Shown piece after piece: positions 1 to 64,000 of a stretch of DNA of 64,000 bases. The position numbers and the translations under genes were made by a program. Under the pieces are notes generated by a model that saw only the letters and a list, made by a program, of their open reading frames with translations, had not been told where the DNA came from and did not search any database. The stretch is from Verrucomicrobiia bacterium (GTDB lineage Bacteria; Verrucomicrobiota; Verrucomicrobiia; Limisphaerales; Fontisphaeraceae). The stretch lies in assembly GCA_026414565.1 (NCBI GenBank), contig JAOAIT010000012.1:1-64000 (forward strand). Direction: 5' to 3'. Position 1 is the stretch's first letter, and the number at the start of each line of letters is the position of its first letter.

Positions 1-397
1 CCCCCCACGCCCCTTTCGCCCGCTTGGCCCCCCCCGCCCCCAGCCCCTTTGCCTGGCCAAGGAGATTTTACCCTCCCTCAGCCTCCGCCCCCTCCGCCCC
101 ACCCCCCCTTCCCACCTCAGCCAGAAGACCCGCCCCCACCCCCCTACCCGCCTCCGTAATCCCACTTCCGTTGGCATGAAGGCCGGTGGACGTTCAAAGT
201 CCGGCGCTGCTTGGAAAATCTCTGACGCTGATCCGCCTCCCTTCCCCAGCCCGTCCCCAACGTCCAACGTCTTCACCCACCCACTTCCCCATTGCGGCTG
301 CCAACAATTTCCCCTCAGCCCGCCCGCCCTCGCGCTGCGTGCTTGCCGGACGCCCCCCTTTGCCGTAAGGTGCGCCCAGCCTGAGTTCTTTTCCCGC
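1..397. other. Non-coding pyrimidine-rich stretch at left edge
   Basis: No convincing gene is visible before the tRNA at 398. The first ~170 bases of the plus strand are almost all C and T with few G, broken by short purine islands. Short open frames here run into the tRNA or are low complexity, so I do not call them. Part may be the tRNA promoter region, but no clear -35/-10 pair was found. Confidence 0.6.
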
Positions 398-485
398 GCC
401 GGTGTGGCGAAATGGCAGACGCACAGGACTTAAAATCCTGGGACCGTAAAAAGTCGTGTGGGTTCGAGTCCCACCACCGGCACCA
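398..485 (+). tRNA. tRNA-Leu(UAA), CCA encoded
   Basis: This is a class II tRNA. The acceptor arms GCCGGTG (398-404) and CACCGGC (475-481) pair fully, followed by discriminator A and a genomic CCA. The anticodon stem is CAGGA/TCCTG (424-428/436-440), with loop CTTAAAA giving anticodon TAA at 431-433. A long variable arm and a GTTCGAG T-loop follow. It ends 13 bases before the stop of the giant secreted protein gene that converges on it. Confidence 0.96.
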
Positions 486-498
486 GCCTTCGCCCCCG

Positions 499-3400
499 CT
501 ACTCCCCTCCGCTCATCATGCGAATGAGGAAATAATACTGCCGAACCAGGAAGTGAATGGGCACTGTCTCAGTAATAGTGCCGTCCCCCCCAATCCGGCC
601 CGAGGCCACCACCACCCACTCCGCCACCGGCTGCGTAATGCGCTCCGAGGCCAGAATCTCGTAGCTCCAGCCCGGCTGCCCGCCCGTGGCTCGCAGCACC
701 AGGTTGTCATGATCTCGCACCGGCGCCGCAAACACAGGACCGGCCGGCGGGGCGCGCGTCACCCGTATCGTGCCATCCACCAACAAGTTGCTGACATCCC
801 ACCGCAACCCTCCCGGCAAAGCCGGCAGCTCCAGTTCATTAAACGTGTATAGAATCCTTGCCGCATCAAACAAATCAAAGGTATCGCCATCCGCCAGCGC
901 ATCCCCGCTGGCCACCACCCGCAGCGTCCCGCCGCATATTAAATCTCCGCCCATCACCAGCCGGTCACTTGCCAGCACTGACCCGCTCTTGGCAATTTTC
1001 ATGACCAGCAGCCCCGATAATCTCGCGTCTTGCCCAATCGAGCACGTCACCCATCCCGGCCCCAATTCCAGCGCCGCCCCCTCGCGCACCCTCAACGTCC
1101 CCGCCAGCGACCCCTGCACCCGCAAGGTGCCCGCATAGACCCGCGTCAAGCCGCCGTAGGTGTGATTGCCTCGCAGCTCCAGCACGCCCGCACCGCGCTT
1201 GTTCAAGCCCCCCGGCCCGGACAACAACCCTGTGAGCTGCACCGTATGGGTATCCGTATCCACCGTCACATCCCCGTTGGTCCCCGTCAGCGTCATCGCC
1301 AGCACGCTCGTCCAGCTTTGCCACGCCCCCAGCGTGCCCCCGCCCAGATTGATCTGATAACTGGTATTGTTATCCAAATTCCCGCTCTTCAAACCGGAAG
1401 CTCCCAGCCGGAATACTCCTCCCTCCAAATTAAACGTGTCCGTCCCGGCCGTCTCCCAGCGCCCATCCAGCACCATCCCGTGCGCCATGGCCGCCCCGCC
1501 CGTCTGCGTGAACACCCCTGTCCCATCAATGCCGATGTACAATATGCCGTTCTGCTCGGCCACCGCATTCTGATTCACCACCCCCGCCGGCACATTCGTC
1601 AGGCTCAACGTGCCCCCGCCCAGCACATAAGTGCTGGTGTTGTCGGGCCAGTGCCCCACCCGCATCTCCAGCGAAACAATCACCTCCCCGCCCTGCTGCA
1701 CCACATCCCCCGCCGTCCCCGCAATGTTGCCCACATTAATGCGGCCCACCACCGGCCGCGCGCCATCCCGGATGATCAATTTCCCATAATAATCCCGTCC
1801 CACCTCCAGGCTGCCGCCAATCTCCATTTGCGCGCTCCCGTCCAGGATCATCGCGCCCCCCGCCCCCGGCGTCCGCACATACACCCCGCCCGCCCCGCGA
1901 AGGGTGTTGGTCAGGGTGAACACATCCGAACGCCAGAAATAGAGCGACGCATTGACCACCATCTCCCCCGCCACGCTCCCCACCTCCGTGCCATTGCCCA
2001 AAAACAAATTGCCCGCGCTCACCACCGTCCCGCCCGTGTAAGTGTTGCTGCCCGTCAGGAACAGGTTGCCCGCGCCCAGCTTGGTCAACGAACCCTCACC
2101 GCTGATCGGTCCGGCCAGCGTGAAATCCGTCCCCGCGTTGCTCGCCACTTCCACACTGTTGCCCCCGGACAAAAAGCCGCGGCCACGCAGCGTCGCCGTC
2201 CCGTTGTCCTTGAGCAAACGCGCCCCATTCCCCAGCGCATACGCCTTGTCCTGCGCCACCGAGCTGCCCCAGAACATCACCGTCGCCCCGTTGGTCACCA
2301 CCATCACCCCGTTGCTCCCCAGATACGTGTTGCCCTCCACCGAGAACGTCCCCTCCCACACCAGAATGTTCCCCAGCGCCGCGTCCCCCACCTGCACCAG
2401 CGAAAACTGGTTGGGCCCCAGCTTGGTCAGCGCATACCCATTGCCCATCACCGCCGCATCCGGATTGGCCCGCACGTCAAACCGGCCTATGGCATTCACC
2501 GTCGCATCGCCCGCCAGCGTTAAAAACTGCAAAGCATTGTTTTGTGCGCCACCACTGTTCACCAGCACCCCCCGCCCATCCGGCCCCACCCCCTCAACGA
2601 TCAACGGCTCCGCCCCAAAATTGATCCCATTGATCTCCAAGGCGGCACCGGCCCTTATGTAGGTCGTGCCCACCGCCGTCCCCAACGCACCGGCCGCCGT
2701 CGGCCGCAGCCGCCCACCCTGCACATCAACGGTCCCATCAAAGCCGGCCATGGAAGCCCCCAACGTCAGCGTGTTGGTCCCAACTTTGATAAACTGGCCT
2801 CTCCCCGTCATGACATTGCCCCACGTCACATCGTCACTCCGATCAAGAATCAACCGCGCCTGATTCTCCACCGGCCCGGGGCCCAAGTTGCCAAAAGTGC
2901 CGCCATTGCCCACTTGCAACGTCCCCCCCAACAGGGTGATGGCCCCCGGAAAATCATTCACCCCGGTGTTCGCAATCACCATCCTCCCCGCCTGGGACTT
3001 GGTCAAACCTCCACCCCGCACCCGTCCCTCTCCCCTGAACACATATTCCCGGAAATCCTCCTCCACCCGCCACAGCGCCGGATACAAGTCCCCCACCAGC
3101 TCCACCGTCGTCACCACCCCGGAGTTGTCAAAGACTACAGTGTCCCCCGCCAAAAACCGCTCCCCGCCCGCCCAATTCGGCGTCTTGTTCAAGTCCCACA
3201 CCCCCGGGGCCATCGGATGATCCCCGCGCCACGTCAATATTGCCCCCTCCGCCGTGGCCAGCACGCGTATCTTCCCGGCCACCGAGGTATCCAGATAAAA
3301 ACTGTAGCGGCTGTCAGAAACCACCACCACCTCGGCCAGTGACCCCCTCAACCGGCCGCTGTAATTGATCAAGGTATAAAACTCCGTCGTATTCAGCGGC

Positions 3401-6105
3401 GCCATCGGCACAATGCGAATGGTCACAGGGCCCGACACCGTCAAATCACCCAGCACCTGTAATAAATCATTCGTGCCGCCCCCCTCCACCGGCGAGTCGC
3501 CCAGCTCAAACACCACCGTGGCCCCATCCCTCAATGTCAAATGATTGGTGATAATCAAAGTGCCTGCGCTCATCCCGGGCGCCACCACCGCCCGCTCCAC
3601 CGCCACCACCGAACCATGCACCTGGCCCTGCCCCATCAGCGTCTGCCCGGCCGGCACTTCGTATTCTTGCGGATCCCGCGCACTGCTCACATCCAATATC
3701 GCACCGCTGGCCAAAATCAAATTGCTCACACCGCCCAACGTCACGTTCGTCCCCAATACCAGCCGGCCCGCATTGATGTTAAACGTCCCCTGATAAACCA
3801 CCGACGACATCAACGCCAGCGTCCCCGCCCCGTTCTTGTTCAAGCGCCCGTCCCCGCCCAACTCTCCCCACATCGCGATGCTCGAGCCTCCCTCCACCGT
3901 ATTCGTGCCCCGCAAGCGCACCGGCCCCGTCAGCAGGGCGGTATCCGCCGCCGGCGCAGTCGCGTTGAGCAGCCGGCCATTGTCCACCTGAATTCTCTTG
4001 TTGAGCTGGTTGGGCCCCACCGCCCAAAAGGCCAGCGTGGCCCCCGCCCCCACCCGCACCCGCTCCGTGGGATTCCCCAACCGCGTATTCCCCAGCACCG
4101 TCAACTGGCCCCCCAACACCTCAATCTCGCCCAATCCCGTTTCCCCCAGATGCGCTAGCGCGATCTCCGCCGGCCCCACCTTCACCAAACGATACCCGTT
4201 GCCCACCAGCGAGCCGCCAAACAGATCAAAACGATTGGTCCCACCTAACGTCGTGTCCCCCTGCAGGCTTACCACCCCCAGCAAACCGTTGTTGATTAAG
4301 GCGCCCCCGGAATTGATGATTGCCCCCATCCCGTTGATCCCCGCCCCGCTCACCGCGATCGGCTCGGCTCCCGGCGAGTAACCGCCCAGGTCCAGCGTCG
4401 CCCCGGACCGGACGATGGTCCCCCCAACCGTGGATCCCAGCGCCGCAGGATTGGCAATTTTCACCATCCCCTCCTCCACCACCACCGGCCCCAGAAAGTT
4501 GTTCGCCGTCCCCAACGTCAACGTCGCCGTCCCCGATTTCGTCAGCCCCTCACTCATCCCCCCCAGGGAACCGGTGCCGGTGAACGTGAAGTTGGACGTG
4601 CTGGACGCCACCACCATCGCCGCCGGAAACAACCGCTCGCCAATCACAATGTCACTAAGCACCGGCCGCGCATCGTCAAACCGCACCCGGTCAGCCTGCC
4701 GAAACACATCCGCCGTCTGCGTCACCAGGTTGGACCAGGTTGTCCGCGTCAAATCCCACGTCCCCATCGCGTCGGAAGCCCACTGCAGCCAGGCATTCGT
4801 GCCTTTCACCGTCAGTTTGATCTTGCCTCCCTCCCCTTCATCCAGACTGATGTCATAACGCGTGTTGTGCACCACATTGGGATTTAACCGGCCGTTCATC
4901 GCTCCCGTATATTTCATCAGCCAATATGGCTCCGCCACCAGCGCCGCCAGCGGGTTGATCACCACCGTATTGCTGGCCACGTTCAAGTCCCCCTGAATCT
5001 CAATGAAATCATTATGCGGCCCAAGGGCCGCGTCCGCCCCCAAATCAAACACAAAACGGGCCGAAGGCGCGATGTCCGGCGTGTCGCCAAACGTCAGCGT
5101 GCCGGGCATCCCCACCCCCGCCGGACTGATATCCCCGTAATACGTGGCGGGCGCGGTCAACCCTGCTCCCGGCCCTAACACCACGTAAAACCTGTTGCCG
5201 CTGATGAACGCCTCCCCCGGCGCCGGCGTGCCGGGAATGTCCGTCGTGTACGCCCACCGCCGCCCCTTCACCGTCCCTACGCTCCCCGGCCCGCCATCAA
5301 AAATCGCCCACAACGCCCGCACCTCGGCCAGGCTGTAGTCCAGCCCCAGTTGCGTCGGCACGCTGTTAAGCGTGTATATGCGCTCCAGCGGCAGGGCCTC
5401 GTCAAACAGCGCCACATCATCCAGATCACAATCATCAAACTGATCCATCCGCCCCATCTCAAAGACCGCCGTCGTCGTGGCATCCAGCCACGATTGCGTG
5501 GTGCTGTTGGTGGACATGCCGAAGATGATCGCGATGTTTTGATTCCCCCCGTCGTGCCGCAACACCACATGATACCACGTCCCATTCACCAGGGTCGGCG
5601 GAAACATGTTGGGCTGTGCATTGCCTCGTTTATAGGTCACGCGGTTGCCCGATCTTGCCCGGAAAAAACCCCACCCAATGTTGGAGCCGCTGGTGGCGCT
5701 TTGGGAGCCAATCCGCATCGGCCCGGGAAAACTCCCAATGTTGGGCCCCGGCCGGTACCAGAAGCTGATCGTAAAGGCGTCATTCAGCCGCAAGTCCGCC
5801 TGAAACGGCACCGTCACCAGCGAACCCGCGTTGTCATTCAGCCGGTTGAAATCAAGCGCCGTACCAAAACGCCCCCCAATCCACTGCGGCGGCGTGGCCC
5901 CAGCGCTGGCGCCCAGCGTCCCATCATGCGGACTCGCCACCCCCGACCTATCCTGGGCCAACGTGCCGCTGCCCTCATCAAAATTCCAATACGCAATCAA
6001 GGCCGCCGGCAGGGATAACGGCGCAGCAACTATCATCACCGCCGCCACCACGCACCAGCAGGCCGTCACGCTCCCATGCCAGGAGGTAAGTTTGTAGGGT
6101 TTCAT
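499..6105 (-). CDS. Giant secreted LamG / autotransporter-associated beta-strand repeat protein
   Basis: The product is 1868 residues from the ATG at 6105, chosen because a signal-peptide-like N-terminus begins there; an in-frame upstream start at 6183 would add 26 unlikely residues. A LamG/concanavalin-like domain occupies about residues 35-250. Beta-helical repeats of the autotransporter-associated type follow, each with the form L(T/N)K.G.G.L.L..(N)..(Y/F).G...(V/I)..G.L. A segment at about residues 364-774 is repeated at about 879-1359, which is an internal tandem duplication. The C-terminus is a short beta domain of the kind seen at the end of many verrucomicrobial secreted proteins; no classical autotransporter barrel or PEP-CTERM signal is visible. 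The role is unknown; surface attachment or glycan binding is inferred from LamG. A sigma-70-like promoter lies at 6222-6251. The gene converges on tRNA-Leu. Confidence 0.88.
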   Translation of the reverse strand: MKPYKLTSWHGSVTACWCVVAAVMIVAAPLSLPAALIAYWNFDEGSGTLAQDRSGVASPHDGTLGASAGATPPQWIGGRFGTALDFNRLNDNAGSLVTVPFQADLRLNDAFTISFWYRPGPNIGSFPGPMRIGSQSATSGSNIGWGFFRARSGNRVTYKRGNAQPNMFPPTLVNGTWYHVVLRHDGGNQNIAIIFGMSTNSTTQSWLDATTTAVFEMGRMDQFDDCDLDDVALFDEALPLERIYTLNSVPTQLGLDYSLAEVRALWAIFDGGPGSVGTVKGRRWAYTTDIPGTPAPGEAFISGNRFYVVLGPGAGLTAPATYYGDISPAGVGMPGTLTFGDTPDIAPSARFVFDLGADAALGPHNDFIEIQGDLNVASNTVVINPLAALVAEPYWLMKYTGAMNGRLNPNVVHNTRYDISLDEGEGGKIKLTVKGTNAWLQWASDAMGTWDLTRTTWSNLVTQTADVFRQADRVRFDDARPVLSDIVIGERLFPAAMVVASSTSNFTFTGTGSLGGMSEGLTKSGTATLTLGTANNFLGPVVVEEGMVKIANPAALGSTVGGTIVRSGATLDLGGYSPGAEPIAVSGAGINGMGAIINSGGALINNGLLGVVSLQGDTTLGGTNRFDLFGGSLVGNGYRLVKVGPAEIALAHLGETGLGEIEVLGGQLTVLGNTRLGNPTERVRVGAGATLAFWAVGPNQLNKRIQVDNGRLLNATAPAADTALLTGPVRLRGTNTVEGGSSIAMWGELGGDGRLNKNGAGTLALMSSVVYQGTFNINAGRLVLGTNVTLGGVSNLILASGAILDVSSARDPQEYEVPAGQTLMGQGQVHGSVVAVERAVVAPGMSAGTLIITNHLTLRDGATVVFELGDSPVEGGGTNDLLQVLGDLTVSGPVTIRIVPMAPLNTTEFYTLINYSGRLRGSLAEVVVVSDSRYSFYLDTSVAGKIRVLATAEGAILTWRGDHPMAPGVWDLNKTPNWAGGERFLAGDTVVFDNSGVVTTVELVGDLYPALWRVEEDFREYVFRGEGRVRGGGLTKSQAGRMVIANTGVNDFPGAITLLGGTLQVGNGGTFGNLGPGPVENQARLILDRSDDVTWGNVMTGRGQFIKVGTNTLTLGASMAGFDGTVDVQGGRLRPTAAGALGTAVGTTYIRAGAALEINGINFGAEPLIVEGVGPDGRGVLVNSGGAQNNALQFLTLAGDATVNAIGRFDVRANPDAAVMGNGYALTKLGPNQFSLVQVGDAALGNILVWEGTFSVEGNTYLGSNGVMVVTNGATVMFWGSSVAQDKAYALGNGARLLKDNGTATLRGRGFLSGGNSVEVASNAGTDFTLAGPISGEGSLTKLGAGNLFLTGSNTYTGGTVVSAGNLFLGNGTEVGSVAGEMVVNASLYFWRSDVFTLTNTLRGAGGVYVRTPGAGGAMILDGSAQMEIGGSLEVGRDYYGKLIIRDGARPVVGRINVGNIAGTAGDVVQQGGEVIVSLEMRVGHWPDNTSTYVLGGGTLSLTNVPAGVVNQNAVAEQNGILYIGIDGTGVFTQTGGAAMAHGMVLDGRWETAGTDTFNLEGGVFRLGASGLKSGNLDNNTSYQINLGGGTLGAWQSWTSVLAMTLTGTNGDVTVDTDTHTVQLTGLLSGPGGLNKRGAGVLELRGNHTYGGLTRVYAGTLRVQGSLAGTLRVREGAALELGPGWVTCSIGQDARLSGLLVMKIAKSGSVLASDRLVMGGDLICGGTLRVVASGDALADGDTFDLFDAARILYTFNELELPALPGGLRWDVSNLLVDGTIRVTRAPPAGPVFAAPVRDHDNLVLRATGGQPGWSYEILASERITQPVAEWVVVASGRIGGDGTITETVPIHFLVRQYYFLIRMMSGGE

Positions 6106-6221
6106 AAAACCGATGCAGGTTTGAAGGTTTGCTCTTGCTCGGCCTGCCGGATGACAAGCTGGCCCTCGCCTCAAGTATCCCAACTGGCCGATAAGATATG
6201 GTGATTTTTGTGGCTGATTGT

Positions 6222-6251
6222 ATTATAGGAATTACTGCTCTTGGAAGTCAA
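6222..6251 (-). promoter_or_regulatory. Sigma-70-like promoter for the giant beta-repeat gene
   Basis: Read on the minus strand, TTGACT (6251-6246) is followed after 18 bases by a perfect TATAAT (6227-6222) in an AT-rich stretch unusual for this window. Transcription would start near 6215, leaving a leader of about 110 bases before the ATG at 6105. It is the best promoter match I found in the window. Confidence 0.75.
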
Positions 6252-6382
6252 CCTTTAAATAAACCATTTGTGCCCCAGGCCACAACCCACCTAAAACCGC
6301 GCATCTCTTTCACCTTGTCCCAAAACCACCTGCCTCTCCGCTGTTGTGAGAACCAAAGGCCTGCGCTACAGTGCCGCCCGGC

Positions 6383-7228
6383 ATGAGCGATAACACCAAC
6401 CATTTCCGCGCCCGCTGGCGCAGCCTCGGAGCTGCCCTCGCCGGACTGAATGGTTTCGTTTTGTTGCTCCGCCTCTGCAAACCCGCCCTCTACCGCGCCT
6501 GCCTTTCGGAAAATGTCCGCCGCGGCGAGGAGTTTCTGGGATGGGGGCTGCCGCCCCGTGATCCCATCCAATTTTTGTGGCAAAATCGCCCTCCCTCCGC
6601 CCCCGTCATCGAGCGCGTGCATCTGCCGCCCCGCCTCACCGATGCCGGCGGCACCTCCGTGGGAGAACTCGCCCTGCTGGCCGCCGTCACCCGCCTCCTC
6701 CAACCGCGCTGCGTCTTCGAAATCGGCACCTTCAACGGCCGCACCACCACCGTCTTCCTCATGAACACGCCCCCTGCGGCCCGCGTGTTCAGCCTCGACC
6801 TGCCGCCCTCCGCCCCGCCCCCCGACCAGTCCATGATTGATTCCGACCGCGATTTAATTCAGCGCCGCCGCCTGGCCGCCTATGTGTACGAACACGGACT
6901 GGAAGCGCGCTTCGAGCAACTGCTCGGTGACTCGCTCGCCTTCGATCCCGCCCCCTTTGCCGCACGCGTGGACCTCGGCTTCATTGACGGCGCCCATGCC
7001 CTGCCCTACGTCCGCAATGACACCGAAAAAATGGCCCGCATGATCACTCCCAACGGCCTGGTCTTCTGGCACGACTACGGCGGACGCGGCCGTTTCGGCC
7101 CCCTGACCGCCTACCTGGAATCCTTGCAAAACCGCCTGGCTCTCTACCGCGTGCCGGGCACCACCCTCGCCTGGACCACCGGCCATGAGCTGCGCAAAGT
7201 TTTGCCCGGCAACCCTTCTCCCTCCTGA
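6383..7228 (+). CDS. Class I SAM-dependent methyltransferase (Methyltransf_24-like)
   Basis: The product is 281 residues from the ATG at 6383; a GTG four codons upstream is in frame. The motif EIGTFNGRTT (about residues 113-122) is the SAM-binding glycine loop. SLDLPP is the acidic end of strand beta2. A later FIDGAH motif is typical of the Methyltransf_24 / cephalosporin-hydroxylase-like group. The N-terminus carries one hydrophobic stretch that could associate with the membrane. The stop is three bases before the next methyltransferase start, so the two are probably co-transcribed. The substrate cannot be read from sequence; the neighbouring glycosyltransferase and flippase suggest a surface glycan. 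Confidence 0.8.
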   Translation: MSDNTNHFRARWRSLGAALAGLNGFVLLLRLCKPALYRACLSENVRRGEEFLGWGLPPRDPIQFLWQNRPPSAPVIERVHLPPRLTDAGGTSVGELALLAAVTRLLQPRCVFEIGTFNGRTTTVFLMNTPPAARVFSLDLPPSAPPPDQSMIDSDRDLIQRRRLAAYVYEHGLEARFEQLLGDSLAFDPAPFAARVDLGFIDGAHALPYVRNDTEKMARMITPNGLVFWHDYGGRGRFGPLTAYLESLQNRLALYRVPGTTLAWTTGHELRKVLPGNPSPS

Positions 7229-7231
7229 GGT

Positions 7232-7933
7232 GTGAGCGCCCCCGTCCAACATCTGCCCTATCAAATCAATGAAGCCGGCAACCGGCATCATTTCTACGAA
7301 AATCATTGGAAACGCGTCGGCCTGGAGTTGCTCGCCCGCCATTGCCCCCCCCAGGGCCAGACCGTTCTCGATTACGGCTGCGGCCGGGGTGAATTCCTCG
7401 CCCTCGCCGCCGCAGCCGGTTACCAGGTCACCGGCGCCGACGTGGACCCCCAATGCGTGCAGCTCGCAACCGAAAAAGGCCCGGCCCGCCTCATGCAACC
7501 CGGCGATCCCCTCCCGCAATTTGGCCCCCGTTCTTTTGATATCGTCGCCTGTTTTCACGTGCTGGAACACGTGGACAACCCCAAATTAGTCCTGTCCGGC
7601 CTGGGCCGCATCGCCCGTCACTACTTGATTCTGGCCGTCCCCAATTTGCGCCACCTCACCTGGCTGCTCCACCGCCGCATCCGCCTGGACTACGTCAACG
7701 AAGGCCATCTCCAATCTTGGGACCATTACCACTTCCTCAATCTGGCGCAACGCCATTGCGGCCTGGAACTGGTCGAATGGGGCTTCGATGCCACCGCCCT
7801 GCCCCTGTTAAGCCCCCTGGCTGGCAAACTCCTCGGCGAAAAAATGCAAATCCGGCTCGAAACCGGCCCCTTCAAACGGCTCTTCCCCTTCCACGGCATC
7901 TCCGTCCTCGGCCTCTTTCGTCCCCGGCCTTAA
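7232..7933 (+). CDS. Class I SAM-dependent methyltransferase (UbiG/Methyltransf_23-like)
   Basis: The product is 233 residues from a GTG start preceded by TGAGG, a usable ribosome site that overlaps the end of the previous gene. DYGCGRGEFL (about residues 45-54) is motif I, GADVDP is motif II, and FDIVACFHVLEHV is the motif IV region shared by UbiG/Coq3-type and sugar methyltransferases. A short hydrophobic tail ends the protein. Its last four bases overlap the stop of the flippase gene on the other strand. A role in modifying a polysaccharide or lipid-linked sugar is inferred from context only. Confidence 0.85.
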   Translation: MSAPVQHLPYQINEAGNRHHFYENHWKRVGLELLARHCPPQGQTVLDYGCGRGEFLALAAAAGYQVTGADVDPQCVQLATEKGPARLMQPGDPLPQFGPRSFDIVACFHVLEHVDNPKLVLSGLGRIARHYLILAVPNLRHLTWLLHRRIRLDYVNEGHLQSWDHYHFLNLAQRHCGLELVEWGFDATALPLLSPLAGKLLGEKMQIRLETGPFKRLFPFHGISVLGLFRPRP

Positions 7934-9318
7934 GAGCACGCCAGACGAATAATCTCCCGCGGCGCAAACGGCAGGCTCCGCAACCCCTGGCGTAAATAAA
8001 ACCACGCATTGCCGGCCAGCTCCGCCGCCGGCACGGCCAGCAACATTCCCCACAAACCCCACTGCGGCGCCAGACACAAGCTCAGCGTCATGGCCCCCAG
8101 CCCCGTCATTAAGGCCACCCGATTGAACGGCATCACATTGGCCGTGCAGGTCAGCGAACCAAACGCGCCATAAAAGGTTTGAAAAAGCAAACTGGCAAAA
8201 TAAAACGTCAGCATCGGCCCGGGCAGCAGCCGCGTCTGCGTGCCCTTCCACTCCAGCAACACATTCCCCACCAGCAATACCAGTACGGCCAATCCCCCAA
8301 ACGTCATCACCGTCAGCGCCAGCCGCCGCGCAAACAACCGCGTCAATTCCCGCATCCGCCCCTGCGTCCGCAAAATCGTGATCTCCGGCCATTTGACATT
8401 CAGCCACAAATTCGCCAGCCCCAACAAAAAGAATCCCACCTGCACCGTCAGCCCCAGCGACGCAAATTCCCGGTCCGGCAAAATCTGGCTGCCAATGAGA
8501 ATGTTGCCGTTGGTCAGCAAATAAGTGCCAATGAAAGTCACCCCAAAACGCCGGGCATTGGGCCACAACCGCGCAAACAGCGCCGGATCCGGCGCCACCG
8601 GCTCCGCCGGCGGCGGCACCGCCGCCAAATACGCCCGCCGCCACAATCGCCGCGCCAGAAACGCCCGCACCGCCGAGGCCACCACCAGCGCCATTAACCC
8701 CTGCCCCGCCAGCAACAGGCCCGCCGCCAGCACAAAATACACCAGACCGCTCCACAACGTGGCCACCTGAAACTCCCGCACCCGGTTCACCCCATGGCAC
8801 GCCATGCCCCAATACGAAGTCGCTAGGTTGTACCCCGTCGCGACCAGAAACGTCACCCACGCCGCCCAATTCCATGCCGGCCGTGCCGTGGCCGCAATAT
8901 GCGAGGCCACCAACAACGTCCCCACCAGCCCAATCACGGTCATTGCCCCCACCGCCAGCCAGAAATAAAAACGCGCCGCCGCCAGATGCACCTGCCGCAA
9001 ACGCGCATAATTGGGCTCCCCCTTCTCCGGCGGCGGACGCAGCTCCTCGCCATCAAAATCCTCCACCCCCGCCCACAAAAAGCTGTACACCCGCATCAAC
9101 GCCTGCCCAAAACCAAAATCCGCCAGCACCACCAATGCGCCCAGCGACAAAAACAGCCACCAAATGCCCAATTCCTTCTCCGGCAGTACCGTCAGCACAA
9201 TGGGCAGCAGGAAAAATTGCGCCCCCGCCCGCACCGCCGTGGCCAGCACCCCGTAAAACACGGCTGAACCGCGCACCCGGCGCCACAATTCCTGCCCGCG
9301 GGCCCACCACGATTTCAT
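7930..9318 (-). CDS. Wzx-like polysaccharide flippase (MATE/MVF-type membrane protein)
   Basis: The product is 462 residues from the ATG at 9318; longer in-frame starts would overlap the upstream glycosyltransferase with low-complexity sequence. About twelve hydrophobic segments spread along the whole length, with a charged loop near residues 85-110, match the polysaccharide biosynthesis/oligosaccharide flippase family. Such proteins move lipid-linked glycan units across the inner membrane. The start ATG overlaps the upstream stop as ATGA, so translation is probably coupled to the glycosyltransferase. Assignment to flippase rather than another transporter rests on topology, length and neighbour. 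Confidence 0.75.
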   Translation of the reverse strand: MKSWWARGQELWRRVRGSAVFYGVLATAVRAGAQFFLLPIVLTVLPEKELGIWWLFLSLGALVVLADFGFGQALMRVYSFLWAGVEDFDGEELRPPPEKGEPNYARLRQVHLAAARFYFWLAVGAMTVIGLVGTLLVASHIAATARPAWNWAAWVTFLVATGYNLATSYWGMACHGVNRVREFQVATLWSGLVYFVLAAGLLLAGQGLMALVVASAVRAFLARRLWRRAYLAAVPPPAEPVAPDPALFARLWPNARRFGVTFIGTYLLTNGNILIGSQILPDREFASLGLTVQVGFFLLGLANLWLNVKWPEITILRTQGRMRELTRLFARRLALTVMTFGGLAVLVLLVGNVLLEWKGTQTRLLPGPMLTFYFASLLFQTFYGAFGSLTCTANVMPFNRVALMTGLGAMTLSLCLAPQWGLWGMLLAVPAAELAGNAWFYLRQGLRSLPFAPREIIRLACS

Positions 9319-10466
9319 GCGCCACCCCCGGCTATTTCCCGGTAGATTTCCACATGCCCGGCCGCCACCACCGCTGGCGTGTGCCGCTCCTGCACCCGCT
9401 GCCGGCCGGCGGACGCCAGTCCCTCCCGCCACGCCGCTTGCTCGAGCATCTGCTCCAGGCGCTCCCGCATGTCCTGCGTGTTCAACGGATCAAACAAGAC
9501 CCCGTTCACGCCGTCCTCGATCAAATCCGGAATGCCCCCCACCCGCGCAGCCGCCACCGGCACGCCCGCAGCCATGGCCTCCAACAGGGCCATCGGACAG
9601 TTGTCCTCCAAACTGGGCAGCACCATCAGCGTGGCCCGGGCCAGTTTCTCCATCAACTGCCCCCGGCTCCAGAAGCCCTCATGCTGGCACCAGGAGAATT
9701 GTTTCACCGTGCGCTGGAATTCCTGATAATACGGATCCCGCGGCTCTCCCAGCCCCGCAAACACCACCCGAAACTGCAGCCGCCCGGCCAGCGGCGCCAG
9801 CGCCTCCATCAGACGCAACTGGTTCTTCAAAGCAATGATGTTCGCCGGACAAACCACCAGCGGCACCGGCTCAGGCTCGCGCTTCACCGCAAAAAAAGCC
9901 GGATCCACCGCATTGGGTAAATACCACGTCCGCCGCGCCAAACCTTCCACCTCCCGCAACGAATGGCGGCTGAGACACAACACCCCTCCCGTCCGCCGCA
10001 CCACCAGGCCCTCCAGTTTCGCCGTTATCCAGAAGTAGCTCAGCGGACGCGGCCGATACAACCGCGCAATGGCGCGCATGTTGCCATGCAACGTGATCAG
10101 ATTCCGCCGCCCGCTGTAAACAGCGGCCAGTCCACAATAGCGCTCCGTCCCCTGCCCATGCACCACGTCCGGCTGCAACTGCTCAATCCGCCGCCGCAAC
10201 GCCCGCACCGCCGGCACATACAGCCCGCTCAATCCCGCCCGCCGCCCCGCCGGCACCAGATGAAAAGGCACCCGCCCAAACAACGTCGCCGGCGCGCGCA
10301 TCGGACGCCGCGTGATGGACAGCACATGCACCTCCACCTCCTCCCGCTCCCGCAATCCCATCAACAGCGCCGTCGGCGCCGTGCCCAACTGCGGCTCCGG
10401 CTGCTCATATTGCCGGCGCTCGTCCCGGTTGTCCGGGATGATCATGGCTATCCGCAACGTCTTCAT
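9315..10466 (-). CDS. GT4-family glycosyltransferase
   Basis: The product is 383 residues, starting at the ATG at 10466 (MKTLRIAM). It has the two-lobed GT-B layout: an N-terminal acceptor lobe with DVVHGQGTERY near residue 100, then a donor lobe with VVCPANI..LKNQLRLMEAL and the E-x7-E nucleotide-sugar motif around SLEDNCPMALLEAMAAGVPV. This is typical of the glycosyl transferases group 1 family. It is coupled by an ATGA overlap to the flippase gene downstream, forming a two-gene glycan assembly-export unit. Donor and acceptor are unknown. Confidence 0.88.
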   Translation of the reverse strand: MKTLRIAMIIPDNRDERRQYEQPEPQLGTAPTALLMGLREREEVEVHVLSITRRPMRAPATLFGRVPFHLVPAGRRAGLSGLYVPAVRALRRRIEQLQPDVVHGQGTERYCGLAAVYSGRRNLITLHGNMRAIARLYRPRPLSYFWITAKLEGLVVRRTGGVLCLSRHSLREVEGLARRTWYLPNAVDPAFFAVKREPEPVPLVVCPANIIALKNQLRLMEALAPLAGRLQFRVVFAGLGEPRDPYYQEFQRTVKQFSWCQHEGFWSRGQLMEKLARATLMVLPSLEDNCPMALLEAMAAGVPVAAARVGGIPDLIEDGVNGVLFDPLNTQDMRERLEQMLEQAAWREGLASAGRQRVQERHTPAVVAAGHVEIYREIAGGGA

Positions 10467-10677
10467 GCTCGGGCCGCCACCGGTATCCGCCTTCCTGCCG
10501 CCTCCCATGGCCCACGCGGAGCCACGCTCTGATAATCCGAGGCGCTCATGCCACCAGTCCCATGTGGCCGCATACTAATTTCCGCCCGCCTCCACTGACA
10601 AGGGATTAGTGGCTCGCCGCGCAGCCGGCCGCCAAATGCCCGCTTGTCATTTGCCCCAAACGTGCCACTTTTGCTCT

Positions 10678-11127
<450 letters not shown>

Positions 11128-11182
11128 CGCCGCGCCGTTTTCCTGTTGTCGTCAGACCGGCGGGCCGTTAGGTTTGCGCCCG

Positions 11183-12199
11183 ATGATTGGCCGTATCTTG
11201 CCATGTTGGATGCTGTTGGCCGCCGGCCTTGCCGGTGCCGCAGGGCCTTCCCTCAATGAACTCCGGGAGGTCCTGCTCAAACATTTGGAGGGCGTCAACC
11301 CGGAGATGCTGGACGAAGCCGCCGTGGACGGCATCTTGCGCCGCTTCAGCAACCAGGTCATGCTCGTGACCAACGCCGCCCCCCGCGCCCCACGCTCCGC
11401 CACCGCGGACACCAATGCCCCCGCCGTCGCCCAGCACCGCATCTTCGACGACCAATATGGTTATTTGCGCCTCACCCGTCTCGAAAGCGAAACCGTGGAC
11501 GAAATCACCCGGGCTTTGTCTGAACTGACCTCCTCCAATCAACTCAAGGGCCTCGTGTTGGACCTCCGCTTCGCCGCCGGACGCGACCTGGCCGCCGCCG
11601 GACGCCTGGCCCAATGGTTCGTGGGCCGCAACCGCCTCCTCATGGAATGGAAAGGCCAAAAAATCACCGCCCCGCCCGAACCCGCCGGGAACCCCGGCCC
11701 GCTGGTCGTCCTCATCAACGGCCAGACCAAAGGCGCGCCCGAAGTGCTGGCGGCCATCCTCCGCGAACAAATCACCGCCGTCCTCATCGGCTCCCCCACC
11801 AGCGGCGACACCGCCGAGTATCGCGAAGTCACCCTCGCCAACGGCCAGCTCCTCCGCCTGGCCGTGGCCGCCGTCACCCTCGGCGACGGCCAGCCCCTCA
11901 AACCCGGCGGCGTCCGCCCGGACATCCTCGCCGCCGTCAGTGAACGCGAAGAACGCGCCTATCTCGACAACCCCTTCCGCCTGGGAGAGGGAGGCGGCGA
12001 CCCGGCCTCGCGCCCACGCCTCACCGAAGCCGACCTCGTCCGCATGAAACGGGAAAGCTCCGAAGGCGAAAGCCCCGCCCGCCCCCGCCCCTCCACCCGC
12101 CCGGACCCCGCCGCCCAACTGGTGCGCGACCCGGCTCTGGCCCGGGGACTGGACTTGCTTAAAGGTTTGAATCTGCTCAAAATGGGCCGCGGTTCCTGA
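11183..12199 (+). CDS. Secreted S41-peptidase-like protein lacking the catalytic dyad
   Basis: The product is 338 residues from the ATG at 11183, with a signal peptide of about 20 residues. The central part has the tail-specific protease (S41/CtpA) fold pattern: GYLRLTRL..ETV, LVLDLRFAAG, LVVLINGQTKGAPEV and a closing PDG-type strand. At the nucleophile site the usual SASASE reads TKGAPE, so Ser is replaced by Gly. The usual FGKG lysine site reads SGDT. There is no PDZ domain. It is therefore probably a pseudo-protease or binding protein. The C-terminal 60 residues are rich in Arg, Pro and Ser. Confidence 0.72.
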   Translation: MIGRILPCWMLLAAGLAGAAGPSLNELREVLLKHLEGVNPEMLDEAAVDGILRRFSNQVMLVTNAAPRAPRSATADTNAPAVAQHRIFDDQYGYLRLTRLESETVDEITRALSELTSSNQLKGLVLDLRFAAGRDLAAAGRLAQWFVGRNRLLMEWKGQKITAPPEPAGNPGPLVVLINGQTKGAPEVLAAILREQITAVLIGSPTSGDTAEYREVTLANGQLLRLAVAAVTLGDGQPLKPGGVRPDILAAVSEREERAYLDNPFRLGEGGGDPASRPRLTEADLVRMKRESSEGESPARPRPSTRPDPAAQLVRDPALARGLDLLKGLNLLKMGRGS

Positions 12200-12238
12200 G
12201 GAGCCTGCCCATCAGGCGCCCCAAGGCGGGTTTTACCA

Positions 12239-12281
12239 TTGACGCCAACACCTGTCTTGACCAACTTGACCGCTGGTTGAC
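12239..12281 (+). repeat. Four TTGAC words before the fusion gene
   Basis: TTGAC occurs at 12239, 12257, 12266 and 12277, all on the plus strand, just before the ATG at 12285. No -10 element fits any of them well, so they may be regulator half-sites, or chance. Confidence 0.3.
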
Positions 12282-12284
12282 GGC

Positions 12285-14444
12285 ATGAAAACCGTACTGT
12301 TTGTCTGCACCGGAAATATCTGCCGCAGTCCCATGGCCGAAGGATTGCTGCGCCATCTGACCCGCGACAAAGGCGGGTACCGCGCACTCTCCTGCGGCCT
12401 GGGCACGCTCGAAGGCCAGATGCCCAGCGCCCACGCCGTCCGGGCCATGGCTGACATCGGCATTGACATCTCGCACCAGCGCAGCCAGCCCATTAGCGCC
12501 GCCCTCGTCGAGCAGGCCGATGTCATCGTCGGCATGACCCGCAGTCATGTGGAACAAATCCTCCTCCTGTACCCCCACGCGGCCGAAAAAACCTTCCTCT
12601 TGCGCGAATTTGACGACACCCTGCCCAACCACCAAAAAGACATCGCCGACCCCATCGGCATGCCCTACGAGGTCTATGTCGAATGCCGCCGGCAAATTGA
12701 ACAAGGAATCCGAGCCATGCTGAACTTTTTTGAATCCGCTCAAAACCACCGCGAAACCACCGCCCAGCTCCGCGCCGCCATCGGCGCCGACCACGGCGGC
12801 TTCGCCTTGAAGGAAGCCCTCAAACCCCTCCTGGAGGCGCGCGGCTTTGTCGTCGAAGACCACGGCGCCGCCTCCGCGGAATCCTGTGACTACCCCGACT
12901 ACGCCCAGGCCGTCGCCGAAGAAGTCGCCCTGGGCCGGGCCGCCTTGGGCGTCCTCGTCTGCACCACCGGCATCGGCATGAGCATGGCCGCCAACAAAAT
13001 CCCCGGCGCGCGCGCGGCCCTCGTCACCACCCCCGAGCTGGCCCGCCTGGCCCGCACGCACAACGATGCCAACATCCTTTGCCTCGGCGCCAAAGTCACC
13101 CCCCCCGAAACCGCCAAAGCCATCCTCGAAGCCTTCCTCGAGGCCGGCTTCGAAGGCGGCCGCCATCTGCGCCGCGTCCTCAAGATGGAAAAAGGCCTCT
13201 CCTGCCCCGGCCTCTGGTTGAAACGCACCGACCCGGCCATCGCCGACGCCATCGCCCGCGAGCGCCAGCGCCAGCAGGAAAACATCGAGCTGATCGCCAG
13301 CGAGAACTTCACCAGCCTCGCCGTCATGGAGGCCCAGGGCTCCGTCCTCACCAACAAATACGCCGAAGGCTACCCCGGCAAACGCTGGTATGGCGGCTGC
13401 GAAAATGTGGACGTGGCCGAGCAACTGGCCGTGGACCGCGCCAAGGCCCTCTTCGGCGCCGAACATGCCAACGTCCAGCCCCACTCCGGCAGCTCGGCCA
13501 ACATGGCCGTTTATTTCGCCATGCTCAAGCCCGGCGACAAAATGCTGACCATGGACCTCAGCCACGGCGGCCATCTGACCCACGGCAACAAGGCCAATTT
13601 CTCCGGCAAGTTCTTTGAAATCATCCATTACGGCGTGCGCCGCGAGGACGAGCGCATTGATTACCATCAACTGGCCGACCTCGCCCGCCAGCACCGCCCC
13701 CGCATGATCACCGTGGGCGCCAGCGCCTACCCGCGCATCATTGATTTTGCCCAAATGGGCGAAATCGCCCGCGAGGTCGGCGCCCTCCTCCTGGCCGATA
13801 TTGCCCACATCGCCGGCCTCATCGCCGCCGGCCTGCACCCCAGCCCGGTCGGCCACGCCGATTTTGTCACCACCACCACCCACAAAACCTTGCGCGGACC
13901 TCGCGGCGGCCTCATCCTCTGCAAGGCCCAGTACGCCAAGGAAATTGACTCCATCACCTTCCCCGGCATCCAGGGCGGCCCGCTCATGCACGTCATCGCC
14001 GCCAAGGCCGTCTGCTTCCAGGAAGCCATGCAGCCGGAGTTCAAAACGTACCAGCAAAATATCCTCAAAAACGCCCAGGCCCTGGCGCAGGGGCTCGCCC
14101 GCAACAACTTCCGCCTCGTCAGCGGCGGCACCGACAACCACCTCATGCTCGTGGATGTCGGCGCCCGCGGCATGACCGGCAAGGACTGCCAGATTGCCCT
14201 CGACGAAGCCGGCATCACCGTCAACAAAAACACCATCCCCTTTGAAACCCGCTCCCCCTTCCAGGCCAGCGGCATCCGCCTCGGCACCCCGGCCGTCACC
14301 ACCCGCGGCATGGGCGAAAAGGAAATGGCCGCCATTGCCGACATGATTGCCGAAGTGCTCTGTGACCTCAAAAATCCCGCCACCGCCCGCCAGGTCCGCG
14401 AGCGCGTGCGCGAGCTGACCGCGAAATTCCCCTTGCCCTATTGA
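12285..14444 (+). CDS. glyA: Trifunctional fusion: LMW phosphatase - ribose-5-P isomerase B - serine hydroxymethyltransferase
   Basis: One uninterrupted frame of 719 residues holds three complete enzymes. Residues 1-150 are an LMW protein-tyrosine phosphatase: [12 protein letters not shown] with C8/R14 and a DPIG acid loop at D122. Residues 162-303 are RpiB: GADHGG, catalytic C226 in VCTTGIGMS, and H259 in THND. Residues 304-719 are SHMT, which makes glycine and methylene-THF from serine: [23 protein letters not shown] and the PLP lysine K534 in [13 protein letters not shown]. Each part has near-normal length. Internal ATGs at 12717 and 13185 have no evident ribosome site. Firmicutes keep ywlE, ywlF (rpiB) and glyA in one cluster, so this looks like a fusion of ancient neighbours. 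The Ile after Asn in the P-loop favours phosphotyrosine over phosphoarginine. Confidence 0.9.
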
Positions 14445-14470
14445 TTTTTGCTGGTAAGTTAACTCCGTCA

Positions 14471-14500
14471 CCAGCCCGCACGGGGCTGGGCGTTGTTTAG
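14471..14500 (+). terminator. Possible terminator after the glyA fusion
   Basis: CCAGCCC (14471-14477) pairs with GGGCTGG (14483-14489) around a five-base loop and is followed by GCGTTGTTTAG, a weak T-rich tract. It lies 27 bases after the fusion gene stop and before the rho promoter region. Confidence 0.5.
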
Positions 14501-14563
14501 ACCCGCGTTAGGATAATGCATTCCAACATTGGCGCCTCGGGTCGCCCGATGCGCGCCTTGGTA

Positions 14564-14592
14564 TTGACCCTGCCGCGTTAGATTTTTAATAA
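14564..14592 (+). promoter_or_regulatory. Probable rho promoter
   Basis: TTGACC at 14564-14569 is followed by an AT-rich run with TTTAAT at 14585 (15-base spacer) or TAATAA at 14587 (17-base spacer). The rho ATG is at 14616, so the leader would be very short, with little room for a ribosome site. Confidence 0.5.
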
Positions 14593-14602
14593 CATTTACA
14601 AA

Positions 14603-14632
14603 ATGGCTAAAGCGTATGCCACGAACTGCTAA
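14603..14632 (+). CDS. Nine-codon upstream ORF overlapping the rho start
   Basis: An ATG at 14603 opens a frame encoding MAKAYATNC and stops at 14632, inside rho but in another frame. The rho ATG at 14616 lies within it. It could be a leader that tunes rho translation, or simply an unused ATG. No ribosome site separates the two starts. Confidence 0.25.
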
Positions 14633-16130
14633 AACCAAAACGGCCAAAAAAAAGGCCGCCAAAAATTTGACCGAAGCCCCTGAGACCTCCCAGGAAAACC
14701 AGGCGGCGATGGCGCTTGTCTCCGAAGCCGGCCCGCCCCCGGCCGCCGACAAAGAGCCGGAAAAAGAAGGGCCGGTGCGCGACGCCTCCGACCTGCGCCC
14801 CCCCCAACATGCCGTCGAAACCACCGAGGGCATGAACGAAGCCCCCGCCGCCCCCGTGGACCGCAGCGCCCCCGGCTCCATCAACATCGCCAAGCTGCAG
14901 GCCATGAGCATGCCGGAGCTGACCAAAATGGCCAAGGAATGGGGCGTGGAAAACTTCGGCACCATGCGCAAGCATGAGATCATCTTCCAGCTCCTCCAGA
15001 AAAATGCCGAGCGCAGCGGCGTCATGTTCTCCGAAGGCGTCCTGGAAGTGCTCCCCGAAGGCTTTGGCTTCCTCCGCTCCCAAAGTTTCAACTACCTCCC
15101 CTGCCCCGAGGATATTTACGTCTCCCCCTCCCAAATCCGCCGCTTCGATTTGCAAACCGGCAATGTCGTCGCCGGCCAGATCCGCCCCCCCAAGGAAAAG
15201 GAAAAGTTCTTCGCCCTCCTCAAAGTCGAGGCCGTGGACGGCGAAGACCCGGAAAAGGCCAAGGACAAAACCCATTTCGACAATCTCACCCCGCTCTTCC
15301 CCAACAAGCGTTTCATCCTCGAAACCGAACCCGATGAACTGTCCACCCGCGTGCTGGACCTCGTCTGCCCCATCGGCAAAGGCACCCGCGGCCTGATTGT
15401 CGCCCCCCCCCGCACCGGCAAAACGGTGCTCATGCAAAAACTCGCCAACGCCATCCTCCGCAACAACCCCGAGGTCTATCTCATCATCCTCCTCATTGAC
15501 GAGCGCCCGGAGGAGGTCACCGACATGGAGCGCACCTGCAAGGGCGCCGAGGTCATCAGCTCCACCTTCGATGAACCCCCCGAACGCCACGTCGCCGTCG
15601 CCGAAATGGTCATCGAAAAAGCCCGCCGCATGGTCGAACACAAGCGCGACGTCGTCATCCTCCTCGACTCCATCACCCGCCTCGCCCGCGCCTACAACAC
15701 CGTCCAGCCGCACTCCGGCAAAATCCTCTCCGGCGGCGTGGACGCCAACGCCCTCCACAAGCCCAAGCGCTTCTTCGGCGCCGCCCGCAACATCGAGGAG
15801 GGCGGCTCCCTCACCATCATGGCCACCGCCCTCATTGACACCGGCTCCCGCATGGACGAAGTCATCTTTGAGGAGTTCAAGGGCACCGGCAACATGGAAG
15901 TGCACCTCGACCGCCATCTGGTGGACCGCCGCATCTTCCCCAGCATCAACATCGAACTCTCCGGCACCCGCAAGGAAGAGCTGCTCTACCACCCGGACGA
16001 GTACCAGAAGATCGTCCTCCTCCGCCGCGCCTTGACCGGCGTCCCGCCGGTGGAAGCCATGGAGCTGCTGCTCAACAAGCTCAAGAAAACCCCCAACAAC
16101 ATCATGTTCCTCTTGAGCCTGTCGGTCTGA
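14616..16130 (+). CDS. rho: Transcription termination factor Rho
   Basis: The product is 504 residues. A Lys/Ala- then Pro/Glu-rich extension occupies about residues 1-85. The Rho N-terminal helical domain (about 88-130) and the cold-shock-like RNA-binding domain with GFGFLRS (about 135-210) follow. The RecA-type motor contains Walker A APPRTGKT (263-270), [13 protein letters not shown], Walker [17 protein letters not shown] and the C-terminal RRIFP..NI.LSGTR segment. Rho is a hexameric RNA helicase that ends transcription. The extension is longer than in E. coli Rho (419 residues), as in several other phyla. A strong intrinsic terminator follows the gene. Confidence 0.97.
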
Positions 16131-16152
16131 GCCCCACGCTCCTTTCCGCCAA

Positions 16153-16187
16153 ACAAAAACCCCGCCCTCCGGGCGGGGTGTTTTTTG
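16153..16187 (+). terminator. Rho-independent terminator after rho
   Basis: CCCCGCCC (16160-16167) pairs perfectly with GGGCGGGG (16171-16178) around a three-base loop. It is followed by TG and six T (16181-16186) and preceded by an A-rich run, so it could also act on the converging gene at 16215. Confidence 0.93.
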
Positions 16188-16214
16188 CCAGCCTCAATCC
16201 GCCCCGGCGGCGGC

Positions 16215-16709
16215 CTACAGTTGCAAACGCGCGTCCTTGTCGAGCATCTCGCTCAGGTTGGTCCAGGACGTCTCATTCATGGTGTTGAACGCGTGCAGAT
16301 ACACAATCACCGCCTCGCGCGGATGCTTCTCCAGCAGAAAATCCACCGCCGCCTTCAATTTCTCATCCTCCACCTTCTCGGGCAGATCCTCCACCACCCC
16401 CTCCTTGTGCGGAATGCCCAGGTGATCCAGAAAATCCGCCAGCATCGCGCTTTGTTTCTTCAACAACCACGTGCGAATCAGGTTGCTCGCCGCCGGCTCC
16501 ATGTGCGGCTTGGTCAACATCTCCAGCATCAACTTGTGCCGCTGCACCCGCGGTTGCCGCTCCAAAAACACCGGCCGCACCCGCCGGGCCTCCGCCACCG
16601 CCGCCATCGTCGCGCGGTACACCGGTTTGTCCGCCGCATACGCATGCTCAATAATGTCATTGGCCAGCTCGGGCGGTATGAACGCTAACAGCTCGTTGGA
16701 CGTCATCAT
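16215..16709 (-). CDS. Conserved-looking hypothetical protein, helical
   Basis: The product is 164 residues, beginning with two adjacent ATG codons (16709 and 16706). It is soluble, with no signal peptide or membrane segment, and appears largely alpha-helical: FIPPELANDIIEHAYAADK, then a basic middle and an acidic EDLPEKVEDEKLK stretch. I do not recognise the family. It converges with rho across the shared terminator and is divergent from the UvrA-family gene, with about 115 bases between starts. Confidence 0.65.
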   Translation of the reverse strand: MMTSNELLAFIPPELANDIIEHAYAADKPVYRATMAAVAEARRVRPVFLERQPRVQRHKLMLEMLTKPHMEPAASNLIRTWLLKKQSAMLADFLDHLGIPHKEGVVEDLPEKVEDEKLKAAVDFLLEKHPREAVIVYLHAFNTMNETSWTNLSEMLDKDARLQL

Positions 16710-16824
16710 AAACGTTTAACGTGCCGCGCAGTCTAAACGGGACAACCGCTCACTGGCAAGCGTCCCGTGCATGACCGCTCCCCGGGCGTTTGACATCCCC
16801 CGCCGCCGCCGTACATTCAACCCC

Positions 16825-19800
16825 ATGGCGCAAGAGCCTGCTCCAGCCTGCATCCGCCTGCGCGGCGTGCGGCACAACAACCTGAAGCACTTTGACCTCG
16901 ACCTCCCCCTGGGCCGGCTGATCGTCATCACCGGCCTCAGCGGCTCGGGCAAAAGCTCCCTGGCCTTTGACACCCTCTTTGCCGAGGGGCAACGCCGCTA
17001 CATCGAAACCTTCTCCCCCTACGCCCGCCAATTCTTTGACCGCATGGACAAACCGGCGGTGGACAGCATCGAGGGCATCCCCCCCGCCATCGCCATTGAA
17101 CAGCGCAACACCGTCCGCTCCACCCGCTCCACCGTCGGCACCATGACCGAGCTGTGCGAGTTCATGAAACAGCTCTGGCCCCACGTCGCCCGCCTCTACT
17201 GCGCCGGCTGCGGCCAGCCGGTCCGCCGCGAACCCCCCGAAACAGTGTGGGAAACCGTCGCCCGCGACTGCCAGGGACAGGAAGTCCTCGTAACCTTCGC
17301 CCTGCCGCTCTCCGCCAAACTCAGTGTGCCAGAGTCTTTGCAGCTCATCCAGCGCCAGGGTTACCGCCGCCTGCTGGTGCAGGATACCGTCATGGACATT
17401 GACGCCGCAGCGGCTTGGCTCTCCCCCTCGCCACCCCCCCACGTAACCGTGATTCAAGACCGCCTGCGCGTCAGCCCCGAGGGGCGCAGCCGCTTCCTCG
17501 AAGCCTGCGAGCAGGCCTATCACTTCGGGCATGGCCGCCTGCGCGTCTGGCCCCTGCACCAGGGCCGCCCCGTGCCGGATAAAGCGCTCAGTTTCAGCAT
17601 CCACTGGCATTGTGCCCGCTGCGATTTGACCTATTCCCCGCCAGCCCCCGCCCTCTTCTCCTTCAACCACCCGGCAGGCGCCTGCCCGGCCTGCAAAGGT
17701 TTTGGCCGCATCATCACCGTGGATTACCGGCGCGCCCTGCCCGACCCCGCCAAATCCCTCGCCGAAGGGGCCATCAAACCCTGGCAAAGCGGCATGAGCC
17801 GCGAATGCCAGGATGATCTGCTGACTTTCTGCAAAAAACGCGGCGTGCCGGTGAACGTGCCTTTCAAGGATTTGCCGTCCGACATCCAAAATTGGGTCAT
17901 CGAGGGCGATCCCGACTATGGCCGCGACGCCGCCCATCAATGGCCCCATTCTTGGTACGGTTTGCGGGGCTATTTCCGCTGGCTGGAATCCAAAACCTAC
18001 AAAATGCACGTCCGCGTGCTCCTCTCCCGCTATCGTGCCTACACCCTTTGCCCCGCCTGCCAGGGCACCCGCCTGAAACCGGAGGCCCTCAATTATCGCC
18101 TCCCCCCTCCCTCCCCCCCCTTGACCCTGCCGGACTTCTACCGCCTGACCCTCCAAAAGGCCCTGGAAGTCGCCACCCAATTGCGCCAGTCCCACCCCTG
18201 GCAACCTCACCACCCCCTGGCTGTCGTCCTGGACGAAGTCTGCGCCCGCCTCGGTTACCTCGTGGAAATCGGTCTGGGCTACCTGACCCTGGACCGTCCC
18301 ACCCGCACGCTCTCCGGCGGCGAAACCGAGCGCGTCAACCTCGCCACCTGCCTCGGCACCCGCCTGGTCAACACCCTCTTCGTGTTGGATGAACCCAGCG
18401 TCGGACTGCATCCCCGCGACACCCATCGCCTGGTAAAACTGCTTCACCGCCTGCGCGACGCCGGCAACACCGTCGTGGTGGTCGAGCACGAACCGCTGAT
18501 CATTCAGGCCGCCGATCAAATCGTGGACCTGGGCCCCGGCCACGGCGCCGAGGGTGGCCATCTGATTTTTCAGGGCTGCCTGGCCCAACTCAAACGCTGC
18601 CAGCACTCCCTCACCGGCGCCTATCTTGGCGGCCGCCGGGCCATCCCCCTCCCCGCCCGCCGCGCCGTGGACCCCACCACCCCCCGCCTCGTCATCCACC
18701 ATGCCCGCGCCCACAACCTCAAGGATTTGACGGTGGAAATTCCTCTGGGACGTCTGGTGGCCCTCACCGGCGTCAGCGGCTCCGGCAAAACCACCCTCCT
18801 GCGCGAGGTGCTCCTCCCCCTCCTCGCGGCGCATTTTCCCAACCTCAACGTCCAAGCCTCCAAAGATACCGAGGAGAACGAGGAAGACGACCCGGCCCTG
18901 GCTCAAACCTCCGACGCCACCGCCGCATCCTCCCTCGAAGGCGCCGAGGCCCTGGGCCATGTCGTCTGGGTGGACCAATCGCCCATCGGACGCACCCCGC
19001 GCTCCAACCCCGCCCTCTACACCGGCGCCTTCGAGGCCTTGCGTGAGTTCTTCGCCCAACTCCCCGTGGCCGCCCAGGCCGGACTTAAAGCCAGCGACTT
19101 CAGCTTCAACTCCGAGCGCGGCCAGTGCCCCGCCTGCCGGGGCGCAGGCTTCGAAAAAGTGGAAATGCAATTCCTGAGCGATGTCTTCCTGCGCTGCCCC
19201 GTCTGCCAGGGCCGCCGCTACCGCCCCGAAGTCTTGAAGATCACTTTCGCCGACCCCCGCCAACCAGGCCGCGGGTATAACATCGCCGACGTGCTCGAGG
19301 CCTCCGCCGAAGACGTGCAGGCGCTCCTCCAACACTTCCCAGATTCCGCCCCCGCGCGCCGTGCCGCCGCCGCCTTGCAAATCCTGCAGGAGGTGGGCCT
19401 CGGATACCTCCGCCTGGGCCAGCCCATCAACACCCTTTCCGGCGGAGAATCCCAGCGCCTCAAACTCGCCCGGCATCTGGCCGAATTTGCCGCCACCGCC
19501 TCCGCCCACCGTGGACGCCCCACCTTGTTCCTCTTCGACGAGCCAACCACCGGCCTGCACTGGGAAGACGTCCGCGTGCTGCTCGAGGTCTTCCAAAAAC
19601 TGGTCAACGCCGGTCACTCCCTGCTGGTCATTGAGCATAATCTGGAAGTCATCAAAGCGGCAGAGTGGTTGATTGACCTCGGCCCCGAGGCCGGCGAGGC
19701 CGGCGGACAAATCGTCGTCTGCGGCCCTCCCGAAGTGGTGGCCGCCTGCCCCGCCAGCCACACTGGCGCGGCCCTGCGCGCCGATCCCCAGATGGCCCGT

Positions 19801-19851
19801 CAGCCGCAGACGGCGGCCGCAGCACCCGCGCCAATCACGGCCCCCCTCTGA
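16825..19851 (+). CDS. uvrA: UvrA-family excinuclease ABC subunit A
   Basis: The product is 1008 residues from the ATG at 16825 (E. coli UvrA has 940). It has two ABC ATPase heads. Head I has Walker A GLSGSGKSS and signature LSGGETERVNL. Head II has Walker A GVSGSGKTT and signature LSGGESQRLKL, with LFDEPTTGLHW. Zinc-binding CxxC pairs are present: CARC/CPAC, CPAC and CPAC/CPVC. A DQSPIGRTPRSNP loop marks the family. It scans DNA for damage together with UvrB. Two oddities: the first signature has ETER in place of the usual E(S/A)QR, and head II carries an acidic insert rich in Glu, Asp and Ala shortly after its Walker A. It may be a paralogue rather than the only UvrA. Its last 17 bases overlap the convergent gene. 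Confidence 0.88.
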   Translation: MAQEPAPACIRLRGVRHNNLKHFDLDLPLGRLIVITGLSGSGKSSLAFDTLFAEGQRRYIETFSPYARQFFDRMDKPAVDSIEGIPPAIAIEQRNTVRSTRSTVGTMTELCEFMKQLWPHVARLYCAGCGQPVRREPPETVWETVARDCQGQEVLVTFALPLSAKLSVPESLQLIQRQGYRRLLVQDTVMDIDAAAAWLSPSPPPHVTVIQDRLRVSPEGRSRFLEACEQAYHFGHGRLRVWPLHQGRPVPDKALSFSIHWHCARCDLTYSPPAPALFSFNHPAGACPACKGFGRIITVDYRRALPDPAKSLAEGAIKPWQSGMSRECQDDLLTFCKKRGVPVNVPFKDLPSDIQNWVIEGDPDYGRDAAHQWPHSWYGLRGYFRWLESKTYKMHVRVLLSRYRAYTLCPACQGTRLKPEALNYRLPPPSPPLTLPDFYRLTLQKALEVATQLRQSHPWQPHHPLAVVLDEVCARLGYLVEIGLGYLTLDRPTRTLSGGETERVNLATCLGTRLVNTLFVLDEPSVGLHPRDTHRLVKLLHRLRDAGNTVVVVEHEPLIIQAADQIVDLGPGHGAEGGHLIFQGCLAQLKRCQHSLTGAYLGGRRAIPLPARRAVDPTTPRLVIHHARAHNLKDLTVEIPLGRLVALTGVSGSGKTTLLREVLLPLLAAHFPNLNVQASKDTEENEEDDPALAQTSDATAASSLEGAEALGHVVWVDQSPIGRTPRSNPALYTGAFEALREFFAQLPVAAQAGLKASDFSFNSERGQCPACRGAGFEKVEMQFLSDVFLRCPVCQGRRYRPEVLKITFADPRQPGRGYNIADVLEASAEDVQALLQHFPDSAPARRAAAALQILQEVGLGYLRLGQPINTLSGGESQRLKLARHLAEFAATASAHRGRPTLFLFDEPTTGLHWEDVRVLLEVFQKLVNAGHSLLVIEHNLEVIKAAEWLIDLGPEAGEAGGQIVVCGPPEVVAACPASHTGAALRADPQMARQPQTAAAAPAPITAPL

Positions 19852-22444
19852 GGACCGGTTGCAGGGCGCGCTCGGCCAGCGCCATCATTCGGCGCGCCGC
19901 CGCTTCCTCCTGCCCCAAATCCCATTCCGTCTGCGCCAGCAGATAAACCAGCCGGGGCGGGCTGGCAGCCGGGGCGGCCGCCTGGCGCAGGAAAGCCAGA
20001 TCCCTCTGCGCCGCGGGCAGATGATACATGGCCTCCGCCAGCGCCAGCACCACGTTGGTGTCCGTGGGGGTTTGCGTCCAGCGCGCCCGCCACTGCTCCA
20101 CGCCGGCCTCGGCAAAGCCGGAATTCAGCGGCTTGTCCAGCGTGCCGGGCGGCCAATGCACCCGGCACAACCGCTCGGCCAGCCGGTAGGCCTCATTGAA
20201 CTGGCGCCCGGCCATCAACGCCTGCAGCAACACCCACTGGCCCGCGGGCAGATTGATTTCTCGGCCCAGGGCATTGGTGGCTGAACTCACATCCCCCGCC
20301 CGCAAAAATCGCGTGGCCACCTCCACCCCCAACACCCGGTTGGTGGCCTGGCGGCAGGCTTCCCGGGCCAGCCCACCCAACCCCCGATGCAGCGCAAAAT
20401 CCGCCAGGGTCATCAGCGCCGCAGGCGTGTCCGGCGTCAGCGACCACAGCGTCGCCGGCTGCGGCTCCGCCTGCCACGCAATCTCCAGCGCCTCCCGCAA
20501 ATCCTCCGGCCGCTCCAACGGCGCCGCCTGCAAAAACTCCAGCGCCACGTGCGGCTCACGCACGGCAAAATGCCGGGCAAACCGCAACCCCAGCCGCGGC
20601 TGCAGGGGATTCAACCGCATCACCCCCCACGCCGCCTCCCTGCCGGCGGCGGACGACTCCGAAAAAGCCAGCTCCAGCCATGCCAGTTCCAGCCGCAGTT
20701 CCCACTGATAAGGGTCCAGTCGCAAAGCGCGCAAAAATTCCTCCCGCAAATGCGCCGCCTGCCGGATTTGCTCCGCCCTTGGCTCCCGTTGCAGGGCCAG
20801 CACCCGTGCCCGCAGGCAGGCCACACGCCTCTCGCTGGCCCATGGCCAGAGCCGCAGCGATTGCCCAATGGCCGCAGCCTGCCCCTCCGGCGCAGGGTGA
20901 TCCAGCCGCGTCTGCCACCGCCAGAAACTCCATCCCTGCGCCACCGCCGCCATTACCACCGCCCCCCCCAGGGCACAGTGAACCACCACCCGGCTCCGCG
21001 GCAGTGCGGGCGGCACTTCGGGACGATGCGGCTCCTCCAACATGCCCACCACCAGGCCCAACAAGGCCGCCGCCAGCAGGAGATTGGCCTGCGTCTGCCC
21101 CACAAACTCAAATTGCGCATGCACCAGAAAGGCCAGCAACGCCGCCAGCGCGCCAATCAATATTTCCGGCTCCGTCACCTTGCGCCGCAGAGCCTCCCGC
21201 GCCCCCTTGGCCAGCAAAATCCCCACCAACAGCAAACCCCAAACCAGCCCGGCCACCCCCGTCTCCGCCACCCACTGCACCAGATCATTTTCGGCATGCC
21301 AGAAGGTTTTATCCCCGCCAAACGTCTTAAAGTGATTGAACGCCGTCGCAAACGCGCCCGGCCCCACCCCAAACCACGGAAACTTCAGCGTCATCTCCAT
21401 CGCATCTTTCCAAATCGCCCGTTTGAAGGACAAATCCTTGGCCCCTCCCTCTAATCGGTCCAGCACCAGCCCGCTGGCGGCCAGCATGATCAACAGCACC
21501 AGCACCACCGCGCCCGTGCACACCAGCAGCCGCGTGCGGTTTTTCGAGCGCCGCGCCAGATACACCAGCCACGTCAGCAATCCGGCCCCAAACGCCAGCC
21601 CCCCCGCCCGCGAGCCGCACGCCACCGCCGCCACCAGGGCCGGCACCACCACCACCACCAGCAAAACCAGCGTGGGCCAGCGCCGGCGCGGCCGGGGCCG
21701 CCACTCGGAGCACGCCCGGTGTAAGGGCGACACCGTCCGCATCCCCCATCCCAAAACCAGCAACACCCCCATGTACACCCAGTTGGCAAAGTGATTGCGG
21801 TTGGCAAACGTCCCGGCCGCATATTGATAACGATTCTCCCATATCCCCAACAGCCGGCTCGCGTCCACCCACCGCAGCCACGCCTCGGACAACACCAACA
21901 AAAACAGCGCCGCCAGCACAAACCGCACCAGGACCATTGGAAAACCGCGCCGATGCGCCCCCTGCCGCGCCAGCCAGAAAATCACCACCGCCTGCAGCAA
22001 TTCCCAATATCGCTGCACCGTGCCCGCCGGCGACAATGTCAGCGTCATCCACCGCTCAGGCGATCCGGATGCCACCGGAAATTGCTGCGCCAGGGCCGCC
22101 CGCGCCGGACTCAGGTACTGCACCAGCGCTGCAGGCAGCGGAATCAAATAGAGCGCCAGCCCCGCCACCGCCAGCCAGCCCCAGCCGCGCGGCAGCCACC
22201 GTTCCTCCCCGCGCCCCAGCTCCTCCACCAGCAGCAAAACACTCAGCCCCAACAGCAGGCCCACCGCCGCCTGTCCTTCGGCCGTCACCGACCCAAACAA
22301 CAGCGGCGCCAAAAATAGCGCCGTCAACCATGGATAATGCCGCCACATGGGCGCCCTCATCATGCCCGCCCGCGCCGCCAGCGTCGAATCAAAAACCTTG
22401 GCGGCTCCTCGGCCCCGCGCCCCGCCAACTTCACTTTCCGGCAT
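19835..22444 (-). CDS. O-antigen ligase/polymerase-like membrane protein with TPR-like C-terminal half
   Basis: The product is 869 residues as listed. A start at 22363 (MMRAP) is equally plausible because the upstream 27 residues are non-hydrophobic and the rseP promoter sits over the 22444 start. Residues about 33-460 contain ten or more hydrophobic helices. The Wzy_C/RfaL-type region includes GTFANRNHFANW and FPWFGVGPGAFATAFNHFKTF with a following W-AENDLVQW motif, the classical periplasmic loop of O-antigen ligases. Residues about 490-860 are soluble, Ala/Leu/Arg-rich helical repeats of TPR type. It probably joins or polymerises undecaprenyl-linked glycans. It is divergent from rseP and overlaps uvrA at the 3' ends. 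Confidence 0.8.
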   Translation of the reverse strand: MPESEVGGARGRGAAKVFDSTLAARAGMMRAPMWRHYPWLTALFLAPLLFGSVTAEGQAAVGLLLGLSVLLLVEELGRGEERWLPRGWGWLAVAGLALYLIPLPAALVQYLSPARAALAQQFPVASGSPERWMTLTLSPAGTVQRYWELLQAVVIFWLARQGAHRRGFPMVLVRFVLAALFLLVLSEAWLRWVDASRLLGIWENRYQYAAGTFANRNHFANWVYMGVLLVLGWGMRTVSPLHRACSEWRPRPRRRWPTLVLLVVVVVPALVAAVACGSRAGGLAFGAGLLTWLVYLARRSKNRTRLLVCTGAVVLVLLIMLAASGLVLDRLEGGAKDLSFKRAIWKDAMEMTLKFPWFGVGPGAFATAFNHFKTFGGDKTFWHAENDLVQWVAETGVAGLVWGLLLVGILLAKGAREALRRKVTEPEILIGALAALLAFLVHAQFEFVGQTQANLLLAAALLGLVVGMLEEPHRPEVPPALPRSRVVVHCALGGAVVMAAVAQGWSFWRWQTRLDHPAPEGQAAAIGQSLRLWPWASERRVACLRARVLALQREPRAEQIRQAAHLREEFLRALRLDPYQWELRLELAWLELAFSESSAAGREAAWGVMRLNPLQPRLGLRFARHFAVREPHVALEFLQAAPLERPEDLREALEIAWQAEPQPATLWSLTPDTPAALMTLADFALHRGLGGLAREACRQATNRVLGVEVATRFLRAGDVSSATNALGREINLPAGQWVLLQALMAGRQFNEAYRLAERLCRVHWPPGTLDKPLNSGFAEAGVEQWRARWTQTPTDTNVVLALAEAMYHLPAAQRDLAFLRQAAAPAASPPRLVYLLAQTEWDLGQEEAAARRMMALAERALQPVLRGGP

Positions 22445-22471
22445 TGCCAGCGCCCCACGGCTGGTTATATT
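22444..22471 (+). promoter_or_regulatory. Probable rseP promoter
   Basis: TTGCCA (22444-22449) and TATATT (22466-22471) are separated by 16 bases and each match the sigma-70 consensus at five of six positions. The -10 overlaps an inverted pair GGTTA/TAACC (22463-22475). The rseP ATG is 36 bases downstream. Confidence 0.5.
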
Positions 22472-22506
22472 AACCGGCTGAGGCGGGTACTGCAGCCTGC
22501 CGGGTC

Positions 22507-23931
22507 ATGGAAATACTAAAGTTCATAGTCATTTTGCTGGAAGTGCTGGTGCTCTTCAACCTGCTCATCATCGTGCATGAGCTGGGCCACTTCCTGGCGG
22601 CACGCTGGCGCGGCATGGTGGTGGACCGCTTTGGCGTGTGGTTCGGCAAGCCCCTCTGGCAGCGCAAAATCGGCGGCGTGACCTACTGCCTCGGCTGGAT
22701 CCCCGCCGGCGGCTTCGTCTCCCTCCCCCAAATGGCCCCCATGGAGGCCATCGAGGGCGAAGTGCAGGTGGACAAACAAAATCTGCCGCAAGCCCCGGTC
22801 AAAGACCGCATCATCGTGGCCTTCGCCGGCCCCCTGTTCAGTTTCCTCCTCGCCATTGTTTTCGCGCTCATCGTCTGGCAGGTGGGCCGGCCCGTGTATG
22901 AGTCCGACAGCTCCAACGTCATCGGCATGGTGCTCAAAGACGGCCCGGCCGAAAAAGCCGGCCTGCAACCGGGAGACCGCCTCGTCGCCATTGATGGCCA
23001 TCCGGTCACCCGTTTCGGCGGCATCGGCACCGACAGCATCAAATGGCGCATCATCTCCTCCGAAGGCGAAACCATCCAGGTAACCTACGAACGCCAAGGC
23101 CAGACCAACACCGTCGCCATCAAACCCGAAGTCGAGAAGACCGGCTTCGGCCAGCGCAGCGGCCTGCGCCAGATCAAAATTGTGCCGGCCTACACCGCCA
23201 TCATCGCTGAAGTCCTGCCCCACAGCCCGGCCGACTACGCCGGCCTGCGCAAAGATGACATCATCCTCGAAGCCAACGGCCAGCGGCTGATCCATCCCAG
23301 TCAGGTCAGCACCCTCATCGAGCGCAACGGCACCAACGCCGTCCGCCTCCTGGTCAAACGCGGCGCCCAAACCAATCTGGTGGCCGTCGTGCCGGAAATC
23401 CCCGCCGTCGCCGCCCCCGAGGACAAGCGCCCCAGCCTGGGCGTCTATTGGGACAGCCGCGGCCTGCAAACCATTGACCGCCCGGGGCCGGTGGAGCAAA
23501 TCCACGCCAGCGTGGACATGATGGTCAGCACCTTCAAGGCCCTCTTCTCCCGCAAGTCCGGCGTCAAGGCTCAGCACCTCTCCGGCCCGGTGGGCATCCT
23601 GCGCATCTACTACCTCCTCTTTCAAAGCGAGCACGGCTGGCGGCTGGCCCTCTGGTTCAGCGTCATTTTCAATGTCAACCTCGCCCTGCTCAACCTCTTG
23701 CCCGTGCCCGTGCTCGACGGCGGCCACATCCTCCTGGCCCTCATCGAGGGCATCCGCCGCAAGGCCATGAACCTCAAGGTGCTCCAGGCCGTCCAAACCG
23801 CCTGCGCCGTGCTCATCATCGGTTACATGCTCTTCATCACTTTCTACGATGTCGGCGCGCTCTCCGACCGCGGCCCCAAAGAACCGCCCACACCGCAGTT
23901 TGCGCCCAAGGTCCAAATTCGCGGCCAGTGA
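22507..23931 (+). CDS. rseP: RseP-type site-2 zinc metalloprotease
   Basis: The product is 474 residues. HELGH at residues 24-28 in the first membrane helix is the zinc site, and NLLPVPVLDGGH near residue 400 supplies the third ligand. Two PDZ domains lie between: about residues 135-210, with GLQPGDRLVAIDGHPV, and about 235-300, with GLRKDDIILEANGQ. Final hydrophobic helices end the protein. It cleaves membrane-anchored anti-sigma factors or signal-peptide remnants inside the membrane. It is followed after 47 bases by ispG; rseP next to isoprenoid genes (often dxr) is a common bacterial arrangement, but dxr is absent here. Confidence 0.94.
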   Translation: MEILKFIVILLEVLVLFNLLIIVHELGHFLAARWRGMVVDRFGVWFGKPLWQRKIGGVTYCLGWIPAGGFVSLPQMAPMEAIEGEVQVDKQNLPQAPVKDRIIVAFAGPLFSFLLAIVFALIVWQVGRPVYESDSSNVIGMVLKDGPAEKAGLQPGDRLVAIDGHPVTRFGGIGTDSIKWRIISSEGETIQVTYERQGQTNTVAIKPEVEKTGFGQRSGLRQIKIVPAYTAIIAEVLPHSPADYAGLRKDDIILEANGQRLIHPSQVSTLIERNGTNAVRLLVKRGAQTNLVAVVPEIPAVAAPEDKRPSLGVYWDSRGLQTIDRPGPVEQIHASVDMMVSTFKALFSRKSGVKAQHLSGPVGILRIYYLLFQSEHGWRLALWFSVIFNVNLALLNLLPVPVLDGGHILLALIEGIRRKAMNLKVLQAVQTACAVLIIGYMLFITFYDVGALSDRGPKEPPTPQFAPKVQIRGQ

Positions 23932-23978
23932 GCCACCTCGCCCGGCTGTGGCGCCCGCCGTAGAGCTGCAAACAAACC

Positions 23979-25759
<1,781 letters not shown>

Positions 25760-25763
<4 letters not shown>

Positions 25764-26425
25764 CCCGCTTCCCGCACCAACGCCTCCACCTCGGCCAGCG
25801 TCAATCCCACCAGCGACGGCAGCACCATGTCCGCCTCCCGCAGGCTTTCCGCCGGATGCGTGGTCGCCAGTCCCACCACCTTCATCCCCGCCGCCCGGGC
25901 GGCAGCCAGACCCACATGCGCATCCTCAAAAACCACGCACCGCGCCGGCGGCACGCCCAGTCTCTGGGCCGCAGTCAGGAAAACTTCCGGCTCCGGCTTG
26001 CCCCGCCGCACGTCCTCCGCCGCCACAATGGCCTGAAAATAATGGGCCGCGCCCAGCCGCTCCAGGCACAGATCAAGATTCTCCCGCGGCGTGGAGGAGC
26101 CAATCGCACACGGCACTCCGGCCTTTTTCAGTGTCTCCAGCCATGCCTGCACACCCGGCAATAATTCAATCCCCTCCGCCCGCAATAAATCCCGGAAGTA
26201 CTCCTCCTTCTGCCACGACCATTCGGCCACTTTGGCCGCATCTTGCGTCCACCCCAGCAGCTCGGTGATTACCCGGTCATTCTTCATCCCAAAGCTCCGC
26301 CGAAAGAATCCTTCAGGCAATGGCAGGCCCTTTTCCTGCGCCAGGCGGACCCACGCGCGCTCGTGCTGACGGGAGGAATCCACAATCACCCCGTCCCAAT
26401 CAAAAATGGCAGCCCATGACGGCAT
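25760..26425 (-). CDS. HAD-superfamily hydrolase, beta-phosphoglucomutase-like
   Basis: The product is 221 residues. Motif I is DWDGVIVDSS (nucleophile D9, acid/base D11), with an all-helical cap inserted after it. Motif II is the Ser/Thr of AIGSSTPRENL, motif III is K in RRGKPEPEVF, and motif IV is VVFEDAHVGLAAARAAGM. This is subfamily IA, close to beta-phosphoglucomutase and sugar-phosphate phosphatases. The first motif has Trp where FDFDG is common. The substrate is not determinable. It lies in tandem (78 bases) downstream of the Cys-rich protein gene. Confidence 0.88.
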
Positions 26426-26503
26426 GGCGGCGATTGAAGGCTATTGTCCCCCCGCTGGCAATGCTGGAGGTGTCATCGGCCTTCATCCGCAGCCCGGCCG
26501 GCG

Positions 26504-27316
26504 TCACTCCTCTTCCTGCGCTGCTGCCGATGCCCCACCCGGGGAACCTTGCGGCAAAGCCGCCATTAATTTTTGCTGTAAAAACTGCACATGCCGCGGA
26601 TTGGCCGGAGCACTAAAATCCGCCACCCGCAATTCAGGATTAGGTTGGTTGAGCAAACGCTCCACCGCGGCCAGCAAACCCCGGATTTCCGTGGGGGCCA
26701 GCGCCAGCGTCACGGGGGTTTCCTGGGAAATTCGCATCCGCTTGCGCGCAAATTCCAATAACAGCGCGCATGGCTCCAGACAGGGGATCAGGCTTTTGTC
26801 TTCCGGCCGGTCCACCGCCAGCCCCGGCACACCCCAATAACGTTGTTTCAAACAAAAGCGCGGCGCACAACACGACTGCACCATGGCCGCCGCCTGCTCC
26901 GGCGTGGCCTTGGCCGTCAGCCGATACATCCCGCTTTGCCGCTGCGTGAAGGCATAATAGTCAGTCACCGGCGGCGGCCCGGTACGCACCGCATGCCAAT
27001 CCGCCAAAAAACCCGGATACACCGCCTCCAGGGCCTGCTCCAGCTCGGCCGGAGTGCCCACCCGGCAATACCACCCGCGGCATAAATCCGGCGCTGAATG
27101 CAGGGGCCGAAACATGCCCAGACTGTTGTATTGTGTCCGGCTCTGAAGTTCATCCACCCCTATCAACTCCAGCCCCTCCACCCCCCCAACATCCTCCACA
27201 TGCCGCAACAAATAACCGGCCTCGCCCTGGCGCTCGATGCTGAGTTGGGCCACAATTATGCGCTCACCCATCTCCTTTATAAAAAGGGCCAGCGCTGGAT
27301 TTTCAAAACTACCCAT
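26504..27316 (-). CDS. Cys-rich protein resembling the DR2241 iron-sulfur family
   Basis: The product is 270 residues with no signal or membrane helix. Cysteines fall at 79, 84, 149, 150, 155, 179 and 183. The spacing CxxxxC then IPCLEPC, with QSGMYR and CLKQRYW motifs, recalls the 4Fe-4S domain of Deinococcus DR2241-like proteins, which are related to sirohydrochlorin/CbiX-type factors. That resemblance is from memory and needs a profile search. A Pro/Ala/Glu-rich tail ends the protein. It is probably co-transcribed with the HAD hydrolase downstream, but no pathway link is evident. Confidence 0.6.
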   Translation of the reverse strand: MGSFENPALALFIKEMGERIIVAQLSIERQGEAGYLLRHVEDVGGVEGLELIGVDELQSRTQYNSLGMFRPLHSAPDLCRGWYCRVGTPAELEQALEAVYPGFLADWHAVRTGPPPVTDYYAFTQRQSGMYRLTAKATPEQAAAMVQSCCAPRFCLKQRYWGVPGLAVDRPEDKSLIPCLEPCALLLEFARKRMRISQETPVTLALAPTEIRGLLAAVERLLNQPNPELRVADFSAPANPRHVQFLQQKLMAALPQGSPGGASAAAQEEE

Positions 27317-27371
27317 GCCGCCAAGCTTAGTCCAGGTTCACACCGCTTTCCAACTGCCAAAAGCACCCGTT

Positions 27372-27392
27372 GTGGCCCCCACCAGGGGCCAC
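27372..27392. repeat. Perfect 8-bp inverted repeat in divergent intergenic region
   Basis: GTGGCCCC (27372-27379) and GGGGCCAC (27385-27392) flank a five-base centre, between the divergent starts at 27316 and 27561. There is no T-tract, so it is more likely an operator or RNA hairpin than a terminator. Confidence 0.4.
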
Positions 27393-27560
27393 GGGCCGCC
27401 CTCACGGGTCCGGTTTGTTACTCAAACTTAACTTGACTGTCATGGGATATTTGCGTTTTGCTGCCTATTGAAGGGGTTGGCCGCATCCCGGCCGCGCTCC
27501 TGCAAAACAACCAGACTCATCGAAACCCAATAACCGCAGCCCAACCTTCTGCTTTCTGCC

Positions 27561-28064
27561 ATGAAAAACCTCACCCCCACCCCGGAGCAGTTGGACAAGC
27601 TCCATGCCCAACAACAACAGCTTGCCCGGCAAGTGCAACAACTCAATCAGAAAACCGCCGCCGCCAAAACCCGCGCCAAGGAAACCAAGGCCGCCGCCAA
27701 AGCGGCCAAGGCCGCCGCCAAACAGGCGCGCAAAACCTACAAGGAGCTGAAAGAAAAACTGGCCGCCGCCGAAGCGCGCCTGGCCGAGCTGCAGGACACG
27801 CTCGATAAATGGCAGCGCAAAATCGCCGCCCGGGCGCGTGCGTCCAAACCATCCCCCAAGCCGGCGGAAATCAAACCCCAACCGGCACCGAAAATTGCAG
27901 CCACCCCGCCCAAGGAATCGAAAAAAGCCTCTCCGCCCGCCCGCAAGGCAACCCCGGCCCGCGCCTTGCCCCGCAAAACCGCAGAAGCCACCCCCTCAGC
28001 CGCCGCCCCTGCAGCTCCTGCGCCAGTGCCGTCCACCAAGGATGCGCCCGCCCAGCCGGCCTGA
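27561..28064 (+). CDS. Ala/Lys/Pro-rich coiled-coil protein, H1-like composition
   Basis: The product is 167 residues. Residues 1-90 are a continuous heptad-rich coiled coil, with blocks such as KAAAKAAKAAAKQARK. Residues 90-167 are disordered, dominated by Lys, Pro and Ala with PAEIKPQPAP-type spacing. There is no signal peptide. The composition resembles histone-H1-like or other nucleic-acid-associated bacterial proteins, but it is low complexity and no function should be assigned from it. The stop is three bases from the 3' end of the convergent tRNA-Leu(UAG). Confidence 0.65.
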   Translation: MKNLTPTPEQLDKLHAQQQQLARQVQQLNQKTAAAKTRAKETKAAAKAAKAAAKQARKTYKELKEKLAAAEARLAELQDTLDKWQRKIAARARASKPSPKPAEIKPQPAPKIAATPPKESKKASPPARKATPARALPRKTAEATPSAAAPAAPAPVPSTKDAPAQPA

Positions 28065-28066
28065 GC

Positions 28067-28150
28067 TGGTGGGCATGACAGGACTTGAACCTGCACGGAT
28101 TGCTCCACGGGATCCTAAGTCCCGCGCGTCTGCCATTCCGCCACATGCCC
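28067..28150 (-). tRNA. tRNA-Leu(UAG), CCA encoded
   Basis: Read on the minus strand, the acceptor GGGCATG (28150-28144) pairs with CATGCCC (28077-28071), then discriminator A and a genomic CCA. The anticodon stem CGGGA/TCCCG encloses the loop CTTAGGA; the anticodon TAG is at 28117-28115. A long variable arm and a GTTCAAG T-loop are present, as expected for a class II leucine tRNA. Confidence 0.96.
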
Positions 28151-28350
28151 GCCATGTCCTCCGCCAAGTACCCATGACTTTAACAAATCCAGCCGGCTGA
28201 AAAAATAAAAATCGAGACGGAGGGCGGCAATCCTTCATCTCTTGGCCCCGTTCAGCCGGCCCGCCCATGACCGGAAATGCCTGCTCCAGAGAGGCCGAAT
28301 GGAAGGGTCGGCATAAGAATGTGGCATAAGGTTTGCTCATATCTCCCACC

Positions 28351-28818
28351 ATGAAGTCCGCACCAATCAACACGGCCACGACAGGCAGCCTGTTTCTGGC
28401 GGGTCTGATGTGCTGCTGGACGCTCTGGGCGCCCCAACCGGCTCAAGCCCAGACGGTAACCGATGCTGTCGCAGCTATAGACGAGTGTGTCCAAAAATTG
28501 GACAAAGCGCAGCTCCCCGCCCCCGTGGCGCAAGCCTTGCAAATGGACGTGGCCTTTGTCGAAAAGGCGCTCTTGCAGGAAAATTGTCAGGTCAGTGACC
28601 TGGTCTTCATCCGGGCGCTGGCCAAAAAAACCGGCTCCTCCTGCGAGGCCATTCTTTCCTCCCACCCGCAGCGCGAATGGCTGGTCTCCCTGAAAAAAGC
28701 CGGGGTGAACGAAGAGGACATCGTGCAACTGCTGGACGATGCCTACGCCGACCTGGCGCTTAAGATGCTCGATTTCCCCAAAAAGAAAGAGAATGTCAAA
28801 AAAACAGCCAAACGTTGA
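28351..28818 (+). CDS. Small secreted hypothetical protein
   Basis: The product is 155 residues from the ATG at 28351. A signal peptide ends near AQPAQAQ-type cleavage residues (about 33). The mature part is helical, acidic then basic, with three Cys and a Lys-rich tail (KKKENVKKTAKR). I do not recognise the family. The 200-base gap before it holds a direct repeat GGCATAAG at 28310 and 28323. A strong hairpin follows the gene. Confidence 0.65.
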   Translation: MKSAPINTATTGSLFLAGLMCCWTLWAPQPAQAQTVTDAVAAIDECVQKLDKAQLPAPVAQALQMDVAFVEKALLQENCQVSDLVFIRALAKKTGSSCEAILSSHPQREWLVSLKKAGVNEEDIVQLLDDAYADLALKMLDFPKKKENVKKTAKR

Positions 28819-28843
28819 TTAGGTGGGTTGGTGGACTGGGGAC

Positions 28844-28881
28844 TCAAAGGGCGCTCTGGAATGGCCAGCAGCGCCCTTTGA
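28844..28881. terminator. Bidirectional hairpin between convergent genes
   Basis: TCAAAGGGCGCT (28844-28855) is a perfect 12-base inverted match to AGCGCCCTTTGA (28870-28881), with a further CTGG/CCAG inside. It sits between the secreted protein gene and the UbiD gene, which converge. No run of T follows on either strand, so it may be a transcript-end stabiliser or a Rho-assisted stop rather than a classical terminator. Confidence 0.6.
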
Positions 28882-28899
28882 CTTTGCTGCCAAGCCGTA

Positions 28900-30459
28900 T
28901 TATTCGAGGCCGGCCGCCCGGAGAATCGCCCGCGCGCGCTCCTGAACCGCCGGATCCATCCTAATAATCGGCGGCCAGGGACGCGGAAAACCCTCGGCAG
29001 GCAGTTTGCGGGTGGCATCAATGCCCAGCTTGGAGCCAACCCCCATCACGCTGGTGGCGTGATCCAGCACGTCCGCCGGCCCTTTGGTGAAAATGCAATC
29101 CCGTTGCGGATCGGTGTTGGCGCACACCCGAAACAGCACCTCGGAGGTGTTGTGCACGTCCACGTCCTCGTCCACCACCACCATGTATTTGGTGAACATC
29201 ATCTGGCCCATGCCCCACAGGCCATGCATGATTTTGTAAGCCTGCATGGGATAGGTTTTCTTGATGCTCACCAGCACCAGATTGTGAAAAACCCCTTCGG
29301 CCGGCAGGGCAATGTCCACAATTTCAGGAAAATTCATCTTGATCACCGGCAGAAACAGTTTCACCGAGGCGCTGCCCATGTAGAAATCCTCCATCGGCGG
29401 CAGACCCACGATGGTGGCCGGATAAACCGCCTCCCGCCGGTGCGTTACCGCGGTAACGTGAAACACCGGATACGGCTCCGGCAACGTATAAAACCCCGTG
29501 TGGTCCCCGAAGGGGCCCTCCAGGCGCAGCGGCTCCCGGGGATCCACATACCCCTCAATGACAAAGTCGGCGTCGGCCGGCACATACAAATCATTGGTCT
29601 CGCACTTCACCAGCTCCACCGATTTCTTCCGCAGGTAGCCAGCCAGCAACAGTTCATCCAAACCGTCGGGCAGCGGAGCCGTGGCGGCAAAGGCATACAC
29701 CGGATCGCCCCCCAGGAAAATGCTCACCGGCATCCGGGTGCCTGTCTCATAATACCGCCGCCCATGCCGCGCCCCCACCTTCTGCAACTGCCAATGCATG
29801 CCGGTGGTCCGCTCATCATAAATCTGTATGCGATACATCCCCACATTCCGCTCGCCCGTATCAGGATCCTGCGTCACCACACACGGCAGCGTGATGAACC
29901 GACCCCCGTCCAGCGGCCAGCACTTGAGAATCGGCAGATTGAGCAACGTGGGGGGATTTGGCGCAGTGGGCGGAAGATTGACCGGCCCCGGCGGCAACGC
30001 CGGCGGCGGCCCCGCCTCCCGCGCGGCGGCGGCCGTCACGGCCGGCTCAAACAAATGCTTCACCTCTTTGCAGGGGCCGCTGGAAACCTTCACCGGCCGC
30101 GCATGGCGCAAATCCAGGGCCGTGCTCAGGAGTTTGAGCGCCTCCCGGAAATTCATCGGCGGTTTGGCCTTGACCAGGCTGCCCAATTCGGCCGCCACCG
30201 CCTCCACCGACTCCGCGCCGAGGCTCAAGGCCATGCGTTTCCAGGATCCCAGGGTGTTGATGGCGACTGGAAACGGCGAGACCTGCCCGTTGACCGTCGG
30301 CTGCTCGAACAGCAGAGCCTTGCCACCGCCGGGAGCCTTCATCTGCTGATCCGCCAGCGCGGTGATTTCCAGCTCCGTCGCCACCGGCGCGCTGATGCGG
30401 ACCAGCTCGCCGGCCTGCTCCAGCCGGCGGAGAAAGTCGCGGAATGAGGCGTACGCCAT
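28900..30459 (-). CDS. UbiD-family prenylated-FMN decarboxylase
   Basis: The product is 519 residues. The family signature regions are present: ERNVGMYRIQ (about 203-212) at the cofactor site, the LEGPFGDHTGFY loop (about 313-324) carrying the catalytic Glu, and the C-terminal KYMVVVDEDVDVHN segment. UbiD-type enzymes use prenylated FMN made by UbiX to decarboxylate aromatic or unsaturated acids; the ubiquinone/menaquinone precursor is the usual guess. An Ala/Pro-rich stretch at about residues 140-172 is inserted before the cofactor region and looks disordered. No ubiX is adjacent. The gene is divergent from the Wzc-like kinase across 125 bases. Confidence 0.9.
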   Translation of the reverse strand: MAYASFRDFLRRLEQAGELVRISAPVATELEITALADQQMKAPGGGKALLFEQPTVNGQVSPFPVAINTLGSWKRMALSLGAESVEAVAAELGSLVKAKPPMNFREALKLLSTALDLRHARPVKVSSGPCKEVKHLFEPAVTAAAAREAGPPPALPPGPVNLPPTAPNPPTLLNLPILKCWPLDGGRFITLPCVVTQDPDTGERNVGMYRIQIYDERTTGMHWQLQKVGARHGRRYYETGTRMPVSIFLGGDPVYAFAATAPLPDGLDELLLAGYLRKKSVELVKCETNDLYVPADADFVIEGYVDPREPLRLEGPFGDHTGFYTLPEPYPVFHVTAVTHRREAVYPATIVGLPPMEDFYMGSASVKLFLPVIKMNFPEIVDIALPAEGVFHNLVLVSIKKTYPMQAYKIMHGLWGMGQMMFTKYMVVVDEDVDVHNTSEVLFRVCANTDPQRDCIFTKGPADVLDHATSVMGVGSKLGIDATRKLPAEGFPRPWPPIIRMDPAVQERARAILRAAGLE

Positions 30460-30584
30460 AACGCCGGAAAAATAGCAGGCGGCAAAAAAACCTCATAGCA
30501 AATTGTCCGGGGCAAAATAACTCGACAAAACGCACCTGACCCGGCATTATATAAATCTTTGAAGCGCAGTATTGTGACGTTCTT

Positions 30585-32777
30585 ATGTTACCTGGGTTAA
30601 AGCGGCGCGGCATCAATTTCGCCGACATTGTGCTCTACGTGGCGATTGCCTTGAAGCACTGGCGGCTCATGGTGCTGCTCATGTTTTTTGCACTGACTCT
30701 CGGTTTGACGTTCTTCGTGTATGTCAAACCGGTGTACATGGCCAAATCACTCATTCGCTACCACGCCCTGGAGCGCCCTGTGGACGCGGAAAAGGTGTTC
30801 CGCGACAGCAGCGAACGCGAACTCATCAGCCGGCTCACCGCCGATCACATCATCCGGCGCACCGCCCGCCGCCTCGGTTTGCCGGACAATCCCAAAATCC
30901 TGTATGCCGAGCACCTGCGGGCTGTGCAGGTCCGCTTCAATTCCGAGCGCAACCTCGAAGTCACCGTCCTCGCCTATCAGGGCGACCTCGTCCGCAAATG
31001 GACGGAGGTCATGTTGGAGGAGTTTTTGAAAGACCGCGAAGAAAAGCGCGTGGAAATGCGGGAAAAGATCATCTCCTCCTACACCGAAGAGCTGAAGGAA
31101 GTCTCCCGCCGCATGGAAGAAGCGCTCATGTCCACCCATCAGGTGGAAAGCGGACGCAAAACCGAGCTGCAAACCAAGCTGGCCCTGCTCCAGGAGGTGC
31201 CCAAGCAGTTGGTGGAAGTCTCCGAACGCCTCGAAGTGCTGGAGCGCGTCAGAAAAACCCTCGACGATGAAAGCATGGACGTCGTCTCGCGCCTGTCGCT
31301 GCTTTCCGCCATCCTGAAAAACTCCACCATCCGGCCGGGGGACCTCGTGCCGGGCGCCGAAGGCGCCAACAAGGCGCCCGTGGTGGTGGTGCCCTCCAGC
31401 GTCACCTCCCCCACCCAGATGCGCTGGGAGGATTTGCAACGGGAGCACGAAAAACTGCAGCTCGCGGTCAACGAGCTGGGCAAAAAATACCTCCCCGGCC
31501 ACCCCAAAATGGCGGAGGCGCTCAAAAAACTTGAGGAAATCAACCGGGCGCTGGAAGCGGAACTGCGCGCCGCGCAACAGACTTATCACCTCGAATACGT
31601 CAGCCTGAGCCAGAAAAAGGCCGAGCTGCAGGCGCGCCTGCCGGAATACGAAAAAGCCCTGCTCGAGCAAAAGATGTTCATGCAGGAATTGGAGCGCAAA
31701 GGCGCCGGCAACCTCGGCTTCGCCGCCATGTACAAGGAAATGGCCACCCGCCTGAGCATGATTGACTTCGGCGCCGACAAGGAGCGCTCGCATTTGCAAT
31801 TCATGGGGCACATCGAACTGCGTGATGAAATCCCCGTTTCCCCCAACCGCTTGAAGCTGGTGATCTACTCTCTCGGCCTGGGATTGTTTCTGGCCCTGGG
31901 CATCCCCTTCCTCATTGAATTCCTCGATCACACCGTCAGCAACGTCGAGGAAATGGAGCAAAATCACCGCCTGCGCGGCCTGGGCATTGTGCCCCGCCTC
32001 GACCCTAGCCAGTTGCCCGGCAGTCCTGTGGCCGGCGGGCATGTGGACCGGCAGATTGTCGAAAACTTCCGGGTCATCCGCACCAACCTGCTCTCCATGG
32101 GCGCGGTGACCCGCGACCCACAGGCCATCGTCATCGCCAGCGCCATGCCGGAGGAGGGCAAAACGGTGGTCAGCTACAACCTGGCCCGCTCCTTCGCGCA
32201 AATGGGGGAGAAAACACTCCTGATTGACGCTGACCTGCGCCGCGGACGCCTCCACCGGCTCTTTGGCCAGCGCAGTGCGCCCGGCCTGAGCAACATCCTG
32301 ATGCAACATGCCAACTGGCGCGACGTTGTGCGCCCTACCGATCACGAGCACCTGACCCTCCTGGCCTGCGGCAAACATCTGGAGGGCGCCACCGAACTGG
32401 TCGGCTCGCCCGCCTTTGAGAAATTGCTCACCGAACTTCGCCAGGAATACCGCCGCATCATCATTGACACCCCGCCCATCCTCGGGCTGTCGGAAACCGC
32501 CATGCTGCAACGCCTGGTGGACGGCGTGGTGCTGGTGGTCTGGTGCGGACGCACCCCCGCCCGCTATGTCAAATCCGCCGTGGAAATCCTGCAGGCCAAT
32601 CACGCCAATTTCTACGGCTTTGTGTTGAACCGGCTGGACCTGTCGGTGACCTCCAACTACTACAATTATTACAACTACTATTATTACTCGTACCACTACT
32701 ATAAGAGCTACAAGGCCGTCGAGGCCCAGCCGCCCGCCGAATCCAATCCCACCCCCGCCGAAAAAAGCACCTCCTAA
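30585..32777 (+). CDS. Wzc-like bacterial tyrosine autokinase / polysaccharide copolymerase
   Basis: The product is 730 residues. A Wzz-type chain-length domain comes first: a membrane helix at about 25-47, long coiled coils in the periplasmic part, and a second helix at about 426-448 after a P-x2-P-type region. The BY-kinase domain follows: Walker A SAMPEEGKT (about 519-527), Walker A' LLIDADLRRGR, Walker B IIIDTPP. The C-terminus has a dense tyrosine cluster (about residues 692-711), the autophosphorylation tail of this family. The two-module single chain is the proteobacterial arrangement. It regulates export and length of exopolysaccharide. GT2 and GT4 genes follow directly. Confidence 0.93.
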   Translation: MLPGLKRRGINFADIVLYVAIALKHWRLMVLLMFFALTLGLTFFVYVKPVYMAKSLIRYHALERPVDAEKVFRDSSERELISRLTADHIIRRTARRLGLPDNPKILYAEHLRAVQVRFNSERNLEVTVLAYQGDLVRKWTEVMLEEFLKDREEKRVEMREKIISSYTEELKEVSRRMEEALMSTHQVESGRKTELQTKLALLQEVPKQLVEVSERLEVLERVRKTLDDESMDVVSRLSLLSAILKNSTIRPGDLVPGAEGANKAPVVVVPSSVTSPTQMRWEDLQREHEKLQLAVNELGKKYLPGHPKMAEALKKLEEINRALEAELRAAQQTYHLEYVSLSQKKAELQARLPEYEKALLEQKMFMQELERKGAGNLGFAAMYKEMATRLSMIDFGADKERSHLQFMGHIELRDEIPVSPNRLKLVIYSLGLGLFLALGIPFLIEFLDHTVSNVEEMEQNHRLRGLGIVPRLDPSQLPGSPVAGGHVDRQIVENFRVIRTNLLSMGAVTRDPQAIVIASAMPEEGKTVVSYNLARSFAQMGEKTLLIDADLRRGRLHRLFGQRSAPGLSNILMQHANWRDVVRPTDHEHLTLLACGKHLEGATELVGSPAFEKLLTELRQEYRRIIIDTPPILGLSETAMLQRLVDGVVLVVWCGRTPARYVKSAVEILQANHANFYGFVLNRLDLSVTSNYYNYYNYYYYSYHYYKSYKAVEAQPPAESNPTPAEKSTS

Positions 32778-32797
32778 CCCCGCAACCACGGCCGCCC

Positions 32798-33796
32798 ATG
32801 CCGCCAGTGGAGGAACAGGCCGGACCGCGCAGCTCCCCCTCCCCCGCTGCCGCCCACACGTGGGGCGTGAGCGTCATCATCCCGGCTTACAACTACGCCC
32901 ACTACCTGCCCCATGCCCTGGAGTCCGCCCTGGCGCAAACGCATCAACCGCTGGAAATCCTGGTGGTGGACGACGGCTCCACCGATGCCACCCGCGAAGT
33001 CGTGGCACGCTTTGGCGGGCGCGTGCGTTACCACTATCAAACCAATGCCGGCTTGTCGGCCGCCCGTAACACCGGTCTCCGGGAAAGCCGTTTTCCCTTT
33101 GTGGCCCTGCTGGATGCCGACGACCAATGGCTGCCGGAGCGGGTGGCCTCGGCCATCGCCTGCTTCCAGCAGCTTGACCCGCAGTTTGGTGTCGTCGCCT
33201 GCCGCTCCACCCGCATCAACCAGCATGGCGAACCCCTCCCCCTCAACCCCGGCGAACAGGAACTGGCCGGAGAAATCACGGCGGCGGACATTTTGTGGCG
33301 CACCCGGTTTTCGCCTTCGTCGGTGGTGGCCCGCCGGGAGGTGTTTGAGTCGTGCGGAGGATTTGACACGGCCCTGCGCAGCTCCGAGGACCGGGATATG
33401 TGGCTGCGGGCCGCCATTCGCTGGCGCGTGTGGCTGCAACCCGAACGCCTGGTGCTCATTCGCAAGCATGACGCCAACATGAGCCGCCACGCCAGCCGCA
33501 TGCGGGAAAACATGCGGCAGGTCATCAACAAAGCCTGGCGCCTGCAGGCGGTGCCGCGGCATCGCCTGGATTACTGGCTGCAGGCGCTGGCCATCTGGCG
33601 CTACCAGACCGCCTTGATCTGTGCCGGCAGCGGGCAGCAGACGGAGGCGCTCCGCGATCTGCTGTTTTCGCTGCTCTTCTGGCCTCTCCCCATTCAGGGC
33701 CGGCGCATCGGCTCCACCGTGTCCTTCACCCGCCTGCGCTCCTTGGGGCGGGCTTTGCACCCCTCCCCTTCTGTTTCCCGCTCCCGCTCCGCATGA
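32798..33796 (+). CDS. GT2-family glycosyltransferase
   Basis: The product is 332 residues. After a 20-residue Pro/Ser-rich leader the GT-A fold starts with VSVIIPAYNYAHYL. The two aspartate motifs are VVDDGSTDAT and LLDADDQW, and SEDRDMWLRAA is the ED catalytic-base region of family 2. There is no membrane helix, so it probably works at the cytoplasmic face. It lies 20 bases after the Wzc-like kinase and overlaps the next glycosyltransferase by four bases (ATGA), which supports one exopolysaccharide operon. Confidence 0.9.
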   Translation: MPPVEEQAGPRSSPSPAAAHTWGVSVIIPAYNYAHYLPHALESALAQTHQPLEILVVDDGSTDATREVVARFGGRVRYHYQTNAGLSAARNTGLRESRFPFVALLDADDQWLPERVASAIACFQQLDPQFGVVACRSTRINQHGEPLPLNPGEQELAGEITAADILWRTRFSPSSVVARREVFESCGGFDTALRSSEDRDMWLRAAIRWRVWLQPERLVLIRKHDANMSRHASRMRENMRQVINKAWRLQAVPRHRLDYWLQALAIWRYQTALICAGSGQQTEALRDLLFSLLFWPLPIQGRRIGSTVSFTRLRSLGRALHPSPSVSRSRSA

Positions 33797-34917
33797 GTCA
33801 GCCCCAGCTCATCTTGCACGTGGTCTTTTCGCTCGAACCCGGCGGCATGGAGAACGGTCTGGTCAACGTGGCCCGCCGCCTGGATGCGCGGGAATTTGCC
33901 GTGCATGTCTGCTGCCTGGAAAAGGCCGGGGAGTTTCTCCGGCGGCTGCCGCCCGCCATCGGCGTCACCGTCCTGGGCAAAGGCGGCGGCATGTCACCCG
34001 CCACGGTGATGAAATTGCGCGGGCTGCTATACCACCTGCAGCCCGCCGTCCTCCATACCCACAACCTGGGGCCGCTGTTTTATGCCGCTCTGGCCAACCG
34101 TTGGGGACCGCGCGTGCCCTTGCTCCACGGCGAGCACGGCATGTTGACGCCCCGCGAGCGGCGGGGCTGGCGTTATTGGCTGCGGCGCGCCTTGTACCGG
34201 CGCTGCACCGCCGTCCACACCGTTTCTCAAACCCTCTTGCAGTATTATCACGCGCGCGGATTCCATCATCCGCGCATGACCGCCATTGTGAACGGCGTGG
34301 ACAGTGAACGTTTCGCCCCGGGCGACCGCGCCGCCGCCCGGCGCGCGCTCGGCGTGCCGGACGGGGCCTTCGTCCTGGGCATGATGGGCAGTTTCCAACG
34401 CCGCAAACGGCACCAGGAAGTAGTCTCCGCCTTCCACACTGTGGCCGGAGATTTTCACCAGGCTCACCTGCTCCTGGTGGGCGCGCGCGGTCCGGAGAGC
34501 GACGCCGTGGCCGCGCTGGCCCGCGCCGGGCGTCATGGCTCGCGCATTCACCTCGTGCCCTACCAGGAAGACCCCCGTCCGTTTTATCAGGCGATGGACG
34601 TCCTCATTGTGGCCTCGGAAAACGAGGGACTCTCCAACGCCGCCCTGGAGGCCATGGCCTGCGGCGTGCCGGTGTTGGCGGGAGAAGCTTGCGGGAACGC
34701 AGAAATCATCACCCCCGGCCAGAATGGCTGGCTGGCGCCGCTCGACACAGCGGACGCCATCGCCCGCGCCTTGCGTTCCTGTCTGGCTTCCCCCCTCGAG
34801 GCCGCCCGCCTGGGAAGCCAGGCCCGCGCCACCGTCGTGCAACAATTCCGGGTGGAGGACATGGCCGCGCAATATGCCCGGTTGTACCGTGAGCTGGCAC
34901 AGCAGGCGGCAGCCTGA
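33793..34917 (+). CDS. GT4-family glycosyltransferase
   Basis: The product is 374 residues with a GT-B fold. The N-terminal lobe has the EPGGMENGLVNVA glycine loop and VLHTHNLGP. The donor lobe has GMMGSFQRRKRHQEVV and the E-x7-E motif in ASENEGLSNAALEAMACGVPV. It is typical of exopolysaccharide group 1 transferases such as the EpsF/TagE-like branch. Its ATG overlaps the stop of the GT2 gene, so translation is likely coupled. Donor and acceptor are unknown. Confidence 0.9.
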   Translation: MSQPQLILHVVFSLEPGGMENGLVNVARRLDAREFAVHVCCLEKAGEFLRRLPPAIGVTVLGKGGGMSPATVMKLRGLLYHLQPAVLHTHNLGPLFYAALANRWGPRVPLLHGEHGMLTPRERRGWRYWLRRALYRRCTAVHTVSQTLLQYYHARGFHHPRMTAIVNGVDSERFAPGDRAAARRALGVPDGAFVLGMMGSFQRRKRHQEVVSAFHTVAGDFHQAHLLLVGARGPESDAVAALARAGRHGSRIHLVPYQEDPRPFYQAMDVLIVASENEGLSNAALEAMACGVPVLAGEACGNAEIITPGQNGWLAPLDTADAIARALRSCLASPLEAARLGSQARATVVQQFRVEDMAAQYARLYRELAQQAAA

Positions 34918-35027
34918 AGAACCGCTGCGCCGCTCATCTTGCGCTTGCGCCGCAGACTTGGTTTTGCTTTACTGCCGGAGCACGAAGCCAATACACGAAC
35001 AAAGCAACAGCCTTTTTAAGCTCGAAC

Positions 35028-36293
35028 ATGAACACGGTAACCTCCCTCAAAGTCGTCAAGAAAAACGTCAAAACGCTGGTCGAATCGGCCCTCCAGGAAA
35101 GCGGCGGTCTGTTGCGGCTGGCCCCCTGCTGGGTGCCGCGCTCCTTCCTGCAACCAGGCAAGCGCCTCAAGCTGCATCCGGATGATTTATATGCCTATGG
35201 GTTGAACCGCGGCGGCATTGATGAACGCTGGTTTGCCTCCACCACCCCCGCCGCCAACGAAAATCGCACCCCCGATGAAGGCCTGAGTTATGTGGTCACC
35301 GGCAAGTACCGCTTCACCCTCAAGCAGGCCGTCGAGGAATGTGGCGCCACGCTGATTGGCGAGCGCATCTGGAAGAAATACAAACGCTGGCCCGTGTATT
35401 CCAAGTTCTTCGACAACATGGGGCCCATCCCCCACCACATGCACCAAAATGCCAAGCAGGCCGCGCTGGTGGGCCAGGAAGGCAAGCCGGAATCGTATTA
35501 TTTCCCGCCGCAGCATAACAACGTGGGCAACAACTTCCCCTACACCTTCTTCGGCCTGGAGCCCGGCACCACCAAGGAGCAGGTGCGCAAATGCCTGGAA
35601 AATTGGAACAAGGGCGACAACGGCATCCTGGACCTGTCCAAGGCCTACCGCCTGAAACCCGGCACCGGCTGGCTGGTGGGCCCCTGCATCCTCCATGCCC
35701 CCGGCTCGCTCTGCACTTATGAGCCGCAATGGGGCAGCGATGTCTTTGGCATGTACCAGTCCCTGGTGGAAGGCCGGGAAGTGCCGTGGAGCCTCCTGGT
35801 CAAGGACGTGCCCAAAAAATACCACCAAGATTTGGATTACCTCGTCGAACAGCTCGACTGGGAAGCCAATGTGGATCCAAACTTCAAGGACAATCATTAC
35901 CTTGAACCAGTCCCCGTGGCCGACACCCGCAGCGAAGGTTACATGGACCGCTGGATTGTCTATGGCAAGGTGGACGGCGAGCAGCTTTTCACCGCCAAAG
36001 AACTAACGGTGGACCCCGGCGTGAAGTGCACCATCAAGGACAAGGGCGCCTACGGCCTCATTGTCGTGCAGGGCAAAGGCCGCATGAACAATCTCGCCTT
36101 GGACTGCCCGAAACTCATCCGCTTCCATGAGCTCACCGAGGACGAGGTGTTCTGCACCGAGGAAGCGGCCAAGGCCGGCGTCGTCTTTGAAAACACCTCC
36201 CCCGTGGAGCCGCTGGTGGTTCTGCGCTATTTCGGCCCGGAGGTAAACCCTGACGCCCCCGAAGTCGGGGCCTACAAGAAGAACAAGTTCTAA
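35028..36293 (+). CDS. Phosphomannose-isomerase-like cupin protein
   Basis: The product is 421 residues and soluble. The pattern PIPHHMHQN, then GKPESYYF, then CILHAPGSLCTYEPQWGSD resembles the type I mannose-6-phosphate isomerase order of metal ligands (His, Glu, His) and the following E-x-Q-x-SD strand. The C-terminal part has a second beta-barrel with VDPGVKCTIKDKGAYGLIVVQG. I infer a metal-binding sugar isomerase or related cupin, not a proven ManA. A strong terminator follows, so it forms its own unit, downstream of the exopolysaccharide operon, where mannose-type sugar supply would make sense. Confidence 0.6.
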   Translation: MNTVTSLKVVKKNVKTLVESALQESGGLLRLAPCWVPRSFLQPGKRLKLHPDDLYAYGLNRGGIDERWFASTTPAANENRTPDEGLSYVVTGKYRFTLKQAVEECGATLIGERIWKKYKRWPVYSKFFDNMGPIPHHMHQNAKQAALVGQEGKPESYYFPPQHNNVGNNFPYTFFGLEPGTTKEQVRKCLENWNKGDNGILDLSKAYRLKPGTGWLVGPCILHAPGSLCTYEPQWGSDVFGMYQSLVEGREVPWSLLVKDVPKKYHQDLDYLVEQLDWEANVDPNFKDNHYLEPVPVADTRSEGYMDRWIVYGKVDGEQLFTAKELTVDPGVKCTIKDKGAYGLIVVQGKGRMNNLALDCPKLIRFHELTEDEVFCTEEAAKAGVVFENTSPVEPLVVLRYFGPEVNPDAPEVGAYKKNKF

Positions 36294-36321
36294 CCCGCTG
36301 CGTCCAAACAACCAAATGCCA

Positions 36322-36356
36322 GCAGGGACGGTCTCCCAGGCCGTCCCTGCTTTTTT
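36322..36356 (+). terminator. Rho-independent terminator
   Basis: GCAGGGACGG (36322-36331) pairs perfectly with CCGTCCCTGC (36341-36350), followed by six T (36351-36356). It lies 28 bases after the cupin gene stop. Confidence 0.95.
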
Positions 36357-36448
36357 AGCAGATGTTGCGGCGCGGCTTTCCCTCCCCGCGACGGACAGAG
36401 GCGCCCTGGCTTGATTTGCCGGCCCCAGCCCACATTTGGGATTCACAC

Positions 36449-36477
36449 GTGACAACCGCCATTTGTGCGCCTATCTT
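36449..36477 (+). promoter_or_regulatory. Probable ilvD promoter
   Basis: GTGACA (36449-36454) and TATCTT (36472-36477) are spaced by exactly 17 bases, 44 bases before the ilvD ATG. The -35 matches five of six and the -10 four of six positions. No leader peptide with repeated Val, Leu or Ile codons is visible. Confidence 0.5.
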
Positions 36478-36520
36478 TGGCCAGCGCCGGCCCCGGCCGG
36501 CTTAACCATCAATTAAAGCT

Positions 36521-38788
36521 ATGCGTTCTGACATCGTGAAAAAGGGCGCCGAGCGCGCCCCGCACCGCAGTCTCCTGCGCGCCACCGGCGTGATTGAGTC
36601 CGAGGAAGATTTCAACAAACCCTTCATCGCCATCGCCAATTCCTACACCGACTGCATCCCCGGCCACGCGCATTTGAACGAGGTGGGGTTGCTGCTCAAA
36701 CGGCTGGTGCGCGCCGCCGGCGGGGTGCCGTTCATCTTCAACACCATCGGGGTGGATGACGGCATCGCCATGGGCCACAGCGGCATGCTGTATTCCCTGC
36801 CCTCCCGCGAGCTGATTGCCGACTCCGTGGAAACGATGGTCAAGGCCCATTGTTTTGACGGCATGATCTGCGTACCGAACTGCGATAAAATCGTGCCCGG
36901 CATGCTCATGGGCGCCATGCGCGTGAACATCCCCACCCTCTTTGTCAGCGGCGGCCCCATGGCCGCCGGCATCGCGGAAATGGCCGCCACCCATGCGGAC
37001 GTGGTCGCCCATCTGCAACCGGCCGCCAAAAAGGCCGATCTCATCTCTGTCTTCAAGGGCGTGGGCGAGCTGCAAGCCGGGAAAATCACCGAAGAACAGC
37101 TTAAAAAACTGGAGCAGGTGGCCTGTCCCACCTGCGGCTCCTGCTCCGGCATGTTCACCGCCAACTCCATGAACTGCCTCTGCGAGGCCCTGGGCATGGC
37201 CCTGCCGGGCAACGGCACCATCCTGGCCGTGAGCAAGGAACGCGAGGCATTGTACGAACGGGCGGCGCGGCAAATCCTGTACCTCGTGGAAAAAGACATC
37301 AAACCGCGCGACATCGCCACCCTGGAGGCCTTCGACAACGCCCTCATGCTCGATGTGGCGATGGGCGGCTCCACCAACACCATCCTGCACACCCTGGCCA
37401 TCGCCCGCGAGGCCGGCATCCCCTACGACATCAAGCGCATTGACGACATCTCGCGGCGCATCCCCTGCCTGTGCAAAGTCAGTCCCTCCTCGGATTACCA
37501 CATCCAGGATGTGCAACGCGCCGGCGGCATCCACACGATCCTGGGCGAGCTTAAACGCATGGGCGTGCTCAACCTCAACTGCCTGACCGTCACCGGCAAG
37601 ACCATCGGCCAGAACATTGATGAATGGGATGTGCGCTCCGAGCGTTGCACCCCCTGGGCCAGGGCCTCCCGTGTCAGCGGCGCCTCGGCCATCGTCGTGG
37701 ACCCCAACGACAAACTCGGCCCCGCCGCCCGCACGGCCTCCGGCAACCTGGCCCCCAAACCCATGCTTTTCCACGCCGCCGAGCCGCTGGCCATCACCCT
37801 CTGGCGCTGGGCCGCGGCCTGGAACGCAGGCGACTTCGAGGCCCTGCTTGCCCTCTGCAACGATAAAACCACGCTCAAACTGCCCGATCAAGCCCTCCGC
37901 AAAGGCCTGGCCAACCTGCGGGACTTCTGGCAGCAGCACTACCAGGAAGCCCGCGGACTGGTCCGCGCAGAATTGGGTGATTTCCGCGGCGAACCCGTGG
38001 TCATCCTCTGGAAGTATGAAAAAGCCGGCGCCCGCGCCAGGGCCGCCATCCTGCGCGGTCGCGGCTTGAAGAACTGGGTGCTGACGCGCCTGGAGTGGGA
38101 CGCCAACCCCAAACACCTGGCCAAAGTCACCGCCAGCGGCCTGATGCCCTACGATCCGGCCTTCCGTTTCAATCCCCAGGATTGCATCCGCAGCCGGGAC
38201 ACCGCCTATTCCCCGGATGGGGGGTTGGCCATTTTGTATGGACAACTCGCCCCCGAGGGCAGCGTGGTCAAGACCGCCGGCATCAGCGAGGGCTTCAAGG
38301 CCCAATGCGGGCCGGGCTTTGTATTCGAGGGGCCTTGCGTGATTTTCGAAAGCCAGGAGGAAGCCTGCGCCGGCATCCTCGGCGGCAAGGTCAAACCGGG
38401 CGATGTCGTGATCATCCGCAACGAGGGCCCGCGCGGCGGGCCGGGCATGCAGGAAATGCTCTCGCCCACCAGCTACATCGTGGGCATGGGACTGGGCGAC
38501 AAGGTGGCGCTGATCACCGATGGCCGCTTCAGCGGCGGCACCGCCGGCGCCTGCATCGGGCATGTCTCCCCCGAAGCCGCCGAGGGCGGCCCCATTGGCC
38601 TGCTCAAGCCAGGCGACCGACTGCGCATTGATTTCCCCAACCGCCGCATTGACATCCTGGTGCCGGAGGCGGAGCTGGCCGAGCGCAAACGCCACTGGCA
38701 GCCCGTCCAACGCACCTTGAGCGGCTGGCTGGCGCGCTACCGCAAAATGGTGACCAACGCCAGCCAGGGCGGGATTCTCGCGTCCTGA
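36521..38788 (+). CDS. ilvD: Dihydroxy-acid dehydratase with inserted NTF2-like domain
   Basis: The product is 755 residues, about 180-200 more than usual IlvD (~555-575). The IlvD parts are intact. Cluster ligands sit at C45 (SYTDCIPGH), C121 (CVPNCDK) and the CPTCGSCSG region (202-210). Active-site segments [10 protein letters not shown] and [10 protein letters not shown] are present. Between [10 protein letters not shown] (about 357-366) and [18 protein letters not shown] (about 563-580) a foreign block of about 180 residues is inserted. Its core (about 420-528), with [17 protein letters not shown] and [11 protein letters not shown], reads like a SnoaL/NTF2-like cone fold. The enzyme makes 2-keto acids in Val/Leu/Ile synthesis. 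The insert's role is unknown; it could bind a ligand or regulate. No frameshift is visible at either junction. Confidence 0.9.
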
Positions 38789-38931
38789 TTTCCCGGCGCA
38801 CCCAGAATTTGAGATGCTTTTGGGAAAAACTCCGGGGCTCGAGCAGCCGGGCCTTCCGGGGAACGTGGAGTTTTGCCTGCAATAATGGCGCTTCAGCGTC
38901 TGACCCAACGGGCCGCCAGGCCAGGGGAATC

Positions 38932-40752
38932 TCAGCCGATTTCCATTTCCGGTGATACGTTGGGCGTGAGCACCCAGTCGAATTGCATGCGTTCAAAGCG
39001 CCGCCGGTACAGCAGGTAAAAGCCCCACGATGCCCCGTGCCCCAACAAAATCAACAATACCGCCAGCCACCACACCGGCACCAAAAACACCGCCACTGTC
39101 AAACCGGCCAGCACCATGAACCCCAGCGCGAAGCCCAGCTTGCTGAGGTTGGGAAAGCGCCGGTCATCACCGCAAACCGCAGCAAATCTGAATACGAAAA
39201 CTGCAGGCTGTAGAGCCAGTCCCACCAGCACCACTTTCGCCGCCAACCACACCCCCACCTCTGCGGAATAATTGAACTGCCCGGCCATCACCCCGCCAAA
39301 CACCAGCAAGATCGGGGCGGCGGCCAGCATCCGAATCCCGTTGCACGTGATCACCACCCGCCCAAGCTCGCGCAAACTGACCGGGTAAAAGGAAAGGAAG
39401 GAATATGCCGACCGAAAGTTGAACACCGGCCGCAAGGCAGGCCAGTGGCCGCCGAACACTGGCCAGGCCGTTGCGGCCATGCCCACGATGCCAATCACCA
39501 CAGCCCAATCGCGCAAGGGAGGTCCAAATAGGGCCAAAACCCACGTCACCAGCACCACCAACCAGGCGTTGCGCCATGCGGCAGACCAGCGCGGCGGCCC
39601 CAGCAGCAGCATTTGCAGGATCAATTCCAGGCGCGGATTAAACCAGCGTATCACCCAACGCTCCAGCCAGCCCGCCAGACTCCAGGAAAAATGTTGCAGG
39701 AATTTTCGCTGCAACACGTAGCTGGTGAAGGCCGCCGGACCCTGATGCGGAGAGGGCAAGGAGTGCGGCAGCGGCAAGGCTTGCGTGTCAGCCGGCCGGG
39801 CGGCCGCGCCGGCTCCAGCCGCGTTCTCCTCCCCGTCAGCTTGCGGCTGCCCCTGAAGAGCGACCACCAAGGGATCTTCCTCCTCCCAAGGACCTTGATG
39901 GTTTTCCTGCAAGAATCGAAAGGCTCGCAGGCTGAGATAAACCCACCCGCCCATCGGAATTAAGAGCAGCAGCATGAACGGGTTTTGCCGCACCCCCACT
40001 TCATAGAGGAGCGTCGCAGGCCAGCCCCACGGCAGCAACAGGCCCAGCCAGTTCCCCAGGTCAGCCGCTCCTTGTAGGATGAAGCCGCCCCAACTTGGTT
40101 TGTTGGTGGCTGAAATCAACCCCGCCACCAGCCAGCCAAAGATTACCAGGAAATAGGCGGCATTCAGCACAAAGCTGGCCAGGCGGTGAATCCAACCAAG
40201 CGCCCACCTCCACCCGGCCTGCGGCAGCAGGGGAAGCGGAGAACGGGGGTCATGGAGCAGAAGGACAAAACCCACCACCATGAGCCACTGCAGCCCCAGC
40301 CAGAGCACACCCGCCACCCAGGCCCAACCCGGCAAGGGATGCTTTGCCAAAATGACCGCCGCCATCAGGCCATACCCCATGGCGGCAAGGGCGGAGTGTT
40401 TCAAAAAACGCCGCCAGCCGAAGGCGAACAAATCCCGGGGAGCCACGGGCCAGCGGGCAAGCACGTATTGCTCCACCCTGCCATACATGGCCGTGTCGTA
40501 AACGCTGAGCAACCAGACGGCCGGCAGGGTGCCAAGTAAAATCAACAGGCCCTTGGCCAACTGCAAGTCGGTCGCGTGAACCAGCGGGACCCCCAGGAAT
40601 ACCGCTATTAGGAGGCCCAGAAAGATCCCACTTAATGATGGGCCACCGCCCACCCGCCTGGCGGCGTTCTTCCATTGAGGAACACGACGGATTTCCCGCC
40701 GCACCAGCCGGCGCAGCCGGCGCTCGAGGGCGCGATTTCGCAGTGGATTCAC
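38932..40752 (-). CDS. ABC transporter membrane protein (ABC-2-like)
   Basis: The product is 606 residues. The start is a GTG at 40752 that overlaps the stop of the ATPase gene as GTGA; an apparent longer frame to 41016 only reads through the ATPase gene out of frame. A basic amphipathic N-terminus is followed by about twelve hydrophobic helices in two groups, separated by a soluble acidic/Ala-rich loop near residues 300-350. The length and coupling suggest the exporter permease of the adjacent ATPase. The substrate is unknown. The stop is about 140 bases after the convergent ilvD end. Confidence 0.78.
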   Translation of the reverse strand: MNPLRNRALERRLRRLVRREIRRVPQWKNAARRVGGGPSLSGIFLGLLIAVFLGVPLVHATDLQLAKGLLILLGTLPAVWLLSVYDTAMYGRVEQYVLARWPVAPRDLFAFGWRRFLKHSALAAMGYGLMAAVILAKHPLPGWAWVAGVLWLGLQWLMVVGFVLLLHDPRSPLPLLPQAGWRWALGWIHRLASFVLNAAYFLVIFGWLVAGLISATNKPSWGGFILQGAADLGNWLGLLLPWGWPATLLYEVGVRQNPFMLLLLIPMGGWVYLSLRAFRFLQENHQGPWEEEDPLVVALQGQPQADGEENAAGAGAAARPADTQALPLPHSLPSPHQGPAAFTSYVLQRKFLQHFSWSLAGWLERWVIRWFNPRLELILQMLLLGPPRWSAAWRNAWLVVLVTWVLALFGPPLRDWAVVIGIVGMAATAWPVFGGHWPALRPVFNFRSAYSFLSFYPVSLRELGRVVITCNGIRMLAAAPILLVFGGVMAGQFNYSAEVGVWLAAKVVLVGLALQPAVFVFRFAAVCGDDRRFPNLSKLGFALGFMVLAGLTVAVFLVPVWWLAVLLILLGHGASWGFYLLYRRRFERMQFDWVLTPNVSPEMEIG

Positions 40753-41477
40753 GGTTGCTCCCGTAATTGTTGGAACAAGGCCGCCAGCGCCTCGGTCCCC
40801 GGGCCGGTTGCCTGCAGTTGGGACACCTTTTCCAGGGCGCGCACCTCGCCTTCGTGCAACACGCACACACGGTCGGCAAAGCGCTCCACCACATCGAGGA
40901 TTTGCGTGGTAAAGATAATCACCCGCCCGTGCCGGGCGGCCTGCCGGGCCTCCTCCTTGAAGATTTGCAGGCCATGCGGGTCCATGCCCGAGGCAAAGGG
41001 CTCGTCCAATAGCCATAGTTCAGGATTCACCGCCAACAACGCCGCCAGCGCGGTCTTGTATCGCTGGCCGCGGGAGAGGTAACCCAGCGGCTTTTCAGCC
41101 AGGGGCAGCAAATCCAATTTCCGGAAAAGTTCCAGCACCACGTTTTCCACCCCCGGGGTGTCCGCCTCGTAAATGCGCAACACGGTGGCCAGGTGCTGGA
41201 TGATCGTCCAGTGGTCGCAAAGCAGCGGAAAATCAGGCAGGAAATGCAACTTGCGCCGCAAATCCAGCCGGCCGCGGTTGAACGGCATGTCGTCGAAATA
41301 AACCGCCCCCTCGGTGGGCGCCAGCAGACCGGCCAGACAGTTCAGCAGGGTGGTTTTGCCGGCGCCGTTGGCGCCCAGTACCGCCACAATCTGCCCCGGT
41401 TCAAGGCTGAACGAAACCCGATCCAGGGCGCACGTTTTGCCGAAGCGTTTGGTGAGGGCGCGAATCTCAATTTTCAT
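40749..41477 (-). CDS. ABC transporter ATP-binding protein
   Basis: The product is 242 residues from the ATG at 41477. Walker A is GANGAGKTT (about 38-46), the signature region reads YLSRGQRYKTALAALL, Walker B is ELWLLDEPFASGMDP, and the switch region is VIIFTTQILDVVERFAD. The signature is LSRGQ rather than LSGGQ, a change seen in some ABC-2 exporters. The H-loop position carries Gln (TTQ) instead of His. It energises the coupled permease, probably for export. Confidence 0.9.
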   Translation of the reverse strand: MKIEIRALTKRFGKTCALDRVSFSLEPGQIVAVLGANGAGKTTLLNCLAGLLAPTEGAVYFDDMPFNRGRLDLRRKLHFLPDFPLLCDHWTIIQHLATVLRIYEADTPGVENVVLELFRKLDLLPLAEKPLGYLSRGQRYKTALAALLAVNPELWLLDEPFASGMDPHGLQIFKEEARQAARHGRVIIFTTQILDVVERFADRVCVLHEGEVRALEKVSQLQATGPGTEALAALFQQLREQP

Positions 41478-41570
41478 GTCTGGCCACCGAGCTTTACCAA
41501 ACACCGGCAACCCCTGTCGAACGCATTTTGCTCCAGAGCAAAAAAGCGCCGGAAAATGGCAATCGGGCGG

Positions 41571-41600
41571 TTGACGGATTTCTTTAAAACGGCGTATGCT
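41571..41600 (+). promoter_or_regulatory. Probable promoter for the EF-G-like gene
   Basis: TTGACG (41571-41576) and TATGCT (41595-41600) are spaced by 18 bases. The leader would be about 165 bases. A near-palindrome GTGGAAG-AC-CTTCCAC lies at 41622-41637, just downstream of the inferred start. Confidence 0.45.
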
Positions 41601-41621
41601 CTCCGCCCAAGCTCTTGCAGC

Positions 41622-41637
41622 GTGGAAGACCTTCCAC
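41622..41637. repeat. 16-bp inverted repeat in EF-G-like leader
   Basis: GTGGAAG and CTTCCAC flank a two-base centre about 15 bases after the inferred transcription start. It is placed where an operator or leader hairpin would act. It is seen directly; its function is not known. Confidence 0.4.
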
Positions 41638-41770
41638 CCCTCCAGGCGGAGGAGCAGGGTTTTCCCGGCCCGTTGCGGCCCTGCCAGGCCGCGGTGCGGC
41701 AAGCTGGAGCTCAAGCAAGACAGGCTATGTGGACCTGACGGCCCGGCGGCCGACGACATAAGGCAGATAC

Positions 41771-43864
41771 ATGAAAAGTTATCAAACGGCAGACCTACGG
41801 AATGTGGCGATTATGGGCCATGCCTCCTGCGGCAAAACGATGCTCACGGAGTGCATGGCCTTGTGTGGCGGGGTGATCAATCGTCTGGGCAGCGTGACCG
41901 GCGGCTCCACGCTTTCCGACTACCGCGACGAGGAGCAGGCCCGTCAAATTTCCGTGCAAACCTCCATGGTGGTGGTCGAATGGCAGGGCAAAAAGATCAA
42001 CCTGCTCGACACCCCCGGTTACCTGGATTTCATCGGCGAAAGCCTCTCCGCCGCCCGCGTGGCGGACCTCGCCCTTGTCGTGGTGCATGCCAATCACGGC
42101 ATCGGCGTGGGCACCGGCAAAGTCTGGGATTTCACCACGCAATTCAACACCCCCCGCCTGGTCGTGGTCAATGCCGTGGACAAGGAAAACGTGGACTGGG
42201 ACGCCCTGCTGGCCAGCCTGCGCGCCCGCTTCGGCGCGGCCGTCACCCCCGTGACCGTGCCGGTCAAAACCGGGCCGGGATTCAACCAAATCCTGGACGT
42301 GATCACCAAGGAGGTCCTCACCGGCAAGCCGGATCAATCTGGCAAGTACGAGGCCGCACCCGCCACCGGCGATTTGAAGGCCAGGGCGGACGAACTGCAC
42401 AACGCGCTGCTGGAAAAAGTGGCCGAGTCTGATGACAAACTGCTCGAAAAATTCTTTGAACAGGGCGGTTTGTCGGAGGAGGAAATGCGCAGCGGCCTGG
42501 CCGCCGGCCTGGCCAAACAAACGCTGATTCCGGTCTTCTGCACCTGCGCCGAAAGCAATCAGGGCGTCAGCCGCCTGCTGGATTTCATCGCCCAATTCGG
42601 CCCCTCCCCCGCCGCCAAACCCAAAGTCATCGCCCAGGGCCAGAACGGCGAGGTGGAAGTCGCCCTCACCGACCCCGAGCCCTGCCTGTACGTCTTCAAA
42701 ACCAGCGTGGAAGCCCAATTCGGCGAGCTGGCCTATTTCAAGGTGTATTCCGGACAGTTGGGCGTGGGTGCCGACTTGTACAACCCGGACAAACAGGCCG
42801 CCGAGCGCATCGGCCAGATTTATCTGCTGAACGGCAAAAACCGCATCCCGGTGGACTCCCTCAACGCGGGCGACATCGGGGCGGTGGTCAAGCTGCGCGA
42901 CACCCGCGCCAACCAAACCCTGTGCAGTCCCAAGCGCATCGTCACCCTGCCCAAAGTCACCTATCCCAAGCCCAACATCCACGCCGCGCTCGTGCTCAAG
43001 AGCAAGGGCGATGAAGACAAGGTGGCGCAGGGGCTGGCGGCGTTGCACCACGAGGATCCGACCTTCCTTTACAACGTGGACGCCGAACTGCACCAGACCG
43101 TCATGTCCGCCCAGGGCGAGTTGCACCTGGACGTCATGGCCCAGCGGCTCAAGTCCCGCTACAAAATTGATCTGGAGCTGACCCAGCCGCGCATCCCCTA
43201 CCGCGAAACCATCAAGGCCAAGGGCGACTCCAAATACCGCCACAAAAAGCAGACCGGCGGAGCCGGCCAGTTTGCCGAGGTCTGGATGCGGATCGAGCCC
43301 AAGCAGCGCGATACCGGCGTCGAGTTCATCAACTCGCTGGTGGGCCAGAACGTGGACCGCGTCTTCGTCCCCTCGGTGGAAAAAGGAGTCCGCAAGGCCT
43401 GCGCCGAAGGCATCCTGGCGGGCTACAAGGTGGTGGACGTGCTGGTGGACTTCTACGATGGCAAGATGCACCCGGTGGACTCGAAGGACATCGCCTTCCA
43501 AATCGCCGGTTACTTCGCCTTCAAGGAAGCCTTCGAGAAGGCGCGTCCCTGCCTGCTGGAGCCCATCAACAACGTGGAAATCCGCATCCCGGAAGATTGC
43601 ATGGGAAACGTGATGGGCGACCTCTCCAGCCGGCGCGGCAAGATTCTGGGCATGGACTCGGACGGCACCTTCCAGATCATCCGCGCCCAGGTGCCCGCCC
43701 GGGAAATGTACCGCTACTCCAGCAGTCTGCGCTCCCTCACGGGTGGCCGGGGCATTCACACCGAGGAATTCAGCCATTACGAGGAAATGCCGCGCGAGCT
43801 GGAGCAGCAGGTGATTGAAGAAGCCAAAAAACGCAAGGCGGACGCGGAAAAGCAGGGTGAATAA
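41771..43864 (+). CDS. EF-G-like translational GTPase (EF-G-2 / FusA2 type)
   Basis: The product is 697 residues with the full EF-G domain order. The G domain has G1 GHASCGKT, switch I region YRDEEQARQISVQTS and G3 LLDTPGYLDF. Beta-barrel domain II and domains III-V follow, ending in RSLTGGRGIHTEEFSHYEEMP. The G1 and switch I sequences match the EF-G-2 branch (for example Thermus EF-G-2), not canonical FusA with AHIDAGKTT. The guanine-specificity motif reads NAVD instead of NKxD, so its Lys is lost. Its role may be a specialised translocation or recycling factor; it is not the primary EF-G. It lies alone between an ABC gene (divergent) and an aminotransferase. Confidence 0.88.
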   Translation: MKSYQTADLRNVAIMGHASCGKTMLTECMALCGGVINRLGSVTGGSTLSDYRDEEQARQISVQTSMVVVEWQGKKINLLDTPGYLDFIGESLSAARVADLALVVVHANHGIGVGTGKVWDFTTQFNTPRLVVVNAVDKENVDWDALLASLRARFGAAVTPVTVPVKTGPGFNQILDVITKEVLTGKPDQSGKYEAAPATGDLKARADELHNALLEKVAESDDKLLEKFFEQGGLSEEEMRSGLAAGLAKQTLIPVFCTCAESNQGVSRLLDFIAQFGPSPAAKPKVIAQGQNGEVEVALTDPEPCLYVFKTSVEAQFGELAYFKVYSGQLGVGADLYNPDKQAAERIGQIYLLNGKNRIPVDSLNAGDIGAVVKLRDTRANQTLCSPKRIVTLPKVTYPKPNIHAALVLKSKGDEDKVAQGLAALHHEDPTFLYNVDAELHQTVMSAQGELHLDVMAQRLKSRYKIDLELTQPRIPYRETIKAKGDSKYRHKKQTGGAGQFAEVWMRIEPKQRDTGVEFINSLVGQNVDRVFVPSVEKGVRKACAEGILAGYKVVDVLVDFYDGKMHPVDSKDIAFQIAGYFAFKEAFEKARPCLLEPINNVEIRIPEDCMGNVMGDLSSRRGKILGMDSDGTFQIIRAQVPAREMYRYSSSLRSLTGGRGIHTEEFSHYEEMPRELEQQVIEEAKKRKADAEKQGE

Positions 43865-43896
43865 CCCGGCCTCCGTCCCTCGGGAACGCTCCCTTT

Positions 43897-43956
43897 CAGG
43901 GGACATCGCCCGGCGGGAGAACCAATGGCTTCTCCCCCGCGGCGCCATGTCCCCTG
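43897..43956 (+). repeat. Long imperfect hairpin before the DegT gene
   Basis: CAGGGGACAT (43897-43906) pairs perfectly with ATGTCCCCTG (43947-43956). Inside, GGGAGAA (43915-43921) pairs with TTCTCCC (43930-43936). The stem ends eight bases before the ATG at 43964 and follows the EF-G-like stop by 33 bases. It may end transcription of that gene or hide the ribosome site of the aminotransferase. No T-run follows. Confidence 0.6.
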
Positions 43957-43963
43957 CCCTGTT

Positions 43964-45070
43964 ATGAATGTGCCATTTCTCAATCTGGCCGCGCAACACG
44001 CCGCCCTCAAGGACGAGCTGCTGCCTGTGGTGGAGCAGACGCTGGCCAGCGGGTATTATATCCTCGGGCCGAATGTGGCGGCTTTGGAAAAGGAAATCGC
44101 CGCCCTCACGCAAACCCACTTCGGCGTGGGCGTCAATTCCGGCTCGGATGCGCTGACCCTGGCTTTGCGCGCCCTGGAAATCGGGCCGGGGGACGAAGTC
44201 ATCACCACCCCCTTTACGTACATCGCGCCCGCCGAATCCATTTATCAGATGGGCGCCCGCATCGTGTTTGCGGACATTGATCCCCACACCTTCAATCTGG
44301 ACCCGGCGGACGTGGCGCGCCGCATCACGCCGCGCACCCGGGCCATCATCGCCGTGCACTTGTTTGGCCAGGCGGCGCCCCTGCCACCCCTGCTGGATTT
44401 ATGCCACCAGCACCGCCTGCACCTGCTCGAAGACTGCGCCCAGGCCATCGGCGCAGAGTACCAGGGCCGGCCCGTCGGCGGCTGGGGCGTCATGGGTTGC
44501 TTCAGCTTCTATCCCACCAAAAACCTGGGCGCGAATGGCGATGGCGGCATGGTGGTCACCCGCGATGAGGGGCTAAACCGGCGGCTGCGCATGTTGCGGG
44601 TGCATGGCATCGAGAAGCGTTATTTCCACGATTTGCACGGTTACAACTCCCGGCTGGATGAGCTGCAGGCCGCCATTTTGCGGGTCAAATTGCGGCATCT
44701 GGCGGACTGGAATGCGCGCCGCAGGGCCATCGCGGCCCGTTATGATGCCGGGTTGCGGGATCTGCCGCTGCAGTTACCCCAAACCGCCGCCGGCAACCAC
44801 CATGTGTTTCATGTCTATGCCGTGCTAAGTGACCGGCGCGATGCCCTGCATCAGTACCTGGCCGATCACGGAGTCCCCTGCATCATCTACTATCCACGCC
44901 CCTTGCACCTCCAGAAGGTGTACGCCGATTACGGTTGGCAGGAGGGGGATTACCCCGTGGCTGAAGACATTTCCCGGCGCATTCTGCCCCTGCCCATGTA
45001 CCCGGAGCTGACCGATGCCCAGGTGGATTATGTGATCGCCAAAGTGCGGGAGTTTTTCAGCGTGGCTTGA
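43964..45070 (+). CDS. DegT/DnrJ/EryC1/StrS-family sugar aminotransferase
   Basis: The product is 368 residues from the ATG at 43964 (MNVPFLNLAAQ, the usual family start). The PLP fold shows GVNSGSDAL (phosphate cup), EDCAQAIGAEY, and FSFYPTKNLGANGDGG with the Schiff-base lysine in the YPTKNL motif. These enzymes aminate nucleotide-linked keto-sugars for lipopolysaccharide, O-antigen or antibiotic sugars. The nearby convergent FkbM methyltransferase and GT61 transferase suggest a role in surface glycan synthesis, which is inference. Confidence 0.93.
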   Translation: MNVPFLNLAAQHAALKDELLPVVEQTLASGYYILGPNVAALEKEIAALTQTHFGVGVNSGSDALTLALRALEIGPGDEVITTPFTYIAPAESIYQMGARIVFADIDPHTFNLDPADVARRITPRTRAIIAVHLFGQAAPLPPLLDLCHQHRLHLLEDCAQAIGAEYQGRPVGGWGVMGCFSFYPTKNLGANGDGGMVVTRDEGLNRRLRMLRVHGIEKRYFHDLHGYNSRLDELQAAILRVKLRHLADWNARRRAIAARYDAGLRDLPLQLPQTAAGNHHVFHVYAVLSDRRDALHQYLADHGVPCIIYYPRPLHLQKVYADYGWQEGDYPVAEDISRRILPLPMYPELTDAQVDYVIAKVREFFSVA

Positions 45071-45097
45071 AGCGCCGCCCTGCCGGGCCGGTTTATT

Positions 45098-45892
45098 TCA
45101 GGAACGCAGCGCCGCCTGCCGCCAAACCAGCACGGATTCCCCCTGCTGGGCCTTGCCCTCGAAATCCCGCGTCGCCGCCTCGAAACTGGCGGTGCATCCC
45201 GGTTTGATGGACTCGTGCAGTTCCACCATGATCACGCCCACCTTGTCCCGCCAACTGGCTGACGTTTCGAAGATTTCCTTCTCGGCGCCTTCAATGTCAA
45301 TTTTGAGGATGTCAATGTAACTCAGGCCGTGATCTGCCATGAGTTTGTCCAGGGTGATGGCCTGAACCTTCTGCACCACGGGCAGCGACCCTTTTTCCGC
45401 GCTGTCGCGGGTTTGGAAGCCCCAGGCCCCAATGCCCGGATCCACCAGCTCCAAGGTTTCGTTGTTTTTCCACAATGCAGCCTGAATGGGGATAATTTGC
45501 GGAAAAGGCGCCACGTTTTTGACCAGATAACCGAAATTGCCCGCCTCCGGCTCAATGGCCAGGATTTTGGCCTCCGGGTATTGGCGGGCAAAAAACAGCG
45601 AGGCAAAGCCCACGTTGGCGCCGGCATCCACTATCACACGCGGCTTGAGCGGCAGCTCCAGAGCATACTCCTTGTCGCGAAAGATTTTCTTGTACGTGGG
45701 CAAATCCGAGCTTTTCAACCGCAGGCGCAAGGGATGCGCAAAATCCGGCACACGCCCCGTCCATTCTGCCGGCAGGGGCCAGTGCCGCGTGCGGGCGAAG
45801 AGCCACAGCCCCGCGGGACCAAAAACTTCGTAATAAAGCCCGATTCTTTTGAATTTTTCCACCACTTGTTGAAGACGCCCCATGCGATGCAA
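45098..45892 (-). CDS. FkbM-family methyltransferase
   Basis: The product is 264 residues; an ATG three codons in (45883) is an alternative start. The SAM motif is VIVDAGANVGFASLFFA (about 85-101), then ILAIEPEAGNF, and the family-typical YIDILKIDIEGAEKEIF (about 190-206). FkbM enzymes O-methylate sugars or macrolides. It is the last gene of the minus-strand run that starts beyond the right edge, with 102 bases before it, and converges on the aminotransferase. Confidence 0.92.
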   Translation of the reverse strand: MHRMGRLQQVVEKFKRIGLYYEVFGPAGLWLFARTRHWPLPAEWTGRVPDFAHPLRLRLKSSDLPTYKKIFRDKEYALELPLKPRVIVDAGANVGFASLFFARQYPEAKILAIEPEAGNFGYLVKNVAPFPQIIPIQAALWKNNETLELVDPGIGAWGFQTRDSAEKGSLPVVQKVQAITLDKLMADHGLSYIDILKIDIEGAEKEIFETSASWRDKVGVIMVELHESIKPGCTASFEAATRDFEGKAQQGESVLVWRQAALRS

Positions 45893-45994
45893 TGGCCAGA
45901 TGGTTTCAGCTTGAATGGAAAGCCCCCGCCGCCCCTTTCCGGCGCTTGGTGGGCCGCCCGGGAGATGGCGCAGGGTGAAGAAGGCAGGCTTGGC

Positions 45995-47383
45995 TCATAA
46001 GGCCCCCATCGCCTGCAACCGGCTTTTGACCTGCCGGAGATCCACCAGCGCGTTTAATTTGTGATCCGAAGGGAAAAGCAGAAATTCATAGTCCACCTCC
46101 ACACACTGCGCGATCCATTCCTGGTCACCGGCAAGATAGGCATCGGCAAAAAGCTCCAGAAATTTGCAGCCGGGCCGGCACCACACCATGTTGGCCGTGC
46201 CGGAACCGTGAATGGCGCAAATGGCCTCGGCCCCGGCAAAGTGTTGAATCTGCCCGGCAAACGACATCTGGGCCGGATCCACGATCGCCCATCCCAAATC
46301 GGCAAAGAACTGCAAAACCTCCGCCTCGTTCACCATGTTGCGCCCGTAACTCGTGCGGCGCACAAAAAACTTTTTGGGTGTGGCAGCCGGCGAGACCCGC
46401 GGCAAAAAGGTGGCGCGCAGGAACTGGACGGCATACGGATTGTAGCAGACCACCATGCTGGTCGGCGGGCTGAAATAGTAGTCCTCCACTAAAAGGTGCG
46501 TCTCCTCAGTCCACCGGCAGCGATCCAGCAGCCCCAAAAGCTGCATGGTTTCGACCTGGTAGCGGGGCTTCAAGGCCGGCAGCAAGATGCCCGTCTCCGG
46601 CGGAAACTCATTGAGCACGGCCAGGCGCGGCAGGGCATCCAGCAGCCAATGGGCATAGGGCGGATTGGCATTCAACGGAAACCACTTGGAAACCACGCTC
46701 GTCCAGGGGCCGGACAACGTAACCGGCCTGCTTCGCACAAAATGCCACCAGGCCGGATCCGCGCCGGCCCGCCGCGGGCCATAAACGGACTCCACACAAA
46801 GTTGCTTCTGATCATTTAACAAAGCCAGGCTGGCCCCCACCAGGCGTGCGTGGCGATGGCGTGTCCAAAAGATGGGCCAAGGTTGCTCCAAATGCTGCTG
46901 CCGCCCGCACAGGAGAATGATGGAAGGCTGGGGAAGCCTGGGGCTTCCCTGGTCCTTCAACACCACCCGCCCCTCGGTGGCCCCCTGCTCCAACCGGGCC
47001 AGCTCGGAATAAGTGCCCCGTGGGAGTCCCCAGGCAACCGAGCGCGGAATCAGGACGCGCACCACCTCCAGCAGACCGTGGGCCACCTTGGGCAGGGCCA
47101 CCCGATGCAACCAGCGTAAGGGCTTGTGCAAGGCCCCAAACCGCCGCAGCTCCAGGCGCAACCGGGTGAACAGCGGCACCGCCGCACGACCGGGGGCGGC
47201 ATCCTCATGCTTCGCCGAGGTCAAACGCGGGGCATCTTTTAAGGCTGTGTGGTTCAAAGGACTCAGACACGTCAGCTTCAACCGAGGCGAAGCTTTTTGT
47301 TGGGCGGGGTGGAAGTCAAGGAGCTTTTTCCCCCGCTTACCCGGGCCGCCCTGAGCCGGTCTCGGTGAGTTCCTTCGCGCCAC
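45995..47383 (-). CDS. GT61-family glycosyltransferase (DUF563)
   Basis: The product is 462 residues from a GTG at 47383; no ATG occurs for a long distance, so the first ~60 low-complexity residues may not be translated. The family region is recognisable: FPLNANPPYAHWLLDALPRL with the conserved Trp-His-like pocket, KKFFVRRTSYGRNMVNEAEV, and FAGAEAICAIHGSGTANMVWC near the C-terminus. GT61 enzymes transfer xylose or other pentoses or hexosamines onto glycans or proteins. It begins 18 bases after the FnIII secreted protein gene, so it is likely part of the same operon as the giant HINT protein. That raises the possibility that it glycosylates these secreted products. Confidence 0.82.
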   Translation of the reverse strand: MARRNSPRPAQGGPGKRGKKLLDFHPAQQKASPRLKLTCLSPLNHTALKDAPRLTSAKHEDAAPGRAAVPLFTRLRLELRRFGALHKPLRWLHRVALPKVAHGLLEVVRVLIPRSVAWGLPRGTYSELARLEQGATEGRVVLKDQGSPRLPQPSIILLCGRQQHLEQPWPIFWTRHRHARLVGASLALLNDQKQLCVESVYGPRRAGADPAWWHFVRSRPVTLSGPWTSVVSKWFPLNANPPYAHWLLDALPRLAVLNEFPPETGILLPALKPRYQVETMQLLGLLDRCRWTEETHLLVEDYYFSPPTSMVVCYNPYAVQFLRATFLPRVSPAATPKKFFVRRTSYGRNMVNEAEVLQFFADLGWAIVDPAQMSFAGQIQHFAGAEAICAIHGSGTANMVWCRPGCKFLELFADAYLAGDQEWIAQCVEVDYEFLLFPSDHKLNALVDLRQVKSRLQAMGAL

Positions 47384-47401
47384 GCTGCGGCCCCGGCGCC
47401 G

Positions 47402-49042
47402 TCACGGCTTGACCAGCCGGAAAAAGCCCGCGGCGTTGGTGGGGGCCAGGCCGCCAATGAAACCAAAGGAGTTGGTCAGGGTGAAGGAGGCCACGTTTTG
47501 CCACGGCACGGCGGCGGAAAGGCTGGGCTTGTATTGCAGTATGTAATTGCTGGAGGTCTGCCCAAAAACCAGCAGAGGCGACAGCCCCGCGCCCGATCGG
47601 CCCAAGGCCAGGATGGGCGGATTGGCCTGAAACTCCGCCGCCCGATAGAAGCGGATGGCAGGGTCATTGGGCACGCTTACCACGGAAACGAGATTGGTGG
47701 ACGGAAACCGGGCGAGCACCTGCCAGGAGCCGCTCCCCAGGGCGGCGGTGCCTTCAATCAGGAAACTGGCCCACGGGTTGCCATACACCACCAGCTCCCG
47801 GCCGGGACCGCTCGGGCGGCGCGGTTCCAGCAACGGTTCCCGGCCAATGACCACCACGCGCCCGTTCTGGCTGAGCACCCCCGGCACCAAAGAAGCACCC
47901 GGCTTGCGGGCGCTGACATTGAAGACCCGCAGCGACACAAAGGCCGACGGCACCTGGGTCAAGGCCACAAATTGGAGGCGGCACAACACCTGTTCACCCA
48001 GAAAGACCTGCCCGGAGCGGGAGGCGACGCGCAGCCGCCAGGTATGCGGCGCCGTCTGGCTCAATTCCACTTGCGCGGGATCTACTTCAGCGGCCAGGGA
48101 CACCAGGACCAGATTGGTCAGATGGCCATCCTCAATTTCCACCTCGGCGCTCCATTGGTCCACGCCCACCGTAGAAAAGCTCATCACCGGCACGCTGCCG
48201 GTCTGGCCGGCCTGGATCACCAGCGAGCCCAGACTGAAGGAGCCCAATTCACTGCCAAAAGTGGCAAGCTGGGAGCGGGCCACACTGAAAGCGCCGGTAA
48301 ACTCCACTGGAAACGTCTGGGTCACCCCGCCCTCCGAGCCGCCGCCCAGAACTTGCGCCTGAAAGACCTGGCTGCCCGTGGCGGTAAAGTTGCTCCAACC
48401 CGAGGCCTCCAAAAGCTCGGCCAGACTGAACACCACCTGGTTGGAGGCGGCCCCATCTCCCACCACGGCGGCCAGGGGGCAGGCGGCCTGGGGATGAGTC
48501 AACAGCACCAGGCGGCCGGCCACAGTCTGACCCGGCACCTCCAACAAGAGCTGCACGGCTTCCGGCACCAAGGTGACCTCGCCGGCCGTCCTTACCGCCA
48601 CCGGCGCTTCATTCAGGGCCGGGAAATAATTGGTGCCCCCATGGCGCACTATCGCAGCCCGCACGTAATAAGTCGTGCCGGGGCGGCAACCGCTAACTGA
48701 AGCGGAAGCCAGGCCGTACTCGCGGATTTTCTGACGCAGGGCCTGCCGGCTTAAACGTTGCGCAGCGTCTCCGATGGCGAGGGGACTGCCCGCCCGCAAC
48801 GGCAGGTACTCGACGGCCACCTGGCCGTTCAAGTTGGTCACGCCGCCGGCATCCGCATCCACCCGCAGGAATAAATCCGCTTCTGGCGGCGCCCCCCAAA
48901 CGACCGTGAAGGAAGAAGGGGTCACGTTCACCGCCGTCACATTGGTGTAAGCCGCGGCCTGCACCTGAAAAGCGTTCATCCAAAGCGTCAGGGCGGACAA
49001 GGCCGCCAGGCTGAACGACGCATGAGCCATGGGTTTTATCAT
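47402..49042 (-). CDS. Secreted fibronectin type III-containing protein
   Basis: The product is 546 residues from the ATG at 49042; a second in-frame ATG at 49030 also fits a signal peptide, which ends near FQVQAAAY. A FnIII-like domain spans about 31-150, with FTVVWGAPPEADLF and PGTTYYVRAAIV. The middle is a cohesin-like beta domain with FSLGSLVIQAGQTGSVPV and VEIEDGHLTNLVLVS (about 265-370), the pattern seen in proteins that bind dockerins. The C-terminus ends NAAGFFRLVKP, a common end in verrucomicrobial exported proteins. It is 12 bases downstream of the rhodanese-like gene. Cohesin assignment is tentative. Confidence 0.72.
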   Translation of the reverse strand: MIKPMAHASFSLAALSALTLWMNAFQVQAAAYTNVTAVNVTPSSFTVVWGAPPEADLFLRVDADAGGVTNLNGQVAVEYLPLRAGSPLAIGDAAQRLSRQALRQKIREYGLASASVSGCRPGTTYYVRAAIVRHGGTNYFPALNEAPVAVRTAGEVTLVPEAVQLLLEVPGQTVAGRLVLLTHPQAACPLAAVVGDGAASNQVVFSLAELLEASGWSNFTATGSQVFQAQVLGGGSEGGVTQTFPVEFTGAFSVARSQLATFGSELGSFSLGSLVIQAGQTGSVPVMSFSTVGVDQWSAEVEIEDGHLTNLVLVSLAAEVDPAQVELSQTAPHTWRLRVASRSGQVFLGEQVLCRLQFVALTQVPSAFVSLRVFNVSARKPGASLVPGVLSQNGRVVVIGREPLLEPRRPSGPGRELVVYGNPWASFLIEGTAALGSGSWQVLARFPSTNLVSVVSVPNDPAIRFYRAAEFQANPPILALGRSGAGLSPLLVFGQTSSNYILQYKPSLSAAVPWQNVASFTLTNSFGFIGGLAPTNAAGFFRLVKP

Positions 49043-49054
49043 AAGCAATCAGGG

Positions 49055-49873
49055 TTAAGGGGCTGGAGGAGTTGGCGGGGTGACAACCGGCGCCGGCGCG
49101 GTGAGCAAACCGCTGCCCGCCCGTTGCAAACCAGGCTCGCCTCGGCGGGCCAGAGCTTCCTCGCCTCCGGCCAGGATGACAAACCGCGTCATGCCGGCCG
49201 CCCGCAACAGCCGGGCGGTCTCCTGCGCCTTGCCATCATTGCGATCAATGAGCACCAGCAGCGGCGGAGTGGACTTTTCCGCTTTGGCCCGTTGCGCAAG
49301 GCTCAGCGGTGATTGCGTCACCGGAAAGCGGGGAAAAACAGCTTTCAAGTCCGTCAATGGCGTTTCAGGCTGGGCTGGCGCCGCCAGGCCGCGGGCGGGC
49401 GCGGTGGAAGGAGCGGTGCGCAAATCCACCAGCACCACATCGCGATCGGTGGTTTGCTCCAGTCCCTGATAGGTGATCACGGGCAGTTCTTCGCGCGCCG
49501 CCCCGCGGGGCGCCGCCACGGTGCGCTGGGTGGTTTCCCAACCGGCGTAACCGCCCCGCAAGATTTCCGCCCGAATGCCCGGCTTGCGATTCAGGGCCTC
49601 CAGGGCAAAGGCTGCGTTGGTCTGGCCCAGCCCCTCGTCATACACCACCACGCGGCCCAGGGGCGGCAACTGGCGGTCCGGGCACAAAGCCGCCGGGATG
49701 TTGATGGCCTGCGGCAGATGGCCGCGCTGGTACAAGGCGGTGGAGCGGACGTCAATCACAGTGATTTTTTCACCGGCCGCCAACAACGCAGCCAGCTCCT
49801 GCGGCTCGAGGCCGCGGGCCACTCCGGCCACGCCCACCACCACACACAACCAACCAAGGGTTCTAAGCATCAT
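49055..49873 (-). CDS. Exported tandem rhodanese-fold protein without catalytic Cys
   Basis: The product is 272 residues beginning with two ATG codons and a signal peptide of about 21 residues. Domain 1 (about 22-115) has VIDVRSTALYQRGHLPQAINIP and GGYAGWE, the rhodanese marks. A second, weaker rhodanese-like region (about 130-250) has VVLVDLRT and a final FVILAGGEEAL strand. The active-site loops that normally carry Cys read VVYDEGLGQT and VLIDRNDGKA, with no Cys, so sulfurtransferase activity is unlikely. It may act as a binding module. It starts nine bases after the propeller gene. Confidence 0.82.
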   Translation of the reverse strand: MMLRTLGWLCVVVGVAGVARGLEPQELAALLAAGEKITVIDVRSTALYQRGHLPQAINIPAALCPDRQLPPLGRVVVYDEGLGQTNAAFALEALNRKPGIRAEILRGGYAGWETTQRTVAAPRGAAREELPVITYQGLEQTTDRDVVLVDLRTAPSTAPARGLAAPAQPETPLTDLKAVFPRFPVTQSPLSLAQRAKAEKSTPPLLVLIDRNDGKAQETARLLRAAGMTRFVILAGGEEALARRGEPGLQRAGSGLLTAPAPVVTPPTPPAP

Positions 49874-49882
49874 AAGGCATCA

Positions 49883-52800
49883 TCAGGGTTGAAAGTTGCT
49901 CACGGGATTAAGCAGCTCAAGCATCAGCACAGCCACTTTGGGAATGCGGAAGTCCTCGCCCACCGGCATCCCGGCACGCATTTCCGCCAAAGCCCAACGG
50001 CCCTGCGCTGCATCCAACATGCGGACCGCCCGGACCTTGTCGGCGCCCAGTTGGCGCAACAACTGGTAGGCCGAGTAGTTGCCGGGGAATTTGTCGTAGG
50101 TCACCACATTCAGGCCGGCACTCAACTGCAAGGGCGTTTGCGGGTTGAGGCCCAAATCCACCACGCGGGCCTCCGGGAATTTCACCCACAAAAAGGTGCC
50201 GGGCGTCAGGGTGAAATTGACCCCGGCAGGCGCACCGTTGTTCCAATACGCCGTTTCGCGTACAGGGGTGGGCGCCAAAGCGGTGAAACGGGAGATTTCC
50301 ACCACGCCGGCCTGCTGCTGCCAGAGTGCCAACAAACTGAACACCTGCGGATGGGCCGTAGCCAGGGCCGGCGTCACCGCCACCGTGTTGGGATTCTCAA
50401 ACACCCCCTGCAGGCTGGGCAGCTCGGCCATGCGGATGGAGTGGGCGTTGCCCTCCGCCTCCTGCCAGAGGGCCACGCGCCCGGCCAGGGCGGGGCGGGT
50501 CTTGAAGGTGGCGCTTCGCGTCACCGGCACCAGGCGGCGCGAAGGCAGATGCAGCAGGCGCAGGTTGCCCGTAAGGGAGCCCAGGGATGACTCCTGACAC
50601 AAAACCCACTCGCCCTCGATGAAGGGCAGGGATTCATCCTCCGGCGTCTGGGTCAGACGCACCTCGACTCCACGGCGCAAATCGTAGCCATAGAGCTCCA
50701 CCTGCCCGTGGCGGTTGTCCTGCCAGACAATCCACGGGCCTTCGATGACCGGGTGGTACTGGCCGAACTGATCGGTGGTCATGCGCCGGAAGTCGCCGGT
50801 CTCCAGATGGCGGTAATAAATCTCGCCGTAACCCACGTCGCGGAAATCCTGCCAGACCACCTGACCATCGCGCACGTCGGGGTCGAGTTGATCTTGCGAT
50901 GAGGGCGAGACCGCGATGGTCTGCCCTGTCACTGCATTCCAGGCGCGCAGTTGCCACGGGGCATTGGGTGCATCGGCGCTGCGCGTCTGAAACACCACCC
51001 AGGGCCAGTGCACCGCCGGATTGACTTCATCCCGCGTGGCAGTGGAAGTAATGTTGCGCGGCGGCAAAGTGTCCTGCATGTCCTGGATATAAATGTCCCA
51101 CGTCCGGTTGGGCTGGCGGCCCTGCCAGACAATATAGCGGCCGTCCGTCCGCGGGTTTTCCTGGTTCAGCACGGTTTCGGTGATCTTCCGGATGGGGGCG
51201 CCATTGGTGCGCAAGTCCTGGGCATAAATTTCCCAGTTGCCGTCGCTTTGATCCTGCCACACCGCCAGCCAGCCACGCGCATAAGGATTGCGCGCGCCAC
51301 GGGCGGCCTCCGCCACGAGCGCCGCCGGGCCGCTGAGGTCGCCCACCTGGATCACGCGCGTGAGGAAATTGGTGCGCTGCAAGGCATCCACCAGGGTCAG
51401 GCGCACAGTATAGGCGCCAGGCATGACCACCACACCATTGCTGCCGCGGGCATCCCAAATCCACTGCTGCTCGGCGGTGCCGATGTTGGTGAAAGCAACG
51501 CTGCGAACCAGGGGCAGCCCCGGTTGCGCGAAACCGTAAAGCGGATCATGCCACCATTGCAGGGTGGTGGCATTATTGGTGCCCTGCCACACGCCATTGG
51601 TGCGGCCAATGACTGCCAGGGTCTGCCAGCCCGGCGAAACATTGGTGAGATTCAGTGGGGTTGTCACCGGCTCTTCCGCACGGTAATACCCCTGATTCAA
51701 CGTCCACCGATAGGCCGAAACCCCCGGCCCGCCCACTTGCACGGAGGCCTGGGGCCATCGCGTGGGCGTGGCCGGTGCGCCGGTGAGAGTGGTGGCGGGA
51801 GCGGAAGCGGAAACAGTCCAGCTCACCCGTGCCGCCTGGCTGGCATCCAGATAAGCGCCGTAGCGAGAGCGGCCCAGCACCTCGATCAACTGGGGACCGG
51901 CGCTTAGGCCGCTGAGCTGGAGGGGTGATTCCACCGGGAACTCCGCGCTCCAAGGCCCCCCGTTGTGACGGTACTTGTAGTAATCCACATGCTGCCCGCC
52001 CACCCGCAACGAGGCACTGGTGCTGGCGGTGGGCGAGGAGGGCGCATTGGAAATGGTGGCCCAGCCAATGACCCCCTGGAAAATATCCAGCGTGGCATTG
52101 ACGGCGGCAGGATTGGGCGCCGCCTGGAAAACAATGGGCGCCGCATTGGGGCGGATGGACAGCGCGTCGCCGGAGGCTTGAAGCTGGGGCACCGGCGTAG
52201 CAAACAGCGCGAAGTCCAGCGTGGCCTCACCGGAAATCACCAACATCACCTGGTTGGTGGCCTCCGTGTTGCCGGCCGTATCCCGCGAGTAATAGCGCAG
52301 GCTGTACTGGCCGGGCGAAGTCAACCAGAAGGGGTAGGCGGGAACAAAGGGGCCATTGGTGAGACTGTAGAACATGGACACCGGGTTGGCATCCTCCGCG
52401 GTGAAGTAAATCTGCGTCTGTGGTGTCAGGTAGTACCGTCCGCCCGCCTCGGTCACCGGCCCCACAAAACGCAAAGTGGTCACCGGCGGGTTGGTATCCA
52501 CGCCGCCGGCGGTATAGGTGACGGTGTAGCTGTAGGTGCCCAAATCCACCAGGTCAAGTAGGTTGAAATAATTCTGCCGGATGTTGCCGATGCGGGTGTA
52601 GCGGATGTTGGTCCAGTAATTGTTGGTGTTGATGATTTTGCCATCGGAACGCACCACGCTGGCAATTTTAAGCCGCGCCTGGCCGGGGTCGGTGAGCCGC
52701 AAATAATTCCAGCCGCGCACATCGGCCTGAAGCTGGATGACGGCGGTGTTGCCGGGAGCGAGGGAGGGGGAGATGGTGGCGTTGGTGGCATAATAGACCG

Positions 52801-53893
52801 GGGTCTCATTGCCTTCGCTTTCAAACAAAGTATCGGGAATCATGGCCGGATCGCGATCCACATCAGCCAGGAAGTCCTTGATCTCATCGCGGCCCGGCTG
52901 GTCGTTCATCACTTCATGGGCAATAAAGTGGGCGTTCAACGAGGTGATCACCGACGTCTCCTCCCCGCCCAGGTCCGAGGCGTGCTTGTAGGAGGCCTTG
53001 AATTCGATGAACTCCCCCGACAACGAGGTGATCATATCCCAGGCCCCCTTGCGCGTCTGGCCGGGAGGAATGTCGCCCAAATCCACCAGCAGGCTGGCTG
53101 AGCGGAGCGGGCTGTCCTGGACCCGCGCGCCCAGCAGGCGCGCAATCAACAGCAGGCCATTTTGGTTTTCGACGATTTTGGGCTGCTGGGAATCAATTTT
53201 CAGCTTGTTGGCCATGCCATAGCCCACGTTTTTGACCAGCACGCCAAGGGTGAAGGGAATGGGGCTTTCCACCTCCGGCGTGAACGGGTCATCCCCCTGC
53301 ACATCACGGGGTTGGAAATAGGTGATTTGCAACTGCGGCTCCGGCCGCACCGTGATGGTGTCGGGAATGGCAAAGAGGATTTCCCGTGGAATTTCCACCC
53401 CCCGCATCCGGCCGGAAAGGCGGCAACCGACGCGGTACTGGATACCCTTGGGCGAGGTGCCGCCGGCGGCGATTTTGGGGATGATGAACCATTTGACAAC
53501 GGCCTTGGCGGTGGGCTGGATGACGCCATCACCCGTTACGCTGTTGATGTTCTGCAGCTCGGGCGCGCGCACAAAAAACAGGCTTGCGGCGTCATTGACC
53601 ACCCCATTGGTGGAGAGCAGCGGATTTTCAAAGGTCAAATCCGCCGAAAAGTCCGTGATGGGATCCTGGCCATCATTATTGGTGACTTCCAGCAGGGCTT
53701 CAAAGCCGATGCGCTCGAGCGTCAGCTCCTGCTGGATGACAATTTTGACCGTGGAACAAACGCCTTGAAATTGTTGCTGGGCATGCACGGAGGGCCAGAA
53801 CAGGCAGAGGCCTAGCGCCAGGGTCGTTTTAAGCAGATGTTTCATGGTCGGCCAATGCGTGCAAAAGCTCACGGGTGAAAGAACGGTTTTCAT
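49883..53893 (-). CDS. Large secreted protein with FlgD-like Ig and TolB-type beta-propeller
   Basis: The product is 1336 residues from an ATG at 53893 that overlaps the previous stop as ATGA. A better-placed signal peptide starts at the ATG at 53845 (MKHLLKTTLALGL), so either start is possible. The first half is CARDB/Ig-like beta domains. Near residues 800-850 a FlgD-type Ig domain shows WDARGSNG..MPGAYTVRL. About 880-1130 is a TolB-type propeller with repeated WQD.R.G...IY motifs. A short C-terminal domain ends LLNPVSNFQP, with an earlier GxNVVTYDKFPGNYSAYQLL. It is probably displayed or secreted. It is coupled to the giant HINT protein, implying a joint role or partner export. Confidence 0.85.
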   Translation of the reverse strand: MKTVLSPVSFCTHWPTMKHLLKTTLALGLCLFWPSVHAQQQFQGVCSTVKIVIQQELTLERIGFEALLEVTNNDGQDPITDFSADLTFENPLLSTNGVVNDAASLFFVRAPELQNINSVTGDGVIQPTAKAVVKWFIIPKIAAGGTSPKGIQYRVGCRLSGRMRGVEIPREILFAIPDTITVRPEPQLQITYFQPRDVQGDDPFTPEVESPIPFTLGVLVKNVGYGMANKLKIDSQQPKIVENQNGLLLIARLLGARVQDSPLRSASLLVDLGDIPPGQTRKGAWDMITSLSGEFIEFKASYKHASDLGGEETSVITSLNAHFIAHEVMNDQPGRDEIKDFLADVDRDPAMIPDTLFESEGNETPVYYATNATISPSLAPGNTAVIQLQADVRGWNYLRLTDPGQARLKIASVVRSDGKIINTNNYWTNIRYTRIGNIRQNYFNLLDLVDLGTYSYTVTYTAGGVDTNPPVTTLRFVGPVTEAGGRYYLTPQTQIYFTAEDANPVSMFYSLTNGPFVPAYPFWLTSPGQYSLRYYSRDTAGNTEATNQVMLVISGEATLDFALFATPVPQLQASGDALSIRPNAAPIVFQAAPNPAAVNATLDIFQGVIGWATISNAPSSPTASTSASLRVGGQHVDYYKYRHNGGPWSAEFPVESPLQLSGLSAGPQLIEVLGRSRYGAYLDASQAARVSWTVSASAPATTLTGAPATPTRWPQASVQVGGPGVSAYRWTLNQGYYRAEEPVTTPLNLTNVSPGWQTLAVIGRTNGVWQGTNNATTLQWWHDPLYGFAQPGLPLVRSVAFTNIGTAEQQWIWDARGSNGVVVMPGAYTVRLTLVDALQRTNFLTRVIQVGDLSGPAALVAEAARGARNPYARGWLAVWQDQSDGNWEIYAQDLRTNGAPIRKITETVLNQENPRTDGRYIVWQGRQPNRTWDIYIQDMQDTLPPRNITSTATRDEVNPAVHWPWVVFQTRSADAPNAPWQLRAWNAVTGQTIAVSPSSQDQLDPDVRDGQVVWQDFRDVGYGEIYYRHLETGDFRRMTTDQFGQYHPVIEGPWIVWQDNRHGQVELYGYDLRRGVEVRLTQTPEDESLPFIEGEWVLCQESSLGSLTGNLRLLHLPSRRLVPVTRSATFKTRPALAGRVALWQEAEGNAHSIRMAELPSLQGVFENPNTVAVTPALATAHPQVFSLLALWQQQAGVVEISRFTALAPTPVRETAYWNNGAPAGVNFTLTPGTFLWVKFPEARVVDLGLNPQTPLQLSAGLNVVTYDKFPGNYSAYQLLRQLGADKVRAVRMLDAAQGRWALAEMRAGMPVGEDFRIPKVAVLMLELLNPVSNFQP

Positions 53894-56800
53894 GGCGCCA
53901 CCTCCTTTCCGCTGAAGGCTGGCAGGGGGGTGGCGATCCCCCCGGGTTCAGGAGGCAACAGCCGGTGGAAGAAGGGCGTTTTGTCACCGCAACCATCGCG
54001 CACCAAAACATCGCTGGCAAACAACGCATGATCCTCGCGGTTGACGAGGGTGTGAACCTGTACCGGCCCCTCGCGGCGGCGGACATCCGTCACCTTGACG
54101 CGGCGTCCGCTGCTGTTCATCAGGAAATGACCGGGGTTGATCTGGCTGGCAAACACCCACCCCTGGCCCTCCACCCAGAGTTGGTGTTCGGGGGTGGTGG
54201 AGAGCAGGCGGCCATTATCAAGGTGCAGGTCAAGCACACCCGGCACCTCGCGTGTCCTCACCTCCACCACGGTGGCAATCTCCCGCGGATCCGTGCCGGT
54301 GCGCACCTGCTGGTTGGTGGTGATGGTTTCAATGGGCACCCAGCGGCCATCGGCCAGCAGCACCTCCGTGCCGGCCGCGAAGCAGGCCGCAGACGTGCCA
54401 TAATCCGAGTAACCCCTGGCCGGGCCGCTACCGCCCCCGCCACCGCCGCCACCACCATAATTGCCGCCACCGCCGGGAGGCGTGGGACAGCCCAGCAGCC
54501 GGTACACCAGCACCACGCCTTCAATGGCTTTGTAGAACTTGGCTTTTTCGGTGTATTTTTTGATGCCCTTGGTGGCCAGGGACATGATGGTTTTCAAATC
54601 CGGGCATTGCGCACAGGCATTGACAATCGCCATGAGAGCGCCGGCAAAGTTATCTATGTCAAAAATGCCCCCCGTGCAGTCCCCCGGGGTGGGCTGGCCA
54701 TAGCCGGGCGGGAATTCAATGCCGCCCCGGATGTTGCCCTCTTCGTCAATGTCGCGCCCGAAGCATTTGGCGCGGCTGGTGAGGCATTTGGAGCGGGTGA
54801 ACTGGGGCGCCAGCCCGCTGGTGTTGGTGCCGCCACGGCCGGCGTAATAAAAGCGGAAAGGAATATCAATGCTTTGCATGGCGCCCAGCTCGGGCACGTA
54901 ATTGATCAGCGGGGTGGAGGTGGCGTAGCCATCGGCCCCGCCCTGGATGATCAGATCAAACGCCCGCACCAAACCGTGGTTTTTCACGTTGTAAATCACG
55001 GTGGCCTCAAAGCCCGCCTCAATATTGAAAAACTCATACTGGGGCGGAGTCATCACCAGCACCGGCACCGGCACATGCGTCTGGAAGGTTTGCTCAATGG
55101 TGATCTCGTAACGATCAGTGAACGGCACCGGCGTCACCACGAAGTTCACCGTCACGAGACTGCGGGACAGCCGCGGCTCCACCAACACCGTCTGGTTGGG
55201 GACAATGTCCACGCGCCCGGCGGCGGACGCGTGGCCGGGGGCCAGTATCTGCCACGCCCACGGCCCTTCCTGCAGGTTTTCTATCAAGACCTCGCCATTG
55301 GCGTCGGTTTGATAGCTTTGCTCAATTTGCAACAGGGAATTTTTAATGCGCACCGTGGCGCCGGGCACGCGCTGGGCCAGGATGTTGTCCACCACAAAGC
55401 GCACATTACCCCGGCTGGAGGAGGTAACCAGGGCATAAAGATTCACCGTAAATTCCGCCGGCGAATTGGTGCCGCGAATGATGAGGCGATCCTGGAAGTA
55501 CTCCAAGGGCGCATTCGGTGGCGGAGCAAACACGACGGTGATGGTATTGCTCTGGCCCACCCGCAAATCGGGCAGGTAAATCCGGCCATCGTTGGAGGGC
55601 GCGAGATTCAGGCTCATCCACGGGACGTTGGTGGGACCTTGCACAGTAATGCCGGTAAGGTCCCGCAACCCCATGTTGGCCACGGTAAAGGTGCGGCTGA
55701 ACAACTGCCCGCGGTTGACGCTTACATCCACATAACCCATGGGCGGATCAATTACCGTCAGCACCGGATTGGCGGGCAACAGGGTCAGGTTGGCCTCAAA
55801 CGTGGCGGCCGCCCCCTCGGCCGAGCGCAGGCGCAAGCGCATCCGGGCCTGGTCGGGGGCGTCCAGGGTGGCGGTGATGCTGATGGGCACGCGGATATTT
55901 TCGCGCGGGCCGATGACAAAATCCGGCGTGATGCCGGCCGCAGCCGTAAGGTTGGTAATGGGCACCAGATTGGTGCCTACCACGGCCCAAGCCTCGGATT
56001 CCATGACGAACCGGCTTAAATCTTCCTCCCCCGGATTGACGAGGGTGATGTTAAAGACGAGCGTATCGTTCTTCGTCATCCGGATATCCCCCGCCACCGG
56101 GCTGAAGTAGGCCCGGTACACCGTGATTTCCGCCTGGTTGAGCACATCAAAGACCTCCGGATGCGCCGCCCAGAGTTTGATGCGGCCGCTCAGGCCTGGC
56201 GGCGGCTGATACTCATAAACAAAGCTGCCGCTGAAGTCGCTGGTGACGCTGTGATAGAACTTGAAGCCGCGGATGCTGAACCCGATTTTCATCGGCACAT
56301 TGGGCCGTGGCTGGCCGGTTTGGCGATCAAGTGCCTGGCCGGTGATGATTACCGGATCGTCATTGCTGTAGTTGGTTTTGTCGGTGGTCAACACGCCGTA
56401 GTAAGGCGTCAGCCGGAGGGACGAGGTCAACTGCCCGCTGATGGGGCCGTTGGTCACCTGGCTGGCCGTGCCATAGCGGTAATAGATGGGGTTGATCACG
56501 GCCTCAAAGGTGGTGAGGTTGGTGCCCAGATTGTCCGGCACCAGGATGTTGTCCACCGCGAAGCTGCGCGAGGTCCCTGGCGGGAGGCGCAAGAAGGTGG
56601 TGCCATCGGGAGCCACCATGGCGCCCGAGGGCATGCCAACGTAGGCCACGCGGTTGACCTCCTGGCCCAGATGATTGCGCACCGTGATGGTCAAATCGCC
56701 CGGCTGGGTGCCGCCGGCGCGGGCGGTAACCACATCCAGATCGGCGTAACCGCGGTTGTGCACCCGCAGGTTGAGCGTGGCCATGCCTCCGGCCAGCGGC

Positions 56801-59800
56801 GGTTGGGCGGCGCTCACCTCCACCATCACCTCGGGATTCACCACGGTGACGTAATCCACGAGGGTTTGGTAAATGGCCTGACCACCCGTTTCATGCGGCT
56901 GCTGCACGGCGCGCACCAGCATCATTTGCGGCCGCGCCACCGGGCTGGACGGCAGCACCACCTCGCGGTTGATCTGCGCGTTGGGCGGCACCGCCGCGTC
57001 CACGCCATTGGAGCGGGTAACCGGCGGCAGCCCGGAGATCACGCGGCGCAGTTCAACGTGTTGCACCGGCAGCGGGGCCGTGAGGTTGCGGTTGAACACG
57101 GTGACCTGGAAGGCATCGAAGTACCGTGTCACGGGCGGCGATTCCGCGCCGCCAAACAGGTTGGCCATGACGAGGAAGGACACATCATGCAAATCCACCC
57201 GGCGCGCAACGCTTTCCGCATTGGTGGCGTTGACGGCGTGCACGGCATAGGAGACCATGCCGCCACGCGGGACGCCGAGGCCGTCAGTGAAGGCCGGAGT
57301 GGTCAAGGGGGCGGTGTTCTGTTTTACCCCGTTGCGATAAACATTGTACCCCACGGCGGCGGGATCGTCCGATTCCCACGTGAGGATGGGCGACTGGCCA
57401 AGGTTGTGCACCACTTCGAGATTCTTCACCGCGCCCACCAGCATCTCAAAGACAGCCGGCTGGCTGAGGGCTTCGTTGCCCAGCGCATCCACCGCCCCCA
57501 CGACGTAGGAAAGCAGGCCGCGCGGCGGGACATCCAGAATGTTGGTGCCGCCGCCAAGCACACGGATGAGCGCGCCGTTGCGATAGACGCGGAACTGGTC
57601 CTGCGACTCGCCCGGCCCCGGCTGCCAGGCCACGCGCAGTCCATTGGCCACCAGTTGCACCGTCACATTGGTGGGGGCTGGCGGCGGCGTGCGATCACTG
57701 ACAGCTGTCACGGCCAGGGACTTGCCGCCCTCGGCGCCGCGCCGGGCGGCACTGACGGCAAAGCGATACGCACCATCGGCCGGCGGCAGGTTGGTCAGCA
57801 GCGTGGTCTCCACGTTGTCGGCCACCAGCGTTTGGGGCACGCCGCTGCTGCCGGGATCGGCATACACCCGGTAAATCTCCGCATTGGAAACCGCCGTCCA
57901 CTCCAGGCGAATGTAGCCCCCGCTAAGACTGGTGGCGCGGAGCTGCGCGGGCGCCGCCGGCGGAGTGGGCAGGGCCGAGTTGTAAATCTCAAGGGAAGCC
58001 CCCCGCGTAATGCCATTGCCCACGTTATCCAGCGCATCCACCGCGGTCAGAGTGAACTGGCCAAAACCGGCGCCGGCTGCGGGGGTCAGGGTAAGCGTGC
58101 CATTCCAGTTGCTCTCGGCGCCGGTGAGCGGCACGGTGATGGGCGCGCCCCCGGACGGAGGCGTGAAAGCCAGTTGCGGCGTGGAGCCGGGCGCCACCGG
58201 CTCGCTGAGGGAAAGCTGCACCTGGATGGCGGTGACGTTGGTGACCTGCACCGGGGAGACCGGCACGGTGGTGATGCTGCCCACCGGCGGCGTCACATCA
58301 ATGACCAGCGGCGGCCCCGCGGGCGCGCCATTGAATACATTGCCCGCCAGATCGCGGCCGGAAACCGTGAAGCTCACCGGCCGGGAGGGGGTGAGCGGCC
58401 CCACCAACAGCGTGCCAGCGTAGGTGTTCAGGGCCACATTGCTGACGGTCAGGGTTATGGGCCCGGTGCCGTAATTCAACGTCAGGGAGGGGGTCTCGGC
58501 CAGAGGTTCATTGGCCGTGAGCGTGATGCGCAACGGGCCGGTGCCCACCGGGGAGGCCTTGTCAAAAGCAATGGTGAAAGACGGCGGGTTGGGATCGTGG
58601 GCATAGGGCACCAGATTCGACAAGGGACTGGCGTTGCCGGCGTCATCATAACCCACCACCGCGACATGCAACGCGCCGGCCGGCATCACCGGGAGGGTGT
58701 AGATCAGTTGATTGACTATTAACGGCGACTGGCCGCTGGCGCCCGCAGGAGTGGTAAACGGCGCGGTGTGCCAGAATAGGCGGAAGCGCGTGGGACGCTC
58801 GCCGGTGGGCGCAAAACGCCACGCCCATTCCACGCCGCGGCCGGGGTAATACGTGGGCGGTTGCAACTCCGGCGCGGCCGGCGGACCACTATCCAGCACC
58901 ACCCGGCGGGGGGCGGAAGCGGCGGCGCCCAAGGCATCAAACGCGCTGGCCACCAGCACGTTTTCCCCCTCCACCAGCGACACCGACGCGAGGAACCACT
59001 GGCCCTGGTTATTGGCGGTGGTTTGTCCGGCCAGGGCGCCGTTGCGCAACAAGCGCACGCCGATGCCCGGCTCTGCCGTTCCCGCCACGGCCACCTGGTT
59101 GCTGGTCACAATCAAATCCACCGCGGGTGTGGCAATCGCCGGCACCGGCGGCGGGGCAGGCGCAATGGCCACGTTGCGCTCCAGGGTGGCGATGCGGCCG
59201 GCAGTGTCGCGCGCCAGCAATTTCACGCGATGGATGCCGTTGCTGTAGAGGCGCACATCCCACCAGAAACTCAAGGCGCCGCCGGCATTGGTCGAGACCC
59301 CCCGGTTGTTAACATAGAACTCCATCGAGGCCATGCCCAGCGGGGCGCTGGCGGCGCCCGTCACCAGCAAGGGCCGCTCGAGGAGCTGGCCTTCATTCAG
59401 GCTGAAGCTGGAAATCACCGGTCCCTGGGCCAGGTAGGTAATCGTCAGCGACACTGGCGCGCTGGTGTTGCCGGTAACGCTGCGGAATTGCGCGTAAATG
59501 GTCTTGGATCCCCCGCCTTCCGACAACGTGAACCACTGCCACGGGGCGAAGCTTTCGTAAAACACCCCCCGAAACACCGAGTCCTCACTGAGGCGCATGG
59601 CCTCGGCCGTGCGGCAGGCCAGGCGCAGAAGCACATTGCTGGTGCCCACCTGGGTCACATGATTGGAAATGCCCAGGGCCGGCGTCAACAAAGGCTCGCC
59701 CGTCAGGAAAGGCGAGGTGGTCACCAATCCGGCCACGCCGGCGGTCACATCGGCGGCCAGGGCGCTGCCCCACCAAACCTGTGTCGCAATCAAAGGTTGC

Positions 59801-62800
59801 GCGCCGGTATTCCAGGCGTTGGTGCCGTTGTTCTTGAGAACGGATTGTCTGAGTTTCAGCGAGGCCGTGTCTGATTGCCAGGCGCCGTAGCTGTTGAAGG
59901 CCAGCAGGGCCTCGGCGGTGTCGAGCGTGGCGCCATTGCGCAGTTGCAGTGCCGCCGGCTGATTGTACAAGCCGGTGAAGGCCTCCACGGTGGGAGCACA
60001 ACCGTCCAGGATCAACCCGCGGCCAAACCGCACAAAAACGTGGCGCAACACCGAACCGCCCGCCCCCGCCCCCAGCGTGACTCCCTGCCAGTCGCCTGGC
60101 ATGGGGTTGCCGCCGGACACATCGCTGAAGGAGGTCAACACCACGGGCTCCAGGGCGGTGCCATTGGCCAGCAGGCGTCCCTGGCTCACCGTGATGCCTG
60201 CGCCAGGGGCAAAGCGCACGGTAGTGCCCGCCGGAATGGTCAGCACGGCATTATTCACCACGTGGATGGGCTGCAACACCTCCACCACCTGCCCTGCCCC
60301 GCCCAGGGTGAGGTCAGTGGTGATGTTACCCGCATAGGGATCACTCCAGGTGGCCGGGGTGACGTTCGGATTAAATCCGTTGGTGCCGTTGAATCCCACC
60401 ACGGCGAAGTAATAGGTGAAGCGCCGGTCCAGCCCCTCCACCCATGCCGAGCGCGCTCCCGCACCCAGGGTGGCGCGGGCTGTCAGGCCGGCCACGGTGG
60501 CAAAGGCATTGGTTTCATAATACAACCGGAATCCGGCGAAGCCGAACAGCCCGGCCGTCGAATACGCCCCCCAGGTGACATTGGCCGAATCGGCGCCCGC
60601 AGGAGTCACTGTGACGGCCACCGGCGGGGGGACGGTGCTGGGAAGGTAAACCATGAGCGGCTGGACCGCTTCGGCAAAATTGCCGGCCACGTCCACCGGC
60701 ACCACGGTCACATAATAGGGGGTATCCAGGTTGAGTCCGCCAAAAGTAAAGCTGCGGGTGCTGGGGGACAAACTGGCCGCGATGGGCAAACTGAGAATGC
60801 TGGCGTAGTTGGTGGTGCGGATAAAAGCCCGGTACACCGCGACATCCGGCGGCGCAGCGTAAGCCGTCCACTGCACGGTGACCGAGGAACTGTTGGAGGC
60901 GCTCAACGTCAGCACCGGCAGGGGCGGTGCGGTCACATCCACCTGCACCAGGAAGGCGTTGGTGAGCGCCATGGTGACCCCGAAAACATCCTGCGCCTGG
61001 GAAACCCAGACGTCATACTGGCCCTCTGCGCCCGCGGCGAAAGTGAGCGCCGGCAGGGCGTAGGTGTCATTCGAGACCTGCAGCGATTGCCAGCGGCCGC
61101 CGTTGGTCACAGTGATGAGCACACTGTTCTGGCGGTTGGAAAACACCACCCACGGCGCGAGGGCGGCATTCATGCTGCGATTAAATTGCAGGCGCATGAG
61201 GAAATTGGTGGTGGCCGGCACCGGATTGGGGAAATTGGCCAGCACGTTGGTGAGGAGCGGTTGAATGCTGACGGCGTCATAATGCGCCACAAAATGCAGG
61301 TTGGTGGGATCCTGCGTGGTGAACGAGCGGCTGAACGTGCGGCTGGCGCTCACGATTACGTTGCTCAGGCGCCATTCCCGGAAAAGGTAGATATTGGGCG
61401 GATTGGTGACGGAGGCCGGGGCGCTGAAGGTGGCGGACTCACCATTCAGGTAAACGCCGGCGCCCGTGACCTCGGCCACGTTGGTGGGCGAGGTGGCGGT
61501 GGTCACCCGATGGAAGGGGTTTAACTCATAATAATTCGCCACCACAAACCGGTTGCTCAGGGCCACGTTGGTCAACGTGGCGCTCAGGCCCACCACCACA
61601 CTGTTCTCGGTCCAGTTACTGAAGCCGTAGCCCGGGTTGGGCAGGGCCGTCAACACGTTGGTGGTGCCATGGAAGAACGTCCCCTGCCCCGCCACCACGC
61701 CCGCCCCGGCGGGTGCATTGGAGGCCAGCAATAAATAGGTGGGCAGGCTGAAGTTGGCCACCAACTGACGGCTGCGTGTCGCCACAAAAGTGTAATTCGT
61801 GGAGGCGCTCTGAAACACTCCATTTTCCGTCCAATTAACAAAGAAGTAGGGCAGCTCCTGAGCAAGTGCCCGGGCGGTGACGGTCACGGCGGCGCCTTGG
61901 GCATAGTTGCCGCCACCGCTCACCACGCCGGCCCCCGGCGGTTGGGCCGCCACGGTGATGGGGAAGATCTGGACGATGACAAAATTGGTGGTGACGGTAT
62001 TGGCCTCCGCGCTGGCGTGGCTGAACGCATCCATCTCAAAGTGCGCGTTGCGGGCATCGGTGGTGATTTCAATGCGGTAATCCCCCGGATTGGTGGCGGT
62101 GAGGACAAACGCCTGCGGGACTACGGCGTTCACCGACAAATCCTGACTCACCGCCAGCTCCACATTGGTGACCACCACGCCCGCCGGCAGCCGGCGCACA
62201 AAGAAACGCTCATGGAATCCTCCCACCGCGGGCGCCGTGCCGCGGTTGGCCGTGTTCCAGGTGAAGGTATAGGCGCCGCTGCCATCCGGCCCGGAGAGGG
62301 TCAATCCTTCAATTTTCAAATCCGGGTACGGAGCTCGTTGAACGGGGAAGGTGGTGGGGGATACGTAAATGTTGTCCGACTCAAACAGAAACTCGTTGAC
62401 GGCATCCCCCGAGTCCGTGTGCACGATCAGGTAATAGTTGCCGCTAATGCCGTCCGGCAGCCGGAAGGAATTGGAAACGGTGTACGCCTGGCCGGGCTGG
62501 AGCACGCCCACGTGCGGGAAGAACCCCAGCGGGATATCATCAGCGTCGCCCAGGATGGTGTTGGTGGAAAAGACCGCCCGGTCAAACCAACTGGCCTCGG
62601 CCGTGGCCAGCGTGCCGGTGTTCACGACGGTGAAGGAGTAGGTGACGGTCTGGCCGCTAAGCGGCAGGCCGCCGGGCAGGCTGACGCTGGAAACAAGCAG
62701 GTTGGGGAAGGTCACCGTGCCGGTGGGCACGGCGCGGACTTCCAGCACGTAGTGAGCACGCAACCCCGTGGCCGGGGTGGTGCCGCGCACCAGCGCGTAA

Positions 62801-64000
62801 TATGGGCCATCCGCGATGATGCGCACCTCGGCCGCGGCGTCCCCGGGATTGCCGCCGCCGACTTCGTTTTGCAACTGGCCCAGGGCATTGTAGAGACTGA
62901 CGGCCGGCGCCATGGTGCTGCCGGTGGGCGTGCGCCCCAGGAGGAAAACGGTGGTGCCGTTGGTCAAGTAACCCAGGTGGAAATAATCCAGCTCACCCAC
63001 CGAGTTCGCCATGCCGAAGGCATAGCCCAGGCGTTGATCCTGCTGCGTGGCAAGGGGCAAGGGGTTGGCGGAGCTGAGAGCGCTGTTGTCCTCCGCCTCG
63101 TTAATGGCCGGCGGTGGCGCGAGGGCAAGCCGGAATTGGTACTCGCCCAGGTAGTTGTAGTACTGGCTCACCACCACGGTAAAGGCGCCGTTGGTGTTCA
63201 AGGTCAACAACGGCGCGACCCCGCTGCCATAGTAGTCAGGATCGTAGGTGAGAAGGACGGTGCCATCCGGCGCCAGAATCTGGTAACGCAGCGAGCTGGC
63301 GCCCGGATTGCCAGGCGCATCAACCGCCAGGGAGACCACCTCCCCCGTGCTGCCGGTAAAACGGTAGTAGTCCGTATCACTGTCATTGTACCGCTTGCCC
63401 CGTCCCAGGGCCAGGCGCAGCCCGCCCGCCAGGGTTTGGAATTGCAGGACATCCGCCGAGGATATGGAGAAATTGGTGCGGCTCTTCAGGTTGAAACCGG
63501 GCAGGTTGGCGATGGTGAAATACTGCTCGTAGGGCGCGCCAGCCTGGTTGCCAAAGGTGTCCCGCAAATCGCCGGTGATTTGCAGCCGATAGACACCCGG
63601 CTGCAAGGGACCGTCAGTGATGGAGAGATTAAGGGTGTTGCCCCCACTGTATGCCCCCAGGCTCAGACGATAGACTTCGTCATCTGCCGTATCAAACTGG
63701 CCATCAGGGCCGGCACTGCGCAAATCCACCAGATTAATGGGATTATTCGGATAGGGATCCACCGCATCCGGCAGGCCGTCGCCGTCGCTGTCGGCGCCCG
63801 CCACTTCCACCAGGCCGCGGGACGTGTATCCTGAGCCCACGTCATTCCAGCGGCCATTGGAGAGGAATTGCACGTAATCCTCGTTGCCGGAGTTGTTGGG
63901 TTCGCCGCCATTCCAGTTGAGGTAGGTCACGGGCTCACCGCTGGCCCAGACCCACGTGCCCTCCTGGTCTTCATCCGTCAGGCCAATGAAGAAATCGCTG
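53890..64000 (-). CDS. Giant multidomain surface/secreted protein with C-terminal HINT domain (5' end outside window)
   Basis: At least 3369 residues are inside the window; the N-terminus is beyond the right edge, since the frame is open to 64000. Domains in reading order, numbered from the window edge: C-type lectin (1-68; FIGLTDEDQEGTW, GEPNN, ED..V), calcium-type DSDGDGLPDAVDPYP (70-84), pre-peptidase-like (160-420), CARDB-like, two InlB-like repeats (680-835), many FnIII/Ig-like domains, a beta-helix-like segment (about 1225), a carboxypeptidase-regulatory-like domain (about 2880-2960), a Cys-rich segment, and a Gly-rich hinge (3174-3191). A HINT domain follows (3206-3337): C3206 in CFAAGTEV, TTPEH, closing DGC. 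A 32-residue tail then ends the protein. HINT domains self-process proteins. No toxin domain follows. The downstream gene overlaps by ATGA. Confidence 0.9.
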   Translation of the reverse strand, partial: SDFFIGLTDEDQEGTWVWASGEPVTYLNWNGGEPNNSGNEDYVQFLSNGRWNDVGSGYTSRGLVEVAGADSDGDGLPDAVDPYPNNPINLVDLRSAGPDGQFDTADDEVYRLSLGAYSGGNTLNLSITDGPLQPGVYRLQITGDLRDTFGNQAGAPYEQYFTIANLPGFNLKSRTNFSISSADVLQFQTLAGGLRLALGRGKRYNDSDTDYYRFTGSTGEVVSLAVDAPGNPGASSLRYQILAPDGTVLLTYDPDYYGSGVAPLLTLNTNGAFTVVVSQYYNYLGEYQFRLALAPPPAINEAEDNSALSSANPLPLATQQDQRLGYAFGMANSVGELDYFHLGYLTNGTTVFLLGRTPTGSTMAPAVSLYNALGQLQNEVGGGNPGDAAAEVRIIADGPYYALVRGTTPATGLRAHYVLEVRAVPTGTVTFPNLLVSSVSLPGGLPLSGQTVTYSFTVVNTGTLATAEASWFDRAVFSTNTILGDADDIPLGFFPHVGVLQPGQAYTVSNSFRLPDGISGNYYLIVHTDSGDAVNEFLFESDNIYVSPTTFPVQRAPYPDLKIEGLTLSGPDGSGAYTFTWNTANRGTAPAVGGFHERFFVRRLPAGVVVTNVELAVSQDLSVNAVVPQAFVLTATNPGDYRIEITTDARNAHFEMDAFSHASAEANTVTTNFVIVQIFPITVAAQPPGAGVVSGGGNYAQGAAVTVTARALAQELPYFFVNWTENGVFQSASTNYTFVATRSRQLVANFSLPTYLLLASNAPAGAGVVAGQGTFFHGTTNVLTALPNPGYGFSNWTENSVVVGLSATLTNVALSNRFVVANYYELNPFHRVTTATSPTNVAEVTGAGVYLNGESATFSAPASVTNPPNIYLFREWRLSNVIVSASRTFSRSFTTQDPTNLHFVAHYDAVSIQPLLTNVLANFPNPVPATTNFLMRLQFNRSMNAALAPWVVFSNRQNSVLITVTNGGRWQSLQVSNDTYALPALTFAAGAEGQYDVWVSQAQDVFGVTMALTNAFLVQVDVTAPPLPVLTLSASNSSSVTVQWTAYAAPPDVAVYRAFIRTTNYASILSLPIAASLSPSTRSFTFGGLNLDTPYYVTVVPVDVAGNFAEAVQPLMVYLPSTVPPPVAVTVTPAGADSANVTWGAYSTAGLFGFAGFRLYYETNAFATVAGLTARATLGAGARSAWVEGLDRRFTYYFAVVGFNGTNGFNPNVTPATWSDPYAGNITTDLTLGGAGQVVEVLQPIHVVNNAVLTIPAGTTVRFAPGAGITVSQGRLLANGTALEPVVLTSFSDVSGGNPMPGDWQGVTLGAGAGGSVLRHVFVRFGRGLILDGCAPTVEAFTGLYNQPAALQLRNGATLDTAEALLAFNSYGAWQSDTASLKLRQSVLKNNGTNAWNTGAQPLIATQVWWGSALAADVTAGVAGLVTTSPFLTGEPLLTPALGISNHVTQVGTSNVLLRLACRTAEAMRLSEDSVFRGVFYESFAPWQWFTLSEGGGSKTIYAQFRSVTGNTSAPVSLTITYLAQGPVISSFSLNEGQLLERPLLVTGAASAPLGMASMEFYVNNRGVSTNAGGALSFWWDVRLYSNGIHRVKLLARDTAGRIATLERNVAIAPAPPPVPAIATPAVDLIVTSNQVAVAGTAEPGIGVRLLRNGALAGQTTANNQGQWFLASVSLVEGENVLVASAFDALGAAASAPRRVVLDSGPPAAPELQPPTYYPGRGVEWAWRFAPTGERPTRFRLFWHTAPFTTPAGASGQSPLIVNQLIYTLPVMPAGALHVAVVGYDDAGNASPLSNLVPYAHDPNPPSFTIAFDKASPVGTGPLRITLTANEPLAETPSLTLNYGTGPITLTVSNVALNTYAGTLLVGPLTPSRPVSFTVSGRDLAGNVFNGAPAGPPLVIDVTPPVGSITTVPVSPVQVTNVTAIQVQLSLSEPVAPGSTPQLAFTPPSGGAPITVPLTGAESNWNGTLTLTPAAGAGFGQFTLTAVDALDNVGNGITRGASLEIYNSALPTPPAAPAQLRATSLSGGYIRLEWTAVSNAEIYRVYADPGSSGVPQTLVADNVETTLLTNLPPADGAYRFAVSAARRGAEGGKSLAVTAVSDRTPPPAPTNVTVQLVANGLRVAWQPGPGESQDQFRVYRNGALIRVLGGGTNILDVPPRGLLSYVVGAVDALGNEALSQPAVFEMLVGAVKNLEVVHNLGQSPILTWESDDPAAVGYNVYRNGVKQNTAPLTTPAFTDGLGVPRGGMVSYAVHAVNATNAESVARRVDLHDVSFLVMANLFGGAESPPVTRYFDAFQVTVFNRNLTAPLPVQHVELRRVISGLPPVTRSNGVDAAVPPNAQINREVVLPSSPVARPQMMLVRAVQQPHETGGQAIYQTLVDYVTVVNPEVMVEVSAAQPPLAGGMATLNLRVHNRGYADLDVVTARAGGTQPGDLTITVRNHLGQEVNRVAYVGMPSGAMVAPDGTTFLRLPPGTSRSFAVDNILVPDNLGTNLTTFEAVINPIYYRYGTASQVTNGPISGQLTSSLRLTPYYGVLTTDKTNYSNDDPVIITGQALDRQTGQPRPNVPMKIGFSIRGFKFYHSVTSDFSGSFVYEYQPPPGLSGRIKLWAAHPEVFDVLNQAEITVYRAYFSPVAGDIRMTKNDTLVFNITLVNPGEEDLSRFVMESEAWAVVGTNLVPITNLTAAAGITPDFVIGPRENIRVPISITATLDAPDQARMRLRLRSAEGAAATFEANLTLLPANPVLTVIDPPMGYVDVSVNRGQLFSRTFTVANMGLRDLTGITVQGPTNVPWMSLNLAPSNDGRIYLPDLRVGQSNTITVVFAPPPNAPLEYFQDRLIIRGTNSPAEFTVNLYALVTSSSRGNVRFVVDNILAQRVPGATVRIKNSLLQIEQSYQTDANGEVLIENLQEGPWAWQILAPGHASAAGRVDIVPNQTVLVEPRLSRSLVTVNFVVTPVPFTDRYEITIEQTFQTHVPVPVLVMTPPQYEFFNIEAGFEATVIYNVKNHGLVRAFDLIIQGGADGYATSTPLINYVPELGAMQSIDIPFRFYYAGRGGTNTSGLAPQFTRSKCLTSRAKCFGRDIDEEGNIRGGIEFPPGYGQPTPGDCTGGIFDIDNFAGALMAIVNACAQCPDLKTIMSLATKGIKKYTEKAKFYKAIEGVVLVYRLLGCPTPPGGGGNYGGGGGGGGGSGPARGYSDYGTSAACFAAGTEVLLADGRWVPIETITTNQQVRTGTDPREIATVVEVRTREVPGVLDLHLDNGRLLSTTPEHQLWVEGQGWVFASQINPGHFLMNSSGRRVKVTDVRRREGPVQVHTLVNREDHALFASDVLVRDGCGDKTPFFHRLLPPEPGGIATPLPAFSGKEVAP
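53989..54384 (-). other. HINT (PT-HINT-like) domain coding segment
   Basis: This segment encodes the self-processing domain of the giant protein. The block A Cys codon is 54384-54382 (CFAAGTEVLLADG). Block B is LSTTPEHQLWV with its Thr and His. Block F-like DHALFASDVLVRDGC ends at codon 53991-53989. An Asn before the final Cys, needed for intein C-cleavage, is replaced by Gly (DGC). So thioester formation at C3206 is plausible but splicing is not. Hedgehog-like or pretoxin HINT behaviour is inferred. Confidence 0.78.

Follow-up and report, generated by a model that had tools for sequence, protein, structure and literature searches.

Why would a bacterium keep a protein that has the fold of a protease and neither of the two residues with which such a protease cuts? 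The question is raised by an open reading frame on the forward strand (positions 11183-12199) of the 64,000-nucleotide stretch of Verrucomicrobiia DNA analysed here, which we refer to as the window. Its frame is unbroken and encodes a protein of 338 aa, called the pseudo-CTP below. The original prediction for this gene was an exported S41-type protein selected for binding, perhaps of peptidoglycan or protein tails. At the level of sequence, our analysis points to a loss of the Ser-Lys dyad that is nearly fixed among relatives, a split between dead and Ser/Lys forms on one branch, a shared gene neighbourhood, purifying selection, and retention of a C-terminal helix in relatives that lost the PDZ domain and the cap. 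The reading that we favour, tentatively and at somewhat less than an even chance, is that of a non-cutting assembly subunit that docks through its C-terminal helix, perhaps on an active CTP; it presumes export, assembly, the partner and a regulatory effect.

The gene and its product

The predicted S41 fold holds up well: the Pfam model Peptidase_S41 (PF03572) scores 79.6 bits, with a cut-off of 24. The absence of a PDZ domain is likewise borne out, as no Pfam PDZ model matches the 338-aa protein, and no NCBIfam model scores above its own cut-off. The start codon is backed by a congener, whose protein aligns from residue 1 onwards, and by the hydrophobic, signal-like character of residues 1-21 (11183-11245) in a hydrophobicity scan, from which the protein is probably exported; no clear ribosome-binding site was found upstream of 11183. 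An AlphaFold2 model based on an 81-row alignment (mean pLDDT 87.1, pTM 0.80) has as its best PDB match the CtpA protein of Pseudomonas aeruginosa (7rqh_A; VIA Z 24.0, rmsd 5.1, 247 aligned residues, model residues 17-334), which is also the best solved relative by phmmer (71.7 bits, residues 85-260).

All parts of the protein are encoded on the forward strand. The N-terminal helices (residues 22-56; 11246-11350; helices 24-34 and 40-54 in the model) are homologous to the N-terminal dimerisation region of CTPs, as judged by the CtpA alignment and the contact positions discussed below, and are followed by the S41 core (residues 85-255; 11435-11947), defined by the Pfam match, phmmer and the fold search. 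Within the core lie two cap hairpins (residues 150-163, 11630-11671; residues 211-230, 11813-11872). In CtpA, the cap is described as strands S4, S5, S8 and S9 (PMC8764530), which we count in the model as 152-156, 159-162, 212-217 and 223-229. Towards the C-terminus come a conserved EADLVR stretch (residues 279-292; 12017-12058), recognised in the family alignment, and a helix (residues 315-335; 12125-12187) that alignment, model, contact positions and identities identify as homologous to the C-terminal dimerisation region of CTPs. The CTP fold is hence present together with its N- and C-terminal dimerisation helices, a statement about homology and not about assembly itself.

Loss of the catalytic dyad

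Both changes in the dyad were part of the original prediction, and alignment with CtpA together with the structure model confirms them. G184 of the TKGAPE motif (codon 11732-11734) aligns with the catalytic Ser of P. aeruginosa CtpA, and D209 of the SGDT motif (codon 11807-11809) with its catalytic Lys, the catalytic residues of CtpA being given as Ser-302, Lys-327 and Gln-331 (PMC8764530). In addition, the NPGG loop of CTPs reads AAGRD in the 338-aa protein, and the DPHS-type segment of CTPs is missing. With Gly184 and Asp209 at the places of the Ser and Lys that define active CTPs (S41A), it is confirmed at the sequence level that the dyad is absent, and the protein should not cut.

A Ser and a Lys contributed by another part of the chain would have overturned this conclusion. 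No such relocated pair is visible in the sequences of 42 family rows: Ser stays below 70% in every column (62% at best), and the sole Lys column of at least 70% is K327, which lies within the C-terminal helix.

Fixation of the loss among relatives

The dyad loss is common to the family in the order, class and phylum sets, which rules out an oddity of one genome. The order was assigned from record titles (Limisphaerales, Pedosphaera, Verrucomicrobia subdivision 3) and the class from taxonomic codes. Among 58 genomes of the order, including the window's own, matches above 100 bits were obtained in 47; a further three (G004, G024, G043) have a short form and one (G045) a contig-end fragment. Ser is found in 0/49 of the extracted order proteins that cover the serine site, and Lys in 2/47 at the lysine site. 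Similar counts were obtained for 80 named loci plus the window protein (Ser 0/81, Gly 71/81, Lys 3/81) and for 70 class and phylum loci plus the window protein (Ser 0/71, Lys 2/71), these three sets overlapping and each containing the window protein, twice in the case of the 71-row set. The orthologues thus bear out a near-fixed loss, the lone Ser among dead forms being that of a short form (L303) that has neither the lysine loop nor the cap. At the lysine place, the 81 rows of the order vary widely (Q 25, E 16, G 13, R 10, plus others). The window genome also encodes a CTP of its own (a 474-aa frame), in which Ser and Lys are both present.

All 81 rows of the same alignment (A2) match Peptidase_S41 at E 0.01 or better, and none of them matches PDZ. 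The 80 named loci are the best 80 of 122 confirmed relatives and were chosen in a pattern scan by their C-terminal motif; conservation of the C-terminal helix was therefore taken from a separate alignment (A1) of 42 of the 50 order loci, the other eight having been dropped as fragments or for unclear starts. Coverage beyond the phylum comes only from the C-terminal pattern scan, in which titles are mostly Verrucomicrobiota with a few other taxa. Six members (L115, L131, L138, L160, L176, L186) are on contigs titled Omnitrophota, Klebsiella pneumoniae, Akkermansia muciniphila or Proteobacteria; these off-phylum titles probably reflect mislabelled metagenome bins.

A gene of this kind might simply be decaying and have no important function, as could be argued from its stepwise loss of domains and from the 100 of 188 class genomes without a match at 1e-30. 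We consider this highly improbable. The window protein and that of the congener are 73% identical, with dN 0.20 and dS 1.16 (NG86), hence dN/dS about 0.17, and the differences fall mostly on third codon positions (71, 46 and 171 at the three positions in 337 codons); 16 columns are invariant across the 42 divergent rows, and the frames are unbroken in all aligned loci of the 81-row, longer-form and class and phylum sets. The sequence comparison supports the view that the gene is under purifying selection although its product should not cut.

A longer, PDZ-bearing dead form

When 145 genomes of the phylum were searched, some CTP-like matches of about 430 aa proved to be dead as well, and 30 loci from this search comprise 9 dead and 21 Ser/Lys forms. 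A profile of six longer dead rows (A3) was run against 288 genomes of the phylum and found 26 matches that exceed 240 bits, the next one scoring 192 bits; the profile's own six rows are among the 26. All 26 come from genomes of the same phylum and not of the same class as the window. Their sites are Gly/Asp in 24, Glu/Ala in one and Gly/Asn in one; a weaker match (L226) has Gly/Arg, and three further matches (L227-L229) are all Ser/Lys. Of the 26, 22 match PDZ with an E value of 0.01 or lower (5/6 profile rows and 17/20 others), and 11 of those other 20 pass a curated PDZ cut-off. The Gln-331 place is Arg in 19/20 longer dead rows. Across L200-L225 the triad places read Gly, Asp and Arg almost throughout.

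This conserved Gly-Asp-Arg replacement may mark a new site. It could belong to a remodelled enzyme that does other chemistry, with Thr182, Thr206 or the Asp as actors, and Thr182 is indeed present in 98% and Thr206 in 100% of the 42 family rows, while crotonase-fold enzymes are among the structural neighbours of the model (Z about 11). Nevertheless, such an enzyme seems very unlikely to us, as the Asp is not kept in the window's order, the short forms described below are without the loop, and at both Thr places the majority of Ser/Lys CTPs likewise carry Ser or Thr, which is why we read them as structural.

The Gly/Asp pair of the window protein is the state of the longer dead form. In a tree of 77 rows from which three motif stretches had been removed, a single branch (100/93) splits 57 dead from 20 Ser/Lys rows; this tree is unrooted and contains neither the two outgroup rows nor the long L226. 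A quick tree that includes the two outgroup rows gives the dead group a support of 87, with the outgroup rows scattered. The 20 Ser/Lys rows consist of the CTP of the window genome and 19 of the 21 Ser/Lys loci from the 145-genome search; they were picked by dyad, which makes their intact dyad a selection criterion and not a control. Only for L227-L229 did the dyad play no part in the choice, and these are Ser/Lys in 3 of 3. The active state is ancestral in S41. Most simply, then, the dyad would have been lost once, before the sampled classes split, and the PDZ domain later; that the PDZ-bearing and the PDZ-less forms lost the dyad independently was rejected as the simplest account on the basis of the single-branch split. 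The PDZ-less label needs two changes on the tree, with L298 and L299 sitting among longer forms, so that PDZ was probably lost at least twice. The pseudo-CTP would accordingly represent an old Verrucomicrobiota family, derived from an S41 protein that lost first its dyad and then its PDZ domain.

Short forms without a cap

In nine of 196 genomes of the order, the protein (L300-L308) lacks the N-terminal helices as well as the two cap hairpins; three of the nine are the query rows, and the starts were judged from a signal-like stretch. The first hairpin is missing also from L174, L188 and L329. Because both hairpins are gone, the nine genomes have lost the substrate tunnel, which, as far as sequence can tell, is dispensable in these relatives. 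The EADLVR (or EAELVR) stretch and the C-terminal helix are kept in 9/9 short forms, and a cluster neighbour on the same strand in 8/9.

These forms bear on the binding function first proposed, in which peptide tails or peptidoglycan would be held in the tunnel of the dead active site. The full-length form keeps the core fold, and the changed site of the PDZ-bearing form is conserved (Gly/Asp 24/26, Arg 19/20) as a binding site would be. The lysine site, however, varies freely in the window's order, and PDZ was lost, as were the cap hairpins in nine genomes, while the C-terminal helix was kept; as for peptidoglycan, nothing that we found bears on it. We therefore think that selection for tail or peptidoglycan binding is unlikely. 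That relatives dropped PDZ and, in nine genomes, the cap while the C-terminal helix stayed argues instead for a docking or assembly role, in which the pseudo-CTP would act outside the cytoplasm as a non-catalytic subunit assembling through this helix.

Gene neighbourhood

Upstream of the pseudo-CTP gene lies a gene of the LMW phosphatase family (PF01451; 10609-11127, forward strand), a place at which many relatives have purD. Downstream, also on the forward strand, follow a single reading frame for LMW-PTP, RpiB and SHMT (GlyA) at 12285-14444 and the gene for the transcription terminator Rho at 14616-16130. Two LMW-PTP domains hence flank the gene, the second within the downstream frame. This triple frame of 719 aa occurs in 38/80 named loci, 13/40 class and phylum loci and 15/20 larger order loci, loci in which not all three domains were found being scored as misses.

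The gene for the longer dead form is located between purD-purE and sua5, LMW-PTP and rpiB, and 24/26 longer dead loci have at least one of purD, purE, sua5, LMW-PTP and rpiB within the flanks covered. Among the 30 loci of the 145-genome search, such a neighbour is present in 7/9 dead and 0/21 Ser/Lys loci; the neighbour queries were drawn from the window and one of the dead loci, which also match each other. In the window's order, purD is directly upstream in 11/20 larger loci. It lies within 1.5 kb upstream in 23 of the 80 named loci (short contigs included), with LMW-PTP within 3.5 kb downstream in 37, and of 40 further class and phylum loci, 30 have purD upstream and 10 have LMW-PTP downstream. 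The place of the gene thus appears to be widely, though not always, shared. Since many relatives in the phylum keep the dead version, often at this same place among housekeeping genes, it is likely to have a job other than cutting. A partner gene was not found in the neighbourhood of the pseudo-CTP loci.

The C-terminal helix and its possible partners

In CtpA, the N-terminal helices are reported to form the dimer and the C-terminal helix to join dimers, and CtpA minus six C-terminal residues is still a dimer (PMC8764530). By alignment, 11 N-terminal and 4 C-terminal contact positions of CtpA were mapped onto the family, and 10/11 and 4/4 of these, respectively, are hydrophobic in at least 81% of the 42 rows, the exception being the L70 place, which is Asn or Asp. 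The window protein has Arg at the L53 place as well, which brings its changes among the 11 N-terminal positions to two (R28, D44). Excluding self-pairs, the mean identity of dead to Ser/Lys rows in the C-terminal helix is 0.457, as compared with 0.490 among the Ser/Lys rows, whereas the corresponding values are 0.264 and 0.516 in the core. For the N-terminal helices they are 0.232 and 0.417, and the PDZ-bearing dead form has an identity of 0.129 to the Ser/Lys forms in this region. As the N-terminal helices have diverged in the PDZ-bearing dead form and are absent from the short forms, the dimer contact that they make is not general to the family.

The similarity of the C-terminal helices, which for the window protein and its own genome's CTP amounts to 53% over residues 315-329 as opposed to 28% in the core, makes the active CTP of the same cell the likeliest partner, which the dead subunit may cap, tether or tune. 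That a CTP assembly could be mixed is made conceivable by the CtpA-LbcA complex, in which a dimer is described as having one inactive protomer (PMC11021448). Several observations count against an active CTP as partner: the divergence or absence of the N-terminal helices in other dead forms; the changes R28 and D44 among the N-terminal contact positions; the EADLVR stretch, which is conserved in the family and not common to the phylum's CTPs (0.083 identity to the Ser/Lys CTPs, although P. aeruginosa CtpA has EADL at this place); and the helix similarity itself, which could come from conserved packing on the S41 body instead of docking. The neighbouring genes are housekeeping genes with, to our knowledge, no link to CTPs, which also counts against this partner. 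Co-occurrence with an active CTP is uninformative, since CTPs are found in nearly all genomes of the order.

Three features would suit an exported scaffold, working alone or as a homo-oligomer, whose C-terminal module binds an unrelated partner and which has nothing to do with an active CTP: family members conserve EADLVR where the phylum's CTPs do not, the short forms consist of the S41 body and the C-terminal module only, and the gene is far from CTP genes. Such a scaffold is possible, if on balance doubtful, given that the C-terminal helix is nearly as close to those of Ser/Lys CTPs as these are to one another, and a change of partner would free the helix to diverge. Returning to docking on an active CTP, its most far-reaching version holds that a phylum-wide, vertically inherited dead subunit joins the active CTP via the common C-terminal helix and controls it, and that it was stripped stepwise (dyad, PDZ, then cap and N-terminal helices) to a body with a docking helix, the short forms being the minimal working part. 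In this full form, the proposal is speculative, and we would give it a limited chance of being correct.

In our view, the family amounts to a natural deletion series of a protease, in which the dyad went first and PDZ and the substrate tunnel later, while the assembly helix was kept, often at one gene position. Two questions thereby become testable: which part of a CTP serves a purpose apart from cutting, and whether Verrucomicrobiota have mixed CTP assemblies.

Comparison with known systems

In open-licence papers, our searches brought up no account of a pseudo-CTP family from bacteria. The closest known system is CtpA of P. aeruginosa (PDB 7rpq, 7rqh, 8sxe), with which the N-terminal helices, core, EADL stretch and C-terminal helix align and whose fold is matched over nearly the whole model. 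In contrast to the pseudo-CTP, which is without dyad, NPGG loop and PDZ, CtpA is an active Ser-Lys protease with a PDZ domain, and it is described as being switched on by LbcA (PMC8764530, PMC11021448). CtpB of Bacillus subtilis (PDB 4c2c, 4c2f) shares the CTP fold (4c2f_A, Z 21.6) and a homologous N-terminal dimerisation region, but is reported to be active and PDZ-gated and to have a different C-terminal contact (PMC8764530).

The vertebrate S41-fold binding protein RBP3, or IRBP (PDB 9frx, 4lur, 1j7x), resembles the pseudo-CTP in having an S41 fold without the normal dyad (Z 18.5 for 4lur) and differs from it in having four modules, which by profile alignment carry G, T, S and G at the serine place, one of them being TxGAAE-like. 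By whole-sequence score RBP3 tops the profile table (141.4 bits across four modules). Its best module, however, reaches 40.4 bits compared with 114.6 for the CtpA core, and by phmmer it scores 38.7 against 71.7 bits for CtpA, so that the pseudo-CTP is no closer to RBP3 modules than to CTPs. Kinship with IRBP was considered, and the TxGAAE likeness looks convergent from the profile alignment; no paper on IRBP descent was found, and the loss of the dyad in RBP3 is likely to be separate from that in the pseudo-CTP. RBP3, which binds retinoids, shows that S41-fold proteins without a normal dyad are already known, and dead proteases in regulatory roles are well known too, the rhomboid pseudo-proteases being an example.
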